A stretch of 64,000 nucleotides of DNA, taken from positions 1-64,000 of the forward strand of contig NZ_JAALJI010000014.1 of the NCBI RefSeq assembly GCF_011064595.1, read 5' to 3'. This DNA is from Paludisphaera soli (GTDB taxonomy: Bacteria > Planctomycetota > Planctomycetia > Isosphaerales > Isosphaeraceae). The position numbers and the translations under genes are program-made. Positions 1-64,000 of this stretch are shown here, one piece after another (position 1 is the first letter of the stretch; every line of letters begins with the position of its first letter). The notes below the pieces were generated by a model, which worked only from the letters and a program-made list of their open reading frames with translations, ran no database searches and was not told the origin of the DNA.

Positions 1-698
1 AAGGCGAGGGCGCCGCGGCGCGGAGGCGACCGGGGACCTCGGGCGATCTGCTGGGAGTCCGTCCCTACCGTCGCGGCGATTCGCTCCGACGCGTCCACTG
101 GCCCCAATCGGCCCGGCACGAAACGCTCATCGTCTGCGAACTGGAGTGCCGGGCGACCCCCGTGGTCCAGGTGGTGCTCGATCTCGACGCCGCCGCGCAC
201 GCCGGGACGGGGCCGGAGTCGTCCCGCGAATGGGCGATCCGCGTGGCCGCCAGCTACGCCGAGGACTGGATCGGGCAGGGGGCCGAGGTCGAGCTGATCT
301 TCGGAGCGAAGATCGTCTCCGCCGGTCCGGGTTCGACCGTCGCCCGCCGGAATCGCGTCCTCGACGCGCTGGCGCGGATCGACGAGGAGCCCGCTCCGCC
401 GCTCGGCGACCTGCTGCGGAGCCCGGCCTGTCGGGCTTTCGAGGGCGGGCTGCGGATCATCGTCGCGACCGACAGATCGGCCGCCGGGTCGGTGGCCCCG
501 GAGCGACCCCGATCGGGCCCCCCCGAGCGGTTCATCATCATGAAGGCCGATGCGTTCGGACCCGACGAGGACGACGGACGAATGGTCTCGGCCCCCCCTG
601 CGTGGTTCCGTCCCTGGCTCTTGCTGGACGACCCTGATCACGTGGCCGCCCGCCTGCGAGGCGGTTGGAAGGAGCTTCCGTCCCATGCCCTCTCGTGA
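1..698 (+). CDS. DUF58 domain-containing protein, C-terminal part (5' end outside window)
   Basis: The frame ending at the TGA 696-698 is open to the left edge, so this is the tail of a longer gene. From base 3 it encodes GVRPYRRGDSLRRVHW followed by QSAR, which is the signature of DUF58 proteins (R-x-Y-x2-GD-x2-R-x-I/VHW-x2-SAR). The rest is a von Willebrand A-like half (VVLDLD, then strands rich in V/I/L). The first ATG-like start inside the window (162) is internal to the domain and is not the true start. DUF58 proteins are typically encoded beside MoxR ATPases and transglutaminase-like membrane proteins, and both follow here. It overlaps the next gene by 14 bp. The molecular role of DUF58 proteins is not established; a scaffold or adaptor role with the MoxR ATPase is inferred. 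Confidence 0.85.
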   Translation, partial: GEGAAARRRPGTSGDLLGVRPYRRGDSLRRVHWPQSARHETLIVCELECRATPVVQVVLDLDAAAHAGTGPESSREWAIRVAASYAEDWIGQGAEVELIFGAKIVSAGPGSTVARRNRVLDALARIDEEPAPPLGDLLRSPACRAFEGGLRIIVATDRSAAGSVAPERPRSGPPERFIIMKADAFGPDEDDGRMVSAPPAWFRPWLLLDDPDHVAARLRGGWKELPSHALS

Positions 699-3027
699 AT
701 TCGAGGGTCCGAGGCTCGGGGCCGTTACGCTGGCCCTCGCGGGGCTGGCGGTCGCAGCCGCGGAACTCGCGATCGCCGAACCTGACGCCTCGCCTTACTG
801 GTCGTTGACCAGGGCTTTCGCGTGGTCCGCGACCGCCATCCTCCTTTCCCTGGCGACCGCGCGTTCCTGCCGGGATGGACGCTCAGGGGCCCGTCACGGT
901 CGATCCGCCGTGCCCGCCTGGTACGTCGTCGGGCTCGTCGCGGCCTTCGCATACCCGACGTTCCTGGCGATCTTTCGGGCGGCGTGGACCGGACGTCCGG
1001 GGCCGATGGAGCTGGCGCTGCTGGCCTCGCTCAGGAACCTGACGCTCGGCCTCGCCGCCATGTCGCATCGCGGGCCGTTCGCCCGACTCGCGGCGCTCAC
1101 GAGCCTGTTCCTGATCCTGGCTTCCTCCTCGAAGGCCGAGGGGCCCCTGGTCGTGGGGCTGGTCGCGGGATATTCGGTCGCCGGGGCCGTCTGGTTGGTC
1201 CTCCTGGACTGGCGAGGATGCCTGACGCCGGTCGGCCCGGCCGGGCGACGCCCTTCGCCGGCCCTCGCGATCGTCTCGGCGTTCTCGATGATCGGGCTGG
1301 GGGTCGCGGTGGTGGCCGCCGGCCCGACGCGGGTGGCGGTAGCGCTGGCGGGCCTCTTTCCCAGCTCCGGCGGCACGGACTGGGATGATCCCGACGCCCT
1401 CGGCGGGGTCAACGACGGCGCGAACGAGGTGAAAGGATCCACGAAGCCCGAGAGCATCGGCTTCACCGACAGCGACGTCTATCTGAAGAGCGACCGCCCC
1501 AGCCTCTACGACGCCTTCAACGACATGTACGGCGAGCCGGTCAAGCCGAAGAAAGTCGACCGCATGGTCTCGATCGACAACAAGAACATCGCGTCCCAGA
1601 AGGAGGCCCCGGCCGAGAATCTCCGAGCCGGAAGGGAGTTCGCCGCGGTCCGTCGCCGCGAACAGCGCCAGGCGGATCGTCCCCCCGTCGCCCGCGAGGC
1701 CGACGCCCTGCTGTACGTCAAGGGGCCCACCCCGCTCCACCTGCCGCTCACGGCCTACGATCGTTTCGACGGCCGGGATTGGTCCGAGGCGCCGCCGAGG
1801 AATCTCTCGTGCCCCCTCGTCGCCGAGGACCGCGGAGGTCCCTGGTTCCGTCTCGATCGACCGATCACGGCGAGCTTCGCCGGGCCGGTCCACCATCAGA
1901 TCAAGATCGGCAAGCTCGACTCCAGCCCGCTGCCGATGCCCCCCCATCTCGTGGCCTTCCGCGTCGGGGCCGTCAATCGAGCGGACTTCTTCGACTCCGC
2001 GACGGAGGGCCTGATCCGGATGGTCGGTCGGACGGTCCCGTCGGGAACCGTGATCGACACCGAGGCTCACGCGCTCGACCCGGAGCGGCTGCGGCGGTGC
2101 GGGTTCGCGCCATACGAGCCGACGGACGATGAGCCCCGCTGCGCGACGGCCCGCGACCTGGCCCGTCGCTGGACCGTGGACAGGCCCCAGGGTTGGCCTC
2201 GCGTCGAGGCGATCGTGAGAGGGTTGCGGCGCCACGCCGTCCTCGATCCGGACGCGACCGCCCCGGCCGATTGCCCGGACGTCGTCGAGCACTTCCTGAC
2301 CTCGGGTCGCGGGCCCGACTACCTGTTCGCGAGCGCGGCCGTCGTGATGCTCCGGCAGACGGGGCAGCAGGCCCGCCTGGTCTCCGGGCTCTACGCCCGC
2401 CCCGCGGCCTACGACCCGCCCACCCGCCACACGCCCGTGACCGGCCAGGACGTGCACGTCTGGGCGGAAGCCCTGGGACCGGGCGGCGTCTGGATCACGG
2501 TCGAACCGACGCCCGGCTACGAAACCACGCCCCCCCCGCTGGACTTCCGTCGCGCCGTGATGGCGAGGCTGCGAGCCGCCTGGGAGCGCGTCGCCTCGCA
2601 TCCGTGGACCTCGCTCCTGGCCGCTTCGTTGCTCCTGGCGGCTTTGCGTCATCGTCTTGAACTGGCCGATGCGGCGGCGACCTTCAGGTGGCGCATCGGT
2701 TCGCGGGGCGAGCCGCGCGACGTGGTCCTCAGGACGATCGGGCTCCTCGAAGCGAGGGCCCGGCTGGGAGGAGCGGCCAGTCCGAACGGCCAAACCCTGC
2801 GAGGGTGGTACGGCCCGATCGGCGTCACGTCCGACGGCCAGGACGGCGACCTGGCCCGGCTCATGGGGCTCGCGGACTGGGGGCTTTACGCTCCGGTGGA
2901 CGCCGAGCCTCCGGAGGTCGGGGAGGGGGGGCCGCCGGCCGCCTGTCGCCGCGCCCTCCGCAACTGGACCCTGAAGCGTTTCCGGGCGCACGCCCGCTCG
3001 GTGGATGGCAGGAGGACCCGAGGATGA
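685..3027 (+). CDS. Membrane transglutaminase-like protein lacking the catalytic cysteine
   Basis: 780 residues from ATG 685, which has a GGAAGGAG ribosome site about 11 nt upstream and overlaps the DUF58 gene; the frame is open further upstream but those codons lie inside DUF58. Residues about 15-240 hold six or seven hydrophobic segments, then an extracytoplasmic region with a transglutaminase-like core at about 500-620, another membrane segment near 640-660 and a cytoplasmic tail. This matches the DUF3488-transglutaminase architecture found with MoxR and DUF58. In the core, the position that normally holds the nucleophilic Cys (G-x-C-x2-FASA) reads GPDYLFASA, so Asp545 replaces it. His591 (DVHVW) is kept and the Asp position is Glu607 (VEPTPG). 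Classical transglutaminase or protease chemistry is therefore unlikely; a binding or structural role is inferred. Confidence 0.85.
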   Translation: MPSREFEGPRLGAVTLALAGLAVAAAELAIAEPDASPYWSLTRAFAWSATAILLSLATARSCRDGRSGARHGRSAVPAWYVVGLVAAFAYPTFLAIFRAAWTGRPGPMELALLASLRNLTLGLAAMSHRGPFARLAALTSLFLILASSSKAEGPLVVGLVAGYSVAGAVWLVLLDWRGCLTPVGPAGRRPSPALAIVSAFSMIGLGVAVVAAGPTRVAVALAGLFPSSGGTDWDDPDALGGVNDGANEVKGSTKPESIGFTDSDVYLKSDRPSLYDAFNDMYGEPVKPKKVDRMVSIDNKNIASQKEAPAENLRAGREFAAVRRREQRQADRPPVAREADALLYVKGPTPLHLPLTAYDRFDGRDWSEAPPRNLSCPLVAEDRGGPWFRLDRPITASFAGPVHHQIKIGKLDSSPLPMPPHLVAFRVGAVNRADFFDSATEGLIRMVGRTVPSGTVIDTEAHALDPERLRRCGFAPYEPTDDEPRCATARDLARRWTVDRPQGWPRVEAIVRGLRRHAVLDPDATAPADCPDVVEHFLTSGRGPDYLFASAAVVMLRQTGQQARLVSGLYARPAAYDPPTRHTPVTGQDVHVWAEALGPGGVWITVEPTPGYETTPPPLDFRRAVMARLRAAWERVASHPWTSLLAASLLLAALRHRLELADAAATFRWRIGSRGEPRDVVLRTIGLLEARARLGGAASPNGQTLRGWYGPIGVTSDGQDGDLARLMGLADWGLYAPVDAEPPEVGEGGPPAACRRALRNWTLKRFRAHARSVDGRRTRG

Positions 3028-3135
3028 TGATCTGGGCAACGATCCCCCACGCCCCGAGGAAACGGGACGAGGAACGATTCGATCGAGGCGCTCCGCCGCA
3101 CGCTGAACGCCTCGCTGAGGGGCAAGGCCGAGGTC

Positions 3136-4011
3136 GTGGAGATGGTCGTCGCCTGCCTTCTGGCTCGCGGTCACCTCCTGATCGAGGATCTGCCCGGTCT
3201 GGGCAAGACCACCCTGGCGAAAACGCTCGCTTCCGCCGTGGGTGGCCGGTTCGCCCGCATCCAGTGCACGCCCGACCTGCTCCCCGGCGACGTCACCGGC
3301 TTCCGGGTCTTCGATCCCAAGACCCGCGACTTCGAGTTCCAGCCTGGCCCGGTCTTCGCCGAAGTGCTCCTGGCCGACGAGATCAACCGGGCGACGCCGC
3401 GAACGCAGAGCGCCTTGCTCGAAGCGATGGCCGAGCGTCAGGTGACGGTCGACGCGACGCCCCACGCGCTGGCGGCCAGTTCCTTCGTCATCGCGACCCA
3501 GAATCCGGTCGAACAGCACGGCGCTTACCCGCTCCCCGAAGCCCAGCTGGACCGCTTCGCGGTCAAGTTGAGGATCGGATACCCCGACCGCGAGGACGAG
3601 CGGGCGATGCTCGACGCAGCCGTCGGCCCGGCCTCGCGCGAGGCCGCCGCGACGGGACCGATCCTCGGCCCCTGCAAGCTTCAGGACCTCCAGCAGCGCG
3701 TCGCGAGGATCGCCGTGGACTCGTCGGTGCGCGACTACCTCGTGGACGTTGGCCGGGCGACGCGCGCCCATCGCCAGGTGGTGCTCGGGCTCAGCCGTCG
3801 TGGATTGCTGACCTGGCAACGCATGGCGCAGGCGCGGGCGTTCCTGGCCGGTCGCGAGTTCACGACTCCCGACGACGTGCGGGACGTGGCCGGGCCGGTG
3901 CTCGAGGTCCGACTCGGCGTCGAGGCCGAATGGGCCCCACGGGTCCTGGCCGAAGTCCTGGCGTCCGTCCCCGTCCCGGTCACCGTGGTCCCCGCGGGTC
4001 GGCGGACCTGA
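3136..4011 (+). CDS. MoxR family AAA+ ATPase (5' end apparently frameshifted)
   Basis: AAA+ ATPase of the MoxR group: Walker A GLGKTT lies near residue 21 of this frame, Walker B is LLADEIN, and sensor 1 is IATQNPVEQHG. The C-terminal lid (SRRGLLTWQRMAQARAF, then FTTPDDV) is typical. MoxR ATPases act as chaperone-like remodelers working with DUF58/VWA partners; the DUF58 gene lies two genes upstream. The frame is open upstream of ATG 3136 and encodes the expected MoxR N-terminus (NDSIEALRRTLNASL from about 3073) with no usable start codon. In the +2 frame ATG 3005 opens an acidic leader (MAGGPEDDDLGNDPPRPEE) that would join it if one base were restored near 3064-3072. The family assignment is firm; the start is not. 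Confidence 0.85.
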   Translation: MEMVVACLLARGHLLIEDLPGLGKTTLAKTLASAVGGRFARIQCTPDLLPGDVTGFRVFDPKTRDFEFQPGPVFAEVLLADEINRATPRTQSALLEAMAERQVTVDATPHALAASSFVIATQNPVEQHGAYPLPEAQLDRFAVKLRIGYPDREDERAMLDAAVGPASREAAATGPILGPCKLQDLQQRVARIAVDSSVRDYLVDVGRATRAHRQVVLGLSRRGLLTWQRMAQARAFLAGREFTTPDDVRDVAGPVLEVRLGVEAEWAPRVLAEVLASVPVPVTVVPAGRRT

Positions 4012-4091
4012 CAGTCGCGTTCGGTTTATCCCGCCTCGGCCCCGGCCTTCCCATCCCCGTCCCACCCCCCAGACTCGTCGAGAGCCAGTCG

Positions 4092-5655
4092 ATGAATTTC
4101 GCCGCAACCTTCTCGGCCGGGTTCGCGATCAAGGTCTTCGAGACCCTCGCGGACTCCTCGCTCTATCTGCTGCTCGGATTGATCGTCTCGGCCCTCCTGC
4201 GAGCGGCCGTCGGGCCGGCCCGGCTTCGAGCCTGGTTCGGCGACCACCGTTGGTCGGCCCTGCTGCGGGCCTGGGCCGCGGCCGTCGTTCTCCCGGTCTG
4301 TTCGCTCGGCGTGCTCCCGGTCCTTCACGAGCTGAAAAGGTCGGGGTCCGTCGCGACGCGTTGCTGACGTTCGCCGTGGCCGCTCCGCTGTTCAACCCGC
4401 TCACCCTGCTCTACGGCCTCTCCTACCTCGGCCCGGGATTGCTCTTGCAGATCGCGCTCGGCTCCACGGCGACGGCGATCCTGGCGGGAGCGGTCGTGGG
4501 GCGCGGGACGATCGATCCGAATCCTCCCGATGAAGCGCGACCGGCGGCCGGCGCGCCACGACTCGCGGCCGCGTCGGTCCAGGCGCTTCGCGCCGCCAGC
4601 GGTTCGCTCTGGATCGACCTGACCGTGGGGCTGGTCGGGGCGGGCCTGGTCGCCGCGACCGTCTCGCCGAGCTGGCTGGCCGAGGGGACGTCCTCCGGCG
4701 ACCCCCGGGCCGTGCCGCTCCTCGCCGCGATCGCTCCCGGATCTTACGTCAGCCCCGAGACGGGTATGACCATGCTCCCCGAGATGCTCAAGTTCCGACA
4801 GTCGGCCGGGGCCATGTTCGTCCTTATGGTGCTGGGGGTCGGGATGACGATCGGCCACCTGAGCTGGATCGGGCGATCCTTCGGCGGCCCGGTTGCCGCG
4901 CGATGGCTCGCCGCCGCCGTCTTGCTTGGCGGCTTCGGGGCCGTCCTGATCGATCGTGCGCACTCTCCGGTCGGGGTGGTGAACCCGGATAACGACCATT
5001 TCGAGGCCTGGCCAATCCCGTGGCGTCGGGGGGCGGCGAGTTCATCGTGGCGGCCTTTCGTGCGGCGTGGGATGGGACGACCGGTCTGCATCGGATGACG
5101 CTCGCGGCCTTCGCGCTGACCGTCGTCCTCGGCCTGTTGCTCCGATCGGGCCGCCTGGGGGGCCGATCCCAGTTCGAGGACTGGGCCGACCCGAATCCGC
5201 CCAGCACCGGATTCCTGGAGGAATCGGAGGCCCCGAACCGGGGGCTCGTCGACCGCCCCGTTCCGGGCTGGATGCTCACCACGACCGGCCTCGCGGCCCT
5301 GGGCCTCGCCGCGTACGTCGCCGCGTGCGCCTACTCCCCCTCGCCGGAGGAGGTGTTCCGGGACATGGCCGTCATCAAGGCCGACTATTACGGGGAGATC
5401 GGCGCCGCCGCCCGGGAATCTCCGCTGCACCACCTCGATCTGTTGGAGCGTCAGACCGCGAGGCTTGGGATCGGCTCGGCACTCCGACTTCGATCCCCCG
5501 GCGCCGAGGCGCAGGAGAGCGCCTCAGCGTTGCGACGCGATCTACTCAGGCTCCGAGAAGCCACGGCCGTCCATGGCCCCGAAGACGCCCGCCGGGTGTT
5601 CCAGGAGGTCCAGACCACCTACGACCGCTGTAAGAAGGCCTATGGCGTCCATTGA
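4092..5655 (+). pseudogene. ArsP/DUF318-type permease, split by two apparent one-base deletions
   Basis: Three consecutive frames together make one permease. From ATG 4092 the first part has a hydrophobic segment and the family motif VVLPVCSLGVLPVLHELKRSG; the frame is lost at the GGGG run 4343-4346. It continues in the next frame as VRRDALLTFAVAAPLFNP and several membrane segments until about 5017-5033, then resumes in a third frame as GGEFIVAAFRAAWDGT to the stop at 5653-5655. Restoring one G at the first site and one base (best fit: the six-G run 5028-5033) at the second gives an uninterrupted protein of about 520 residues. Its C-terminal ~100 residues after the last membrane segment are polar (YSPSPEEVFRDMAVIKADYY). 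Relatives export metals or organoarsenicals; the substrate here is unknown. Both breaks fall in homopolymers, so sequencing error is as likely as true decay. Confidence 0.7.
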
Positions 5656-5728
5656 GGGCGACCGCGGCGAGCGTCGAGATGGACCGGACGACCGAGGAGC
5701 GAATCCATCGGTCTGATGCAGGAGGGAG

Positions 5729-5801
5729 TGGAGACGAAGGGGATCGAACCCTCAACCTCCTGGTTGCAAACCAGGCGCTCTCCCAATTGAGCTACGTCCC
5801 C
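5729..5801 (-). tRNA. tRNA-Ala (anticodon UGC)
   Basis: The reverse strand folds as a complete tRNA of 73 nt. The acceptor stem is GGGGACG paired with CGTCTCC plus discriminator A, the D arm is GCTCAATTGGGAGAGC, the anticodon arm CCTGGTTTGCAACCAGG has loop TTTGCAA (anticodon TGC), and the T arm is GAGGGTTCGATCCCCTT. G3 of the acceptor pairs with U70, the identity element of alanine tRNA. CCA is not encoded. Confidence 0.96.
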
Positions 5802-5831
5802 GGAGAGTCGAGCATCAACCTCGACGAGGGC

Positions 5832-5837
5832 ATTTTA
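5832..5837 (-). promoter_or_regulatory. Probable -10 box of the tRNA-Ala gene
   Basis: TAAAAT on the minus strand, 31 nt before the mature 5' end of the tRNA, in an AT-rich patch (GATAAAATG) of otherwise very GC-rich sequence. No good -35 box is visible. Confidence 0.35.
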
Positions 5838-5902
5838 TCGACGCGTCTGCGTTTTGGCTAGCTGGGATGAGGGCCCGGCGACTTGCGACGGGGGACGCTG
5901 GA

Positions 5903-7867
5903 CTACTGCGAATGGATCCACTCCTGCACGGCGAGTGTCGCGCGGGCGCGGCTGGGGTAGGGCGAGGCTTGCCACGAGGGGAGGCCGGCGGCCGGGTTGG
6001 ACATCTCGTCTATCCACTGCTTGATCAATTGCGGCGACTGGCTGACCATCGCGGCGCGACGGAGTCGGCCGTTGGGCAAGGGCTGCTCGAAAAGGACCGC
6101 GTAGTAGGGCATCGGATCGTAGCCCTTCTGCTTGGTCAGCCGGTTCAAGTAGGCGTGGATCGTCTTGTCCAGCTTCCCCAGGTCGTCGCCGAAGGCGTTG
6201 CGGAACTCGCGGACGTGATCGTCGGCCGACCTCGGCTCCAGGGGCGGCACGGCGGCCATGAGTCGGAGGAACCGCGTGAAGTCGTCGCTGCGCTTCATGG
6301 CCAGGTAGTGCGTGATCGACCAGGCCAGTGCGTATTCGGTTGGGGTGAGGTCGCGACGCCGGATCATCGCCTCGACCAACGGCTGGCCGGGTTTGCGGAA
6401 GAGCGACTTGGTATGGACGTCCTGCCCTCGCATCGAGAGCGAGACCGGATCTTCCACCTCGCGCAGGGTCGCCATGTGGAGGTTGTTGATCTGTCCGAGC
6501 CCGTCCCAGGCGGGGGGGCCTTTCCGCGAGGAGGCGGGTGTGGAGCAATACTCGGCCAGCCCCTCGACCAGCCAGGCGGGCCAGTTGCTGAGCCGAGGCT
6601 GGACTCCGATGTTCTGGAGGATCTGGTGCGTCCCCTCGTGGGCGACCATCTGGGGCTTGAGCAGGGCCGCGACCTCGGGACCCGGCCCGTCCCCCGAGGC
6701 CTGCTCGTAGAAGAGGATTCGGTTCGTGGCGATCTCGTAGTACGCCTGGACGTCGGGAGGGACTTCGCGATAGGCGCGGAACTCGTCTTCGGTCCGGAAG
6801 ATGACGGCCACCAGCGGGAACTCCGCCTCGTGAACGGTCACCTCGTGCTTGCGGAAGGCTTCGATCAGCCGGCGATAGAGTTCTTCGAGCAGAAGGCCGT
6901 TGCTGATCGCGAAACCGGCGTCGGGCGACTGGTGGAGGATCAGGTAATGTTCGGTCCGATGGAGGCCGAACTCCGCGAAGGCTCCCGTCTGCAAGCCTTT
7001 CGCCATCTCGTCGGCCGTCATCGGCTGGAAAGGCTCGTCGGTGGGGACGAGCATCGACGGGATGCCGAGCCAGCCGTCCGGCAGCATCAGGAACGACTTC
7101 CCCTCGTGATGGCCGTGCAGCCGCGCCACGACCTGACGGCCGTCCTCGGCCCGAACGAGGAATCGCCGCTCCTCGGGGATCGGCCGTGAGGCGGCCAGCG
7201 CCTCCGTAGCTTTCGCGCCGAAATCGGGAGGAGTGAGCAAGGCGGGCTCGGCCGGCGCGGGCCTCGACGTGAGGTCGTCGAGTTCGGCGGCCCGAAACGC
7301 CAGGTCCTGGATGGCGAGCCACCACGGAGGGCCCGGAGGCTCCGGGCCCCGGATCGCGCTGAAGGCCCTACTGATCTCGGCCAGAAAAACGGGGGGGGAT
7401 CCGGACGCCGCGACGGCGATTCGTCCGAGGACCGGCTCCATGCGACGGAGATTGCGGAGGGGGGCGAGCGATTCAGGAGCGTACATCAGGTCCGGCCGAG
7501 GCGCTGAAAGACCCGGCTCGACTCGCGAGAGAGCCGGCGTGGACGCCGTCGGCCAGGGGAGGGCGGGCGAGGCGGCCGAGGTCCAGGCCGCCGTCGACCA
7601 GACGGCGATCGGGGCGGCCAGCATGAGGAACGCCGTCAATTCCAGCAATCCCCTGGCGCCCACGAAGGCGCGACGGGATCGCGGCGCCGAGCACGACGCG
7701 TGCGACGTCGGGGCCTGGGACGTGGTCTCGCCAGAAGATTCGATTCGGACGCGGAGGGCCGGCAAGGGCGTCGCGCAGATCGGACAGACGCGCCGGCGTT
7801 CGACATCGGGACGTCGGATGCGGATGGCCTTGCCGCAACCGACGCAGGTCGTCACCACGGGTTCCAT
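5903..7867 (-). CDS. DUF1570 domain membrane protein with gluzincin-type zinc site
   Basis: 654 residues from ATG 7867; an in-frame TTG lies 21 nt upstream but the protein sequence gives no reason to prefer it. The N-terminus is a small zinc ribbon (CVGCGK ... CPIC), followed by one membrane segment (LLELTAFLMLAAPIAVWSTA) and a long extracytoplasmic part. Residues 410-414 are HEGTH, and 21 residues later comes WLVEGLAEY with Glu435. This is the HExxH + Glu layout of gluzincin metallopeptidases, as found in the planctomycete DUF1570 family. A secreted or surface peptidase is inferred; substrate unknown. It is transcribed away from the tRNA and downstream of the DUF1501 operon on the same strand, 159 bp apart, with a TAGGAT -10-like box at 7925-7930, so it probably has its own promoter. 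Confidence 0.75.
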   Translation of the reverse strand: MEPVVTTCVGCGKAIRIRRPDVERRRVCPICATPLPALRVRIESSGETTSQAPTSHASCSAPRSRRAFVGARGLLELTAFLMLAAPIAVWSTAAWTSAASPALPWPTASTPALSRVEPGLSAPRPDLMYAPESLAPLRNLRRMEPVLGRIAVAASGSPPVFLAEISRAFSAIRGPEPPGPPWWLAIQDLAFRAAELDDLTSRPAPAEPALLTPPDFGAKATEALAASRPIPEERRFLVRAEDGRQVVARLHGHHEGKSFLMLPDGWLGIPSMLVPTDEPFQPMTADEMAKGLQTGAFAEFGLHRTEHYLILHQSPDAGFAISNGLLLEELYRRLIEAFRKHEVTVHEAEFPLVAVIFRTEDEFRAYREVPPDVQAYYEIATNRILFYEQASGDGPGPEVAALLKPQMVAHEGTHQILQNIGVQPRLSNWPAWLVEGLAEYCSTPASSRKGPPAWDGLGQINNLHMATLREVEDPVSLSMRGQDVHTKSLFRKPGQPLVEAMIRRRDLTPTEYALAWSITHYLAMKRSDDFTRFLRLMAAVPPLEPRSADDHVREFRNAFGDDLGKLDKTIHAYLNRLTKQKGYDPMPYYAVLFEQPLPNGRLRRAAMVSQSPQLIKQWIDEMSNPAAGLPSWQASPYPSRARATLAVQEWIHSQ

Positions 7868-8025
7868 GGCCGTCGTCTCGCGGATCAACGGATCTGAATG
7901 AATTCGGCGAAGGGTGAAGGTCCAATCCTAGCACCGGGGTCGACGGCCGGGAAGCGTCTGTCCTCGGGTTTCGGCCGATTTCCTTACTAAGCTGATGTAG
8001 AGGGTTTCGGCGAGGTCTCGCGGCA

Positions 8026-9492
8026 TCAGGCGAGGATCGACTTCACCACCTTGCCGTGGACGTCGGTGAGGCGGAAGTCTCGGCCCTGGAACTTGTAGGT
8101 CAGCCGGGTATGGTCGACGCCGAGCTGGTTGAGGATGGTGGCGTTGAGGTCGTAGACCTCGACGGGGTCCTCGACGATGTTGTAGGAAAAGTCGTCGGTC
8201 GTCCCGTGCACGATCCCCGGCTTGATCCCGCCGCCGGCCATCCAAATGCTGAAGCATCGCGGGTGGTGGTCGCGGCCGTAGTCGGTGGCCGTGAGGGCGC
8301 CTTGCGAGTAGATGGTGCGGCCGAACTCGCCGCCCCAGACCACCAGGGTGTCTTCGAGCAGGCCACGCTGCTTGAGGTCGGAGATCAGGGCGGCCGAGGC
8401 CTGGTCGGTGTCGCGGCACTGGGCCCGGATCTGGTTCGGCAGGTCGGAATGCTGGTCCCAGCCCATGTGGTAGAGCTGGATGAACCGCACCCCGCGCTCG
8501 GCGAGCCGGCGGGCCAGCAGGCAGTTGGCCGCGTAGCTCCCCGGGCGCTGGACGTCCGGGCCGTAGAGGTCGACGACCGACTTGGGCTCGCCGCTCAGGT
8601 CGGTCAGCTCGGGGACGGAGGACTGCATCCGGTAGGCCAGCTCGTACTGGGCGATCCGGGTGAGGATCTCGGGGTCGCCAGTCTCCTGGTGGCGGAGGCC
8701 GTTCAGCTCGCCGAGGTCGTCGAGCTGACGGCGGCGGAGTTCGGGCGTGCACCCGGAGGGGTTGGCGAGGAACAGCACCGGGTCCTTGCCGCCCCTCAGC
8801 TTGACCCCCTGATACCGCGAGGGGAGGAAGCCGCTGCCCCAGAGCCGGTCGTAGAGCGGTTGATCGGTGCGGCCTCGCGAGAGGAGGACCACGAACGACG
8901 GCAGGTCCTGGTTCATGCTCCCCAGGCCGTAGGCGACCCACGAGCCCATGCTCGGCCGCCCCGCGAGTTGGGATCCGGTCTGGACGAAGGTCACGGCCGG
9001 GTCGTGGTTGATCGCCTCGGTCTGGACCGATCGGATGATGCAGAGGTCGTCGACGACCTTCGCGGTGTGGGGGAGCAGCTCGCTGATCCAGGCCCCGCTC
9101 TCGCCGTGCTGGGCGAAGGGGAAGATCGAGGGCGCGACCGGGAAGTTCTTCTGGCCAGAGGTCATCGTGGTGATCCGCTGGCCCATGCGGATCGAGTCCG
9201 GCAGCTCCACGCCGCGGCGGTCGCGGATGGCCGGCTTGTAGTCGAACAGGTCCATCTGCGACGGAGCGCCGGACTGGAACAGGTAGATGACCCGCTTGGC
9301 CTTGGCGGGGAAATGCGGGAGGCCCGGCATGGCGCCGACGGCCCCGCCGCCGGCCGCTTCGGGCGTCGCGGCGTCCTTCCCCGAGGCGTCCCGGCCCAGG
9401 AGCGAGCCGAGGGCGACGGAGCCGAGGCCCAGCCCCGAGCGCGACAGGAACAGCCGGCGATTCATCTCTTGCGCGATCTGCAGCTCGTCCAC
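8026..9492 (-). CDS. DUF1501 domain-containing protein, Tat-exported
   Basis: 488 residues. A twin-arginine signal is clear at the start ([20 protein letters not shown]). The mature part is a sulfatase/alkaline-phosphatase-like DUF1501 domain: [20 protein letters not shown] near the start, then [12 protein letters not shown] and [15 protein letters not shown], and [19 protein letters not shown] near the end, all family hallmarks. The gene follows the DUF1553 gene after 28 bp on the same strand. DUF1501 and DUF1549/DUF1553 proteins are one of the most repeated gene pairs in planctomycetes and are thought to act together outside the cytoplasm, but the reaction is not known. Confidence 0.93.
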
Positions 9493-9520
9493 GAGTCGTC
9501 CTTCCTTCGGCTCGCGCCGG

Positions 9521-12500
9521 TCATTCGAGCGTGATCGTCTCGTCCAGGTTCAGGATGACGCCGGCCGTCGCGGCGTAGGCGGCTAGTTCGACGGGGTCGA
9601 TCGACGCCGGGATGGGCCGCTCGCCAAGCCGGATCAAGGCGTTCGCCGCAGCGGGGTCGGCGCGGAACGCCTCCAGGTAGTGCGTCAGGCCGGTCAGCAA
9701 AACCCGGCGCTCGTCCTGGTTCGGCTCTCTCGCGGTCGCGCGGCGGAACGCGTAGGCGATGCGATCTTCGGGGGCCGTGCCCCCCTTCTCGATCATCAGG
9801 GCGGCCAGGCTCCGCGCGGCCTCGACATACACCACGTCATTCAGGAGTTCGAGCGCCTGCAGCGGGGTGTTCGTTCGCGCCCTCTTGACCTGGCAGATTT
9901 CGCGGCTGGGGGCGTCGAACGTGGCCATCACGGGGTGGGGGACGGTCCGCTTGCGGTAGATGTAGAGGCTGCGGCGATAGAGCCCCTCGCCCTTGTCCTG
10001 GACATACGGGCCCTCGCCGGCGCCGCCGGCCAGCTCTTCCCACAGGCCCTCGGGCTGGTACGGCTTGACGGAGGCCCCGCCGAGACGATCCGCGAGCAGG
10101 CCGGAGACGGCGAGCACGTTGTCCCGAACGGCCTCGGCGCCGAGCCGGAACCGGGGCCCTCGGGCCAGGAGCCGATTCTCCGGGTCGCGCTGGACCAGCT
10201 GGGCAGGCGCCCGCGACGACTGCCGATACGTCGCGCTCGTGACGATCAGGCGATGGAGGTCCTTGAGGTCCCAGCCCATGCGGACGAACTCCGTCGCCAG
10301 CCAGTCGAGAAGCATCGGATGCGTGGGCGGCTCGCTCTGGAGGCCGAAGTTCTCCGACGACTTCACGAGCCCCTCGCCGAAATGACGCTGCCAGACTCGA
10401 TTCACCGTGACCCGCGCGGTCAGCGGGTTTTCCGGGGAGACCAGCCAGCGGGCCAGGGCCAGCCGATCGTGCGCCACCCCTGCGGGCAGGGAGGGCAAGC
10501 TCGACGGGACGTCGGCCGTGAGCGACCGCGAGGTATCCGGCAGGTCGTACTGGCCGCGCTTGAGCGGGTGCAACGGCCGGGGGGTCGGGGCGTCCTCCAT
10601 GATCATCACCGTCGGGACCGCCTTCTCGACCTCGGCCTTCTGCGCCTGGAGTGCGGCCAGGCGGGCGGTCAGGGGGGGCAGCTCCCGGTCGACGTGCTCG
10701 CGATAATAGCGAGCCAACAGCCCCTTGCGGGTGGCCGTGCGATCGGGATCCGCGCTGCGGGCGACGTCCAGGATGGTCGCCTGGAACAGCCGTCGCGCCT
10801 CCTCGGCGGGGACGTTCCGGCGGTCGAGGCGGACGTCGGCCAGCTCGCCCTTGAGCGGGAGGCTGGCCGATCGCCGGCCGATCCGCAGGGGTTGATCGGA
10901 GGCGAGGGTGTTCTTCAGGCCGTCGGCCTCGACCTCGGTCGCGGCAGGCTCGCCGTCGACGTAGACCTTGACCCCTTCGGCCTTGCCGGAGCCGTCATAG
11001 CTGACCACGACGTGCGACCAGGGTGCCCTCGGGAGGGCGTCCTTGGTCTTGACCTTGATGGCGTCGCCGGGCCAGGCGTGGATCAGGTGGACCGTGACCT
11101 TCCCTTCGAGGATGCAGACGTCGAAGCCGCGGAAGGCCGCCTGGTCGTCCATCTGGCTCAGGCAGGCCCCGTCGCCGAGGGGGCGGACCCAGAACGCGAC
11201 GGCCAGCGGGTCGGCCGGTTCGAGCTTCCATCCCGGCCCGGCATCGACGTGCGACTCGGCCTGGCCGTCGAGCGCCAGGGCCCGTCCCGTCGGCCCGTCG
11301 ACCCAGGTGGGCTCTCCCTGGCCGCGATAGGTCCCGCCCGACTTCAGGTCGCCGGCGAGCGGGAAGCGAAGCCCCCAGTCGGCCGAGTCCGCCGGGGCGG
11401 GCTCGCTTCGGAGCGTCTCCTCCCAGGCGGACCGCCTGGCGTCGAGGCCCGCTTCGGACTTCTGTACGGCGTCCGTCGCCTCGGCGACCTCCGCGTCGAG
11501 CCGCTTGATCCGCGCCTCCTGCTCCGCCGAGGGGACGGCGATCAGCGGGGGGACGTTGCCGCGGGTTTCGGTGTAGACACCCTTCTCGTTCACGTTGTTG
11601 AAGAAGCCGAGGAACTCGTAGAACTCGTCCTGGGTGACCGGGTCGTACTTGTGGTCGTGACATCGAGCGCAGCCCAAAGTCAGGCCCAGGAAAACGGTGG
11701 AGGTGGTCTCCACGCGGTCCACGGCGTTCTCGATGCGGTACTCCTCCTCGATCGAGCCAGCCTCGGTCACGGTGCGGTTGTTTCGGTTGAAGCCGGTGGC
11801 GACTTTCTGAGCCAGGGTCGCGCCCGGCAGGCGGTCGCCCGCGATCTGGTCGATGGTGAACTGGTCGAAGGGCTGATTGCGGTTGAACGCGGCGATGACC
11901 CAGTCGCGCCAGGGCCACATGGTGCGGGCGAAGTCGTTCTGGTAGCCGTTCGTATCGGCGTAGCGGGCCGCGTCGAGCCAGTCGCTGGCCATGGCCTCCC
12001 CGTATCGCGGCGAGGCCAGCAAGCGGTCGACGAGCTTCTCGTAGGCGTCCGCGGAGTGGTCGGCCAGGAAGGCGTCGACCTCGGCGGCGGTCGGCGGCAG
12101 GCCGGTCAGGTCGAGCGTCAGCCGCCGGACGAGCGTCGCGGGGTCCGCCTCGACGGCCGGATGCAGCCCTTCCCGCTCCAGGCGGGCCATGACGAAGCGG
12201 TCGATCGCGTTGCGGGCCCAGTCGGGACGTGCGACGGCCGGCGGTTCGGGCCGGACGGGGGCCTCGAAGGCCCAGTGCTTCCCCCACTTCGCGCCGTCGT
12301 CGACCCACTTCGTGAGGATGGCGATCTGCTCGGCCGTCAGCGCCTTGCCCGACTTGGCCGGGGGCATCTTCTCATCCGCGTCGTCGGTGGTGAGCCGGCG
12401 GATGAACTCGCTCTCGTCGGGATTCCCGGGCTCGATGATCGGGTCGTCGCGACGCAGGGCGCTCTCCGCGACGTCGAGGCGGAGGTCGGCCTTGCGGGTC

Positions 12501-12655
12501 CCGGCGTCGGGACCGTGGCAGAGGAGGCAGTTTTCCGAGAGAATGGGCAGGACGTCGCGGCTGAAGTTCGCCGAGGGGGGCTCAGCCCGCCCGGCGGGGG
12601 TCGCGAGGACCGCCAGCAGGCAGGACGAGGCCACGATAGATCGATACGGAGGCAT
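9521..12655 (-). CDS. PSCyt1 / DUF1549 / LamG / DUF1553 cytochrome-like secreted protein
   Basis: 1044 residues with a signal peptide ([19 protein letters not shown]). Domain order: planctomycete cytochrome C (PSCyt1) with heme-binding CLLCHGPD near residue 42; DUF1549 with a second CARCH near residue 330; a LamG/concanavalin-like insert at about 445-620 ([13 protein letters not shown] ... [20 protein letters not shown]); then DUF1553 ([27 protein letters not shown] with [16 protein letters not shown] downstream). The two CxxCH sites predict c-type heme attachment in the periplasm, and the LamG insert suggests polysaccharide binding. It is first in a two-gene operon with DUF1501 and starts 77 bp from the divergent carbonic anhydrase gene. 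A role in glycan oxidation or uptake is inferred only. Confidence 0.93.
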
Positions 12656-12731
12656 GCGGGGAGGCGCTCCTCGGGTCGGTCTCGCATCGAGACGTTCGCA
12701 TCGTTCGGCTCACGATTTCTTTCCATCGATT

Positions 12732-13274
12732 ATGGCCGACTCATCAAGCCCGCGACAACCGAGGATCGACCCGACCGCCTTCGCCGCCCCCGGCGCTCTC
12801 ATCATGGGGGACGTCGAGATCGGCCCGGATTCCAGCGTCTGGTATCACGCCGTGATCCGGGGCGACACCGAGGCGATCCGCATCGGCGCGTCGACCAACA
12901 TCCAGGACCAGACGATGGTCCACGCCGACCCCGGGTTCCCCTGCGTCGTCGGCGACCGGGTCACGGTCGGCCACCGGGCGATCCTCCACGGGTGCCGCAT
13001 CGAGGACGATTGCCTGATCGGCATGGGGGCGATCCTCCTGAACGGGGCGAAGGTCGGCGCTGGCTCGGTCGTCGGGGCGGGGGCCTTGCTGCTGGAGAAC
13101 GCGGAGATCCCGCCCGGATCGCTGGTCGTCGGCTCGCCGGCCCGAGTCCTGCGGCTCCTCGCCGAATCGACACGGTCGAAGATCGAGCACTCCTGGCGGC
13201 ACTACTGCGCGCTCGCTCGCCGCCACCGAGAGGGCGATTACCCCCCGTTCACGGCCGCGACCGAGCATCGCTGA
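12732..13274 (+). CDS. Gamma-carbonic anhydrase-like hexapeptide-repeat protein
   Basis: 180 residues of left-handed beta-helix hexapeptide repeats. The motifs HAVIRGD, IQDQTMVHAD and TVGHRAILHGC supply the three histidines (64, 81, 86) that bind zinc in gamma-class carbonic anhydrases (Cam/CamH, YrdA group). The end (GSLVVGSPARVLR) is also typical. ATG 12732 is the first start after the divergent neighbour and gives the usual family length. Activity as a carbonic anhydrase cannot be assured, since many YrdA-like members show none under normal assay. It stops 7 bp before the end of the converging thioesterase gene. Confidence 0.92.
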   Translation: MADSSSPRQPRIDPTAFAAPGALIMGDVEIGPDSSVWYHAVIRGDTEAIRIGASTNIQDQTMVHADPGFPCVVGDRVTVGHRAILHGCRIEDDCLIGMGAILLNGAKVGAGSVVGAGALLLENAEIPPGSLVVGSPARVLRLLAESTRSKIEHSWRHYCALARRHREGDYPPFTAATEHR

Positions 13275-13280
13275 CGTTCT

Positions 13281-13703
13281 TCAGGACCCGCCGGCCAACC
13301 GTTTCTTCTCGACGCGGCGGGCGAAGCGGTCGGCGTCGATCACGCGGCGTTTGTGCAATCCCCGCGCGACCGGCTCGACCGCGTCGGACGCCTCGACATG
13401 GAAGGTGACGACCGGCCCGTCGACGTGGATCACGCGCGCCCGGCACGTCACCCGCCCGCCGATCGGGGTGGGGGCGAGGTGCTCGATGTCCACGAGCGTG
13501 CCCACGCTCCGCTCGTTCTCCTCCAGGCAGGCCGCGAGGGCGTCGCGCGCGACGTACTCCAGATAGGCCACGAGCCACGGCGTCGCCAGCACCGCGGGCA
13601 TCCGGCCGTCGGCGAAGTTGATGCAATTCTCCTCGACGACCTCGACCACCATCTCGCCCGTGAGGCCCGTCCTCGGCGTGTGCTTCACGATCACTCTCCG
13701 CAT
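13281..13703 (-). CDS. Hotdog-fold thioesterase, FlK-like
   Basis: 140 residues from ATG 13703. The sequence VEENCINFADGRMPAVLATP, then LEYVARDALAACLEENERSVGTLVDIEHLAPTPIG, matches the hotdog thioesterases related to fluoroacetyl-CoA thioesterase FlK: a helix carrying the conserved Glu and a Thr/His-containing strand (TLVDIEHLAPTPIG). The end (ARGLHKRRVIDADRF) is also typical. Members hydrolyse acyl-CoA thioesters; the specific substrate is not predictable. The promoter region is shared with the divergent ferredoxin-peroxidase operon and contains a 21-bp palindrome 17 nt before the start codon. Confidence 0.8.
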   Translation of the reverse strand: MRRVIVKHTPRTGLTGEMVVEVVEENCINFADGRMPAVLATPWLVAYLEYVARDALAACLEENERSVGTLVDIEHLAPTPIGGRVTCRARVIHVDGPVVTFHVEASDAVEPVARGLHKRRVIDADRFARRVEKKRLAGGS

Positions 13704-13719
13704 TACATGGCCGGTCGGG

Positions 13720-13740
13720 AATCGAGAATGATTCTTGATT
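13720..13740. promoter_or_regulatory. 21-bp palindrome, candidate Fur/PerR-type operator
   Basis: Arms AATCGAGAAT and ATTCTTGATT flank a central G; 9 of 10 positions pair. The core GAGAAT-G-ATTCTT resembles the 7-1-7 Fur/PerR box (A-A-T-n-A-T-T centre). It overlaps the -35 box of the promoter reading toward the ferredoxin and lies in the short leader of the thioesterase gene, so a bound repressor could shut both sides. Confidence 0.5.
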
Positions 13741-13764
13741 GGAGGGTCGCCGATAAGATATAAG
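13735..13764 (+). promoter_or_regulatory. Promoter of the ferredoxin - cytochrome c peroxidase genes
   Basis: TTGATT at 13735-13740 and TATAAG at 13759-13764 are separated by 18 bp, in the only AT-rich patch of the region (GATAAGATATAAG). Predicted start of transcription near 13771, about 120 nt before the ferredoxin ATG. Confidence 0.45.
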
Positions 13765-13889
13765 AGTCCTGGCCGCGTGGCGAGCCCGGGCCGTTCGGAA
13801 ATCGCTCGCCTGATAGCCGGGCCGGCCGTCCTCGCCACGACGATTCGGGGCGATCGGCCGCGGCTTTCGTATGCTCGGGAAGGACGGCG

Positions 13890-14261
13890 ATGACGGCGTC
13901 TCTCGCTGGAAAACCCCGGAAGGTCGTCCCGAAGATCCTCGCGGTGATCCACGCCGACGGGTGCACCGGCTGCGAGGCTTGCCTGGAGATCTGCCCGGTC
14001 GATTGCATTTTCAAGGTCGCGGGCGAGGACCACCCGCGCTTGCAGGCCTTCTGCGACATCGACCTCGACCGCTGCATCGGCTGCCAGCACTGCCGGCAGA
14101 TCTGCCCCCGGGACGCCATCGAGATGGTCCCCACCCCCGAGATCGCGGGTCACGTTGCGGCCAAGGGGGGCCCGCCCCGGTACGTCGACGAGACCTGGGA
14201 CGCCCTGGTCGACCAGGCCCGTCGCAACGCCGAGGAGTATCTCGCGAAGAAGCACCGATGA
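13890..14261 (+). CDS. Ferredoxin with two [4Fe-4S] clusters
   Basis: 123 residues. Two classical motifs are present: C25-x2-C28-x2-C31-x3-C35-P and C62-x2-C65-x2-C68-x3-C72-P. It therefore binds two [4Fe-4S] clusters and transfers electrons in the cytoplasm. A 40-residue C-terminal extension (PRYVDETWDALVDQARRNAEEYL) is helical. ATG 13890 gives a short basic leader before the first motif. The gene is followed after 83 bp by the di-heme peroxidase gene; the two may share the promoter at 13735, though one product is cytoplasmic and the other periplasmic, so a direct redox link is unproven. Confidence 0.9.
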   Translation: MTASLAGKPRKVVPKILAVIHADGCTGCEACLEICPVDCIFKVAGEDHPRLQAFCDIDLDRCIGCQHCRQICPRDAIEMVPTPEIAGHVAAKGGPPRYVDETWDALVDQARRNAEEYLAKKHR

Positions 14262-14344
14262 CGCGACGGCCGAGCCCCGAATTCGGCCCGGTCCGCGACG
14301 AGAAGACCGTTCGGCACCGCACCCCTCCCACCCGGAGTTCGTTC

Positions 14345-15640
14345 ATGAAACTGACGCGATCGCGCCCGATCTGGATCCCCGGCCTCCTGCTGCTCGCGGG
14401 GTCGGCCCTCCTCTTCTACTCGATCACCCCGGTCCAGGGCGGCCCGCGCGTCCTCGCGATGCTGCAGGACGAGCCGAACAAGCCCCCCGACGAGGACCCG
14501 GCCAGCCCCGCCGAGTTCCTCTGGCAGCGCCCCGATCCCAGCCTGATCCAGGACGAGCCGCTCCAGGTGACGGTCCCCAAGGGCCTGCCCCCGCTCGCCC
14601 CCAAGAGCGTCGTGCCGGTCTCGAACCCGATCACCAAGGGCAAGTTCGAGCTGGGCCGCCAGCTCTACTTCGACCCCCGCATCTCGCTCGACGGCACCGT
14701 GAGCTGCGCCACCTGCCACAACCCCGACAAGGGCTGGAGCGACGGCGGCAAGACGGCCACCGGCATCGACGGCCAGCGCGGCAACCGCAACTCGCCGACC
14801 GTCTTCAACACGGCCTACGGCAAGAACATGTTCTGGGACGGCCGCTCCCCCAGCCTGGAAGGCCAGGCCCAGGGCCCGATGGTCAACCCGATCGAGATGG
14901 GCGAGCAGAAGCACGAGGACGTCGTCAAGCGGCTCCGCCGGATCCCGGCGTACCGCGAGCAGTTCCGCAAGGTCTTCGGCACCGACGTCACTCTCGACGG
15001 CATGGCCAAGGCCATCGCGACCTTTGAGCGGGTCGCCGCGCTCAGCGGCAACTCGAAGTACGACCGCTACATCAACGGCGAGTACGACGCCCTCAGCGAG
15101 AGCGAGAAGCGCGGCATGGTCCTCTTCGGCCTCCGTCTCGACCCGGAGGACGAGTACGAGCCGACCGTCGAGCTGCAGAAGGCGAAGTGCACGCTCTGCC
15201 ACGTCGGCGCCAACTTCTCCGACGAGGAGTTCCACAACCTGGGCGTCGGCTGGGACGAGGCCAAGAAGAAGCACGCCGATCCCGGCCGCTGGGCCCCCGA
15301 GCCGATCGGCAACAAGACCGACCTCAGCCTGGGCTCGTTCAAGACCCCGACCGTCCGCAACGCCGAGCTGACCGGCCCTTATATGCACGACGGCAGCATG
15401 AAGACGCTCGAAGAGGTCATGGACCACTACAACAAGGGCGGCACCCCCAACCCGTCGCTCGACAAGGACATGGTCCCCCTGAAGCTGACTCCCGAGGAGG
15501 TCGCCGACGTGATCGCCTTCATGAAGGCCCTCACCGGCGAGGTCAAGACCACCGCCGAGCTGATCCCCAACAAGCTCCCCCCCGGCCCCGACGGCTCCAC
15601 CCCGGACCCGGTCGCCGCGCTGACGCCCCCCGGGACGTGA
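14345..15640 (+). CDS. Di-heme cytochrome c peroxidase (CcpA/MauG family)
   Basis: 431 residues from ATG 14345. An N-terminal hydrophobic anchor or signal (WIPGLLLLAGSALLFYSI) precedes two c-heme sites: C121-A-T-C124-H125 and C282-T-L-C285-H286. Family landmarks lie between and around them: LGRQLYFDPRISLDGTVSCA, NRNSPTVFNTAYGKNMFWDGR, FKTPTVRNAELTGPYMHDGS, and VADVIAFMKALTGE at the end. Such proteins reduce H2O2 in the periplasm using electrons from small cytochromes, or oxidise other substrates as in MauG. It is likely co-transcribed with the ferredoxin, and the upstream palindrome resembles a peroxide/iron-responsive operator. The gene is followed by an 11-bp hairpin. Confidence 0.93.
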   Translation: MKLTRSRPIWIPGLLLLAGSALLFYSITPVQGGPRVLAMLQDEPNKPPDEDPASPAEFLWQRPDPSLIQDEPLQVTVPKGLPPLAPKSVVPVSNPITKGKFELGRQLYFDPRISLDGTVSCATCHNPDKGWSDGGKTATGIDGQRGNRNSPTVFNTAYGKNMFWDGRSPSLEGQAQGPMVNPIEMGEQKHEDVVKRLRRIPAYREQFRKVFGTDVTLDGMAKAIATFERVAALSGNSKYDRYINGEYDALSESEKRGMVLFGLRLDPEDEYEPTVELQKAKCTLCHVGANFSDEEFHNLGVGWDEAKKKHADPGRWAPEPIGNKTDLSLGSFKTPTVRNAELTGPYMHDGSMKTLEEVMDHYNKGGTPNPSLDKDMVPLKLTPEEVADVIAFMKALTGEVKTTAELIPNKLPPGPDGSTPDPVAALTPPGT

Positions 15641-15675
15641 TCGGCCGGGAGCCCTTTCCCCCGCGATGACATCCG

Positions 15676-15709
15676 ACGCCCGCCGCTCCCTCCTCGGGGC
15701 GGCGGGCGT
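15676..15709 (+). terminator. Hairpin after the cytochrome c peroxidase gene
   Basis: Perfect 11-bp stem (ACGCCCGCCGC / GCGGCGGGCGT) with a 12-nt loop, 36 bp after the stop codon. Only a short TT follows, so it is a GC-rich hairpin without a real T-tract. Confidence 0.5.
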
Positions 15710-15828
15710 TCGCACGCGCGGAGATCGGTCCGGATCGGTCGAGATGCGACGACACCCACGCCTCGTGGTAGGATAGCCTCGGACCGCCGGCAAATTCGCC
15801 CCCGCCCCTCGGGCCTCGAGACGCCTTC

Positions 15829-18800
15829 ATGAACCGCGACTCCCTGCTCTCCAAGGCCCTGGTGTTCGGCTGCCTGGCCGCACTCCTTCTCGTCTGCTTC
15901 CACAGGGTCCTCTTCGAGGGCCACCAGTTCGCTTACCGGGACGCGGCCCACTACTACTATCCGCTCTACGAGCGCGTCCAGCGCGAGTGGAACGAGGGAC
16001 GTTGGCCGCTCTGGGAGACCGAGGAGAACGCCGGTATGCCCCTGATGGGGAATCCCACGGCGGCCGTCCTCTATCCCGGTAAGATGGTCTACGCCGTCAT
16101 GCCTTATGCCTGGGCCGCGCGGCTCTACATCGTCGGTCACGTCACCCTCGCGTTCGTCGCGGTGCTGATCCTGATGCGGTCCTGGAGGGTGAGCTGGACC
16201 GGCGCGGGCCTGAGCGCGCTTTCCTACGCGTTCTGCGGGCCGATCCTCTTCCAGTATTGCAACGTAATCTATCTGGTGGGCGCGGCGTGGCTGCCGCTGG
16301 GCTTCCTCGCGGTCGACCGCTGGGTGCGATGCGGCGGGAGGCTCGCGCTGGTGGGCCTGGCGATGGTGCTGGCGATGCAGACGCTGGGCGGGGATCCCCA
16401 GTCGGCCTACCTCCTCGGCCTGGGCGCCCTGGCCTATGCGGCCGCCTCCGCGTGCACCTCGGGGCGCGGCTTCAAGGAAGGAGAGGCGGTGCCCGCCGAG
16501 GCGCGTCCCGGGCTCCCCTGGCGCGTGATCCTGGTCGTCCTGGCCCTCGGGACGGCCTGGACGTTCGCGACGCTGGAGCTGGCGCGGATCCTTCCCGGGC
16601 TGCGGCCCCCCAAGCTCCCGGACAAGCCGACGCCGCCGCTCCCGTGGATGCTCTGGGCGCCCGTCGTGGTGCCGATCGTCTGGGGCGTGGTGCTGGCCCT
16701 CTATTTCGCCCGCAGGAAGCCGACCCCGGAACGACGGACCTTGCTGCGGCTGGCGATCGGCCTGGGGGCGGCGGGGATGCTCGCCGGGGCCCTCACCGCG
16801 GCGCAACTGATCCCGGTGGTCGAGTTCACCCAGCAGACGACACGGGCCGCGGCCGGCGGGCCGCACGAGATCTACCCTTTCAGCGTCGAGCCCTTCCGCC
16901 TGGTGGAGATGATCTGGCCCAACGTCTTCGGTTCCTACTTCAACGGCAATGCGAGCTGGGCCGACCTCATCAAGATCTCGGCGGATCGCAGCAAGGTGTG
17001 GGTCCCCTCACTCTACATGGGCGGCGTCGTCGTGCTGCTGGCGTCGGCCGCGACCGCCTTTCGCCGGGGCGCGGCGGCTCGGGTCTGGCTCTCCTGGATG
17101 GTGCTGGTCACGCTCGTGGGGAGCTTCGGCGAGTACAGCAGCCCGATCTGGGCCTCGCGGCTCCTGGAAACCCACATCGGCTTCGGCTATCCCGGGATCG
17201 GCCCGTTCGACCCGCCCAACGAGCCCCCCCTGCGCAAGGACGGCCGCCTCCGCGACGGCGACGGCGGCGTCTACTGGGCGATGACGACGTTCCTGCCGGG
17301 CTTCCGCCAGTTCCGCTTCCCCAGCAAGCTCATGACCTTCTCCATCCTGGGGATCGCCGCGCTGGCCGGCTTCGGCTGGGACGACCTGGAGCAAGGGCGG
17401 TCACGATGGGCTCGCCGGGCGTCCATAATGCTGCTGGTCCTCTCGATCGCGGGCGTCCTCGGCTGGTTCGCCGCGAGAGGCCCCGTCATGCGGGCGTTCG
17501 AGGCGGCCGAGCTGGCCAGCGGATTCGGGCCTTTCGACCCGGTCGCGGCCTATGCGGAGACTCGGACCGCCCTCGCCCAGGGAGCGGCCGTGTTCGCCGC
17601 GATGCTGGCGATCCTCGCGGTCCGGCCCCGGCGACCCGGACTTGCCTGCGCGGGGGTCCTGGTCCTCCTGACGATCGACCTCGGGGCCGCGAACCGTCGG
17701 ATGATCGCCACCGCGCCTCAGGCCTGGTTCGAGGACCAGCCGGAGGTGCTCGCTCACATCAAGGCCGCCGAAGCGGCGAAGCCCGCCGACGGCCCGTATC
17801 GCATCCATCGGTCGCCCATCTGGAGCCCGCCCGGCTGGCCCACGACCCCGTCGGACGATCGCGTGGGCGAGTTCATGCAGTGGGAGCGCGCCACGATCCA
17901 GCCCAAGTACGGGATCACCCTGGGGGTCGATTACACGCACACGCTCGGCGTGGCCGAGCTGTACGACTACGAGTGGTACTTCGGCGGCTGGCTCTTCTCG
18001 ACCTCGCCCGAGTTCGCCCGCAGCATCGGCATCGCGCCCGGCCAGAAGGTCGTCTATTTCCCGCGACGGTCGTTCGACATGTGGAACACGCGCTATTTCA
18101 TCCTACCGTCGTACACGAACGACTGGCTCGACGAGAATCGGGGCTTCGCCGCGTTCCTCGCCGACACCGAGGTCGTCCACCCCAGGCCGGTCCAGCCGGA
18201 GACCCCGGAGTCGCGCGAGGCCGCCCGGCAATGGCTCATGACGAAGGACTACCAGATCCGCCGCAACCTGAAACAGTTCCCCCGCGCCTGGGTCGTGCGA
18301 CGGACCCGAGGCCTTCCGCCGCTCCGAGGCATGTCGCCCGAGGCCCGGACCGGGCCGATGATGGAGATCATGTACGACGACCTCGACCCGATCTGGCGGG
18401 ATCCGACGATGGTCTCCTATGACCCGAAGCAGATCGCCTGGATCGAGATCGACGACGGCGCGGCCCTCGCCCCGTTCACGCGCGGCGGCCCCGCCCGCCC
18501 ATCGGAGAAGATCGAGGTCTCCTACCCGCGATCCGACCGCGTGCAACTCGACGTGACGCTCGACGCCCCCGGCCTCGTCGTCCTGGCCGACGTCTACTAT
18601 CCCGGCTGGAAGCTGACGATCGACGACCGGCCCGCGCCGGTGTATCGCGTCAATCGCATGATGCGCGGGGCCGCCGTCGAGGCGGGGACGCATCGGCTTG
18701 TGTATCGCTATGAGCCGGAGTCGTTCCGGCTCGGCCTGATGATCTCGATCGCGGGGCTGGGCGCGACGCTCGGGCTCGCGGCGTACGCCTCGCGACGGCC

Positions 18801-18849
18801 TCGGACCGCCCTGCCGTGGAACGAGCCCGTCGCCGGAGAAGGAGGCTGA
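15829..18849 (+). CDS. YfhO-like large membrane protein
   Basis: 1006 residues. About 12 hydrophobic segments are spread over residues 8-620, followed by a polar region and one last membrane segment near residue 970 (LGLMISIAGLGATLGLAAYAS). The start (FHRVLFEGHQFAYRDAAHYY, then WPLWETEENAGMPLMGNP) is characteristic of YfhO-type bacterial membrane proteins, a GT-C-like group implicated in transfer of sugars from lipid carriers to cell-wall polymers. The first loop contains the acidic RDAAHYYYP stretch. The C-terminal beta-rich part (LVVLADVYYPGWKLTIDDRP) is also family typical. No substrate can be named. A small secreted protein gene follows after 4 bp with a strong AAGGAGG site. Confidence 0.85.
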   Translation: MNRDSLLSKALVFGCLAALLLVCFHRVLFEGHQFAYRDAAHYYYPLYERVQREWNEGRWPLWETEENAGMPLMGNPTAAVLYPGKMVYAVMPYAWAARLYIVGHVTLAFVAVLILMRSWRVSWTGAGLSALSYAFCGPILFQYCNVIYLVGAAWLPLGFLAVDRWVRCGGRLALVGLAMVLAMQTLGGDPQSAYLLGLGALAYAAASACTSGRGFKEGEAVPAEARPGLPWRVILVVLALGTAWTFATLELARILPGLRPPKLPDKPTPPLPWMLWAPVVVPIVWGVVLALYFARRKPTPERRTLLRLAIGLGAAGMLAGALTAAQLIPVVEFTQQTTRAAAGGPHEIYPFSVEPFRLVEMIWPNVFGSYFNGNASWADLIKISADRSKVWVPSLYMGGVVVLLASAATAFRRGAAARVWLSWMVLVTLVGSFGEYSSPIWASRLLETHIGFGYPGIGPFDPPNEPPLRKDGRLRDGDGGVYWAMTTFLPGFRQFRFPSKLMTFSILGIAALAGFGWDDLEQGRSRWARRASIMLLVLSIAGVLGWFAARGPVMRAFEAAELASGFGPFDPVAAYAETRTALAQGAAVFAAMLAILAVRPRRPGLACAGVLVLLTIDLGAANRRMIATAPQAWFEDQPEVLAHIKAAEAAKPADGPYRIHRSPIWSPPGWPTTPSDDRVGEFMQWERATIQPKYGITLGVDYTHTLGVAELYDYEWYFGGWLFSTSPEFARSIGIAPGQKVVYFPRRSFDMWNTRYFILPSYTNDWLDENRGFAAFLADTEVVHPRPVQPETPESREAARQWLMTKDYQIRRNLKQFPRAWVVRRTRGLPPLRGMSPEARTGPMMEIMYDDLDPIWRDPTMVSYDPKQIAWIEIDDGAALAPFTRGGPARPSEKIEVSYPRSDRVQLDVTLDAPGLVVLADVYYPGWKLTIDDRPAPVYRVNRMMRGAAVEAGTHRLVYRYEPESFRLGLMISIAGLGATLGLAAYASRRPRTALPWNEPVAGEGG

Positions 18850-18853
18850 GACG

Positions 18854-19573
18854 ATGACAAGGAAGCGATCGATCCGAACGGTCGCCGCGTGCGGTCTCGT
18901 CGCCGTGGCGAGCCTGGGGAGCGTCCGAGGCCAGACCCCGGCGCAGCCCAGGGTCGCGCCGGGGCCGAACGAGCCGGACTGGGTCGTGGTCTTGAAGGAC
19001 CGCTACGGGTTGGCGATGTTCGACGACCTGCTCAACCCGGTCGTCGCCACGGCCGCCGAGACCCCCGGCCTGTTCCGCAAGGCCGGCGAAGGCCCGGTGA
19101 CCTACCGGCCGATGATCGCCCTGGGGCTGGAGACCCGCAACCGAGGCGGCTGGTATCGACCGACTCCCGACGGCGCGCCCGCGAAGTCGGAGACGTGGAC
19201 CTATACGTTCAAGAACACGACGAAGGACCTGGAGTCCGACGTCAACCTGCCGCCGCCGCTGGAACCAGGCGCGAGCCTGGAGTTCGACCCGGGCGACGCC
19301 CCGTTCGGAGTCTGGGTCTCCAACGACGGACTCGAAGACGGCGGGGTCTTCTCGGAGCCGGCCGTGGTGGCCCGCGTCAACCGGCGGCTCGCCTCGCAGC
19401 CGTACAAGGCGATGATCTATCCCAACAGGGACAAGGCCACCGGGAAGCGGATCCCCGACAGCTACCTGATCGGCTGGGAGTATTCGACCAACGACGACTT
19501 CCAGGACGTCGTCTGCCGGATCGACAACGTCGTGCTCGTCACGCCGACGAAGGCCGCCGAACCCGCTCGCTGA
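18854..19573 (+). CDS. Secreted protein of unknown function
   Basis: 239 residues with a signal peptide (TVAACGLVAVASLGSVRGQ). No catalytic motif was recognised. The second half (SLEFDPGDAPFGVWVSNDG, then GKRIPDSYLIGWEYSTNDDF and QDVVCRIDNVVLV) looks like a beta-sandwich module that occurs at the end of several large planctomycete extracellular proteins, where it may bind a ligand; this is recalled resemblance, not a search result. It sits 4 bp after the YfhO-like gene with a strong ribosome site (AAGGAGG), so it is very probably co-translated with it and may act in the same envelope process. Confidence 0.75.
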   Translation: MTRKRSIRTVAACGLVAVASLGSVRGQTPAQPRVAPGPNEPDWVVVLKDRYGLAMFDDLLNPVVATAAETPGLFRKAGEGPVTYRPMIALGLETRNRGGWYRPTPDGAPAKSETWTYTFKNTTKDLESDVNLPPPLEPGASLEFDPGDAPFGVWVSNDGLEDGGVFSEPAVVARVNRRLASQPYKAMIYPNRDKATGKRIPDSYLIGWEYSTNDDFQDVVCRIDNVVLVTPTKAAEPAR

Positions 19574-19604
19574 CGGCTCGACGGCCTTCGCCCTCGGCAT
19601 GTCG

Positions 19605-22600
19605 TCAGGGCTGCTTCGGCTGCTCCGGCTTCGGCTCCGCGGGCGCGGGGACCTCGACCGAGGGAGCCTCGACGGCGACGTCGGCCGGCTTGGGCTGCTC
19701 CTCGGCGGGAGCCGGCGTCGTGGCCGGGGCAGGGGCTGATGCATCATCCTTCTTCGGCGGGACGGGCTTGCCGAGCTTTTCCAGGTAGTAGGCGATCAGG
19801 GGCCGCACCGTGAGGTCGGGCGCGAGCTCCAGGGCCTTCGTGTAATGCTCGACGGCACGCTCGGGCTCGCCCGCTTCGAGCAGGCACTGACCCAGCTCAA
19901 ACTCCCAGTCGGCCTCGCGGTTGATCATGCCGGGGGTCGACATCGCGTCGTTGGTCGCGGCCGTCAGCTCGCCCCGAAGGCTCCGGCCGGTGATGCCGAG
20001 CGCCTTCGCGCTGCGATCGTAGGCCACTCGGGGGATCGCCCGGCCCTGCCACAGCGAGGCAGCCGACGGGTAGTTCCCCCAGAGCTTGTAAACGAGGCCC
20101 TGCCGGTAGGCCGCCAGGTCGGGCTCGCCCAGGTTCGCGTCCTCGACGCCCGCAGACGAGAGCAGCTCCAGGGCGCGCTCGGGCTGGCCGGTCCCGCAGT
20201 AGAGGTCCAGCAGCTGCGGCTTGACGATCGTGGGGCTCATGTTGCCCCGTTCGGCGTCCTCGAACTGGATCATCGCCAGGCCCGCAGCCCCCTGGGAGAG
20301 CGCGAAGTTGCCCAGCTCGATCGGGCCCGCCTGGCGTTCGATCTGGAGATTGCTGAGCGCCTGGCTGATCTGCTCCACCTGCTGGTTGAGGGTCTCCAGC
20401 TGATTCTGATAGGCGACGCGGGCCTCGGGCTCCAGCTCGCCGGGCCGCGCCGCGTCCAGGAACGCGCGGAGCTGGTCGCGCGCCAGGTCGACGAAGCCGA
20501 GCTGACCATACGTCTCGAACAGCTCGAACTGGAGCGTCATCAGCTCGCGACGTTCGGCCTCGCTGCGCGGCGGCGGGGTCGTCTGGATGGCGTAGTTCAG
20601 CGAGGTCACGATCTGGCGGAGCCGGCCGCTCATGATCGCGCCGCCAGGCTTGATCGCGGCGATCCGGTCGCGATTCTCCGGGGTCAGCTCGATCCCGCTG
20701 ATGAGCGCCGCCTCTTGCTGGGCCAGGCTGCGATAGGCGAGGACGAGCAGGCGATACGCGGAGTAGTCGTCCGGATTCTGGGCCAGGGCGGTGCGGGCCT
20801 CCCGGATCGCCAGCAGGCAGCGGGCGGGGTCGGGGGGGGCGGGGGCGCCGTCGGCGTCGATCCCGCCGCCCAGCCATCGCCTCGCGGCGTTCACGTGAGC
20901 CCTGGGGGGGGTCAACGCCCGGCTCTGGAACACGTCGTCGATCCAGTTGACGGGGGTCGGCGGGCGGTCGGGCGAGGGGGTCGGCGAGGCGACCTTGTAC
21001 GCCCGCGACTCGGGGTCGAGCCGGTTCGCCCGGAAGGTCGCGACGTCGGGCTCGGCGGCGTCGGCCCGCCCGAACATGACGACGCGGCCGTCGTCGTAGA
21101 AGGGGATCCAGTTCGGGCTCTGCGAGAGTCGGCGATAGGTGTTGGTCGCGGTCGCCGAGTCGAGCATGACCGTCGAAATCCCGTATTCGTCGAAGACCGG
21201 CTTCCAGACCGAGGGGTCGTCGTCCCGCAGCGAGTTCAGCAGGTTCCGATGCTGCTCCAGGAGCGAGTCGGGGAACAGCCGCGAGCGGTTGTCGACGAAC
21301 ACCTTGCGGGCCGATCCGGCCTTCCAGAGCAAGGCGTCCCCCTGGCTCGCGCTCCAGTTGAAGACGTTGCCCTTGATGTCGTCGCGGGACGCCAGGTATT
21401 CGGCCGACTCGAACGCGAAATCGTTGGGGTCGAAGCCGAGCCCGAAGCGCGGGTCGCCGGGTAACTTGGTGTAGCCGGTGATCGAGATGCTGACGCAGAA
21501 GAAGAGCGCCGCCAAAGTCACGAGCCGGCCGCCGGTCGACCAGACCGTCCAGCCGCCTCCGACCCGTCCCGCCACGCCGAATCGCCGCTGGTACCACTCC
21601 TGGCCGTTCAGGGCCGCGGCGGCGGCCGCCACCACCGCGAACTCCGCGCTGTACCGCATATAGACGCCCCAGGCGACGGCGGCGAACGCGAAGGGGAGGA
21701 ACCGCGCCCAGGAGAACGCGGCGGCGTTCAGGGCGAACGTCGACGCGGCCAGGACGACGACGGCGAGGTAATAGAGCGTCAGCAGCTGCCAGCCGCCGGG
21801 ATACTGGGTGCGGATCGTCTTGCCGAAGTACGAGAGCTGGTCGAGAGTCGTCGGGGCCCCGCTGGTCGTGAACAGGCTCGTGACCGGCTCCAGCGCGGCC
21901 GGGTAGATCTTCACATGAGAGGGATTCAAGAGCACGATCGCCGCGCACGCCAGCAGGACCGAAGCCGCGAACCCGACGCCGACCGGCGGCCGGGCCTCTT
22001 CGTCCCGGTTCGGGCCCGGGGAGGAGCTGACCCGCGACCCGTCCAGGAGCTTGCCGAGGGTCGCGAAGGCGAGGATCCCCAGGCCCAGGATGAACGACTC
22101 GTCGACGTTCGCCCATACGAGGAACAGCGGCGGCAACGCGTAGAGGGCGCCGGCGCGATTCTGGCCGAAGGCCCTAAAGAGCCAGAGGGCTTCGAGGGCC
22201 AGGAACAGGACGCCCCACGTCGAGGGGCCGACCACCGCCGGCTGCGCCACGCCGCCGAGCATCAGGCCCGCCGGGCCGATCACCGCCCCCAGGGCCAGCG
22301 CCGTGCAGACGGCCGTCCACCAGAGGCCGGGGCCGCGATGGCGGACCCGGAGCAGGACGAGCGCCGAGGCCAGCCGCACAAGGGCCGTCAGCCCCACCAG
22401 GGCTCCGGTCGCGATCTGCTCGGCCGAGGCGCGGTTCGCGGTCGGGTCGTCCGGGGCCTCGGGGACCAGCCCGTAGACCAGGTTATAGAGCCCCGCGTGC
22501 GCCGCCTGGAAGAGCCAGGGGATGTTGACCCAGGTCCGCCCCGCCTCGGTGTAAGAGAACGAATCCGCGAGGATCGGCGTGCCTTTCGCGAGGATCTCTC

Positions 22601-22865
22601 GGCCCACGGTGAGGTTCGCCCAGAGCGGCGAATGACTCGTCCGGATGCACGAGGTGACTAGCGCCAGGAGGAGCACCGCCCCCATCACGTAGAGGTCGTA
22701 GTAGGCGTTCCATTCGGAGACCCGTTCGGGGGTCCAAGGCTCCGGCTCCGGCCCCGAATCGGCCTCCGAATCGTTCGGCTCGGGGGCCTCGTCGAGCAGC
22801 GGGTCGACGTCGTCGTGATCGCGCTTCTTGTCGGGAGCGGGGGAGGAGGCGTCGGGTCGTGTCAT
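19605..22865 (-). CDS. Large membrane protein with C-terminal TPR region
   Basis: 1086 residues from ATG 22865; an open frame continues upstream but begins the protein with an unlikely basic stretch. The first ~60 residues are acidic and disordered. About 10 membrane segments follow, with the GT-C-like motif SPLWANLTVGREILAKGTPI and FSYTEAGRTWVNIPWLFQ in the first external loop. A cytoplasmic or periplasmic half begins near 460 and ends in tetratricopeptide-like helices (LGQCLLEAGEPERAVEHYTKALELAP) and a low-complexity Pro/Ala/Glu tail. Similar proteins are annotated as tetratricopeptide or glycosyltransferase-like membrane proteins; activity unknown. It converges on the 239-residue secreted protein gene, 31 bp away. 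Confidence 0.8.
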   Translation of the reverse strand: MTRPDASSPAPDKKRDHDDVDPLLDEAPEPNDSEADSGPEPEPWTPERVSEWNAYYDLYVMGAVLLLALVTSCIRTSHSPLWANLTVGREILAKGTPILADSFSYTEAGRTWVNIPWLFQAAHAGLYNLVYGLVPEAPDDPTANRASAEQIATGALVGLTALVRLASALVLLRVRHRGPGLWWTAVCTALALGAVIGPAGLMLGGVAQPAVVGPSTWGVLFLALEALWLFRAFGQNRAGALYALPPLFLVWANVDESFILGLGILAFATLGKLLDGSRVSSSPGPNRDEEARPPVGVGFAASVLLACAAIVLLNPSHVKIYPAALEPVTSLFTTSGAPTTLDQLSYFGKTIRTQYPGGWQLLTLYYLAVVVLAASTFALNAAAFSWARFLPFAFAAVAWGVYMRYSAEFAVVAAAAAALNGQEWYQRRFGVAGRVGGGWTVWSTGGRLVTLAALFFCVSISITGYTKLPGDPRFGLGFDPNDFAFESAEYLASRDDIKGNVFNWSASQGDALLWKAGSARKVFVDNRSRLFPDSLLEQHRNLLNSLRDDDPSVWKPVFDEYGISTVMLDSATATNTYRRLSQSPNWIPFYDDGRVVMFGRADAAEPDVATFRANRLDPESRAYKVASPTPSPDRPPTPVNWIDDVFQSRALTPPRAHVNAARRWLGGGIDADGAPAPPDPARCLLAIREARTALAQNPDDYSAYRLLVLAYRSLAQQEAALISGIELTPENRDRIAAIKPGGAIMSGRLRQIVTSLNYAIQTTPPPRSEAERRELMTLQFELFETYGQLGFVDLARDQLRAFLDAARPGELEPEARVAYQNQLETLNQQVEQISQALSNLQIERQAGPIELGNFALSQGAAGLAMIQFEDAERGNMSPTIVKPQLLDLYCGTGQPERALELLSSAGVEDANLGEPDLAAYRQGLVYKLWGNYPSAASLWQGRAIPRVAYDRSAKALGITGRSLRGELTAATNDAMSTPGMINREADWEFELGQCLLEAGEPERAVEHYTKALELAPDLTVRPLIAYYLEKLGKPVPPKKDDASAPAPATTPAPAEEQPKPADVAVEAPSVEVPAPAEPKPEQPKQP

Positions 22866-23009
22866 GAGATTCAGCCGGCAAGAGAATCCGAATGATCGCG
22901 AATTCGACCAAGGTCGAGCGACGGCGTCTTTCACGCCGGCCGACGAGGTGAGAATTCATGCTAGGAGCCGTCGCGGAGGGCGGTCAAGGGGGGTGGCCGT
23001 CGGCGGTCG

Positions 23010-23037
23010 TTGACTTCGCCTCCCCTTCACCTAGAAT
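23010..23037 (+). promoter_or_regulatory. Promoter of the GT2 - BshC-like operon
   Basis: TTGACT (23010-23015) and TAGAAT (23032-23037) are separated by 16 bp, the best sigma70-like match in the window. Predicted transcription start near 23044, 80 nt before the glycosyltransferase ATG. Confidence 0.6.
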
Positions 23038-23123
23038 GCGTAGGTTCCGAACGGCGGCCTGCGAGCCATCCCCTTCACCTCGCCGGCCCCGCTCCCTCCA
23101 ACACTCCTTGCGATACCTCGCCG

Positions 23124-23843
23124 ATGAAACTCCTCACCGCCATCCCGGTCCACAATGAGGAGAAGTACCTGGAAGAGGTGCTTCGCCAGGTCCTCCAGTA
23201 CGCCGGCGACGTCCTGGTCGTCGACGACGGCTCGACCGATCGGACCCCGGAGCTGCTCGGCCGCTTCCCCTCCGTCCAGGTCGTCCGTCATCCGACCAAC
23301 CTCGGCTACGGCGCGGGCCTCCGGACGGCCTTCGCCCACGCCCTCGAAGGCGACTACGACGGCCTGGTGACGCTCGACTGCGACGGCCAGCACGAGCCCG
23401 CGCTCATCCCCTCCATCGGCGCGCGGCTCGACGGGGCCGACATCGTCTCCGGCAGCCGCTACCTCCAGGTGTTCGACCCCTCGCAGCGTCCGCCCGAGGA
23501 ACGACGGAAGATCAACGTCGAGGTCACCCGCTGGCTGAACGAGTGCCTGGGGCTGAACCTGACCGACGCCTTCTGCGGCTTCAAGGCGTACAACCGCCGG
23601 GCTCTGGAGTGCTTCGAGGTCACCGACCTGGGCTACGCGATGCCGCTCCAGATCTGGGTCCAGGCCGTGCGTCACGGGCTCAGGATCGTCGAGGCCCCGG
23701 TGCCCCTGATCTACTTGGACGAGTCCCGGGCCTTCGGCGGCTCGCTCGACGATTCGAACTATCGGCTCAACCACTACCGCCAGGTGTTCGCCGACGCCCT
23801 CAAGGCCGCGGGCCTGGAAGTGGCCGGAGGCTGTCGCGGATGA
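23124..23843 (+). CDS. Family 2 glycosyltransferase (DPM1/DolP-mannose synthase-like)
   Basis: 239 residues from ATG 23124; upstream in-frame codons precede the promoter and are not coding. GT-A fold landmarks: AIPVHNEEKYLEEVLRQV at the N-terminus, VLVVDDGSTDRTPELL, then the metal-binding DCDGQHEP and the GSRY motif, ending with an acceptor region FCGFKAYNRRALECF. The absence of membrane segments and the length fit DPM1-type or UDP-glucose/mannose transferases acting at the inner face of the membrane. It is translationally coupled to the BshC-like gene (ATGA overlap). Sugar donor and acceptor are not predictable. Confidence 0.92.
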   Translation: MKLLTAIPVHNEEKYLEEVLRQVLQYAGDVLVVDDGSTDRTPELLGRFPSVQVVRHPTNLGYGAGLRTAFAHALEGDYDGLVTLDCDGQHEPALIPSIGARLDGADIVSGSRYLQVFDPSQRPPEERRKINVEVTRWLNECLGLNLTDAFCGFKAYNRRALECFEVTDLGYAMPLQIWVQAVRHGLRIVEAPVPLIYLDESRAFGGSLDDSNYRLNHYRQVFADALKAAGLEVAGGCRG

Positions 23844-25486
23844 AAGGCACCCGCCTGCGGGCTCCCTCGACCGACGGCGGCCTGCTGGCGACGCCCCCGC
23901 TCGATCAGGCCGCCGCGCTCGTCGACGCCAACCAAGCCTGGGCGTCCACGTGGCGGCACGATTTCCAGGGTCGGCCGGCCGACTGGCTCCGCCAACAGGT
24001 TCGAAGGCAGGCCGCCGCCGAGTCCCGCGCCTATCTCGCCGAGATCGGCGTGGAGCCTCCTGCCGCCCGCATCGAAGAGCCGGCGGGCCGCGGCGCCTGG
24101 ATCGTCACGGGGCATCAGCCCGAGCTTTACCATCCCGGCGTCTGGGTCAAGAACTTCGCCGCCGCCGGCGTCGCTGCGGGTGAGGGGGCTTCCGCCCTGA
24201 ATCTGATCATCGACGACGACATCCCCAAGTCCTCCTCGATCCGCGTTCCGGCGCTCAAGAACGGTCGCCTGAGCGTCCGACGGATCGAGTTCGACCGCTG
24301 GGAAGGCGAGGCGCCCTACGAGGACCTGCCCGTCCGGGACGAAGAGGCCTTCGCGTCGTTCCCGACCCGAGTCCGCGACGAGTTGGACGGCCTGATCGCC
24401 GACCCGCTGATCGACCGCTTCTGGACCGAGGTCGCGCGGTACCGCGAGAGCGGGCTCCCCCTGGGGCTGCGGTTGGCGGCGGCGCGGCGGCGTGTCGAGG
24501 CTTCCTGGGGGATCTCCAATTTCGAGGTTCCTTTCAGTCGAATCTGCCAAACCGAGGGCTTCGCCTGGTTCGCCTGCCACCTGCTGGCCCATCTCGCCCG
24601 ATTCCAGACGATCCACAACCGGGCCCTGCTGGAGTACCGCGAGCTTTATAAGATCCGCAGCAAGAACCACCCGGTCTCGGCGCTCCGGCGTGAAGGGGAC
24701 TGGATGGAGGCCCCTTTCTGGACCTGGCGGGCGGGCCGACCGAGGCGACGCCCCCTGATGGTCCGGCAGGACGCCCATTCGATGCAGCTGCGGATCGCCG
24801 ATGAGGCCGAGCCCTTCCTGGAACTTCCGCTGTCCCCGGAACGCGAGGCATGCTGCGCCGTCGAGCGGCTCCTGGAACTTCCCGCGACCGGTGTCAGGCT
24901 TCGCACCCGGGCCCTGACCACGACGATGTTCAGCCGATACCTCCTCAGCGACCTGTTCATCCACGGCATCGGCGGGGCGAAGTACGATGAGCTGGGCGAC
25001 GTGGTGGCGCGTCGCTTCTTCCAGGACGCCGAGCCCCCGGGCTTCCTCACCCTGTCTTTAACGGCCTGGCTCGGCCTGCCGGAGTCGCCCGCGACGCCTC
25101 GGTCGCTCGCCGAGATCGATCGCCAGATCAGGGACCTGGAGTACAACCCGGACCTCAACCTGTCCGGCCCCCAATCCGACGCCCACCGAGACCTGATCGC
25201 GGAGAAGCGGTCCGTGGTGGCCGCCGAGCCCCCGACGCATGAAGGGCGCGTCGCCCGGTTCCGCAAGATCCGGGCGATCAACGAGGCGCTCCGCCCCCTG
25301 GTCGCCGATCGCATCGAGGTTCTGAAGGGCGAACGGCTCGCGATGGTCGAGGAGTTGGAGGAAAACCGCCTGGCCCGGAGTCGCGAGTACGCGGTCGTCC
25401 TGCATTCGCAGGGTCGGCTGCGTCCCTTGCTCACCGATCTGGCGAGGCCTGCCACGGTCCCGGCTATCGAGGCCGTCGAATCCTGA
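23840..25486 (+). CDS. BshC-like protein (putative cysteine-adding enzyme fold), function unproven
   Basis: 548 residues, beginning in an ATGA overlap with the glycosyltransferase. I do not recognise it as a named planctomycete enzyme, but its landmarks parallel bacillithiol synthase BshC. VTGHQPELYHPGVWVKNF corresponds to BshC VTGQQAGL-type; LNLIIDDDIPKSSSIRVPAL corresponds to the region with the acidic loop; and RTRALTTTMFSRYLLSDLFI with HGIGGAKYDELGDV corresponds to the BshC RP-x-LQD-x-LLPT and GGPGEIAY region. The C-terminus is a helical coiled stretch (residues ~480-540). BshC adds cysteine to GlcN-malate. Whether this protein does anything similar is inference from motif order only. Confidence 0.55.
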   Translation: MKGTRLRAPSTDGGLLATPPLDQAAALVDANQAWASTWRHDFQGRPADWLRQQVRRQAAAESRAYLAEIGVEPPAARIEEPAGRGAWIVTGHQPELYHPGVWVKNFAAAGVAAGEGASALNLIIDDDIPKSSSIRVPALKNGRLSVRRIEFDRWEGEAPYEDLPVRDEEAFASFPTRVRDELDGLIADPLIDRFWTEVARYRESGLPLGLRLAAARRRVEASWGISNFEVPFSRICQTEGFAWFACHLLAHLARFQTIHNRALLEYRELYKIRSKNHPVSALRREGDWMEAPFWTWRAGRPRRRPLMVRQDAHSMQLRIADEAEPFLELPLSPEREACCAVERLLELPATGVRLRTRALTTTMFSRYLLSDLFIHGIGGAKYDELGDVVARRFFQDAEPPGFLTLSLTAWLGLPESPATPRSLAEIDRQIRDLEYNPDLNLSGPQSDAHRDLIAEKRSVVAAEPPTHEGRVARFRKIRAINEALRPLVADRIEVLKGERLAMVEELEENRLARSREYAVVLHSQGRLRPLLTDLARPATVPAIEAVES

Positions 25487-25511
25487 CAATCGTTCCGGTC
25501 CTCCTGGGGCG

Positions 25512-25544
25512 GGGAAAAACCGCCCTTCGTCGACGGTTTTTCCC
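25512..25544. terminator. Perfect 11-bp inverted repeat after the BshC-like gene
   Basis: Arms GGGAAAAACCG and CGGTTTTTCCC enclose an 11-nt loop, 25 bp after the stop codon. The T5 run lies inside the right arm, so it could end transcription of the operon or act as a protein-binding site before the acetyltransferase gene. Confidence 0.5.
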
Positions 25545-25567
25545 TCGGTCCCCCTTTTCTCACGCCG

Positions 25568-25573
25568 TAGAAT
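25568..25573 (+). promoter_or_regulatory. Probable -10 box of the acetyltransferase gene
   Basis: TAGAAT, 88 nt before the start codon and just after the inverted repeat at 25512-25544. No convincing -35 box; the upstream spacer is T-rich (CCCCCTTTTCT). Confidence 0.35.
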
Positions 25574-25660
25574 GGGGTATGCGCGGCGGCGCGTCGTGAG
25601 CAGCGATGCGCACGCCCATTCCACGGTTGACAGTCCCCGCCCCGGCGGCGCGTCCGAAAG

Positions 25661-26941
25661 ATGGTCGACCCGATGAAAGCCTCCACACCGGAGACTCGGC
25701 TCCCGTTTCGTCGAGGATCGGTCGAATATTGCCTGGGGACCGAGGCCGACCACGAGGCGGTGTACCAGACGCTGCTCCACGTCTTCCACGGGCCGGACCG
25801 CGAGGCGTTCCTGGGCGCGCTCAGCGACCCCGCGTACCGCCCGGAACAGCGACTTCTGGTCAAGGTCGACGGCCGGATCGCCTGCCACGCCCACCTGACC
25901 GAGCGCGAGATCCGCTACGGATCGGTGACGCTGCGGATGAACGGCGTGGTCTGGGTCGGCACGCTCCCCGAGTATCGAGGCCTCGGCTTCGCCCAGAACC
26001 TGATGCGGCTGGCCGACGAGCGGACCCGGGCCACAGGGGCCGTGGTGCAGGCTCTGACGACCCGGATGCCGCGCTTCTACAAGCCCCTGGGCTGGGGCGT
26101 CTGCGGGCGGAGCACGTTCGGCCAGACCCTCAGCCGCAACCTCCCCCAGGCCGCCGACGGCGTGGTCGAAACGAAGGGAGGGGGGTGGCACGTCCGCCCC
26201 TGGAGGCAGGTCGAGCTGGGCGACCTGATGGCCCTCTACGACATGCAGTTCCAGACGACTACCGGGACCACCGTCCGCTCGGAAGAGTACTGGCGATGGT
26301 TGATCGGTCGGCGCTACGCCCACGTCATCTGGGTCGCATGCCAGGGCGACGCCGTGCGCGGCTACGCCTTCGTGAAAGACCACCGCATCCTCGAGATCGC
26401 GGCCGACCCGGCCTATCCCCAGGCGCTTCGGGCGCTGCTCGGCCGGGTCCGGGCGGAGGCGCTTGAGCGGGCGTACCCCGAGGTCACGATCAACGCCCCG
26501 ATGGACCACCCGGCGCTCGACGCCTGCCGATCCGTCGGGGGTAAGGTTTTCGATCAGGACGCGGTCGATGGCTCCGTATCGATGTACCACGCCCCGGACG
26601 TCGGCCGATTTCTGCGGGCGATCCTGCCCGAGCTGAGCCGTCGAGTCCAGGATTCCGGCACCACCACCCCCGTTGAACTGGGCCTCACGGTGGACGATCA
26701 CCGATGGCTGATCCATGCCGACGGCAAGGACTCGCGGGTCGAGCCCGACAAGCTGAGCCGTCGTCACCTCGCACTCAGCTCCGGGACGTTCGTCCGGCTC
26801 GCGATGGGCCACGTCGGGGTCGACGAGGCGGCCAACGAGGACGGATTCGTCGCCTCCACCGCCACGGCCCTCGACGCCGCCCGCATCCTCTTCCCGGTCC
26901 AGCCCATCTGGCGCAGCCCGCTCGACGCGGCGACGGCCTGA
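25661..26941 (+). CDS. GNAT family N-acetyltransferase, Eis-like
   Basis: 426 residues. The first GNAT domain has the acetyl-CoA loop signature VGTLPEYRGLGFAQNLMRL (R/Q-x2-G-x-G/A) at about residues 105-125, and a second, weaker acyltransferase-like half follows (VIWVACQGDAVRGYAFVKDH), then a C-terminal SCP2-like region. This arrangement and length match the Eis group of acetyltransferases. Such enzymes transfer acetyl groups to amines, including aminoglycosides or small metabolites; the substrate is unknown. The frame allows ATG 25661 or ATG 25673; the second lacks a better ribosome site, so the first is kept. It lies 174 bp downstream of the BshC-like gene behind an inverted repeat and a TAGAAT box, so it may be separately transcribed. 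Confidence 0.85.
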   Translation: MVDPMKASTPETRLPFRRGSVEYCLGTEADHEAVYQTLLHVFHGPDREAFLGALSDPAYRPEQRLLVKVDGRIACHAHLTEREIRYGSVTLRMNGVVWVGTLPEYRGLGFAQNLMRLADERTRATGAVVQALTTRMPRFYKPLGWGVCGRSTFGQTLSRNLPQAADGVVETKGGGWHVRPWRQVELGDLMALYDMQFQTTTGTTVRSEEYWRWLIGRRYAHVIWVACQGDAVRGYAFVKDHRILEIAADPAYPQALRALLGRVRAEALERAYPEVTINAPMDHPALDACRSVGGKVFDQDAVDGSVSMYHAPDVGRFLRAILPELSRRVQDSGTTTPVELGLTVDDHRWLIHADGKDSRVEPDKLSRRHLALSSGTFVRLAMGHVGVDEAANEDGFVASTATALDAARILFPVQPIWRSPLDAATA

Positions 26942-26983
26942 GTCGGCCCCGATCTCGGTTCGCCTGCGGATCGGCGCGGCCGC

Positions 26984-28003
26984 CTACGGGAAGAGTTGGC
27001 GTCGGGTGAAGTAGCGGCGGACGGGGGGCGAGTTCAGGTACGCCGCGAAGAGCGCGTAGATGATCATGAACGTCACGCCGTACATGATCCGCTGCTGGTC
27101 CAGGCGGTCCACGAGCGGCTTGTATTCGTAGTCCGCCAGTTCCCCGATCGTCCCGTCTTCGATGGGGGCCGTGGCCCGCGTCACCAGGTCGCTCTGCTCG
27201 GCGAAGTTGGCCTCGAAGATGGGCAGCCCGATCATCGCGATCACGTCGACGATCGCGCCCAGCGTCAGGGCCAGGATCAGCACCTTCACCGACTTCCCGC
27301 GCAGGAACTGGGCGGCCCCGTACACTCCGTAGCCGGCCACCACGGCCAGCATGAGCCAGCCGTACTGGTAGACTCCGGCCTCCACCCGGACGGACTGGAT
27401 CAGGGAGAGGATCGCCAGGATCAGCCCCGCGAGCCCGCAGAGCATCCCGGGGATGGCGATGTGGAGCGGGATCCCCGAGGGGGGCGGGGGGGGCGGCGGG
27501 TACAGGTCGTCGTCGAGCCCGACGTGCATCCCGGTGTCCTGATCGGTCCCGCAGGTGGGGCAGATCGACATCCCCCGCGGCACCGAGCCGTGACAGCGGG
27601 TGCAGCGCCTGGCCTGGGCGCGCGCCTCCGCGCCGACCGGCTTCTTCTTGCGGCGGGGCTCGTCCTTGAAGAGGGCGGCGGCGTCGCCGATGGCCGCCGG
27701 CGGCGAGCCGACGCTCTTCTCCGCCTCGCCCGCCAGCATCGGCAGGTCGAAGGCGTCGCGAAGGTCCCCCTCGGCCCGGGGCGAGGGCAGGTCGTCCAGG
27801 TTCGGCAGACCTTTGGGAAGTTCGTATGTGGAAGTGTTCGCCGCGTCGGCCTCGCCGGGCCGCGTGGACGCCGAGTTGGCGTCCTTGGGCGTGACCGTGA
27901 ACCTGTGCTGGCACTTCGGGCACTTCAGGCGCTTGCCCGCCGGCACCTGATCGGGCAGGTTCAGGACGGCTCGACATTGCTCGCAAGTAATCGTGCGCGG
28001 CAT
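26984..28003 (-). CDS. MJ0042-type zinc-finger membrane protein
   Basis: 339 residues. The first 40 residues form an MJ0042-type zinc finger (C7-x2-C10 ... KCPKCQHRF), then a disordered stretch with Ala/Ser/Glu. A second zinc ribbon follows (RCTRCHGSVPRGMSICPTCG), then a run of seven prolines and four membrane segments (LHIAIPGMLCGLAGLILAIL; YGWLMLAVVAGYGVYGAAQF; LILALTLGAIVDVIAMIGLP; MYGVTFMIIYALFAAYL). Proteins of this make-up are common in planctomycetes and have no known function; a membrane-linked sensor or organising role is only a guess. The gene reads toward the acetyltransferase gene and ends 42 bp after it. Confidence 0.85.
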   Translation of the reverse strand: MPRTITCEQCRAVLNLPDQVPAGKRLKCPKCQHRFTVTPKDANSASTRPGEADAANTSTYELPKGLPNLDDLPSPRAEGDLRDAFDLPMLAGEAEKSVGSPPAAIGDAAALFKDEPRRKKKPVGAEARAQARRCTRCHGSVPRGMSICPTCGTDQDTGMHVGLDDDLYPPPPPPPSGIPLHIAIPGMLCGLAGLILAILSLIQSVRVEAGVYQYGWLMLAVVAGYGVYGAAQFLRGKSVKVLILALTLGAIVDVIAMIGLPIFEANFAEQSDLVTRATAPIEDGTIGELADYEYKPLVDRLDQQRIMYGVTFMIIYALFAAYLNSPPVRRYFTRRQLFP

Positions 28004-28115
28004 GATCCCATCGCCTATCGTTTCGATTGGCCCCGTCCTCTGGGTCTCCGCCGCCGCACCGTTGGGCGGGGGACGGGCGCACCGCCCCCAACCTTCGATC
28101 GAGCCGACCCCTCGA

Positions 28116-28142
28116 ATTCTACCCTATCTACGTGCGACGCAA
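28116..28142 (-). promoter_or_regulatory. Promoter of the zinc-finger membrane protein gene
   Basis: On the minus strand TTGCGT (28142-28137) and TAGAAT (28121-28116) are separated by 15 bp. Predicted leader of about 105 nt. Confidence 0.4.
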
Positions 28143-28200
28143 GAACAACTTAATCGAGAAGGCCAGGAGGGCCGCGACGAGGATTCGGCGGCCCCGGAAC

Positions 28201-28677
28201 TCAGACAGGGGCCGGGTCGCGGCCGGCTTCGGCCTCGAAGGCGCGACGGACGACGTCGTGACGATAGGCGAACATCTTCCGCAGCCTGGACTCGATCATC
28301 GCTCCGCCGAACAGGGTGCCGAGCATCCCGAGGGGCGGCCGGTAATCGACGACGTCGCGGAGGATCGTCCCCCCATCGCCGTCGTCCAGGAACTCGTGAC
28401 GATGGACCCAGGCCGCGAACGGGCCTTTCACCTGGCGGTCGACGAACAGCCGACCGGGGATGTACTCGATATGCTCGGCGACCCATTCGACGGGAAACGG
28501 CCCGACGTGCATGCGGATGACCGCGCGGGCGCCCACGTCGAGCGACTTCGGGGTCTCGACCACCTCGACCGGCTCGCCGGGGGGGAGGAGCCGTTCAAAC
28601 GCGTCGGGGCGTTCGAAGAACGCGAACACGGCCTCCGGGCTCGCCGGGATCCGGGATTCCTTGATGAAGCGCTGCAT
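28201..28677 (-). CDS. SRPBCC family protein (START-like, CoxG/cyclase type)
   Basis: 158 residues. The pattern KESRIPASPEAVFAFFERPD, with FERLLPPGEPVEVVETP and the paired strands DDGDGGTILRDVVDYRPPL, then GGAMIESRLRKMFAYRHDVV, is that of the SRPBCC (START/Bet v1) superfamily, in which a large hydrophobic pocket binds lipids or aromatic ligands. No catalytic residue can be named. It stands alone, reading away from the Gfo/Idh/MocA gene, with a plausible promoter and a leader of about 40 nt. Confidence 0.88.
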   Translation of the reverse strand: MQRFIKESRIPASPEAVFAFFERPDAFERLLPPGEPVEVVETPKSLDVGARAVIRMHVGPFPVEWVAEHIEYIPGRLFVDRQVKGPFAAWVHRHEFLDDGDGGTILRDVVDYRPPLGMLGTLFGGAMIESRLRKMFAYRHDVVRRAFEAEAGRDPAPV

Positions 28678-29069
28678 CGACTTCGACGCCCTCGGCCACG
28701 CCCGTCCTCGCCGCTCGTAACAAGCTATGGGATTTTTAACGATCTGTAAATATGGAAGACCTAGCCGACGCTTACGGGTCGTCCCGACGATTCGAAGGCC
28801 GCGCGGGGACCTCCGCGCGGGTCGACGGTCGGTCGTGGGGTAGACTCGTGTCGGGACGTTCCAGGCCGCCGATCACGCCCTTCCCGGCGTCGGCGAGTCC
28901 TTGACTGGGCGGCTCGGCCAGGGTTAGCCTTGAGGTCGAACCGTCGGCCGAGAACGTCGCCGCGCCCCGCCCGATCGCGAGCCCGCGTCCCGCGTCGCCT
29001 CGCCCCGCCGGGCCGATCGCTCGCGGCCGTCCCCTCCGCCCCTTGTCCCGAGCACCGGAGACTTCTCGA
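28678..29069. other. Noncoding divergent region between SRPBCC and oxidoreductase genes
   Basis: 392 bp without a credible gene. Left part: AT-rich promoter patch of the SRPBCC gene. Middle: a hairpin at 28799-28820 made of two copies of CCGCGCGG around 6 nt. A TAGACT -10-like box at 28841-28846 points to the right, with no clear -35. The remainder to the oxidoreductase start is GC-rich and featureless apart from a GGAG ribosome site at 29057-29060. Confidence 0.5.
28722..28750 (-). promoter_or_regulatory. Promoter of the SRPBCC gene
   Basis: On the minus strand TTTACA (28750-28745) and TAGCTT (28727-28722) are separated by 17 bp; the spacer contains GTTAAAAATC. The predicted start lies about 38 nt before the ATG. 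Confidence 0.4.
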
Positions 29070-30581
29070 ATGCAGAACAAACCGCTGGTGAACCGTCGCA
29101 CCTTCATGGAGACGGCCGGAGCCGCGACCGGCGCCGCGATGGCCGCCGGGACCTTCGCCCATCCCGCCGTCGGCGCCGTCAAGGGCGCCAACGAGCGGAT
29201 CAACGCCGCCATCCTCGGCCCCGGCGGCCGCGCCCAGGAGCACATCCGCATCCTGAACGCCCTGAAGGAAGAGACCAAGCTGGTCGACATCATCGGCCTC
29301 TGCGACGTCTGGGACGGCAACGACGACATCAAGCGGGGGCTCTACCCCTCGGCCAAGAAGTGCGGCCTCGACCCCGAGGGCAAGGACAAGGACCGCATCA
29401 CCAAGGACTACCGCAAGCTCCTCGACAACAAGGACATCGACGTCGTCCTGGTGGCCACCCCGGACCACTGGCACGCCAAGATGTCGAGCGACGCCATGGA
29501 GGCGGGCAAGGACGTCTTCTGCGAAAAGCCGATGACGCACACGATCGAGGAGGCCCGCAAGCTCGTCGAGACCGTGAACCGGACCAAGCAGGTCTTCACC
29601 GTCGGCGTCCAGTCCACCGCCGACCCCCGCTGGCGCGAGGCCAACGCGCTGATCACCGAGGGCAAGATCGGCAAGGTCATGCAGGGGCAGACCTCGTACT
29701 ACCGCAACAGTAACGTCGGCCAGTGGCGGTACTACAAGCTCTCGAAGGACATGACCCCCAAGACGGTCGACTGGAAGATGTTCCTCGGGACCGACTTCGG
29801 CCTGGCCCCGGACCAGCCGTTCGACCGCGCCCGCTACGCCCAGTGGCGCTGCTACTGGGACTTCGGCGGCGGCATGTACACCGACCTGTTCGTCCACCAG
29901 CTCACCCACCTGATCCTGGCGATGGGCGTCCGCCTGCCGCGCCGGGTCGTGGGTGCCGGCGGCCTCTACCTGGAGTATGACGGCCGCGACGTGCCCGACG
30001 TCGCCACCGTGGTCGCCGACTACGACGAGGGCTGCCAGGTCCTCATCTCGGCCACCATGGCGAACGACGTGCAGCTCCCCGAGGTCATCCGCGGGCACAC
30101 CGCGACCGTCCGCTTCGACCCCACCCCCAAGGGCGGCTACTCGGTCGTCCAGCAGAAGCTGGAAGGCCGCCCGGCCCCTCCGGGCGCCAACCAGGGCGAA
30201 GGCGGCGACAAGTTCACCCCCGAGCAGCCCCGCGAAGACACCCGCGCCCTGTGGGAGCACTTCCTGGAGTGCACCCGCTCGCGCAACCCCGAGACCCTCT
30301 GCCCGGTCGAGCTCGGCTACGCCGCGATCGCCACGGTCAACCTCGGCGTCAAGTCGTACCGCGAGGGCAAGGCCTTCTACATCAACAAGGAGAACGGCGA
30401 GGTCGTCGACGCCGACTCCGCCTGGGCCGCCCGCTGGGAAGAGCGCAGCAAGCTCCGCGGCAAGCCCAACCAGGTCATCGGCTGGAAGGCCGGCGACACC
30501 GGCTCTCTCCTCGAAGCCCCCGAGTACCAGAAGCTCGGCGGCGAGTGGATCGACGGCCGCGACCCGTCCGAGAGCGCCTGA
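29070..30581 (+). CDS. Gfo/Idh/MocA family oxidoreductase, Tat-exported
   Basis: 503 residues from ATG 29070, which follows a GGAG site; the frame opens 27 nt earlier at a TTG, which is not needed. A twin-arginine signal (VNRRTFMETAGAATGAAMAA) is followed by a Rossmann NAD(P)-binding domain (INAAILGPGGRAQEH, then VVLVATPDHWHAKM and the dinucleotide-proximal CEKPMTHTIEEARKLVE with the conserved EKP). The C-terminal part contains a substrate-binding beta-sheet (GGGMYTDLFVHQLTHLILA). These enzymes oxidise or reduce sugars and inositols; exported versions are very numerous in planctomycetes and are thought to act on sulfated or uncommon sugars. Stands alone, ended by two hairpins. Confidence 0.95.
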   Translation: MQNKPLVNRRTFMETAGAATGAAMAAGTFAHPAVGAVKGANERINAAILGPGGRAQEHIRILNALKEETKLVDIIGLCDVWDGNDDIKRGLYPSAKKCGLDPEGKDKDRITKDYRKLLDNKDIDVVLVATPDHWHAKMSSDAMEAGKDVFCEKPMTHTIEEARKLVETVNRTKQVFTVGVQSTADPRWREANALITEGKIGKVMQGQTSYYRNSNVGQWRYYKLSKDMTPKTVDWKMFLGTDFGLAPDQPFDRARYAQWRCYWDFGGGMYTDLFVHQLTHLILAMGVRLPRRVVGAGGLYLEYDGRDVPDVATVVADYDEGCQVLISATMANDVQLPEVIRGHTATVRFDPTPKGGYSVVQQKLEGRPAPPGANQGEGGDKFTPEQPREDTRALWEHFLECTRSRNPETLCPVELGYAAIATVNLGVKSYREGKAFYINKENGEVVDADSAWAARWEERSKLRGKPNQVIGWKAGDTGSLLEAPEYQKLGGEWIDGRDPSESA

Positions 30582-30597
30582 TCCAGGCCGGAGCTCC

Positions 30598-30623
30598 GCC
30601 GCGCCGGCCCAAGCCGGCGCGGC
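30598..30623 (+). terminator. GC-rich hairpin after the Gfo/Idh/MocA gene
   Basis: Perfect 11-bp stem (GCCGCGCCGGC / GCCGGCGCGGC) with a 4-nt loop, 16 bp after the stop codon; no T-tract follows. Confidence 0.5.
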
Positions 30624-30640
30624 CTCCCCGCTTCATCGGA

Positions 30641-30680
30641 AGCCCCGAAGGTTCGGCTCGCAGGCCGGCCCCTCGGGGCT
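30641..30680. terminator. Terminator-like hairpin between converging genes
   Basis: Stem AGCCCCGA / TCGGGGCT with a 24-nt loop followed on the plus strand by TTCTTCGTTC. It can serve the oxidoreductase gene and, read in reverse, ends 33 bp after the nagA stop. Confidence 0.45.
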
Positions 30681-30712
30681 TTCTTCGTTCCCCGAAGCGA
30701 CGAAGCCTCGCC

Positions 30713-31852
30713 TCAGTCGGTCCGGTCGAACCACTCCCCGCCGACGCAGCTCTTCTCCAGCGCCAGCAGTCCGCGACCCTGACGACGAAGGACGACCAGG
30801 TCGGCGGGCTCGCCGACGGCCAGCTTCGGCTCGGGACGGCGCAGCAGGCGGGCCGGATTGACCGTCACCGTGTCGAGCAAGGGCCGGGGGAAGCTCGGAA
30901 TCACCTCGTCGAGCACGCGAAGCCCGGTCTCCAGGCCCTGGGTCGAGCCGGCGAGATACGGCGTGCCGGCGAGCACGATCTTCCCCGAAGGATCGACGTC
31001 CCACGCCCCGTAGTTGCCGGCGGGGAGCCCGGCCAACCAGCCGGCGTCGCTGACCAGGATCAGCCGCTCCCAGCCCTTGGCGCGGGCCAGCACGCGGAGG
31101 ACCTCGCGGTCCAGGTGGTGGCCGTCGGCGATGAGCGAGGCGAAGAGCCGGTCCTCGGCCGCCTGCAGCCAGATCGGGTTGGGATGCCGAGGAAGCTCGG
31201 ACGCGATCCCGTTCCCCAGGTGCGTGCTCAAGGTCGCCCCGGCGTCGACCGCCTCGCGGATCGCCTCGCGATCGGCGGCCGTGTGGCCGAGTGCGATCAC
31301 GACGCCCGAGGCCACCGCCCGGCGGACGAACTCCGCCGATCCCGGACGCTCGGGCGCGAGGGTCATCAGCACCACGCGCCCGCCGGAGGCCTCCTGGAAC
31401 TCCTCGAACAGGGCCCACTCCGGGTCACGCATAGCCTCGGCCGGGTGCGTCCCCTTGTAGCCGGTCCGGTCGGACAGGAACGGGCCTTCGAGATGGACGC
31501 CGACGACCATTCGGTCGACGTCCGGGTTCGCCTCGCAGGCCTCGGCGACCGTTCTTAGTCCGTGCAGGGTGCCCGCCACGGGCGCGGTGATCAACGTCGG
31601 GCAGATTCGGGCCGCCCCCAGCCCGCGCTGGGCGCGGATGACGGCGACGACCTGCTCGACCGTGATCGACGGGCTGGAGAACGAATGCCCCCAACGGCCG
31701 TTGGTCTGGATGTCCCAGAACGCCGGGGCGAGGACCGGTTCGTCAGCCGAGCCGGCGGGGCTTTCGCACTCCTCCACCCGCTCGATGATTCCGTCGCGGA
31801 TCTCGACTTCGATCTGTCGCGGCGCGTCCCAGTCGCGTCCGGTCAAGATCAT
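30713..31852 (-). CDS. nagA: N-acetylglucosamine-6-phosphate deacetylase
   Basis: 379 residues. Amidohydrolase landmarks in order: [24 protein letters not shown] with the metal-binding Glu, [20 protein letters not shown] with a metal His, STHLGNGI with the second His, IADGHHLD, and LVSDAG with the catalytic Asp. The first motif has Q-x-N in place of the H-x-H of bimetallic amidohydrolases, as in E. coli NagA (VQLNG), which uses one metal. The enzyme removes acetate from GlcNAc-6-phosphate in amino-sugar recycling. Its ATG overlaps the pyrG stop by ATGA, so it is translated with CTP synthase; both supply or salvage precursors of nucleotide-activated amino sugars and cell-surface polymers. Confidence 0.9.
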
Positions 31853-33504
31853 GGGGTCGGAGCCTTGGCCGAAGCGCCGTCGATCCCCGTCGTGCGACCG
31901 GTCTCGCGGCGGTTCAGGGCGGCGCCGATGAAGTCGCGGAAGAGCGGGTGGGGTTCCGTCGGCTTGGACTTGAATTCGGGATGGAACTGCACGGCGACGA
32001 ACCAGGGGTGATCGGCCAGCTCGACGATCTCGACGATCTGGCCGTCCGGGCTCTTGCCCGAGGCCACCAGGCCGGCCTTCTCCATCGCGTCGCGGTAGGT
32101 GTTGTTGAACTCGTAGCGGTGGCGGTGACGCTCGGAGATCTGTTCCACGCCGTAGGCCTTCCGGGCAAGCCGGTCGGGCTCCAGGGAGCAAGGCCAGGCG
32201 CCGAGCCGCATCGTGCCGCCACGCTTCGTGACCCCGTGCTGGTCTTCCATGAGGGCGATCACGGGATGGTCGCAGTCCTTCTCGAACTCGGTGCTGTTGG
32301 CGTCTTCCAGCTCCAGCACGCTGCGGGCGAACTCGATCACCGCGCACTGCATGCCGAGGCAGATGCCGAAAAACGGGATGCCGCGGGTCCGGGCGTAGCG
32401 GATCGCCTCGATCTTCCCCTCGATCCCCCGCATGCCGAACCCTCCGGGAACCAGGACGCCGTCGACGCCCCCCAGCAGCGCGTCGGCCCCGCGTGCGCCG
32501 ACCTCCTCCGCCTCGATTCGGACGACCGAGACCCGCGAGCGGTGGGCGATCCCCGCGTGGTCGAGCGACTCGTACACCGACTTGTAGGCGTCGCGATGCT
32601 TCATGTACTTGCCGACGACCGCGATCCGGACCTCGTGCTTCGGGTTGATGACCCGGTCCACCATGTCGGTCCAGGCGGTCAGGTCGAGCGGGCTGGCCTT
32701 GAGGGCGAGCCGCTTGACCAGCAGGCTGTCGAGGCCGTTCTTGACGAAGCTGAGCGGCACCTCGTAGATGCTGTACTGCTTGTCGCGCTCCTCGATGACC
32801 GCCTTCTTGTCGACGTTGCAGAACAGCGCGATCTTGTCCTTGTCGTCGGCCGGCAAGGGCTGCTCGGTGCGGCAGATGAGGAAGTCGGGCTGAATGCCGA
32901 TCTGTCGGAGGGCGCCGACGGAGTGCTGCGTCGGCTTGGTCTTCAGCTCGGCCGCCGCCTTGAGATAGGGGACGAGCGTCAGGTGGATGTACACGCAGTT
33001 CTCGCGGCCGACGTCGATCGCGAACTGGCGGATCGCCTCCAGGAACGGCAGGCTCTCGATGTCGCCGACGGTCCCGCCGATCTCGGTGATGACCACGTCC
33101 ACGTCGTCGGTCGCGAGCTGATGGATGGCGGCCTTGATCTCGTCGGTCACGTGGGGGATGACCTGCACGGTCTTCCCCTCGTAGTACCGCCCCTCGCGCT
33201 CCTTCTGGATCACGGAGAGGTAGATCTTGCCGGTCGTGTAGTTGCAGTCCTTGGTGAGCGTCGCGTGGGTGAACCGCTCGTAGTGGCCCAGGTCGAGATC
33301 GGTCTCCGAACCGTCGTCGAGGACGTAAACCTCGCCGTGCTGGTACGGGCTCATCGTGCCCGGGTCGACGTTGATGTAGGGATCGAACTTCTGGAGCCGC
33401 ACCCGCAAGCCGCGCTGTTCCAGAATCATGCCGATCGAGGCGCAGGTGAGCCCCTTGCCGAGCGAGCTGACCACGCCGCCCGTCACGAAGATGTGCTTGG
33501 ACAT
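31849..33504 (-). CDS. pyrG: CTP synthase
   Basis: 551 residues. The N-terminal synthase domain starts with [20 protein letters not shown] and contains [20 protein letters not shown] and the UTP/CTP region ([12 protein letters not shown]). The C-terminal glutaminase has the nucleophile motif [12 protein letters not shown] and the His/Glu pair in [10 protein letters not shown]. It converts UTP to CTP with ATP and glutamine, in the cytoplasm. A TATACT -10-like box on the minus strand (33549-33554) lies about 45 nt upstream of the start. nagA follows with an ATGA overlap. The protein ends with a short basic tail beyond the usual length. Confidence 0.98.
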
Positions 33505-33649
33505 CGCCTAACCTTGTGGATGAGCTTGTGCCCGGTGGGTAAAAGCTAAGTATACCGGGCGTTCCCCAAGGACGCGACGCCGCCCGCGCCGGATTCCCTT
33601 CCAGCGGGCCCGACGGTGCGGGTGGCGTCGCATCGGGGACGAGACCCCT

Positions 33650-34831
33650 TCAATCCGCGGGGGGCCGGGCGTCCTTCACGCAGCGGAAGCCCAGGTGCGA
33701 CATGCCGGAATCGGTCGCGGTGCCTCGGCGGGCGCTGGGACGGTAGTTGGAGCAGTAGTTGCCGCTGCAGAGGAACGAACCGCCCCGGGTCACGCGCTTG
33801 GGCTGGAACGGCTCGTCGGGGTCGTAGCTCTTCTCGGGGCCCTTCGGGTCGACCGTCAGCGGCGAGTCGCCGGCCAGGCGATAGGTGTCCGGCCGATACC
33901 AGTCCGAGCACCACTCCCAGACGTTGCCGATGGTGTCGTAAAGGCCGTAGGAGTTGGGCGGGAACGACTTCACTGGGGCGATGCGCGGGTAACCGTCCTG
34001 GTCCTCGACCACCTCGGGGAAGCGGCCCTGCCAGGTGTTGGCCATCCGCTTGCCTTCAGGAGCGAAGACGTCTCCCCAGGCGAACTTGGATCCGTCCACG
34101 CCCCCACGCGAGGCCCGCTCCCACTCGGCCTCGGTCGGCAGCCGCCTGCCGGCCCACTTCGCGTAGGCCTCGGCGTCCTCGAACGAGACGTGGACGACGG
34201 GGTGGTCGTCCTTCCCGTCGATCGAGTCGTCCGGACCTTCGGGATGCTTCCAGTCGGCGCCCAGGACCCACCGCCACCAGTTGGACAGGTCGTCGAGCCC
34301 GCCGGGGGGGAGGGCGCCGACGGGGGGGGTGAAGACCAGCGAGCCGGCGCCGAGCTGTTCGTCCGGGGGCTTGGGCGTCCCCGGCGGGAGTTGGAGTTTC
34401 ATCACCTCCCAGTCGACGGGGCGCTCGGCGGTCGTCCTGTAGCCTGTCGCCTCGACGAACTTGCGGAACCGGGCGTTGGTGACCTCGGCCTCGTCGATCC
34501 AGTATCCGCCGACCTGCACGCGGTGAGCGGGACGCTCGGAGTCATGGGCGTCGGCGTCGTTCGTCCCCATCGTGAACTCGCCGCCGGGGATCCAGACCAT
34601 CCCCTCGGGGGCCGGCCCGGCGGGCGTCGATTCGGGCTTCGGTTCGACCGTCGCGACGGGAGCGGTCGCGTCCGCTCCCGGCTCGACCGCGACCGACGAA
34701 GGCCCGCCGAGGGAGCCCCCGCCCGAGGGACTCGGCGCCTCGTCCCGTCCGCACCCGCAGACCGAGCCGAGCAGCGACAGGGCGACGAGCGGGGCGAGCG
34801 AGGCGGCCTGAATCCTGAGTGATCGCGTCAT
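33650..34831 (-). CDS. Formylglycine-generating enzyme-like lipoprotein (SUMF1/FGE family)
   Basis: 393 residues from ATG 34831. A lipoprotein-type signal (LAPLVALSLLGSVCGC) places it outside the cytoplasm, followed by a linker rich in Pro/Ala. The FGE-sulfatase domain begins at MVWIPGGEFTMGTNDAD and contains ERPAHRVQVGGYWIDEAEVT, LPTEAEWERASRGG, NVWEWCSDWY and RVTRGGSFLC. Unlike most FGE-sulfatase-domain relatives, it keeps the copper-binding cysteine pair of true FGE as Cys355-x4-Cys360 (CSGNYC), followed by LGFRC. FGE oxidises the Cys of sulfatases to formylglycine. The start codon overlaps the stop of the M2 peptidase gene (ATGA), so the two are translated together. Function as an exported sulfatase activator is inferred. 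Confidence 0.8.
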   Translation of the reverse strand: MTRSLRIQAASLAPLVALSLLGSVCGCGRDEAPSPSGGGSLGGPSSVAVEPGADATAPVATVEPKPESTPAGPAPEGMVWIPGGEFTMGTNDADAHDSERPAHRVQVGGYWIDEAEVTNARFRKFVEATGYRTTAERPVDWEVMKLQLPPGTPKPPDEQLGAGSLVFTPPVGALPPGGLDDLSNWWRWVLGADWKHPEGPDDSIDGKDDHPVVHVSFEDAEAYAKWAGRRLPTEAEWERASRGGVDGSKFAWGDVFAPEGKRMANTWQGRFPEVVEDQDGYPRIAPVKSFPPNSYGLYDTIGNVWEWCSDWYRPDTYRLAGDSPLTVDPKGPEKSYDPDEPFQPKRVTRGGSFLCSGNYCSNYRPSARRGTATDSGMSHLGFRCVKDARPPAD

Positions 34832-36711
34832 GATTTTCCGGGGTCTTCGGGCCAGCCGGACGCCCGGCCCTTGTTCTCGGCTTCGAGCCATTCCTGGAGC
34901 GGTTCAAAGTACGCAACGAGGGGTCGCGCGGTCAAACCCTCGCCGGTCGCCTCGCGAAGCACGGCGTTCCAGTCGCGGGTGGCGCCGAGTTCCAGGATGC
35001 TCCGCAGGAACGCGCCGACCTTGGCGTTGCCGTAGTAATTGCACTCGCGCGGATCCTGCTTGAGGATCTCGCGGGCGATGTGGTCGTGGAGCTGGAACTT
35101 CAGGACGGTGCCGATCGCGTAGTCGTAATATTGCCCGGGGTCGTCGTTGATGTGGGTCTTCGTCGCGGCGTCGCAGAGGGTCTCGGGACGCTCGCCGGGA
35201 GGGGCGATCCCCTGGTACTTGCCGACGCGCTCCCACCAGCCGGCGTTGAGCGAGTCGTCGGCGATCTTCCCCGCGTAGAAGTCGCGCTCGAACCGGGTCA
35301 TCACGCCGGCCGCCCACGGCAGGAAGACGATCGACGAGCCCTCGAGGGCCGAGCTGAGCAGGAACGTCGACGCCGGGGCGGCCTCGGCCTCGGGGGCCAG
35401 CAGGCCCACCTGCTTCAGATAGGGCCGCTGGCCCGCCGCCAGGCCGATCAGGTCGCCGACGCCTTCGTGGAACGCGCGGTTGGCTCCCTGGCGGAGCAGG
35501 GGAGGGACCTTCGGCGTGGAGTAGCTCAGGAAATAGTAGATGTGCCCCAGTTCGTGGTGGGCGGTGTCGAACCACTGGTTGTCGGGCTCGATCGACATCA
35601 GGCTGCGGACGTCGTGGTCCAGGTCGACGTGCCATGCGCTGGCGTGGCTGTTCTTCTTGCGCCCGGAGGCGGGGTCGGCCGGGTACAGGTCGGACTTCGT
35701 CCAGAAGCTCGGCGGCAGCTTGGCGAAGCCGAGCGACGTGTAGAACCGCTCGGCCTGCTCGGTGATGAACTCGGGCGGCTTGCCTTTGAAGGGGGCGTCC
35801 ATGTCGACCCCCTCGACGAACCCCGGCCAGTTCTGGCCCCATCGGTTCGAGAGCCAGTGGGCGGGGATCGCGCCCGGCGGGGCGTCGACGCCGTAACGCT
35901 TCGCGAGTTGATGCTTGGCCCAGGTGTGGAGCTGGGCGTACAGCGGCCGGACGTCGGCGACGATCCGGTCGCAGAGCCCGATCATCTCGTCGACCCCCAT
36001 CCCGTAATCGGCGACCTGAAGCTCGAAGAAGTCCGCGAATCCCAGGCCCCGCGCCACCTGGTTGCGGAGGTCGCGGAGCTTCAGCAGCCCCTCGCGCAGC
36101 GGGGCCCCGATTTCCTTGGACGTCTCCCAGTACGCCTTCCGCTCTTCCAGGTCCTTCGACGTGAGCAACACCTGGTCGATCCGGTTTGCCGAGGGGTTCT
36201 CGGCCGAGCCGTCCGACTTCTTGAGGGTGTAGACGAAGCCGTCCTGCCGGGCCGACTGGTCCGCCTCGGCCTGGACGCGGGCCTTCACCACGTCGGGGAG
36301 GGTGCCGGGGGCCTCGGCCGCGCGGAGGCGGACCTTTTCGAGCTGGCGCACCTGCAACTCGGTCAGCCGGTCCTTCTCGCCGAGGAACCGGGCGACCTTC
36401 TCGATCACCTCGGGCGCGCCGACGACCTGGTTGACCGCCTGGTTCGCCGTCACCTGCGCGGCCGTGTGGGCCTCGGAAACGTCCGTCGAGGCTTCCCACG
36501 CGGCCTGACCGGCCTTCGTCTCCAGGGGGAGCCAACGCGCGACGTGTTCGTTGAGGAAAGCGTCGACCTCTTCCTGGATGTCCGGCGCCCGGGACCCGAA
36601 AGCCTCGGTTCGCCCCGGCAGCGTCCCCGCCGCCGCGACGGCCGCCGCCTTCAAGAAATCGCGACGCCCGCCGAGTCCCCGGCCCACCCCTCGCGTCTCG
36701 TCTCGATCCAC
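34828..36711 (-). CDS. M2 family (angiotensin-converting enzyme-like) metallopeptidase, Tat-exported
   Basis: 627 residues from GTG 36711, preferred because GGAGAGGAG lies 9 nt before it; an ATG at 36783 is in frame but would sit on the TAGGAT box at 36790-36795. A Tat signal (GRRDFLKAAAVAAAGTLPG) is followed by a helical M2 domain. The zinc site is HHELGH, then FHEGVGDLIGLA 30 residues on, equivalent to ACE HEMGH and the FHEA motif with the third ligand Glu. Substrate region motifs (YYDYAIGTVLKFQLHDHIA) also match ACE. It should remove dipeptides from peptide C-termini outside the cytoplasm. It is translationally coupled to the FGE-like lipoprotein gene. Divergent from the PVC dehydrogenase gene. 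Confidence 0.88.
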   Translation of the reverse strand: MDRDETRGVGRGLGGRRDFLKAAAVAAAGTLPGRTEAFGSRAPDIQEEVDAFLNEHVARWLPLETKAGQAAWEASTDVSEAHTAAQVTANQAVNQVVGAPEVIEKVARFLGEKDRLTELQVRQLEKVRLRAAEAPGTLPDVVKARVQAEADQSARQDGFVYTLKKSDGSAENPSANRIDQVLLTSKDLEERKAYWETSKEIGAPLREGLLKLRDLRNQVARGLGFADFFELQVADYGMGVDEMIGLCDRIVADVRPLYAQLHTWAKHQLAKRYGVDAPPGAIPAHWLSNRWGQNWPGFVEGVDMDAPFKGKPPEFITEQAERFYTSLGFAKLPPSFWTKSDLYPADPASGRKKNSHASAWHVDLDHDVRSLMSIEPDNQWFDTAHHELGHIYYFLSYSTPKVPPLLRQGANRAFHEGVGDLIGLAAGQRPYLKQVGLLAPEAEAAPASTFLLSSALEGSSIVFLPWAAGVMTRFERDFYAGKIADDSLNAGWWERVGKYQGIAPPGERPETLCDAATKTHINDDPGQYYDYAIGTVLKFQLHDHIAREILKQDPRECNYYGNAKVGAFLRSILELGATRDWNAVLREATGEGLTARPLVAYFEPLQEWLEAENKGRASGWPEDPGKS

Positions 36712-36945
36712 GGTCGATCGCTCCTCTCCGGTCCAGCCCCGATCGTCCACCCGGAACGTCGGCACAGGATACCGCATCCGCATTGTCCGATCCTACCCCC
36801 GGCCCGGCCCGAAGCACGCCCGACAGGGCCTTGCATCGATCCCAACGGGCGACCATCCTGGTTAGGATCAGTCCCCCCTGGCGAGGAGTCGCGGAATCGG
36901 GTCCTTCCGCGCCGCCGAACTCCCCACGACGAGGCGAGGCCGCCC

Positions 36946-39900
36946 ATGTTCCCTCTCCGCCGCACGACCGCCTGCATCGCGCTCGCGATCGGCCTGCTCG
37001 CATCCGCCCAGGCCGAGGAAGGCCGCCGCCCGACCGACGCCGCCGGACGGCCGCTGAACCTCGACTTCGAGACCGGCGACCTCCGCGACTGGACCGCCCA
37101 GGGCGAGGCCTTCCAGGGCCAGCCGCTCGAGGGCGACGCGATTGCGGCGCGACGGTCGGACATGAAGAGCGGCCACGCCGGCCGATTCTGGGTCGGCTCG
37201 TACGAGCGCGGCGGCGACCGGCCTCGCGGCACCTTGACCTCGGTCCCCTTCCGCCTGGACCGGCCGTTCGCACGCTTCCTGATCGGAGCGGGGCCTCGGG
37301 AGTCGACCCGACTGGAGATCGTCCGGGCCGACGACCAGACAGTGATCCACCGCGCGGCCGGGGACGGAGTGGAGGATCTCAAACCCGTCGTCGCCGACCT
37401 CTCGGCCCACGTCGGCAAGGATGTCTTCCTGCGGCTGGTGGACGACGACTCCGACGGCTGGGGCCACCTCAATTTCGACGACTTCACCCTCTGGGATGCG
37501 AAGCCCCCCGGCGAGGTCCGGACGAGCCTGCCGTCGGCGGACGCGTTCGTCCACGCGGGGCTCTCCCCGCAGGAGGCCGCCAAGGCCATGACGGTCGCGC
37601 CGGGCTTCCGCGTCGACCTGATCGCCGGCGAGCCCGACGTGGTCCAGCCGATCGCCTTCACGATCGACGATCGGGGCCGGCTCTGGGTGGTCGAGTCCTA
37701 CACGTATCCGATCCGCCTGCCCGAAGGGGAGGGCAAGGACCGGATCCTGATCTTCGAGGACACGAACGGCGACGGCTCGTTCGACTCCCGCAAGGTCTTC
37801 TGCGAGAAGCTCAACCTCGCCAGCGGAATCGAGGTCGGCTTCGGCGGCGTCTGGGTCGGCGCGGCCCCGCACTTCCTGTTCATCCCCGACAAGGACGGCG
37901 ACGACGCCCCCGACGGCGAGCCCGTCGTGCTGCTCGACGGCTGGGGCTACCAGGACACCCACGAGACGCTGAACTCGTTCAACTGGGGCCCCGACGGCTG
38001 GCTCTACGGCTGCCACGGCGTCTTCACCCACTCCCGCGTCGGCAAGCCCGGCACGCCCGACGATCGGCGCGTCCCGATCAACGCCGGCATCTGGCGATAC
38101 CACCCGACGCGGCACGTCTTCGAGGTCTTCGCCCACGGCACGAGCAATCCCTGGGGCGTGGACTTCGACGCCGACGGACGGGCCTTCTTGACTTCGTGCG
38201 TCATCCCCCACCTCTATCAGGTGATCCAGGGGGCGCGCTACGAGCGGCAGGCGGGGGCCGATTTCAACCCGTACTCCTACGAACTCATCAAAACGATCGC
38301 CGACCACCGCCACTACCTCGGCGGCAACCCCCACGGCGCCAACGGCAGGTCAGACCTGGCCGGGGGCGGCCACGCGCACGCCGGCGCACTCATCTACCAG
38401 GGCGACGCCTGGCCCCGCGAGTACGTCGGCTCGATCTTCATGAACAACATCCACGGCGCGCGGCTGAACCGAGACTTGCTGTTTCCCGCCGGTTCGGGGT
38501 TCGTCGGCCGCCACGGGCCCGACTTTCTGATGGCCAACGACCGCTGGTCGCAGATCATCAGCCTGAAGTCCGGCCCGGACGGCCAGATGTACATGATCGA
38601 CTGGTACGACGAGAACCAGTGCCACCTGACCGACCCCACCGCCCACGACCGCACCAACGGCCGGATCTTCCGCGTGGCCCACGGCGCCCGCCCCGGCCCT
38701 TCGCGGGCCATCGACCCGGCGAAGGTCGGCAACGACGAGCTGCTGGCGATGCTCGCCCACCCCAACGACTGGCACGTCCGCCACGCCCGCCGTCTGCTGC
38801 AAGAGCGGGCCGGCGCGATGGACGAGACGGCGCGAGGCGGGCTGGCGGCGTCGCTCGCGGAGAAGGCCTTCGACGGGCCGGATCCCAAGACCCGGCTGAA
38901 CGCCCTGTGGGCTCTGCACGCCGTCGGCGGGCTCGACGAGGCCGCGACCCTGAAGGCTCTGGCTTCTCCCGAGCCCGCGTTCCGGGGCTGGGCCGTGCAG
39001 CTCGTCACGGAGTCGGACGTCCCGTCCGCCAGGGTGCTCGACGCCTTCGCACGGATGTCGCGCCGGGACGGCTCGCCGGTGCTCCGCCTCTACCTCGCCG
39101 CCGCGCTCCAGCGATTGCCGATCCCCGCGCGTCGGCCGATCCTGGAGGGGCTCGTCGGCCACGTCGAGGACGTCGACGACCACAACCTCCCGCTGATGGT
39201 CTGGTACGGCATGGAGCCCGCCGCGGCCGAAGGACCGGAGGCGGCTCTGGACCTGGCGCTCCAGGCGAAGCTGCCGGGCATCCTCCGCTACACGGTGCGC
39301 CGGGTGGCGGCGATCGGCACGCCCGAGGCGTTCGACCTGATCGTCGCCGCGCTCGACCGGGCCGCGACCGACCGCGCCCGGCTGGCGATCCTCCAGGCCG
39401 TCAACCAGTCGCTCCAGGGCCGCCGCACGGTGGAGATGCCCGCCGCCTGGCCGGACGCCTACCGCAAGCTCGCGGAGAGCGAGGACGCAGACCTCCGTTC
39501 GCAGGCCACGACCCTGGCCGTGACCTTCGGCGACCCGTCGGCGCTCGCCTCGTTCCGAACCCTGCTCGCGAACTCAGACCAGCCGCTCCCAGCGCGTCGG
39601 GACGCCCTGACCGCCCTGCTCAAGGCGCGCGACCCGGGCCTGGCCCCGGTGCTGCGGGCCCTCCTCTCCGAGACGAGCCTCCGCGCCGAGGCGATCCGCG
39701 GGCTGGCGGCCTACGACGACCCCGAGAGCGCCCCGGTCGTCCTGGGCCTCTACGCTTCGCTCACCCCGCAGGAGCGTCGCGACGCCCTCAACACGCTGGC
39801 GGCGCGGGTCGCCTCGTCCAGGGCGCTCATGGCGGCGGTCGCCGAGGGTCGGGTGGCGGCGAACGACCTGGCGGCGGACCTCGTTCGGCAGCTCCGCAAC

Positions 39901-41007
39901 CACAAGGACGCCGAGGTCGACGCCCTCATCGCGAAGTCGTGGGGCGCCGCGCGGGAGACCACGGCCGACAAATCGAAGCTCATCGAGAAGTACCGCAAGC
40001 TCTTCAGCGCCGGCTACACCCGCAGGCCCGACGTCGAGCTGGGCCGCGCCGTGTTCGCCCGCACCTGCCAGCAGTGCCACGTGCTCTTCGGCGTGGGCGG
40101 GGCGATCGGCCCGGACCTGACGGGGTCGAACCGCGCGGACCTGGACTACCTGCTGGCCAACGTGCTCGACCCCTCGGCCTTGATCGGCAAGGACTACCTC
40201 GCGCACGTGGTCGCCACGTCGGACGGCCGCGTCCTGACCGGCCTGATCAAGTCGGAAGACAAGGACTCCTTGACCTTGCAGACCGCCAACGAGCTGCTCG
40301 TCGTCCCGATCGGCGACGTCGAGGAGCGGCGGCCCAGCGAGCTTTCGATGATGCCCGACGACCTCTGGACGCCGTTGTCCGACTTCGAGGTCCGCTCGCT
40401 GGCCGCCTACCTGGCGAGCCCCGCCCAGACGCCGATGCTGGCGACGCCCGAGAACCTCTCGGGCTTCTTCAACGGCAAGGACCTGACCGGCTGGGTCGGC
40501 GACCCGGCCCTCTGGTCGGTCGAGGACGGCGAGATCGTCGGCAAGACCACGGGCCTGGCGCACAACGCGTTCCTCCGCAGCGAGATGAGCGCCCGCGACT
40601 TCAAGCTGACCTTCCAGGTCAAGCTCGTCCGCAACGAGGGGAACAGCGGCGTCCAGTTCCGCAGCGAGCCGCTGGCCGACGGCGAGATGAAGGGCCCCCA
40701 GGCCGACGTTGGCGCCGACTGGTGGGGCAAGCTCTACGAGGAGAACGGCCGCGGCCTCCTCTGGCCGAAATCCGCCGAGGACGCGGTCAAGCCGGGCGAC
40801 TGGAACACTTATGAAATCGTCGCAGTCGGCGGCTCGATCCGGACCCGGATCAACGGAAAGGCGGCCGTCGTCCTCGACGATCCCCAGATCGCACGCCGCG
40901 GCGTCTTCGGCCTCCAGCTCCACTCCGGAGGCGCGACCGAGGTCCGCTTCAAGGACCTGAAGCTCGAACTGAACCCAACTCTCGAACCCGCGACGGCGAC
41001 CCCATGA
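36946..41007 (+). CDS. PVC-type membrane-bound dehydrogenase with HEAT repeats, c-heme and DUF1080 domain
   Basis: 1353 residues from ATG 36946 with a signal peptide (ACIALAIGLLASAQAEE). Order of parts: a lectin-like N-terminal domain (~30-180, LDFETGDLRDWTAQGE); the membrane-bound dehydrogenase beta-propeller (~190-590, FRVDLIAGEPDVVQPIAFTI, then WVVESYTYPIRLP, FTHSRVGKPGTPDDRR); HEAT-type helices (~620-1000); a c-type heme site C-Q-Q-C-H (CQQCHVLFGVGGAIGPDLTG); and a C-terminal DUF1080 / 3-keto-disaccharide hydrolase-like domain (LSGFFNGKDLTGWVGDP). An extracytoplasmic sugar or alcohol oxidation role with electron transfer through the heme is inferred. The last codons overlap the next gene (ATGA). 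Confidence 0.94.
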   Translation: MFPLRRTTACIALAIGLLASAQAEEGRRPTDAAGRPLNLDFETGDLRDWTAQGEAFQGQPLEGDAIAARRSDMKSGHAGRFWVGSYERGGDRPRGTLTSVPFRLDRPFARFLIGAGPRESTRLEIVRADDQTVIHRAAGDGVEDLKPVVADLSAHVGKDVFLRLVDDDSDGWGHLNFDDFTLWDAKPPGEVRTSLPSADAFVHAGLSPQEAAKAMTVAPGFRVDLIAGEPDVVQPIAFTIDDRGRLWVVESYTYPIRLPEGEGKDRILIFEDTNGDGSFDSRKVFCEKLNLASGIEVGFGGVWVGAAPHFLFIPDKDGDDAPDGEPVVLLDGWGYQDTHETLNSFNWGPDGWLYGCHGVFTHSRVGKPGTPDDRRVPINAGIWRYHPTRHVFEVFAHGTSNPWGVDFDADGRAFLTSCVIPHLYQVIQGARYERQAGADFNPYSYELIKTIADHRHYLGGNPHGANGRSDLAGGGHAHAGALIYQGDAWPREYVGSIFMNNIHGARLNRDLLFPAGSGFVGRHGPDFLMANDRWSQIISLKSGPDGQMYMIDWYDENQCHLTDPTAHDRTNGRIFRVAHGARPGPSRAIDPAKVGNDELLAMLAHPNDWHVRHARRLLQERAGAMDETARGGLAASLAEKAFDGPDPKTRLNALWALHAVGGLDEAATLKALASPEPAFRGWAVQLVTESDVPSARVLDAFARMSRRDGSPVLRLYLAAALQRLPIPARRPILEGLVGHVEDVDDHNLPLMVWYGMEPAAAEGPEAALDLALQAKLPGILRYTVRRVAAIGTPEAFDLIVAALDRAATDRARLAILQAVNQSLQGRRTVEMPAAWPDAYRKLAESEDADLRSQATTLAVTFGDPSALASFRTLLANSDQPLPARRDALTALLKARDPGLAPVLRALLSETSLRAEAIRGLAAYDDPESAPVVLGLYASLTPQERRDALNTLAARVASSRALMAAVAEGRVAANDLAADLVRQLRNHKDAEVDALIAKSWGAARETTADKSKLIEKYRKLFSAGYTRRPDVELGRAVFARTCQQCHVLFGVGGAIGPDLTGSNRADLDYLLANVLDPSALIGKDYLAHVVATSDGRVLTGLIKSEDKDSLTLQTANELLVVPIGDVEERRPSELSMMPDDLWTPLSDFEVRSLAAYLASPAQTPMLATPENLSGFFNGKDLTGWVGDPALWSVEDGEIVGKTTGLAHNAFLRSEMSARDFKLTFQVKLVRNEGNSGVQFRSEPLADGEMKGPQADVGADWWGKLYEENGRGLLWPKSAEDAVKPGDWNTYEIVAVGGSIRTRINGKAAVVLDDPQIARRGVFGLQLHSGGATEVRFKDLKLELNPTLEPATATP

Positions 41008-41390
41008 CGCACACCGAATATGCTCCCGGCGTCTGCAACATCGGCGGGGCCGAGGTCCGCCTGCGAAGGCTCCTCGGCTGGGCCGGGCTGGTCGGGGCCG
41101 TCGCGCTCTGGGGCTGCTTCATCTGGGCCAAGGTCCCGCCCGCCACCCGGCTGTGGGTGGGCGGCCCGGCCCTGATGTCGGCCCTGGGATTCCTGCAGGC
41201 CCGCCGGGGCTTCTGCGTGAACTACGGCTTCGGCGGCGTCTCCAGCTTCGGCCCCCGGGCCGGCTCGACCGAGACCGTCGAGGACGCCGAGGCCCGCGCG
41301 CTGGACCGCCGGACCTCGTGGCGGATCGTCGGGGCCTCGGTCGCGATCGCCGCCGCCGTCGCCGTCGCGGCCTACCTTATCCCGGCCTGA
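41004..41390 (+). CDS. Small membrane protein of unknown function
   Basis: 128 residues, beginning in an ATGA overlap with the dehydrogenase. Two to three membrane segments: LLGWAGLVGAVALWGCFIWA, then PALMSALGFLQARRGFCV and IVGASVAIAAAVAVAAYLIP. It has two cysteines near the N-terminus and in the second segment (VCNIGG, GFCVNYGFGG) and the sequence NYGFGGVSSFG. No family recognised. Because it is coupled to a heme-containing exported dehydrogenase, an accessory or maturation role for that protein is possible but unproven. Confidence 0.75.
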   Translation: MTHTEYAPGVCNIGGAEVRLRRLLGWAGLVGAVALWGCFIWAKVPPATRLWVGGPALMSALGFLQARRGFCVNYGFGGVSSFGPRAGSTETVEDAEARALDRRTSWRIVGASVAIAAAVAVAAYLIPA

Positions 41391-41393
41391 GCG

Positions 41394-42293
41394 ATGAATC
41401 GCTTCCGGACACTGTTCGAAGCCGAGACCCCCATCATCCTCGACGGCGGCTGGGCGACCGAACTCCAGAAGCGTGGGCTCGCACTGGGCGAATCCCCCGA
41501 CGCCTGGAACCTCTCGCGGCCCGACGACGTGCTGGCCGTCGCCCGTTCCTACATCGAGGCCGGTGCCCGCGCCATCCTCACGAACACCTTCCAGGCGAGC
41601 CCGACGGCGCTCGCCCGGCTCGGCCTGTCGGCCGAGGCGCGTCGGATCAACCGGGAGGGCGCGCGGCTGTCCCGCCTGGCCGCCGAGGGGACCTCCGTCC
41701 GCGTGCTCGGCTCGATCGGCCCTTCCGGCGCGCGAGGGGACGGCGCGGCCGCCGCCTTCGCGCTCCAGTCCGAGGCCCTGGCCGAGGGCGGGGCGGACGC
41801 CCTGGTACTCGAAACGTTCCTCGGGATCGAAGAGGCCCGCCTCGCCGTCAACACGGCCCGGACCGTGGGGCTGCCGGTGGTCGCCTCGTTCTTTTTCAAC
41901 ACGTCGACCGGCGATCCGACGACGCCCGACGGCTCGCGCCCCGAGGAGGTCGCCCGGGCGATGGCCGACGCGGGCGCCGACGCCGTGGGCGCCAACTGCG
42001 GCGCGGGGATCGCCGAGTTCATCGCCCTCGCGCGACGCCTCCACGCCGCGTGCGATCTCCCCGTCTGGATCAAGCCCAACGCCGGCCATCCCGCCGTCGA
42101 GGACGGCCGGGCGGTCTACGCGATGAGCCCGGAGGCTTTCGCCGCGCACCTGGGCCCGCTCGTGGAGGCCGGCGCGACGTTCGTCGGCGGCTGCTGCGGG
42201 ACCACGCCCGAGTTCATCAAGGCGCTGCGAGACGAGGCGAGCGGGCTCGATCACGATCAGCGGGCTTCCGGGCGCGATCTGTCCCAGAGGTAG
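41394..42293 (+). CDS. Homocysteine S-methyltransferase family protein
   Basis: 299 residues. A beta/alpha barrel begins with PIILDGGWATELQKRG and TNTFQASP; the three zinc-binding cysteines are placed as in MetH N-terminal modules and MmuM/BHMT: GANCG near residue 200 and the pair GGCCGTTP near residue 265. It transfers a methyl group from a donor (S-methylmethionine, betaine or another) to homocysteine; donor unknown. It follows the small membrane protein gene after 3 bp and converges on the kinase gene, with which it overlaps by 37 bp at the ends. A separate cobalamin-dependent MetH is encoded at the right edge of the window. Confidence 0.9.
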   Translation: MNRFRTLFEAETPIILDGGWATELQKRGLALGESPDAWNLSRPDDVLAVARSYIEAGARAILTNTFQASPTALARLGLSAEARRINREGARLSRLAAEGTSVRVLGSIGPSGARGDGAAAAFALQSEALAEGGADALVLETFLGIEEARLAVNTARTVGLPVVASFFFNTSTGDPTTPDGSRPEEVARAMADAGADAVGANCGAGIAEFIALARRLHAACDLPVWIKPNAGHPAVEDGRAVYAMSPEAFAAHLGPLVEAGATFVGGCCGTTPEFIKALRDEASGLDHDQRASGRDLSQR

Positions 42294-45200
42294 ACGACCC
42301 CGTCGTCGCCGGCGGAGGCGAGGAATCGGCCGCCGGCGTCGAAAGCGACCGCGCGGACGCGGCCGCCGTGGGCCAGGAGCGTCTCCTCCTCGTCGCCAGT
42401 CCCGCCGTCCCAGACCCGGACCGAGCGATCGCCGCCGGCCGTTGCCACGCTCCGCCCGTCCTCGCTGAGCGCCACGCCCCAGATCCGGCTGACGTGGCCG
42501 CGGAGCACCGTGCAGGTCCCCTCGCGCAGGTCCCAAACCCGCCCGGTCCAGTCGTGGCTGACCGAGGCCAGGCGGCGGCCGTCGCGGCTGAACGCGACGC
42601 CGTTGATCTGGCGTTCGTGGCCCAGCAGGCGTCGGGAAGGCGACCAACCTTGGGGCCTCCTCGTCCAGAGCGTGATGCCGTCTTCCTCGTCGGGCCCCGC
42701 CGAGGCCAGGCTGACGCCGTCCGGGCTGAACGCGAGGCAATACACCTCGTCGTCGATTGCGGTGGACTCGTGTCGATTCGATCCGTCGACCGACCAGAAA
42801 TGGATCCGCCGATCGACGCCCCCGGTGGCGAGGGTGCGGCCGTCGGGGCTGAACGCCAGCGTGATGCAACGGCCCTCGTGGCTCCCCATCAGGCGGCCGG
42901 CCGGCTCCGCGTCCGGGTCCGACAGGTCCCAGACGCGGACCTCGCCGTCGCGGCAGACCGAGGCCAGCCGCCGCGAGTCGGGGCTGTAGGCCAGGGCGGC
43001 GACCTTCTTGACGTGGCCGCGAAGCGTCCGCTTGAGCGTCCCGCTCGGCTCGTCCCACAGCCGGACCGCGCCGTCGGCCCCGGCGGTGGCGATCTCGAGG
43101 CCGTCGCCCCGGACGGCCAGGCCGGCCACGGAGCCGAGCCTGGCGTCGAGCCCGCGAGGGCGGGCGGAGGCCGTCTCGACCCACGGCCGGGCGTCCCAGA
43201 GCATCACCGAACGGTCGCCTCCGCCCGAGGCCAGCGTCAGGCCGTCGTCGCTGAACGCCAGGGCCTCCACGGCGTCCTTGTGGCCCCGACGCGAGAGGAC
43301 CTTCTCCAACGAGGCGACGTCCCAGAACGTCACCGTGCCGTCCGAATCGGCCGAGGCCAACCGCTTCTCGTCGGGGCTGAATACGACCGAGTTCACCGCG
43401 TCGAAGTGCCCTTTCAGCTCGCGCGGGCGGTTCGGCGCGTCGGCGTCCCAGACCGTCACCGCGCCGTCGGCCCCGCCCACGGCCGTGAATCGGCCGCTGG
43501 GAGAGACAGCCACCGCCAGCGACGCCTCCTCCGGCCGGCCCGAGCGGGGCGATGCCGTCGACCGACCCGAATCCAGGTCCCACGTGCGCGGCGGCTGGTC
43601 CTCCCCCACGCTCACGAGGCGATCGCCCGACGGATCGAACGCCAGGCCCAGGATCGCCGGTCCTCCCAGGGCCAGGGTGAGGATGGGCTGGTCGGGGCCG
43701 CCGGTCGAGTCCCACACAAGGAGCCGCCCGTCGTCCCCGCCGGTCGCCAGCCGCCGGCCGTCGCGCGAGACCGCCAGCGCGTCCACGCCCCCCTGATGGC
43801 CCCGCAGTTCGCGAGGCGTCCCCCACTCGTCGCTCGATCGAGTCCAGAGCCGCACGCAGCCGTCGCTGCAGGTCGCCGCGATCCGCTCGGCCCCTTCGGC
43901 CGTGCGGCACCAGGCCAGGTCGTACACGGTCGCCGTCGGGGGGAGCCCCGCCAGTTCGCCGACCTTACGGCCCTTCGCCACGTCCCAGATCCAGGGCGCG
44001 CCTCGACGGCCGCCGGCCGCGAGCAGGCCCCCGCCGGGACGGAAGGCCAGGCCGTAGATCGTCCCCGGATAGCCCCCCAGCACCGGCGGCTTGCGATGCC
44101 GAAGCCGGTCCAGGTACCGCCACTCCCAGTCGCGGAAGGCGATGGGGCATTCCTGCAGGCGGTCCCTCGCGTCGAAGACCCGGCCGGCGTCGAGCGCTCC
44201 CGAGGCCAGCGCCAGCCGGTTCAGATAGGCCTGGTATTCCAGCCTAGCGAGCGCCTCCCGGGCCCTCCTCAGCTGAATCGTCGTCGAGACCAGGCCCAGG
44301 ATCACCGAGGCGACGACCGCCAGCATGAGCGCCGCGATCGACGGCCGCGCCCGCACCCAGTCGACGGCCGTCTCCAGGAAGGTCGGCCGCTGGGTCTCGA
44401 TCGGCACGCCCTTGACGAACCGGGCGAGTTCGTCGGCCAGCTCCTCGGCCGACTTGAAACGCCTAGCCGGGTCCTTGTCGAGGCAGCGGACGCAGATGCG
44501 ATCCAACGCGTCGGGCACGTCCGGATTCAACCGCTGCGGGGGCGTGAGCGGGTCGTTGAGGACGCGAAGGACCACAGACATGGAGTCGTCGCCGGTGAAC
44601 GGCGGCCGGCCGGTTAGCATCTCGTAGAGCGTCGCGCCCAAACTGTAGACGTCGCTGCGCGGGCCCACGCGGGAGGCGTCGCGGACCTGCTCGGGCGAGA
44701 TGTACTGCGGCGTCCCCATCAAGACGTCCTTGGACGTCAGCGTCCGCGACATCGACTGCTCGAACATCTTCGCCAGGCCGAAGTCCGTCAGGTACGGTTT
44801 GCCCTCCGAGTCGATGATGATGTTGCTCGGCTTGATGTCGCGGTGGACCACCCCCTTTGCGTGCGCATGGCCCGCGGCGCGGACGATCGGCTCCAGCAGG
44901 GAGGCGGCCTCGACGGGCGCCATGCGTCCCGACTTCAGGCGGGCCGACAGGCTCACGCCTTCGATCAGCATCATCACGTAATAGGGGAAGCCCTCGTGCA
45001 GGCCGGCGTTGAGGACCGGGACGACGTGCTCGTCGCGGATCATCGCGGCGGCCCGCATCTCGACGTAGAACCGATCGACCAGCCGGCTGGAATCGCTGTC
45101 GCGGGCCTCGGCGTCCCAGATCGAGCGCCGGATCAGCTTGAGGGCGACGAGTTGGCCGAGGGCCGTCAGGCGATGACGGGCCCGGTAGACCTCGCCCATG

Positions 45201-45607
45201 CCCCCCCAGCCGATGAGGTCGATGATCTCGTAGCCGTCGACGAACGCCCCCGGAGACACGCAGCCCTTGTAACGAAACGTCCGATCGCCGACGGGCGACT
45301 CGGCCGAATCGGGGCTGACCGGGGGGAAGAACGTCGCAAACCCGAGCGACTCGGCGACGGCGTGGGAGTCGGCCGCGAAGTCGAGGATCGTCGAGGGAGG
45401 CGACTCGCCCGCCGGCGGAACGGGTCCCGGCGGAGCCTCGACCGGATCGACGAGCGTCGAGCCGAAGCCGTCGAAGACCCCGGCGAGGTCGCGATCCAGG
45501 TCGTCTCCCAGGGTCGCGTCGGGGTCGTCCCCTGGTTTTGGGATCGCGCGGTCCGGTTCCGTGGTCGGTTCGTCGCGATCGTCCGGGTCGACCGCCGAGC
45601 CAGCCAT
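42257..45607 (-). CDS. Serine/threonine protein kinase with 14 WD40 repeats
   Basis: 1116 residues from ATG 45607 (GGAG site 8 nt upstream). Residues 1-125 are acidic and disordered. The kinase domain (126-397) has the glycine loop GWGGMGEVY (133-141), Lys157, catalytic HRDIKPSN (Asp257), DFG at 275-277 and the activation segment GTPQYISPEQ. A single membrane segment at about 424-445 (SIAALMLAVVASVILGLV) separates it from 14 WD40 repeats, enough for two seven-bladed propellers outside the cytoplasm. Such kinases probably sense extracellular ligands. The last 37 bp overlap the end of the converging methyltransferase gene. A palindrome-bearing promoter lies upstream. Confidence 0.94.
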   Translation of the reverse strand: MAGSAVDPDDRDEPTTEPDRAIPKPGDDPDATLGDDLDRDLAGVFDGFGSTLVDPVEAPPGPVPPAGESPPSTILDFAADSHAVAESLGFATFFPPVSPDSAESPVGDRTFRYKGCVSPGAFVDGYEIIDLIGWGGMGEVYRARHRLTALGQLVALKLIRRSIWDAEARDSDSSRLVDRFYVEMRAAAMIRDEHVVPVLNAGLHEGFPYYVMMLIEGVSLSARLKSGRMAPVEAASLLEPIVRAAGHAHAKGVVHRDIKPSNIIIDSEGKPYLTDFGLAKMFEQSMSRTLTSKDVLMGTPQYISPEQVRDASRVGPRSDVYSLGATLYEMLTGRPPFTGDDSMSVVLRVLNDPLTPPQRLNPDVPDALDRICVRCLDKDPARRFKSAEELADELARFVKGVPIETQRPTFLETAVDWVRARPSIAALMLAVVASVILGLVSTTIQLRRAREALARLEYQAYLNRLALASGALDAGRVFDARDRLQECPIAFRDWEWRYLDRLRHRKPPVLGGYPGTIYGLAFRPGGGLLAAGGRRGAPWIWDVAKGRKVGELAGLPPTATVYDLAWCRTAEGAERIAATCSDGCVRLWTRSSDEWGTPRELRGHQGGVDALAVSRDGRRLATGGDDGRLLVWDSTGGPDQPILTLALGGPAILGLAFDPSGDRLVSVGEDQPPRTWDLDSGRSTASPRSGRPEEASLAVAVSPSGRFTAVGGADGAVTVWDADAPNRPRELKGHFDAVNSVVFSPDEKRLASADSDGTVTFWDVASLEKVLSRRGHKDAVEALAFSDDGLTLASGGGDRSVMLWDARPWVETASARPRGLDARLGSVAGLAVRGDGLEIATAGADGAVRLWDEPSGTLKRTLRGHVKKVAALAYSPDSRRLASVCRDGEVRVWDLSDPDAEPAGRLMGSHEGRCITLAFSPDGRTLATGGVDRRIHFWSVDGSNRHESTAIDDEVYCLAFSPDGVSLASAGPDEEDGITLWTRRPQGWSPSRRLLGHERQINGVAFSRDGRRLASVSHDWTGRVWDLREGTCTVLRGHVSRIWGVALSEDGRSVATAGGDRSVRVWDGGTGDEEETLLAHGGRVRAVAFDAGGRFLASAGDDGVVYLWDRSRPEAR

Positions 45608-45699
45608 GACGCTCTCCTGACGGCGTCGCGCGGCTCGGCGACGTCCCCCTCGACCGATGGCATCCCCGCCCCGCCCGGCCCGGATGACGCCCGGCCCTA

Positions 45700-45749
45700 C
45701 GACGAAGCTTCGTCGCAATCAGTCTAGGGGACGTGCAAGCTCCCGGCAA
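45700..45749 (-). promoter_or_regulatory. Promoter of the kinase gene with a perfect palindrome at the start site
   Basis: On the minus strand TTGCCG (45749-45744) and TAGACT (45726-45721) are separated by 17 bp. The predicted start (about 45714) falls inside the perfect 16-bp palindrome CGACGAAGCTTCGTCG at 45700-45715, which is well placed for a repressor. Confidence 0.45.
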
Positions 45750-45801
45750 AGGAAAAAGACCGATCACGACACGTCCGCGACATCGGAAGACGCCGCTTTC
45801 G

Positions 45802-46407
45802 TCATGGCTCGAACGTATAAGTGCCGTCCGCATTCTGCTTGTACGAGCTGATGATCCGGAAGGCGATGACTTGCTTGTCGACCGCATTCCAGTAGTAGAG
45901 CGCGGCCGGGCTCAGCGCCGGGAGCACCTCGACGTCGTGGGCGCAGCAGGTGCACGGCAGCTTGAGGAAGCATTCGGGGAAGCACGCGCCGCAGCCCTCC
46001 TTCGGCATCTCCACGCCGTGCTCGTGCCCTTCATGGGCGTCCTTCGCGTCCGGCGGCGGACTCGCCTGGGGAGCGGCCTGGGGTGCCTGCGGGCTGGCCG
46101 TCGGCGCGGCCTTCGAAGGGGGCGGCGGGGGCCGGTAGCACGGCCGGATCGGGTTCGGGACGATCGCGTACGCCGAGACCTTCACCCACTGATACTGGGG
46201 CGCCGGCGCGGCGTACCAGACGTATCGCCAGACCCCGTCCGAATAGAGCCGCCATTCCCCGGTCGCCGCGGGAGTCTGCGCCGCCGCCACCGGGACCCAT
46301 TTGTAAACCTCCAGCGGGACGACCAGGATCCCGTTCGCTTGGGCCCGCCCCTGACCCGCCGTCAACATCGCAAGGACCGCCACCGTCAGCATCAGCGTGC
46401 GTCTCAT
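45802..46407 (-). CDS. Secreted Pro/Cys/His-rich protein of unknown function
   Basis: 201 residues from ATG 46407 with a signal peptide (RRTLMLTVAVLAMLTAGQGR). The middle is Pro/Ala rich (PPPPPSK ... PPPDAKDA). The C-terminal half has a compact His/Cys cluster: HEGHEH, then CGACFPECFLKLPCTCC within about 25 residues, followed by AHDVEVLPALSP. The cluster suggests metal binding or disulfide bridges. No family recognised. The downstream end (YKQNADGTYTFEP) is beta-like. It sits between the kinase and DinB genes; no operon link is visible. Confidence 0.7.
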   Translation of the reverse strand: MRRTLMLTVAVLAMLTAGQGRAQANGILVVPLEVYKWVPVAAAQTPAATGEWRLYSDGVWRYVWYAAPAPQYQWVKVSAYAIVPNPIRPCYRPPPPPSKAAPTASPQAPQAAPQASPPPDAKDAHEGHEHGVEMPKEGCGACFPECFLKLPCTCCAHDVEVLPALSPAALYYWNAVDKQVIAFRIISSYKQNADGTYTFEP

Positions 46408-46516
46408 CGGAAGTGGCTCCAGAACGGAGACTGACATGCCAGGTCATGAAGAACGAGTGGCAATAAAACCCAACGAATCACTCTACGGGAAATAGGAGGC
46501 TTAGGAAACACATTCC

Positions 46517-46538
46517 GACGAAAACAAGCTTTTTCGTC
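46517..46538 (-). terminator. Terminator of the DinB gene
   Basis: Stem GACGAAAA / TTTTCGTC with a 6-nt loop, 32 bp after the stop codon of the minus-strand DinB gene, in an AT-rich patch. Confidence 0.45.
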
Positions 46539-46569
46539 CTCGACCGGCCGCTCGGCTGGGATCGGGGCT

Positions 46570-47070
46570 TCAACCTCCGGTTTGGGCTCGCACCCAGTGG
46601 ATGAAGTCGGTCTCGGCGGGCGTCCCCCCGGCGGCCCGGACGAGCATGGCCACCTGGCCGCGATGGTAGGAGGAATGGCCGAAGAGCTGGGCGAGCATGT
46701 CCTCCACCACGTCCGTGCAGTCGACCCCGGTCAAGGTCTTGTAAGCCACGATGCGTGCGAGGTCCGAATCGCTCAGTCCAGACAGGCAGTCCCGCCAGCG
46801 CCGCTCGACGTCGGCCCAGTCCGCCTTCACGTCGTCGAGCCGGGCGTCCGTGGGGAACCGGGGGCCGGGGAAGGGGTCCGAACCTTCGATCCTGGCCAGC
46901 CAGATCCCGCGGGCCGCGATGAGATGGCCCATGAGGTCGACGGCCCGTCGATACTCGGCCGAGTCGCGGCGCTCGGGCGGGACCGTCTCCAGAGAATCGA
47001 AGACGCGGGCGTGCGCGTCGCATTCGTACTGGAACCAGCGTCGGAATCGGTCGGCGACGGGATCGGGCAT
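46570..47070 (-). CDS. DinB family protein
   Basis: 166 residues from ATG 47070; the longer open frame reaches back into upstream noncoding sequence. The four-helix DinB fold is indicated by FQYECDAHARVFDSLETVP, MGHLIAARGIWLARI and LFGHSSYHRGQVAMLVRAAG. Three histidines (in GHLIA and GHSSYHRGQ) are the usual metal ligands of DinB/YfiT proteins. Most such proteins are metal-dependent thiol or S-transferase enzymes or stress-linked proteins; no specific role can be given. Divergent from the GT39-like gene. Confidence 0.9.
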   Translation of the reverse strand: MPDPVADRFRRWFQYECDAHARVFDSLETVPPERRDSAEYRRAVDLMGHLIAARGIWLARIEGSDPFPGPRFPTDARLDDVKADWADVERRWRDCLSGLSDSDLARIVAYKTLTGVDCTDVVEDMLAQLFGHSSYHRGQVAMLVRAAGGTPAETDFIHWVRAQTGG

Positions 47071-47227
47071 GGTTCGGGGTCCGGATTTCGGGTGACGGAA
47101 GGGGTCAGGACTCGACGACATGGACACGGGACCGCCGAACCGTGTTCAGGGCGGGGGCTCGTGGGAAAACCCGCCCGCTGGCTGTTATCATGGGCCCTCA
47201 CCGCAACGGGGCGATCGAGGAAGGATC

Positions 47228-49663
47228 ATGCAGGACCGCCGTCTCGACGACAAGCCGACCGATGGAGCAGGGGGGGGCGGAGACCTTCCGGAGCCCTCGC
47301 GGCCGAGCCCCCTCCGCACCTGGACCTGGGCCGCCACGGCGGCGGTCTTCCTCGCGGCGCTGGTCGCGTTGGTCCCCACGGCCGGCGATTTCGGCGTGAC
47401 CTGGGACGAGCCGGCGTACCGGTACAGCCAGGTGATCTCGGCGCAATGGTGGAGTCAGTGGGCCTCGGCGCGGTCGTGGGAAGACCTCCAGGCGCAGGTC
47501 GATCCCGACGCGCTCCTGTATTACTGGCCGTACGCCCGGTTCGGCATCAACTTCCACCCGCCGTTCGCGGGGCAGGTGAGCCTCGCGGCCCGCGCGGCGC
47601 TCGGCGGCGGGATGAAGGACGTGCCGTCGCGAAGGCTGGGGTCGATCCTCCAGTTCGCGCTCACGATCACGATCGGCTGCCACTTCCTGTCGCGGCGCTA
47701 CGGCCCGGCCGTCGGCCTGGTGATGGCCGGATCCCTCTTGCTCACGCCCCGGCTCTACGGTCAGGCGCACCTGCTGGACACGGACATCCCCGGACTCTTC
47801 CTCTGGATCTGCGCCGCGCTCGCCTTCTGGAAGGGCCTGCACGAGCCCGACGCCCGGCGATGGCGGGTGCTCGTCGGGGTGCTGCTCGGGCTCGCTTTCC
47901 TGGAGAAGATGGCGGCGGTCGGGGTCCTGCTGCCCCTGATGCTCTGGCTGACGGTCGCCTACCTCCCGTCCGCCTTCACGCGACGATTCGGCCGCGCCGG
48001 CTGGATCGACGCGGCGGTCACGCTGGGGCTGATGCTGCTGCCGCTCGGCCTGGCTTTCGTGGAGATCCAGCTCCTCCAGCGTCGACTCCCCCCGCCGGCC
48101 CAGGCCGACCTCTTCTTCCAGACCACGCCCCGACCCCAGACCTGGATCCCCGGGGCGATCCTGGCCGTCCCCTCGCTGGTCTGGGTGCTCCGACGGATGC
48201 TCGGCCGATGGCGGCCGAAAAGCCCGATCTGGGGCGTGGAGCGGCCGGCCCTGGAGACGCTGGCCGCGATCCTGGCGTTCGCGCCCGTCGTGGGCTGGCT
48301 CGGCAACCCCGCCTGGTGGCGCGAGACGATCGTCAGGATGACCCACTACTACACGCTGAGCAACGATCGTCAGGGGGCCTTGCCGGACATCCTGATCCTG
48401 TACTTCGGCCAGATCTACAAGTACAGCCTCCCCTGGCACAACGCCTGGGTTCTGACGGCGATCACCGTGCCGCCGACGATCCTCGCCGCCGCCCTCGTCG
48501 GCGTCGCCTGGGGGCTGAGGCGGATTCGGACCGACCGGATCCCCCTCTACTTCCTGCTCCACATGACGACGCTCCCCGCCCTGCGGATGCTCCCGACGCC
48601 GGCGCACGACGGGGTCCGTCTGTTCCTGCCGACCTTCTTCTTCCTGGCCGCCTTCGCCGGCTGGGGGACGGCCTGGATCGGCGCGGCGGTCACCCGGCGG
48701 TTCCGATGGGGCCTCCTCGCGACGGCGGCCATCGTCCTGGCGCCCGCGCTCGTCTCCCTGGTGAGGATCCATCCCTATGAGCTTTCGTACTACAACATCC
48801 TGGTCGGCGGCCCGACGGGGGCCTGGAGCCGTGGGTTCGAGCTGACCTACTGGTACGACGCCTACACGCCCGAGGTGATCGCCGACCTGAACCGGGTGCT
48901 CCCCCCCGACGCCGAGGTGGACCATCTGAACGACAAGACGAACACGGCGATGCAGGTCTTCAACGACCAGCAGGCGCTCGGGCACCTGCGTCCCGACATC
49001 AAGCTCGTGCGACGCAGCGGCGATCGCTTCCCCTACGTCGTGCTGCTGACTCAGGACTCGAAGGCGACGGCGTTCACGCGCCTGCTGTTCGTCATGAAGC
49101 CCTGGTACGCGTCGGAGCCGTCGCAGCTCGGCGGCCTTCGGGTCGTCACGGTGGCCGACCCGGTGGCGGTCTCACGGGCCTGGGCCCTGAGCCTGCTGGT
49201 CGACGACGCCGACCGGCTCCCTGCCGACCCTGCGGCCTCGCCCGCCTGGGTCCGGTCGCACGCACCGATCCTCCAGCGGTTCTGGGGCGACGGGCTCCAG
49301 AAGGACAATCGGCTCGGCTTCAATGCGGAGCTCGTCGCCTGGGCACGCGACGAGCCCGAGACTTTGAAGGCCGCGGCCGCGCGGATCGCCGGGAAAGAGA
49401 CGATCCAGGGCGACGCCGACGCCGAACGCCTCTCTCGCCTCCTCGTGCCGACCGTCGAGGGTCGCGCCCAAATCGTCCGGAAAGAACTCCTCGACCAGCT
49501 CCTCCGCGCCCGCCCAGAGGGACTGACAGAGGCCGTGGCGATCCTGATCGACCATCCCGACGCCGTGCTGGGAGCCCTTACCCGTTACGGCTACACCGAC
49601 CCAGCCTCGATCGGGGGCTACCTCGACCGGGACATGACGACACCGTCGACCGCCCGACCTTGA
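47228..49663 (+). CDS. GT39/GT-C-like membrane glycosyltransferase
   Basis: 811 residues from ATG 47228, with an AGGAAGGA ribosome site just upstream; the open frame extends further left but lacks a better start. About 12 membrane segments. The first extracytoplasmic loop begins TAGDFGVTWDEPAYRYSQ, the acidic D-E-P motif of GT-C transferases (ArnT, PMT group). A long C-terminal domain (residues ~560-811) is polar. It probably transfers sugar from a polyprenyl-phosphate donor to an envelope acceptor. The stop codon is followed by the 584-bp repeat-bearing region before mutL. Confidence 0.85.
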   Translation: MQDRRLDDKPTDGAGGGGDLPEPSRPSPLRTWTWAATAAVFLAALVALVPTAGDFGVTWDEPAYRYSQVISAQWWSQWASARSWEDLQAQVDPDALLYYWPYARFGINFHPPFAGQVSLAARAALGGGMKDVPSRRLGSILQFALTITIGCHFLSRRYGPAVGLVMAGSLLLTPRLYGQAHLLDTDIPGLFLWICAALAFWKGLHEPDARRWRVLVGVLLGLAFLEKMAAVGVLLPLMLWLTVAYLPSAFTRRFGRAGWIDAAVTLGLMLLPLGLAFVEIQLLQRRLPPPAQADLFFQTTPRPQTWIPGAILAVPSLVWVLRRMLGRWRPKSPIWGVERPALETLAAILAFAPVVGWLGNPAWWRETIVRMTHYYTLSNDRQGALPDILILYFGQIYKYSLPWHNAWVLTAITVPPTILAAALVGVAWGLRRIRTDRIPLYFLLHMTTLPALRMLPTPAHDGVRLFLPTFFFLAAFAGWGTAWIGAAVTRRFRWGLLATAAIVLAPALVSLVRIHPYELSYYNILVGGPTGAWSRGFELTYWYDAYTPEVIADLNRVLPPDAEVDHLNDKTNTAMQVFNDQQALGHLRPDIKLVRRSGDRFPYVVLLTQDSKATAFTRLLFVMKPWYASEPSQLGGLRVVTVADPVAVSRAWALSLLVDDADRLPADPAASPAWVRSHAPILQRFWGDGLQKDNRLGFNAELVAWARDEPETLKAAAARIAGKETIQGDADAERLSRLLVPTVEGRAQIVRKELLDQLLRARPEGLTEAVAILIDHPDAVLGALTRYGYTDPASIGGYLDRDMTTPSTARP

Positions 49664-49820
49664 CCGCACTTCGCCGATTCGCTCCCAGGCTCGCTGATCG
49701 GTGGTATTGTCAAGGTGCCCTCATTGCGCGCCGAGGTTTCCAGCCGGGAAGGCCCCTCGGTGGTTCCCCGATCGGAATCGGGCACCGAGCCCCCGCCCGC
49801 GACCGCGGGGCGATTCGCGC

Positions 49821-50152
49821 CGAACGAAGCCAATTTTCACAGCCGTTTTCACTGGGTAATTCATTTACAGGAAACCACTTGCGTCCGATGGGTTAGATTT
49901 GCGGTTCGGGCGAACGAACCCAATCGTCGGAGACTTCAGCCGAGTCTTCCCGAACCCCTCAGGGAACGTTCTCAGATCATCCGCCGTCGTCGACTTTCAG
50001 GTGTCGCCATCGCGACAGGTCTGGTCGAGTGTGCCCACGAAGCGCGTCGAACGAACCCAATCCAGGCCCCAGCTTTCGCAACATAAGTCCCTTGGATCGA
50101 GGTCTTTGCGTCCGATGCGTTCGTTTCCCCGGCCTGCGAACGAAGCCAATTC
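49821..50152 (+). repeat. Four degenerate CGAACGAAsCCAAT repeats
   Basis: Copies at 49821-49837, 49911-49925, 50048-50063 and 50137-50152; spacings 90, 137 and 89 bp. Two copies have GCC and two CCC after GAA. Outer copies are G-type and inner copies C-type. Confidence 0.65.
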
Positions 50153-50199
50153 CGGCGGACTCATCGGCAACGCGGCTTTCTGCACATGCGATCAGGTCC

Positions 50200-50205
50200 T
50201 AGAAT
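50200..50205 (+). promoter_or_regulatory. Probable -10 box of mutL
   Basis: TAGAAT, 43 nt before the ATG. The region 17 bp upstream (TTTCTG) is a poor -35. Confidence 0.35.
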
Positions 50206-50247
50206 GAAGAATCGGCGAACGGGGCGAAGCGGCCGGGGAGGTGGGAG

Positions 50248-52245
50248 ATGGGCGTGATCCGGGTGTTGCCGCCGTCGGTCGTGAACCAGATCGCCGCGGG
50301 CGAGGTCGTGGAGCGACCGGCCTCGGTGGTCAAGGAGATGATGGAGAACGCGATCGACGCCGGGGCGCGCCGCCTGGAGGTGAGCGTCGAGCGCGGGGGG
50401 AAAGACCTCATCCGGATCGCCGACGATGGCCAGGGGATTGGTGCCGAGGATCTGATCCTGGCCTTCCAGCCCCACGCCACCAGCAAGCTCGAAAGCGCCG
50501 AGGACCTCCACCGGGTGCGCACCCTCGGGTTCCGGGGCGAGGCCCTTGCGGCCATCGCGGAGATCTCCAAGGTCCGCTGCCAGACCCGCCGGGCCGACGC
50601 CGACGAGGGGTCGGAGATCCTGATCGAAGGGGGCGTGGCCGGCCCTATCAAGAGCTGCGGCTGCCCCCCCGGGACGGTCATGGAGGTCCGCAACCTCTTC
50701 TTCAACACGCCCGTCCGGCGGACCTTCCTGAAGTCCGATTCGACCGAGGCCGGCCACGTCGCCGAGACCTTCTCGCGGATCGCCCTGGCGCATCCCGAGG
50801 TCCACATGACCTTTCGGTCGGCGGGCAAGATCGTCCACGACCTGCCGGCGGTGGCCGGGGTCCGCGAGCGGATCGCCACCTTCTTCGGGCGCGAGCTGGC
50901 CGAGTCGCTCCTCTGGGTCGAGGGGAAGCTGGATCAGGTTGGCCTGTGGGGATACGTCGGCCACCCCTCGCAGAGCCGGTCGAGCACCAAGGGCCAGTAC
51001 CTCTTCCTCGCCGGCCGCTACGTCCGCGACCGGAGCCTCAGCCACGCCCTCAACGAGGCGTATCGCGGCCTGCTGATGGTCGGCCGCAACCCCGTGGCGT
51101 TCCTCAACCTGGAGATCCCGCCCGAGGAGGTCGACGTCAACGTCCACCCGACCAAGATCGAGGTCCGGTTCCGCGACCCCCAACGCATCTACAGCCACCT
51201 CCTCTCCACGCTCCGCCAGACCTTCCTGTCGAGCGACCTGCACAGCCGGCTGCAGCCCGTGCCCGGCGGCGGTCGGCCCGTCGAGGCGTCACCCTCGCCC
51301 TCGCCGAGCTACCCACCCGCGACCGTCTGGTCCCCCGGCGGCCCCTCGGTCGCGGTGCCGAACCCGAGCCGCCCCGAGCCCTCCTACGGCCTGGAGTCCG
51401 AGTTCGCCGACCGCCAGGCGGTGGCCTCGTGGTTCGAGCCCTCCCGGCCCCGCGCCGAGCCGCCCCACATCCCCGACTCGGTCGGCCAGGTTCAGCCGCC
51501 CGAATGGTCGCGGTCGCTCCCCGGCAAGTTCGAGTTCGCAGAGGCCGGGTCCTTCGACGAGTTCACCCGACCCTCCGAAGGGGCCGAGCCGCTCGCGACC
51601 CAGGCCGTCCCCCCGTTACTCCCGGCCGCCGAGCCGACCCGGGCCGCGTCCCGCGTCGCGGCTGAGCCGGTCCTGCATTCGAAGGCCATCCAGGTGCACG
51701 ACAGCTACCTCATCGCCGAGACGAGCGAGGGGATGATGGTCATCGACCAACACGCGCTCCACGAGCGGATCCTCTACGAGGAGCTTCGGAAGCGAGTGGC
51801 CGAAGGCCGGGTCGAGTCCCAGGGCCTCCTCGTGCCCGAGCCCGTCCACATGGCGGCCGACGAGGCGGCGACCCTCTTGGAGCACGCCGGACTGCTCGCG
51901 GAGTTAGGGCTGGAGGTGGAGGGATTCGGCGGCGACACGGTGCTGGTCCGAGGCACCCCGGTGATGCTCTCGCAGCTCCAGCCCGAGCGGCTGGTGCGCG
52001 ACCTGGCCGAGCACCTGGCCACGCAGCCCCTGCCGCCGACCCGCGACGGCCTCGTCGCCGAGCTGCTCCACATGGTCTCGTGCAAGGCGGCCGTGAAGGC
52101 CGGGCAGAAGCTGAACGCGGACGAGATCGACGCCTTGCTCGCCCGTCGCGAGCTGGCGGCCGACGCCCACCACTGCCCCCACGGCCGGCCGACGGCCCTG
52201 ATCTTCACCAAGAGCGAGCTGGAGAAGCAGTTCGGTCGAATCTGA
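50248..52245 (+). CDS. mutL: DNA mismatch repair endonuclease MutL
   Basis: 665 residues; GGGAGGTGGGAG precedes ATG 50248. The N-terminal GHKL ATPase has VVNQIAAGEVVERPASVVKE, ENAIDAGA, DDGQGI, GFRGEAL and the Thr/Lys region DVNVHPTKIEVRF. A Pro/Ser/Ala-rich linker of about 100 residues (~330-430) joins the C-terminal dimerisation/endonuclease domain. There the nickase motif DQHA-x2-E-x4-E is intact (DQHALHERILYE), as is the CPHGRP zinc motif. So this is the endonuclease-type MutL found in organisms without MutH, nicking the new strand during mismatch repair. Followed by aroDE after 157 bp behind its own TAGAAT box. Confidence 0.97.
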   Translation: MGVIRVLPPSVVNQIAAGEVVERPASVVKEMMENAIDAGARRLEVSVERGGKDLIRIADDGQGIGAEDLILAFQPHATSKLESAEDLHRVRTLGFRGEALAAIAEISKVRCQTRRADADEGSEILIEGGVAGPIKSCGCPPGTVMEVRNLFFNTPVRRTFLKSDSTEAGHVAETFSRIALAHPEVHMTFRSAGKIVHDLPAVAGVRERIATFFGRELAESLLWVEGKLDQVGLWGYVGHPSQSRSSTKGQYLFLAGRYVRDRSLSHALNEAYRGLLMVGRNPVAFLNLEIPPEEVDVNVHPTKIEVRFRDPQRIYSHLLSTLRQTFLSSDLHSRLQPVPGGGRPVEASPSPSPSYPPATVWSPGGPSVAVPNPSRPEPSYGLESEFADRQAVASWFEPSRPRAEPPHIPDSVGQVQPPEWSRSLPGKFEFAEAGSFDEFTRPSEGAEPLATQAVPPLLPAAEPTRAASRVAAEPVLHSKAIQVHDSYLIAETSEGMMVIDQHALHERILYEELRKRVAEGRVESQGLLVPEPVHMAADEAATLLEHAGLLAELGLEVEGFGGDTVLVRGTPVMLSQLQPERLVRDLAEHLATQPLPPTRDGLVAELLHMVSCKAAVKAGQKLNADEIDALLARRELAADAHHCPHGRPTALIFTKSELEKQFGRI

Positions 52246-52311
52246 GCGACATCGGAAGGCCCCGTCGCGACGCGCGTCGGCTTCCTCTATCATCGCCCCG
52301 CCCGGCTCGCG

Positions 52312-52317
52312 TAGAAT
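52312..52317 (+). promoter_or_regulatory. Probable -10 box of the aroDE operon
   Basis: TAGAAT, 85 nt before the aroDE ATG; no strong -35 seen. Confidence 0.35.
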
Positions 52318-52401
52318 CGGCGGCAGGGAGCGCCAGGCGAGCCGTAAGGGTCGAACGGGCAAGCGAATAACGGTCCTCCCGAAGCGGGGAGTCATCCGGC
52401 G

Positions 52402-53910
52402 ATGGCGAAGATTTGCGCGACGATCGGGCGGGGGCGGCACTCCTCCGTCATCGAGGAATGGCAGGCGGCGGCGAAGGCCGGGGCCGATCTGGTCGAGCTT
52501 CGCGTCGACTGCCTCCGGCGCGAGCCGGACCTCAAGCGGCTCCTCAAGGATCGCTTCACCCCTCTGGTCTTCACCGTGCGGCGGGGGGTCGACGGCGGCA
52601 TGTGGCGCGGCGACGAGGAGAAGCGGCAGCAGATCCTCCGCGAGGCCATCGTCCTCGGGGTCGATTACGTCGACCTGGAGAACGACATCGCGGGCAAGAT
52701 CCGCCGATTCGGGAAGACGCAGCGGATCGTCAGCCACCACAACCTCAAGAAGACCCCCGAGGACCTCGGCGAGATCGTCGCCGCCTGCCACGAGTGCGAC
52801 CCCGACGTCGTCAAGGTCGCGGCGATGCCCGCCAACCTCGCCGACGCCTCGCGGATCCTCAAGCTCGGCCTCGACGCCTCGAAGCCGACCATCGCCATCG
52901 CCATGGGCGACCTCGGCAAGTTCACGCGCGTCCTGAACGCCAAGTACGGCTCGCCGTTCACCTACGCCGGCTTCAACCGGGAGCGGGTCTTCGCCGCCGG
53001 CATGCCCTACCTGAACGAGCTGAAGAAGGACTACTTCTACGACCAGATCGACGCCGAGACCGAGGTGTACGGCGTGGTGGGCGACCCGATCGAGCACAGC
53101 CTCAGCCCCGCCATCCACAACGCCGCGTTCCGCCACCTGGGGATGAACAAGGTCCTGGTCCCGTTCCAGGTGCCGAAGGGACAGCTCGAAACCTTCTTCG
53201 GGGAGCTGGCCTGGGTGGGTCTCAAGGGTTGCAGCGTCACCATCCCCCACAAGGAAGACCTCATCCCCCTGCTGGCGAGCAAGGAGGGCTCGGTCGAGCG
53301 GACCGGCTCCTGCAACACGGTCACGATCGACGCCGAGGGATCCCGGGTCGGATTCAACACCGACTACCGCGCGGCGATGGACTCGCTGGAAGACGTGATG
53401 GGGAAGACCGACGAGCCGGACGCCCCCAGCCCCCTGCTGGACAAGCAGGTGCTCTTGCTGGGCGCGGGGGGCGTCGCGCGGTCGATCGCCTTCGGCCTGC
53501 TGCGTCGGGGGGCCAGCGTCACGATCGTCAACCGCCACGACGAGCGGGCGACCAAGCTGGCCGAGGAGGTCGGCTGTCGGTCCGCGAACTGGGGCCTGCG
53601 GGCGACCCTGCTGGCGGACGTGGTCGTCAATTGCACCCCCGTCGGGATGCACCCCAACGTCGACGACACGCCGCTGCCGCCGTCGGCGTTCCAGCGTTCG
53701 GGGACGGTGGTTTTCGACACGATCTACCACCCCGAAAACACGATGATGCTCAAGCTGGCCCGGGAGCGCAAGTGCACGACCCTGACGGGCGTGGACATGT
53801 TCCTGCGGCAGGCGGCCCTGCAGTTCAAGATCTACACCGGACAGGACGCCCCCGTCGAGGTGATGCGGGCGGCCCTGAAACGGAAGCTGGGACCCCTGAA
53901 GGACGAATGA
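52402..53910 (+). CDS. aroDE: Fused 3-dehydroquinate dehydratase / shikimate dehydrogenase
   Basis: 502 residues. The first ~215 are a type I dehydroquinase: GADLVELRVDCLR, the catalytic His in RIVSHHNLKK and the Schiff-base Lys in DVVKVAAMP, ending at FAAGMPYLNEL. The second part is shikimate dehydrogenase: EHSLSPAIHNAAFR, SVTIPHKEDL with the catalytic Lys, the NADP loop LLLGAGGVARSIAFGLL and VNRHDERA. It performs two successive steps of the chorismate pathway. The same fusion is known from planctomycetes and plants. aroK follows by an ATGA overlap, giving the shikimate kinase step next. Confidence 0.97.
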   Translation: MAKICATIGRGRHSSVIEEWQAAAKAGADLVELRVDCLRREPDLKRLLKDRFTPLVFTVRRGVDGGMWRGDEEKRQQILREAIVLGVDYVDLENDIAGKIRRFGKTQRIVSHHNLKKTPEDLGEIVAACHECDPDVVKVAAMPANLADASRILKLGLDASKPTIAIAMGDLGKFTRVLNAKYGSPFTYAGFNRERVFAAGMPYLNELKKDYFYDQIDAETEVYGVVGDPIEHSLSPAIHNAAFRHLGMNKVLVPFQVPKGQLETFFGELAWVGLKGCSVTIPHKEDLIPLLASKEGSVERTGSCNTVTIDAEGSRVGFNTDYRAAMDSLEDVMGKTDEPDAPSPLLDKQVLLLGAGGVARSIAFGLLRRGASVTIVNRHDERATKLAEEVGCRSANWGLRATLLADVVVNCTPVGMHPNVDDTPLPPSAFQRSGTVVFDTIYHPENTMMLKLARERKCTTLTGVDMFLRQAALQFKIYTGQDAPVEVMRAALKRKLGPLKDE

Positions 53911-54500
53911 GCCGCGAACCGATGAGCGAGACGAACGGCGGGGGCCTGGCGCTGGTGGGCTATCGAGGCACGGGGAAGTCCACGGTCGGCCGGCTCCTGG
54001 CCGAGCGGACCGGCCGGACGTTCGTGGACGTCGACGACGCGATCGTCGCTCGGGCGGGCCGGACGATCCGGGCCATCTTCGAGGAGTCGGGGGAGCCAGC
54101 CTTCCGCGAGATCGAGGAGGCGGTCGTCCGCGACCTGATCGCCGCGCACCCCGACGGCATCCTCGGCACCGGGGGCGGGACGATCGTCCGCGAGGCGAAC
54201 CGGCGGGCCATCCGCGGCCACGGCTTCGTCGCCTGGCTGCAAGCCGACGCCGACGAGCTGGCCCGCCGGCTGGAGGCCGACTCGGCCACCCGCGAGACCC
54301 GCCCCTCGCTGACCTCCAAGGGCGCCTTGGCCGAGATCGCCGAGGTTCTGGAGTACCGGACGCCCTTCTACCGGGAGGTCGCCCACCTCGTCGTCGACGC
54401 CCAGTCGCGAGGCCCGGCCGAGGTCGCTGACCTCATCCTGGAGCATTGGACGCGCGCCCGAGGCGTCCCGAAACCGGGAGTGACCCCGCCGTGTTCGTGA
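53907..54500 (+). CDS. aroK: Shikimate kinase
   Basis: 197 residues. ATG 53907 overlaps the aroDE stop (ATGA). A P-loop GYRGTGKSTVGRLLAE, the shikimate-binding Asp in VDVDDAIVARAG, the FEESGEPAFREIE helix, GTGGGTIVR and the lid Arg region ATRETRPSLTS identify the enzyme, which phosphorylates shikimate using ATP. It continues the pathway begun by aroDE. The C-terminal tail (VPKPGVTPPCS) is overlapped by the prepilin peptidase start. Confidence 0.95.
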   Translation: MSREPMSETNGGGLALVGYRGTGKSTVGRLLAERTGRTFVDVDDAIVARAGRTIRAIFEESGEPAFREIEEAVVRDLIAAHPDGILGTGGGTIVREANRRAIRGHGFVAWLQADADELARRLEADSATRETRPSLTSKGALAEIAEVLEYRTPFYREVAHLVVDAQSRGPAEVADLILEHWTRARGVPKPGVTPPCS

Positions 54501-55441
54501 GCTGGCCGATCCTGGCGTTCCTGGGCTTCGGCGTCTTCTGCATCGGGGCGGTGGTCGGCAGCTTCCTGAACGTCTGCATCTACCGCATCCCCTGGCAGAA
54601 GAGCGTCATCTGGCCGGCCTCGCACTGCCCGCGATGCTTCGGCGCCATCTCGGCCTCGGACAACGTGCCGATCCTCGGCTGGCTGGCCCTGCGGGGCGAG
54701 TGCCGGTCTTGCGGCCTCCCCATCTCGGCCCGGTATCCCCTGATCGAGGCCCTGGTGGGGTTCTTGTTCCTGGGGCTCTACGTCGTCGACGTCCTCCTGG
54801 CCCCCCGCGACGCCTTCGGCCAGATCCCCGTCGCTTCCCTCGCCACCCTGGCCTACCACGCCCTGTTCGTGGCGCTCCTGGTCGCGGCGACGTTCATCGA
54901 CTACGACCTGCTCATCATCCCGGACGAGGTCACGGTGACCGGCATGGTGCTCGGCCTCGGACTGGGCGCGGTCGCGCCCTGGGTCCGCCCCGAGCCCTCG
55001 GCGGCCTCGACGATCCTGGGCGGCCTGGGGGTGGGGGTCGTCGGCTTGCTCGTCGGCTCGGGCCTGACGGCGGGGGTGCGGTCGAGCTTCTCCTTCCTCC
55101 TGGGCCGAGAGGCCATGGGCTTCGGCGACGTCACCCTGATGGCGATGATCGGCGCGTTCCTGGGCTGGCAGGCGGCCGTCCTGACCTTCTTCCTCTTCCC
55201 GTTCTTCGGCCTGGCCCATGCGCTCTGGAAGTTGACGAAATATGTGGGGAAACGCCTGGCGGGGGTCGAATCCTCGAGCGCGGACCGCGAAATACCCGCG
55301 GGGCCCTACCTGAGCATGGCCGCCGTGTTCCTGCTCTTCTCCTGGCGATGGCTCTGGCCGAACTGGGCGGAGGGGCTGTTCGAGATGCTCCACGCGATCT
55401 TCTGGTGGCTGCTCGGCGTGAACGTCGGCCCCCTCCGCTAG
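54491..55441 (+). CDS. pilD: Prepilin peptidase (A24 family)
   Basis: 316 residues from GTG 54491, which overlaps the aroK end by 10 bp and has GGGAG 10 nt before it; the TTG further upstream would add residues that belong to aroK sequence. Membrane aspartyl peptidase: the N-terminal methyltransferase part has GSFLNVCIYRIPW and a zinc-binding CPRC ... CRSC. The two catalytic aspartates are in FIDYDLLIIPD and GFGDVTLMAMIGAFLG. It removes leader peptides from type IV pilin and type II secretion pseudopilins and methylates the new N-terminus. Coupling to aroK is unusual. Confidence 0.94.
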   Translation: MFVSWPILAFLGFGVFCIGAVVGSFLNVCIYRIPWQKSVIWPASHCPRCFGAISASDNVPILGWLALRGECRSCGLPISARYPLIEALVGFLFLGLYVVDVLLAPRDAFGQIPVASLATLAYHALFVALLVAATFIDYDLLIIPDEVTVTGMVLGLGLGAVAPWVRPEPSAASTILGGLGVGVVGLLVGSGLTAGVRSSFSFLLGREAMGFGDVTLMAMIGAFLGWQAAVLTFFLFPFFGLAHALWKLTKYVGKRLAGVESSSADREIPAGPYLSMAAVFLLFSWRWLWPNWAEGLFEMLHAIFWWLLGVNVGPLR

Positions 55442-55511
55442 GCCTATGGCCGCCCGGAGCCCCGCGGCGCGGCCCCCCGAATTCCGGGGGGACGCGAATC
55501 ACGATCCCGGC

Positions 55512-55517
55512 TAGAAT
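55512..55517 (+). promoter_or_regulatory. Probable -10 box of the LapA-like gene
   Basis: TAGAAT, 45 nt before the ATG; no clear -35. Confidence 0.35.
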
Positions 55518-55561
55518 CCGGCACGACCGGTGCGAGGTCGGGTATCGGGGAGGACTTGGCC

Positions 55562-55933
55562 ATGGCGTACCAGTACAAGCGACGGCGGCCGTCGATCATC
55601 CGAAACTTCTGGGTCTACCGCAGGCTGATCGGGACCGCCGTCCTGCTCGGCCTGATGCTCTGGTTCATCTGGGCCAACGACGCGGCGGTCACCGTCGCGT
55701 TCCCGTTCCGCCTGGGCACCTACCAGAGCACGGTGGGGGTCATCATCCTGCTGAGCGCCCTCTGCGGCTCGATCCTGACGATCCTGGGGATGACCGTCTT
55801 CTTCGCCCTGCGGAAGATGCGTGGCTCGCACGGGACTTCGGGTCCGGTCGAGACGACCGAAGATGTCGATGATCGGCCCCCGCCCGACTACGCTTCGAAA
55901 ACCAAGGAGGGGTTTCCCGATTCCGGCTGGTGA
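55562..55933 (+). CDS. LapA-like (DUF1049) two-helix membrane protein
   Basis: 123 residues; ATG 55562 has GGGGAGG about 9 nt upstream. Two membrane segments (LIGTAVLLGLMLWFIWA; VGVIILLSALCGSILTILGM) with the short AAVTVAFPFRLG link are typical of LapA/YciS-type envelope proteins. The C-terminal ~40 residues are acidic and disordered. Such proteins assist lipopolysaccharide assembly control in Gammaproteobacteria; here the role is not established. Confidence 0.8.
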   Translation: MAYQYKRRRPSIIRNFWVYRRLIGTAVLLGLMLWFIWANDAAVTVAFPFRLGTYQSTVGVIILLSALCGSILTILGMTVFFALRKMRGSHGTSGPVETTEDVDDRPPPDYASKTKEGFPDSGW

Positions 55934-55987
55934 AACGGCCGATAAAGGAGACTATCTCCAATCTCGTCCCCCATTCGGAAGGACGTC

Positions 55988-56644
55988 GTGGCCCGCGATA
56001 CGGCAGCGAACTACCCCTGGATTGAACGCGAAGGCGGCCCCGCCGTCGGCCGCCCCTGCGCGGCCCGATGGGCCCGGATGGCCCTGCTCCTCGTGGCGAG
56101 CGGCCTCGCCGGCTGCTCGGGGCGGGGCACCTACATCACCGGGGGTCCGTCCACGGGGCAGCTCAAGTCCAGCCTGAGCCACCTGGAGTTCGAGAACGAC
56201 CAGCTCAAGACGCAGGTCGCCCGTCTCAAGGAGGAGAATCGCCAGTTCGAGGACAAGCTCGTCCAGGAGCGCCTGCACAGCGACGTCCTGGTCACCAAGC
56301 TGGACAACGCCCGCAACCTGCTGCGAGATCAGGGATACGACTCCGGCTCCGACCCGGACCTCGACGCCCCATTGTCCCGCTCTCGGACGCTCCCCGCCGG
56401 CCGAACCACGCCCCCCAAGCGGAAATCCCCCGCCGCCCAGATCTCCCGAGCCAGCGACCTCGACGAGATCCCCCCCATCCGGATCGACGACGGGTCACGC
56501 CCCCGCTCCTCCACCCGGCCGGCCGGATCCCGGCCCGCGTCCAGTCGAACTTCGGAAGACGAGACGCTCGGGCTCAATACTGAGGACCTGCGCTGGGTCC
56601 CGATCGCCCGCGGCGAGGATGCGACGGCCTCGCCGAAGCGCTGA
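55988..56644 (+). CDS. Coiled-coil lipoprotein
   Basis: 218 residues from GTG 55988 (GGAAGGAC just upstream). A long n-region then a lipoprotein signal with lipobox LASGLAGC-type (MALLLVASGLAGCSG). Residues about 60-110 form a coiled coil (HLEFENDQLKTQVARLKEEN). The rest is Arg/Ser/Pro-rich and disordered. No family recognised. Position after the LapA-like gene (54 bp gap) suggests an envelope role. Confidence 0.7.
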   Translation: MARDTAANYPWIEREGGPAVGRPCAARWARMALLLVASGLAGCSGRGTYITGGPSTGQLKSSLSHLEFENDQLKTQVARLKEENRQFEDKLVQERLHSDVLVTKLDNARNLLRDQGYDSGSDPDLDAPLSRSRTLPAGRTTPPKRKSPAAQISRASDLDEIPPIRIDDGSRPRSSTRPAGSRPASSRTSEDETLGLNTEDLRWVPIARGEDATASPKR

Positions 56645-56750
56645 GCGGGATCGAGCCGGCGCCGAACCCCGCGACCTCCGCTGTCGTCCATCCCGACGGG
56701 CTGGTACGATCGTGGTCCAGCGAGGTCCGATCCGAACACCGAGGCGCGGC

Positions 56751-57356
56751 ATGATCGTCATCATCGACTACGGCATGGGGAACCTGAGGAGCGTGCAGAA
56801 GGCCTTCGAGTCGGTCGGCCACGACGCCGAGATCGCGACCGACCCCGATCGGATCCGCCGGGCCTCGCACGTCGTCCTGCCCGGAGTCGGGGCGTTCGCC
56901 GACGCCATGACCGAGCTGCGCCAGTCGGGCATGGACCAGGCCTTCACCGAGGCCGTCCGCGCCGGAAAGCCTTGCCTGGGGGTCTGCCTGGGTCTCCAAC
57001 TCCTCCTGACCACCAGCGAGGAAGACGGCGAGTACGCCGGGCTCAACCTGATCCCCGGCCGAGTCGTCCGATTCGCCCCCCGACCGGGGCTGAAGATCCC
57101 CCACATGGGCTGGAATACGCTGGAGGTCCGCCGGCCCATCCCGCTCCTGGAAGGTATCGGCCCGGAGCCCTCGGTCTACTTCGTCCACTCCTACCACGCC
57201 GTCGCCGAGGACCCGGCCGACGTCGCCGCGGTCTCTGCTTACCCCGAGCCGTTCACGGCCGTCGTCAACCGCGAGAACCTGACCGCCTGCCAGTTCCACC
57301 CCGAGAAGAGCCAGCACGTCGGCTTGGCGATGTACGCCAACTTCGCCCGCCAGTGA
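56751..57356 (+). CDS. hisH: Imidazole glycerol phosphate synthase glutaminase subunit
   Basis: 201 residues. Class I glutamine amidotransferase: the start MIVIIDYGMGNLRSVQKAFE, the oxyanion/nucleophile motif PCLGVCLGLQLLLT with the catalytic Cys, VYFVHSYHAVA, and the His-Glu pair in CQFHPEKSQH. It supplies ammonia to HisF for making IGP and AICAR in histidine synthesis. hisA lies two genes downstream, separated by an S53 peptidase gene; hisF is not in the window. Confidence 0.96.
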   Translation: MIVIIDYGMGNLRSVQKAFESVGHDAEIATDPDRIRRASHVVLPGVGAFADAMTELRQSGMDQAFTEAVRAGKPCLGVCLGLQLLLTTSEEDGEYAGLNLIPGRVVRFAPRPGLKIPHMGWNTLEVRRPIPLLEGIGPEPSVYFVHSYHAVAEDPADVAAVSAYPEPFTAVVNRENLTACQFHPEKSQHVGLAMYANFARQ

Positions 57357-57534
57357 TCCGGGGCGGACAACCCGGTCCACCCCCACGTCCGACAGGACCG
57401 CTCCGCCGACTACCGGGAAATTCCCCGTCCGCGGAATTCCGCCGGCTATGTTCCCTTCGATGGACCGCGCGCGGCGCGGGGGAGGTCGAGGGATCGACCC
57501 GGCAAGGAATGCCTGATCGTCGGAGGACGGATCC

Positions 57535-58803
57535 ATGGGGAAGCACGTGCGCGGGCGTCGCCTGCGGCCTTTGCTGGAGTCCCTCGACGACCGTACCCTG
57601 CCGTCGGGGTTCACCCCGTCGCAGATCGCCGGGGCCTACGGACTGTCCTCGATCGCCCTGACCACGCCGAGCGGCGAGACGGTCCGGGGCGACGGGACGG
57701 GGCAGACCATCGCGATCGTCGGCGCCTATCACAACCCGACCCTGCTGTCGGACCTGAAGGTGTTCAACGACGCCTTCCGACTTCCGGAGGCCGACGTGAC
57801 CGTCGTGAGCCTGGGCGGCGACGCGACCGACGCGACCTGGGCGTCGGAGTCGGCGATGGACGTCCAGTGGGCGCACGCCCTCGCGCCCGGGGCCTCGATC
57901 CTCATGGTCGAGGCCAGGTCCGACTCGGCCGACGACATCCTGGCGGCGGTGGACGTGGCGCGCAACACGCCCGGGGTCGTAGCGGTCTCCATGAGCTTCG
58001 GCTTCACGGAGACGGCCGGCCAGCACGTGTACGACCACCTCTTCACGACCCCGGCCGGACGCGCCGGGATCACCTTCATCGCCGCGAGCGGCGACCACGG
58101 CCCCGAGGGGGGGGCGATGTATCCCGCCAGTTCGCCCAACGTTCTGGGGGTGGGCGGCACCTCGCTCACGCTCGACGCCGCCGGCGCGGTCCAGTCCGAG
58201 GCGGTCTGGTCCGGGAGCGGCTCGGGCCAAGCTCGATTCGCCGCCCGGCCGAGCTTCCAGCAGACGTTCCAGCAGGGGGCCAGGAGGAGCACGCCGGACG
58301 TCTCGTTCCTCGGCGACCCCTCGACGGGCGTGAGCGTCTTCCACACGAGGCCGGGCGAGTCCCAGGGCGACTGGCGGGTCGTCGCCGGTACGAGCCTCGG
58401 TGCCCCGGCCTGGGCGGCCGTCGTGGCGATCGTCGCCCAGGGTCGGGAGTTGAATGGGCAGGGGAGCCTCGACGGCCCCTCCCAGACGCTGCCGATGCTC
58501 TACGCGCTGGCCGGCAAGGGTTTCCGCGGCGTCGCCAACCCGGTCTCGGCGACGGCCGCCGGCCTCGGCGTGCCGAACGGCCAGGCCCTGATCCCGGCGA
58601 TGGTCCAGGGATCGTCGGTCGCCCCGGCCGTCAGGACGGACTTGCCCTCTCCCGCCCTCCCGGCGAAGGGGCCGACGATCCGTCGGCCGCCGGCGTTCCG
58701 GAGGGAGCGCGTGGCCCCGACGCCTCCCGTCCGCGTCGTTCGTCAGCCGATCCGGGCGCCGCGTCAGGCGGCCGCGATCCGGCGCGCCGGGGTCCGGGCC
58801 TGA
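57535..58803 (+). CDS. S53-like (sedolisin) secreted peptidase without propeptide
   Basis: 422 residues. The N-terminus RPLLESLDDRTLPSGFTPSQ is the planctomycete LExLEDR-type motif found on exported proteins. The catalytic domain has the sedolisin Glu105-x3-Asp109 pair (ESAMD), Asp187 of the oxyanion hole (SGDHG) and the nucleophile Ser287 in GTSLGAPAW. It therefore has all active residues of an acid-acting serine-carboxyl peptidase, but not the ~200-residue activation peptide usual in the family. The C-terminal ~60 residues are Pro/Arg rich. Located between hisH and hisA. Confidence 0.85.
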   Translation: MGKHVRGRRLRPLLESLDDRTLPSGFTPSQIAGAYGLSSIALTTPSGETVRGDGTGQTIAIVGAYHNPTLLSDLKVFNDAFRLPEADVTVVSLGGDATDATWASESAMDVQWAHALAPGASILMVEARSDSADDILAAVDVARNTPGVVAVSMSFGFTETAGQHVYDHLFTTPAGRAGITFIAASGDHGPEGGAMYPASSPNVLGVGGTSLTLDAAGAVQSEAVWSGSGSGQARFAARPSFQQTFQQGARRSTPDVSFLGDPSTGVSVFHTRPGESQGDWRVVAGTSLGAPAWAAVVAIVAQGRELNGQGSLDGPSQTLPMLYALAGKGFRGVANPVSATAAGLGVPNGQALIPAMVQGSSVAPAVRTDLPSPALPAKGPTIRRPPAFRRERVAPTPPVRVVRQPIRAPRQAAAIRRAGVRA

Positions 58804-58874
58804 CCAGTTCCGGGGGATCGGATCGACGCGCCGCAGGACCCGATTTCCCCGCCATGCGGGGGACCGCTCGGTGC

Positions 58875-58903
58875 TTGCGAGCCCCCCCGGCGACGGCTAG
58901 AGT
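58875..58903 (+). promoter_or_regulatory. Promoter of hisA
   Basis: TTGCGA (58875-58880) and TAGAGT (58898-58903) are separated by 17 bp; the predicted start is about 35 nt before the ATG. Confidence 0.5.
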
Positions 58904-58945
58904 TGAGTCGTAGTTCAGACCGTTTCTCGGATTTGGTGAAGCTCC

Positions 58946-59677
58946 ATGCAAGTGATCCCGGCCATCGACCTGAGGGGCGGACTGTGCGTCCGCCTGCAGC
59001 AGGGGGACTACGACCGCGAAACCGTCTTCGGGGACGATCCCGCGGCGATGGCCGGGCGATGGGTGTCGGAAGGAGCGGCGCGGATCCATCTCGTCGACCT
59101 CGACGGCGCGAAGGCCGGCAAGCCGGTCAACGTGCAGGCCGTCCGGTCGGTGGTGGAATCGGTGTCGGTCCCCTGTCAACTGGGTGGGGGCGTGCGAGAC
59201 GAGGCCACCATCGCGACCTGGCTCGACGCCGGGCTCGATCGGGTGATCGTCGGCACGCAGGCCCTCCGCGACCCCTCCTGGTTCCGGTCGATGGCCGAGA
59301 AGTTCCCGGGCCGGCTCGTCCTGGGGCTCGACGCGCGCGACGGCATGGTCGCCACCGATGGCTGGCTCGAAACGTCGAACGTGTCCGCGGCCGTCCTGGC
59401 GGAGCGGTTCGACGACCTGCCGCTGGCGGCGATCGTGTATACGGACATCGCGCGGGACGGCACCCTGGAAGGCCCCAATCTTGACGCGACGGCGGCGCTT
59501 TGCCGCCACGTCAAGACCCCGGTGATCGCCTCCGGAGGCGTCGGCCAGCTCGCCGACGTCGAACGCCTGGCGACCCTCCCGGTGATCGGCTGCATCGTCG
59601 GCCGGGCTCTTTACGACGGCAAGTTCTCCCTGTCGGACGCCGTGGAACGCGCGGGACGGGCTCCGACCCGGTCCTGA
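58946..59677 (+). CDS. hisA: HisA, ProFAR isomerase
   Basis: 243 residues, a beta/alpha barrel. Catalytic Asp in PAIDLRGGLCVRLQQGDY near residue 8, LGGGVRD in the middle, and the second catalytic Asp in YTDIARDGTLEG. Phosphate-binding IASGGVGQLAD and VIGCIVGRALYDGK close the barrel. It converts ProFAR to PRFAR in histidine synthesis and shares the pathway with hisH. It has its own promoter because of the intervening peptidase gene. Confidence 0.96.
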   Translation: MQVIPAIDLRGGLCVRLQQGDYDRETVFGDDPAAMAGRWVSEGAARIHLVDLDGAKAGKPVNVQAVRSVVESVSVPCQLGGGVRDEATIATWLDAGLDRVIVGTQALRDPSWFRSMAEKFPGRLVLGLDARDGMVATDGWLETSNVSAAVLAERFDDLPLAAIVYTDIARDGTLEGPNLDATAALCRHVKTPVIASGGVGQLADVERLATLPVIGCIVGRALYDGKFSLSDAVERAGRAPTRS

Positions 59678-59835
59678 GCGAAGGCTCCCTGTTCGCGCCT
59701 CGATCCGTGGCGTCGCGAAAGATGACCGAAAGGTCCCGGCGGTCCCCGTCCCCCGGACGGCGGACCTCTCGCCCCACGCCCTTCGCTTACGCGGATCTTC
59801 GTGCGTTTCACGGACCTCTCTCAAGGACACTCGCC

Positions 59836-61914
59836 ATGACCACGACCTATCACGTCGCCGACATCAGGAACCTTGCGCTGGCTGGACATGGGGCGTCCGG
59901 CAAGACCAGCCTTGCCGACGCCCTCCTCTTCGCCGCCGGGGCGACCCCGCGCAAGGGTTCGGTCGACGACGGCACCAGCACGCTGGATTTCGACGACGAG
60001 GAGAAGCGCCGGCACTTCACGATCGACTGCCACCTCGGCCATCTGGAGTGGAACGGCAAGCAGGTCCACCTGATCGACTCGCCCGGCTATCCCGACTTCA
60101 TCGGCAACGCCCTGAGTGCCCTGGCGGCGGTCGAGAACGTCGTCCTGGCCGTCTCCGGCCCGGCCGGGATCGAGGTCAACACCCGCCGGCTGTTCAACGA
60201 GGCCCGCCGCCTGGGGCTCGGCCGGTTCGTCGCCGTCACCAAGATGGACGCCGAGAACGTCGACTACCGCGCCGACCTGGAGGCCATCCGCGAGACGTTC
60301 GGCACCGCGTGCGTGCCGTTCAACGTCCCGATCGGCCAGGGCGCGACCTTCGCCGGGGTGATCGACGTCCTCCAGTCCCACGACGAGGACCCGGCCGGCT
60401 GCCCTCTGCCGCCGACCGAGGCCTATCAGATGGTCGTGGAGCAGATCGTGGAGAGCGACGAGTCCTTGATGAACCGCTACCTCGAAGGCGAGGAGATCGG
60501 CGTCGAGGAGCTTCGCAAGGCGGCCCACGACGCCATCGCGGCGGGAAAGCTCGTCCCGGTCCTCTGCGTCTGCACCAAGAAGGACCTGGGCGTCAAGGAA
60601 CTGCTCGACCTGGTCGCGGCCTGCGGCCTGAGCCCCGAGGACGTCCATCGCTTCGGCACCCGGAACGATGAGGCCGAGGCCGGACAGGAAGAGATCCTGC
60701 CCTCCGAGGACGGGACCCTCGTGGCCCAGGTTTTCAAGACCGCCAACGACCAGTTCATGGGCAAGCTCAGCTTCCTGCGCATCCTGACGGGCAAGATCAC
60801 GCCCGACACCACGCTCGTCAACCTGCGGAGCGGCAAGACCGCCAAGGCGGGGCACGTCTACATCCTCCAGGGCAAGGCCCAGGAGGAAGTCGCGGAGGCC
60901 ATCGCCGGCGACCTCGTGGCCATCGCCAAGTTCGACGACCTGCACGTCTCGGACACCGTCAGCAACGTGGGCGGCAACACCAGCGTCGCCAGGCTCCAGG
61001 CCGCCCCGATCAGCTTCCCCGCCCCGATGGTCCCCCGCGCCGTGGTCCCGAAGGCCCGAGAGGACGAAGCGAAGATCTCCGCCGGCCTGACGAAGATCGC
61101 CGACGAGGACCCGACCTTCACCATCCGTCGCGACGCCCAGACCCACGAGCTGGTCATCTCGGGCATGAGCGACCTGCACCTGGACGTGATCCAGCAACGG
61201 CTCAAGAACCGCTACAAGCTGGAGATGTCCACCCACATCCCCCACGTCCCGTACCTGGAGACGATCTCCGCCCCCGCCGAGGCCGACCATCGCCACAAGA
61301 AGCAGACCGGCGGCAGGGGCCAGTTCGCCGAGGTCCACCTCCGCGTCCGCCCCGTCGAGCGCGGGAAGGGCTTCGCCTTCACCGATGCCGTGAAGGGGGG
61401 GACCATCCCCAATCAATACATCCCGGCGGTCGAGAAGGGGGTGCGGGAACGCCTCGAGAAAGGCGTGATCTCCGGGAACCAGGTCGTCGACGTGGAGGTC
61501 GAGGTCTACTTCGGCAAGGACCACCCGGTCGACAGCTCGGAGCAGGCGTTCAAGACGGCCGCCGCCAACGCCTTCCGCAAGGCCTTCGAGAAGGCCTACC
61601 CGGTGCTGTTGGAGCCGATCGTCTCGGTCGACGTCACCGCGCCGTCGAGCTATTTCGGCGACATCTCGGCCGACATGTCGACCCGTCGCGGCCACATCCA
61701 CGGGATGGAGGCCCAGCCGGGGGGCCTGCAGTCGATCCAGGCCGTCGTGCCGCTCGCGGAGATGCTCTCCTACGCTTCGACGCTCAAGAGCATGACGTCG
61801 GGGCAGGGCTCGTTCGCGATGGAGATGCGGGGCTACGAGCCGGTCCCGCCCAACATCCAGCAGCAGATCGTGGAACGCTACCAGAAGACCCGGGCGGGCG
61901 TCGAGGAGGAATGA
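59836..61914 (+). CDS. EF-G2-type elongation factor G-like GTPase
   Basis: 692 residues from ATG 59836. All five EF-G domains are present. GTPase motifs: G1 GHGASGKTS (17-25), G3 DSPGYPDF (81-88), G4 TKMD (135-138). The G3 position that holds the catalytic His in classical EF-G (DTPGH) is Tyr85, as in the EF-G2/FusA2 group, and the G4 motif has T instead of N. The end (MEMRGYEPVPPNIQQQIV) is EF-G-like. A specialised translation or stress factor is inferred; ordinary translocation is presumably done by another EF-G encoded elsewhere. Confidence 0.9.
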   Translation: MTTTYHVADIRNLALAGHGASGKTSLADALLFAAGATPRKGSVDDGTSTLDFDDEEKRRHFTIDCHLGHLEWNGKQVHLIDSPGYPDFIGNALSALAAVENVVLAVSGPAGIEVNTRRLFNEARRLGLGRFVAVTKMDAENVDYRADLEAIRETFGTACVPFNVPIGQGATFAGVIDVLQSHDEDPAGCPLPPTEAYQMVVEQIVESDESLMNRYLEGEEIGVEELRKAAHDAIAAGKLVPVLCVCTKKDLGVKELLDLVAACGLSPEDVHRFGTRNDEAEAGQEEILPSEDGTLVAQVFKTANDQFMGKLSFLRILTGKITPDTTLVNLRSGKTAKAGHVYILQGKAQEEVAEAIAGDLVAIAKFDDLHVSDTVSNVGGNTSVARLQAAPISFPAPMVPRAVVPKAREDEAKISAGLTKIADEDPTFTIRRDAQTHELVISGMSDLHLDVIQQRLKNRYKLEMSTHIPHVPYLETISAPAEADHRHKKQTGGRGQFAEVHLRVRPVERGKGFAFTDAVKGGTIPNQYIPAVEKGVRERLEKGVISGNQVVDVEVEVYFGKDHPVDSSEQAFKTAAANAFRKAFEKAYPVLLEPIVSVDVTAPSSYFGDISADMSTRRGHIHGMEAQPGGLQSIQAVVPLAEMLSYASTLKSMTSGQGSFAMEMRGYEPVPPNIQQQIVERYQKTRAGVEEE

Positions 61915-61927
61915 CGTCCAGGATCAC

Positions 61928-61958
61928 CGAGGCGGCGTCGCTGGCCGACGCCGCCTCG
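61928..61958. terminator. Bidirectional terminator hairpin
   Basis: Perfect 12-bp stem (CGAGGCGGCGTC / GACGCCGCCTCG) with a 7-nt loop, between the ends of the converging EF-G2 gene and the small secreted protein gene. Confidence 0.55.
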
Positions 61959-61969
61959 TCCGGACGCTC

Positions 61970-62482
61970 TCACCAAAAACCGCCGAAGCCGCCGACTCCG
62001 AAGCCCATCCCCCAGGCGGGGCGGGCGTAGCTGTCGATGCTGCGCTGGATGGAGTTGTACCGTTGGGTCCCGGCGTTGTAGGCCGCGATCTGCTCGGCCC
62101 GGTCCGGGGCCCCGCCCCCCTGATCGAACTTCGCCCGCTGGACGGGGTCGCGTGCGGTTCGGTCGTGGAAATCGTCCCCCGCCGAGTAATACTCCGCGTA
62201 TCGCCCGCGTCCGCCGGGATTCCGGAACCCGCCCTGCTGATCCCCGTGGTAATACTCGGGGTACGGGTAGGGATTGTGGTGCACGATGCTCCGACGCTGC
62301 TGCGGATAGTGCGCCGGCGGCCGGACGTGGGCCGGGTAAGGGGCCTCTCCCTGGCCGGCATCGGCCGCGTCGATAGCTGGCGGGGGGGGAGTCGCGTCCT
62401 GCGAGACGGCGAAGCCGGAGAACGCCGCACAGGCCGCGAAGGACGCGGCTGACAACGTGGCGAGCCGGAGACGTTTAAGCAT
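61970..62482 (-). CDS. Secreted Gly/Tyr/Pro-rich protein of unknown function
   Basis: 170 residues with a signal peptide (ATLSAASFAACAAFSGFAVS). The middle is rich in His, Tyr and Pro (HHNPYPYPEYYHGDQQGG) and the end is Gly/Phe rich (GMGFGVGGFGGFW). No family recognised; composition suggests an envelope-associated disordered protein. It has a TAGAAT -10-like box 64-69 nt before its ATG. Confidence 0.7.
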   Translation of the reverse strand: MLKRLRLATLSAASFAACAAFSGFAVSQDATPPPPAIDAADAGQGEAPYPAHVRPPAHYPQQRRSIVHHNPYPYPEYYHGDQQGGFRNPGGRGRYAEYYSAGDDFHDRTARDPVQRAKFDQGGGAPDRAEQIAAYNAGTQRYNSIQRSIDSYARPAWGMGFGVGGFGGFW

Positions 62483-62545
62483 TGGTGGAAGATCCCAGGA
62501 AGGAGCGGGCGCGGGCCGAACGCCTCGGACGCGATCATCTCCTGA

Positions 62546-62551
62546 ATTCTA
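62546..62551 (-). promoter_or_regulatory. Probable -10 box of the secreted protein gene
   Basis: Minus-strand TAGAAT about 65 nt before the ATG 62482; no clear -35. Confidence 0.3.
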
Positions 62552-62623
62552 GGAGACGTGCGCGCCGAGAGCTTCGGAAATCCAGGAAAACCGAGACCGG
62601 GGGACGGTCGCCCGCCCCCTCGC

Positions 62624-64000
62624 TCAGTCGGGATCGTAAGAGAGGTTCGGGGCCAGCCAGCGTTCGACCACCGACAGCGGCAGCCCCTTGCGCGACGCGT
62701 AGTCCTCCGTCTGATCGCGCTGGATGAAGTCGACGGCGAAGTAGCGGGCCTGGGGATGGGCGAAGTAGAGCCCGCTGACCGACGCCCCGGGGTGCATCGC
62801 GTACGACTCGGTCAGCCGGATGCCGGTGGCGTCCTCGGCGTCCAGCAACTTCCAGAGCGTCCCCTTCTCGGTATGATCCGGGCAGGCGGGGTAGCCGGCC
62901 GCCGGGCGGATGCCGCGGTACTTCTCGGCGATCAGGTCGGCGGGCGAGAGCTGCTCCTCGCCGCCATAGCCCCAGTCGCGGCGCGCCTGCTGGTGGAGGG
63001 ACTCGGCGAAAGCCTCGGCCAGCCGGTCGGCCAGGGCCTCGGCCATGATCGCGTTGTAGTCGTCCAGCTCGTCCTTGAACTTCTTCACGAGGGCGTCCGA
63101 TCCGACGCCGGCCGTCACCGCGAAGGCGCCCAGGTAGTCGGCCTTGCCCGACTCGACCGGGGCGACGAAGTCCGCGAGGCAGCGGAACTCGGCCTGGCCC
63201 TGCCGCTCCCACTGCTGGCGCAGGAAGTGGAACCGGGTCAATTCCTCGGTGCGGGACTCGTCGGTGTACACCACCACGTCGTCGCCGACGGAATTGGCCG
63301 GGAAGAAACCGTAGACTCCACGCGCCTTGAGCGAACCGTCGGCGACGATCCGACCGAGCAGGGCCACGGCCTTCTCGTGCAGTTCGCGGGCGACCTCGCC
63401 GACGGTCGGGTCGTCAAGGATCGCCGGATACTTCCCCTTCAGCTCCCAGGTCGAGAAGAACGGCGACCAGTCGATGAACGGGATCAGCTTTTCGAGCGGG
63501 TAGTCGTCCAGGCGACGGGCCCCCGTGAACGACGGCGCGGCGAGCGGCGAGGCCTCCCAGTCGATTCGCGAGCGTCGGGCGCGGGCGTCGGCCAGGCTCG
63601 ACAGGTTCCGCTCGCGACGGCCGGCGAAGGCCTGCCGCTCGCGCTCCTGCATCTCGCGATTCTGCCTGTCCATCTCCTCCCGAGCGTCGGGCCGATTCAG
63701 CCGATCCACGACGCCGACGGACCGCGAGGCGTCCTTGACGTGCAGCACCGGGCCGGAGTACTGGGGGGCGATCTTGACGGCCGTGTGCTTGACGCTCGTC
63801 GTCGCCCCGCCGATCAGCAGGGGGGTGGTGAAACCCTCGCGCTTCATCTCGCGGGCGACGTGGACCATCTCGTCCAGCGACGGCGTGATCAGCCCGGACA
63901 GGCCGATGACGTCGACCTCGTGCTCCTTCGCCTTCTTGAGGATGTCCTCGCAGGGGATCATCACACCGAGGTCGATGACCTCGTAGTCGTTGCAGGCGAG
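62624..64000 (-). CDS. metH: Cobalamin-dependent methionine synthase, C-terminal part (5' end outside window)
   Basis: The frame is open to the right edge; the gene continues beyond it. Window residues begin in the cobalamin-binding domain ([16 protein letters not shown], then [18 protein letters not shown] and LIGGATTS); the His-containing DxHxxG loop would lie just outside. The reactivation domain follows, with [20 protein letters not shown] and the AdoMet-binding [20 protein letters not shown]. It methylates homocysteine with methyl-tetrahydrofolate through cobalamin. The internal starts near 63960 are not the true start. Confidence 0.96.

Follow-up and report, generated by a model that had tools for sequence, protein, structure and literature searches.

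The window analysed here, a 64,000-nucleotide stretch of the Paludisphaera soli genome, carries three consecutive genes encoding a GT2 glycosyltransferase, a BshC-like protein (BL) and a GNAT acetyltransferase, preceded by a promoter-like match:

23010..23037, forward strand: sigma-70-like promoter match TTGACT-16-TAGAAT (10/12), 5' of the GT2 gene; a consensus match only
23124..23843, forward strand: GT2 glycosyltransferase gene, 239 aa; ATG start in the open reading frame list, PF00535
23840..25486, forward strand: BL gene, 548 aa, BshC-fold protein and proposed amino-acid (cysteine) ligase; ATG start, AlphaFold (AF2) model
25661..26941, forward strand: Eis-like GNAT acetyltransferase gene, 426 aa, with a proposed accessory role in N-acetylation; ATG start, PF13527

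The ATG of BL shares ATGA with the GT2 stop, and the GNAT frame opens after a gap of 174 bp, an arrangement described in an earlier sequence-only reading and borne out by the open reading frames and the PF13527 match. Start consensus also permits a conserved MKA at 25673 as the GNAT start. Promoter-like sites numbered two in 22900-27100 versus 0.3 expected in shuffles; a terminator scan of the BL-GNAT interval gave none, a result that carries no evidential weight.

The coupling of GT2 to BL is conserved. The distance from GT2 stop to BL start was -4 to +5 bases in 37 of the 39 own-family genomes with loci examined, and in the remaining two the contig end truncated GT2 or the locus contained it only in part. 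GT2 lay immediately upstream of BL in 27/27 testable loci in the set L051-L077, in 47/52 in L078-L130 (53 loci, of which L106 had no upstream sequence) and in 16/19 in L132-L150; the neighbourhood, whose conservation the sequence-only reading had proposed checking in relatives, is not scattered. Much of the surrounding region is also syntenic within the family, as would be expected if GT2 and BL were mere neighbours with unrelated functions. We consider this highly improbable: in L078-L130 only GT2 (47 of all 53 loci) and sometimes the GNAT persist, no other neighbour occurring in more than seven loci once clusters judged by offset and strand to be antisense frames of BL or GT2 were set aside. 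Across a phylum scan of 294 genomes, BL was found in 54, GT2 in 53 (E<=1e-45, a cut-off of our own choosing) and both in 52, a co-occurrence that contradicts mere synteny and extends to genomes in which the two genes are unlinked. Such unlinked pairs include those of genomes with hydrazine synthase (anammox), and both genes are kept in families f45 and f52 with the exception of G311. The two genomes with BL and no GT2 were G158, which is less than 90% complete, and G311, which is not.

The GNAT is less constant. It adjoined BL in 27/27 loci of L051-L077, in 9/47 of L078-L130 and in 2/19 of L132-L150 (loci with too little downstream sequence being left out of these denominators), and one own-family locus (L047, genome G012) contained BL and GT2 with no GNAT match in 18 kb. 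Its inclusion in the cluster by the sequence-only reading needs correcting to this extent: the gene is an accessory. The protein matched PF13527 at 74.6 bits (cut-off 25) along with a sub-threshold SCP2_2 match; its PDB matches were GNATs of 388-406 aa, with 3n7z the best. Against the NCBIfam Eis model (NF002368) it scored 23.3 bits, far under the 576-bit cut-off, and its three NCBIfam matches at E<=1 did not include the MshD model, whose presence in the library is unconfirmed.

At the sequence level BL is an orphan: neither Pfam (E<=1) nor PDB sequences (E<=10) gave a match, NCBIfam gave no relevant one, and no BshC family model searched recognises it. PF10079 (BshC; cut-off 27 bits) had no match in the window's own genome and was absent from the family hits of 60 BL sequences scanned. 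Profile comparison with BshC by hhalign gave a probability of 7.4 with 60 versus 18 rows and of 78.9 (P 1.6e-5) with 100 versus 28 rows, while three unrelated profiles run as controls for the wide BL profile (from which L152 was left out) reached 0.1-2.0. The underlying alignments held 18 of 42 family matches (A1), the window BL plus 59 of 80 loci (A4), and 18 of the 27 BshC ORFs extractable from 30 loci (A5). Three BL features bear on the comparison:

24107..24157, forward strand: BL residues 90-106, TGHQPELYHPGVWVKNF, putative counterpart of the BshC TGQQ...K motif; conserved in A1 and A4, placed opposite TGQQ by hhalign
24902..25000, forward strand: BL residues 355-387, RTRALTTT...FIHGIGGAKYDELGD, possible counterpart of BshC RPL...GGPGEIAY; conserved in A1 and A4, aligned by hhalign at the low threshold only
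25238..25375, forward strand: long C-terminal helix, BL residues 467-512, at the position of the BshC coiled coil; DSSP of the AF2 model

The predicted structure is clearer. The BL model (pLDDT 95.2, pTM 0.91) retrieved Bacillus BshC (4wbd) as its top Foldseek match (E 6.3e-12) and as its best VIA match (Z 26.5, 459 residues aligned, rmsd 7.2, with the alignment covering BL residues 2-538), ahead of class I LysRS (1irx; Z 19.5, rmsd 3.2 Å, 279 residues); MshC (3c8z) scored Z 9.2, and the absence of a family from the VIA list was not counted as evidence. By these matches the model has the BshC fold of 4WBD, a fold defined by a Rossmann core, connecting peptides and a C-terminal coiled coil, in agreement with the sequence-only suggestion, made from motif order, that the 548-residue protein resembles BshC. 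Judged from the profiles and the model, the resemblance is real, remote in sequence and plain in fold.

With modest alignment confidence, the BshC motifs TGQQ...K, DHD, R(P)L and GGPGEIAY may correspond in BL to TGHQ...K, D.D, R(A)L and GIGGAKYD. Such alterations (TGHQP for TGQQ, HGIGGAKYD for GGPGEIAY) might indicate a structural or degenerate BshC paralogue devoid of ligase activity, an idea to which we give almost no weight given 35 invariant columns across 60 BL sequences, a single copy in 42/45 own-family genomes searched (26/26 of those of good quality), and the absence of a canonical BshC from genomes that carry BL. We know of no Cys-specific feature in BL, and since class I LysRS ranks second among its structural matches, an amino acid other than cysteine is possible.

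The GT2 protein matched PF00535 at 85.4 bits (Pfam cut-off 23.3), and its AF2 model (pLDDT 89.9) showed a GT-A fold with Foldseek matches to ArnC, DPMS, GtrB and GpgS (4dec). The best PDB sequence match was DPMS (E 1.1e-17); the PpgS equivalog scored 97.5 bits, far under its 370-bit cut-off. One motif stands out:

23376..23384, forward strand: D85-C86-D87, DxD-type metal/nucleotide motif; invariant in 47 rows of alignment A7 (the window GT2 plus 46 of 72)

Polyisoprenyl-phosphate transferases (ArnC, DPMS) are the enzymes nearest to GT2, so its acceptor could be a lipid. Together with the LysRS match of BL, this would suit a real pathway without a thiol, in which BL couples another amino acid (e.g., lysine) to an aminosugar after its deacetylation; the sugar might sit on an envelope glycan or a lipid made with GT2. 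We regard this as unlikely. BshC matches BL better and over its full length, and the window GT2 lacks a strongly hydrophobic stretch (19-residue Kyte-Doolittle maximum 0.76; 0/47 sequences above 1.6). Conserved genes for the envelope or a lipid carrier were not conspicuous among the neighbours, and the complementarity with BshA and BshC described below, with BshB1 shared, points to the same role as in bacillithiol synthesis.

A deacetylase of the BshB1 type was found in the window's genome on another contig (C154; L251:9406-10098), scoring 206 bits against an NCBI cut-off of 182.5. The sequence-only reading, confined to the window, did not mention it. BshB1 (TIGR04001, E<=1e-48) was present in 48/54 BL genomes, in 139/150 BshC genomes and in 0/90 with neither; over NCBI's own cut-off it was found in 173/294 genomes. 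The 1e-48 threshold was set for this analysis, as were 300 or 220 bits, with a list at 1e-50, for the BL-type deacetylase. At these thresholds the BL genomes G085 and G137, both less than 90% complete, gave no BshB-like match at all. The BshB1 proteins of BL genomes formed their own group in a PIG-L tree of 37 rows, drawn from the 40 stretches retrieved out of 54 matches (three yielded no ORF by the motif rule; G282 lay outside the tree and was checked separately). We considered linkage of BshB1 to GT2-BL and rejected it for the 11 genomes examined, where no neighbour recurred beyond antisense frames. Since the GNAT is accessory, we take GT2, BL and BshB1 as the core.

BL and the canonical enzymes exclude one another. 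No genome combined BL (54) with BshC (150) or with BshA over its cut-off (142), while BshA and BshC occurred together in 138; the family-level P for this zero overlap is only 5e-5, the genomes not being independent. In the window's own genome the best BshA match (TIGR03999; cut-off 273.7 bits) had E 1.4e-33 and fell under the cut-off, which was exceeded in 0/54 BL genomes. The caution in the sequence-only reading over the glycosyltransferase type (GT2, not GT4) was therefore apt, and with BshA over cut-off and PF10079 BshC both absent, we dropped an ordinary bacillithiol operon as a reading. In G138, which has no BshA over cut-off, a PF10079 BshC occurs together with a GT2-like gene (211 bits) and a BshB1-like gene (253 bits), as though BL and BshC could stand in for each other.

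These patterns could also arise if the product were bacillithiol itself, with GT2 an unrelated maker of BshA's GlcNAc-malate and BL a fast-diverged true BshC. The sharing of BshB1 by both sets of genomes and the gene set of G138 agree with this, as do GT2 matches to soluble enzymes, such as GpgS (4dec), whose acceptors are small acids. The change from GT4 to GT2 and the divergence of BL past Pfam recognition point instead to a changed substrate, and the BshB1 of BL genomes is a separate group; moreover, GT2 enzymes are usually inverting and bacillithiol is an alpha-glycoside. We find this alternative credible but, on balance, doubtful.

The best 80 of 249 relatives from the one scan of genome contigs that reached other phyla were all planctomycete-named, and 21 stretches that fitted a pattern for viral copies encoded no relative. 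A point against the bacillithiol-like pathway proposed below is that YpdA over its cut-off was found in 0/16 genomes tested (11 with BL, 5 with BshC). GT2 matches beside canonical BshC in family f26 were rejected as cognate GT2: they were weak (43-69 bits) and on the opposite strand in wide loci L204 and L206, and L205 showed none. Glutathione does not explain the pattern, with PF04107 in only 5/11 BL genomes tested. The PF04107 protein of the window's genome exceeded only the TIGR02050 (YbdK family) cut-off (289.7 vs 176.4 bits), scoring up to 346.4 bits against models named glutamate-cysteine ligase, under their cut-offs; because this YbdK/GshA-related protein is present, the organism may have glutathione or gamma-glutamylcysteine as a further thiol.

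We conclude that GT2 and BL probably act at two steps in the making of a low-molecular-weight thiol, by a route parallel to bacillithiol synthesis in which the glycosyltransferase is of another kind and the ligase has diverged strongly. The fold of BL and the conserved GT2-BL linkage thus support the sequence-only view of a thiol-synthesis-like cluster, with cysteine as the presumed component of its product. In our best reading, BshB1 is kept, BL replaces BshC and GT2 is the proposed replacement of BshA, in an aminosugar-amino-acid pathway most likely yielding Cys-GlcN. GT2 would use a nucleotide sugar to place an N-acetyl-aminosugar, assumed to be GlcNAc, on a small acceptor; the BshB1-type deacetylase encoded on contig C154 would free the amine; BL, with its class-I-synthetase-like BshC fold, would activate cysteine, the most likely amino acid, or another one and join it to that amine; and the GNAT, where present (as in the window), might acetylate the amine so introduced, in the manner of MshD in mycothiol synthesis, an optional tailoring step proposed by analogy. 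All substrates, cysteine as the amino acid and a redox-buffer role are what we infer from these data. A more specific proposal, which we make only tentatively and judge slightly less likely than not, is that GT2, BshB1 and BL make a cysteinyl-aminosugar thiol that is neither mycothiol nor bacillithiol but a third of this kind, and that the GNAT N-acetylates it in the window organism and closer relatives. This compound would serve the class Planctomycetia, anammox bacteria and some further lineages of the phylum as their low-molecular-weight thiol.

A 2018 study (PMC6282198) lists Planctomycetes, Verrucomicrobia and Spirochaetes as having no documented or predicted low-molecular-weight thiol; since candidate genes can now be named, the planctomycete thiol question becomes testable. 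Our data provide such candidates for the window's class and for genomes with hydrazine synthase, where we predict that the gap is filled by a bacillithiol-like pathway with its first and last enzymes exchanged and the middle one kept. As a diverged relative, BL may also be useful for study of BshC, whose activity had not yet been shown in vitro according to a 2015 review (PMC4360819).

Among known systems, class I lysyl-tRNA synthetase (1irx) has a core fold in common with BL, covering about half of the protein with no sequence match. The window GT2 shares its GT-A fold with DPMS, ArnC, GtrB and GpgS and differs in having no strongly hydrophobic stretch, and the window GNAT shares PF13527 with Eis-type GNATs while falling far under the NCBIfam Eis cut-off. 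The actinobacterial mycothiol pathway (MshA-MshB-MshC-MshD) offers the same order of glycosyltransferase, deacetylase, class I synthetase-fold Cys ligase and GNAT, but MshC is far less BL-like than BshC (Z 9.2 vs 26.5), and the GNAT here is Eis-like and accessory. The bacillithiol pathway (Bacillus BshA-BshB-BshC, with an N-methyl variant involving NmbA) differs in that here a GT2 takes the place of GT4, with no BshA over cut-off and no PF10079 BshC; the two systems nonetheless have in common BshB1 over the NCBI cut-off, a BshC-fold protein and a glycosyltransferase as the presumed first step.

The window belongs to contig C46 of a 7.97-Mb, 197-contig genome of the family Isosphaeraceae. The three open reading frames (ORFs) described in the sequence-only reading as a possible low-molecular-weight thiol synthesis cluster were all recovered, and a further gene lies upstream:

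19605-22934 (-), divergently transcribed 1109-aa protein with TPR repeats
23124-23843 (+), GT2, glycosyltransferase with a PF00535 domain, 239 aa
23840-25486 (+), BL, 548-aa protein
25661-26941 (+), GNAT, Eis-like acetyltransferase with a PF13527 domain, 426 aa

A scan of 22900-27100 found a promoter-like site upstream of GT2 and no terminator-like sites. Many Isosphaeraceae loci keep the gene of the TPR protein, whose N-terminal half is apparently hydrophobic, beside GT2. BL itself matched no Pfam family or PDB sequence and only a chance-level NCBIfam entry, and 60 BL sequences scanned individually returned no relevant Pfam or NCBIfam family.

The proposed relationship of BL to bacillithiol synthase BshC is supported by its predicted fold. 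The AlphaFold2 model (60-row alignment; mean pLDDT 95.2, pTM 0.91) found Bacillus subtilis BshC (4wbd) as its best PDB match in Foldseek (E 6.3e-12, TM 0.47), followed by class I LysRS (1irx, E 2.3e-6). VIA gave the same order: 4wbd aligned over 459 residues with Z 26.5 and rmsd 7.2, and 1irx over 279 residues with Z 19.5 and 3.2 A. Class I synthetases came next at around Z 10, with CysRS 1li7 and MshC 3c8z both at 9.2. The high rmsd and modest TM suggest domain shifts between the model and 4wbd. Profile-profile comparison linked the families weakly with 60 BL and 18 BshC rows (prob 7.4, P 0.0048) and more firmly with 100 and 28 (prob 78.9, P 1.6e-5), against prob 0.1-2.0 for three unrelated control profiles. 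The BshC motif TGQQ...K aligns with BL TGHQPEL..PGVW.K and, in a low-threshold alignment, RPL...GGPGEIAY with RALTTT...HGIGGAKYD. The likeness to class I LysRS makes an amino acid other than cysteine a possible substrate.

The pairing of GT2 with BL holds well beyond the window. BL is single-copy in 42 of 45 searched genomes of the window's family (26/26 of good quality), and the GT2 stop lies -4 to +5 bases from the BL start in 37 of the 39 with examined loci, GT2 being incomplete in the other two. GT2 is directly upstream of BL in 27/27 (L051-L077) and 47/52 (L078-L130) testable loci of named genomes, which include Singulisphaera acidiphila DSM 18658 (L071), Aquisphaera insulae (L053) and Tautonia sociabilis (L065), and in 16/19 loci of other sampled genomes (L132-L150); the three exceptions (G131, G149 and G260) encode a GT2 elsewhere. 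When ORFs within 6 kb of BL were clustered for the 53 loci L078-L130, BL was found in 53, GT2 in 47 and GNAT in 8 (9 by profile). Four more clusters (10-44 loci) were antisense frames of the same genes, judged by strand and offset. Since all other neighbors reached at most 7 of these loci, general synteny does not explain the pair. GNAT follows BL in 27/27 loci of L051-L077, 9/47 of L078-L130 and 2/19 of L132-L150 and is missing from L047, a locus of the window's own family; because of this patchiness, it is an accessory gene outside the core.

All phylum-wide counts refer to one set of 294 Planctomycetota genomes. BL occurs in 54 and GT2 (E<=1e-45) in 53, with 52 carrying both; the 81%-complete G158 and the 99%-complete, 400-contig G311 have BL without GT2, and G138 has GT2 without BL. 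BshC (PF10079) occurs in 150 genomes and BshA (TIGR03999, above cut-off) in 142, together in 138, and neither ever coincides with BL. At family level, 13 BL and 46 BshC families of 93 show no overlap (hypergeometric P 5e-5); per-genome Fisher values are much smaller, yet count relatives as independent. With canonical BshA and BshC in about half of the sample, bacillithiol itself is predicted to be widespread in Planctomycetota.

The strongest evidence that BL acts in BshC's place comes from the deacetylase. PIG-L deacetylases (PF02585) were present in 15/15 genomes tested, and a 37-row tree contained one group to which all ten BL genomes in the tree contributed exactly one member; an eleventh, G282, also has a member. 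This group is nested in a supported clade (99/97) with PIG-L proteins of four bacillithiol-type genomes, among them one encoded between BshA and BshC in G055, and another group, of five proteins from the window's class. A profile of the ten scored members of the group at 345-384 bits versus <=214 for other PIG-L rows, and >=300 bits in 49/294 genomes, all with BL. Against the NCBI BshB1 model (cut-off 182.5), the window genome's member scored 206 bits and others 218.7, 199.2 and, below the cut-off, 174.3. BshB1 at E<=1e-48 was found in 187 genomes: 48/54 with BL, 139/150 with BshC and 0/90 with neither. Among the six BL genomes missed, G078, G216 and G314 carry the BL-type deacetylase (306-344 bits) and G075 a 222-bit match, while G085 (83% complete) and G137 (86% complete) gave no BL-type match. 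The bacillithiol-type deacetylase is thus retained only where one or other ligase family exists, which argues that BL stands in for BshC.

Anammox bacteria also carry the set, since hydrazine synthase alpha (PF18582) was found in 3/4 genomes tested of family f45 and in G101 (f50). BL occurs in 15 f45 genomes; GT2 accompanies it in 14 of them and the BL-type deacetylase in every one, the three genes being mutually unlinked wherever their places were compared. About 2 kb from BshB1, G101 encodes a protein like YpdA of the bacillithiol disulfide reductase family (306.8 bits against a cut-off of 339.9), a candidate reductase of the predicted thiol:

L256:3847-4875 (+), YpdA-like gene
L256:6735-7439 (-), BshB1 gene

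YpdA was above cut-off in 0/16 genomes tested (11 with BL, 5 with BshC) and so does not discriminate between them. In L191-L195, loci of families f6 and f66 (457-467 aa) and of f88, BL is shorter and strongly diverged, with an adjoining, well-conserved GT2 of 254-323 bits. G138 has no BshA above cut-off, a canonical BshC with AGHQP at its motif (compare TGHQP in BL), and GT2-like (211 bits) and BshB1-like (253 bits) genes:

L262:6032-7675 (-), BshC
L263:6604-7380 (-), GT2-like gene
L264:6492-7178 (-), BshB1-like gene

G138 is a natural mixture of both pathways, and possibly an intermediate between them.

A 2018 article (PMC6282198) states that the low-molecular-weight thiol of Planctomycetes was neither documented nor predicted; this is too broad for the phylum as sampled here, because 142/294 genomes have BshA above cut-off. 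The main text of a 43-phylum survey of bacillithiol genes leaves planctomycetes unmentioned (PMC12719100), and our search of open-access literature on planctomycetes or anammox bacteria with bacillithiol or low-molecular-weight thiols found no description of the GT2/BL/BshB1 set. One study reports conservation of glutathione peroxidase genes for Scalindua alone of the anammox bacteria it covered (PMC10156729). The window genome encodes a GshA-related protein, so its organism may have a second thiol.

Enzymes that resemble the GT2 model (pLDDT 89.9) include three acting on polyisoprenyl phosphates (ArnC, DPM synthase and GtrB) and one with a small acceptor, glucosyl-3-phosphoglycerate synthase. 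No 19-residue Kyte-Doolittle window exceeded 1.6 in any of 47 GT2 members. A small, soluble acceptor is plausible, though it may instead be a lipid. Across 47 GT2 sequences two cysteines never vary: C151 and, within the DxD motif (window 23376-23384), C86.

Fold, linkage, co-occurrence and exclusion together make it likely that GT2 and BL catalyze steps of a low-molecular-weight thiol pathway parallel to bacillithiol synthesis; sugar, acceptor, cysteine and pathway role we infer by analogy. On the model of bacillithiol and mycothiol synthesis, whose enzyme families are treated in a review (PMC4360819), GT2 would first glycosylate the acceptor, BshB1 (encoded on another contig, C154) would then deacetylate the product, BL would ligate an amino acid and, where its gene is present, GNAT would N-acetylate.
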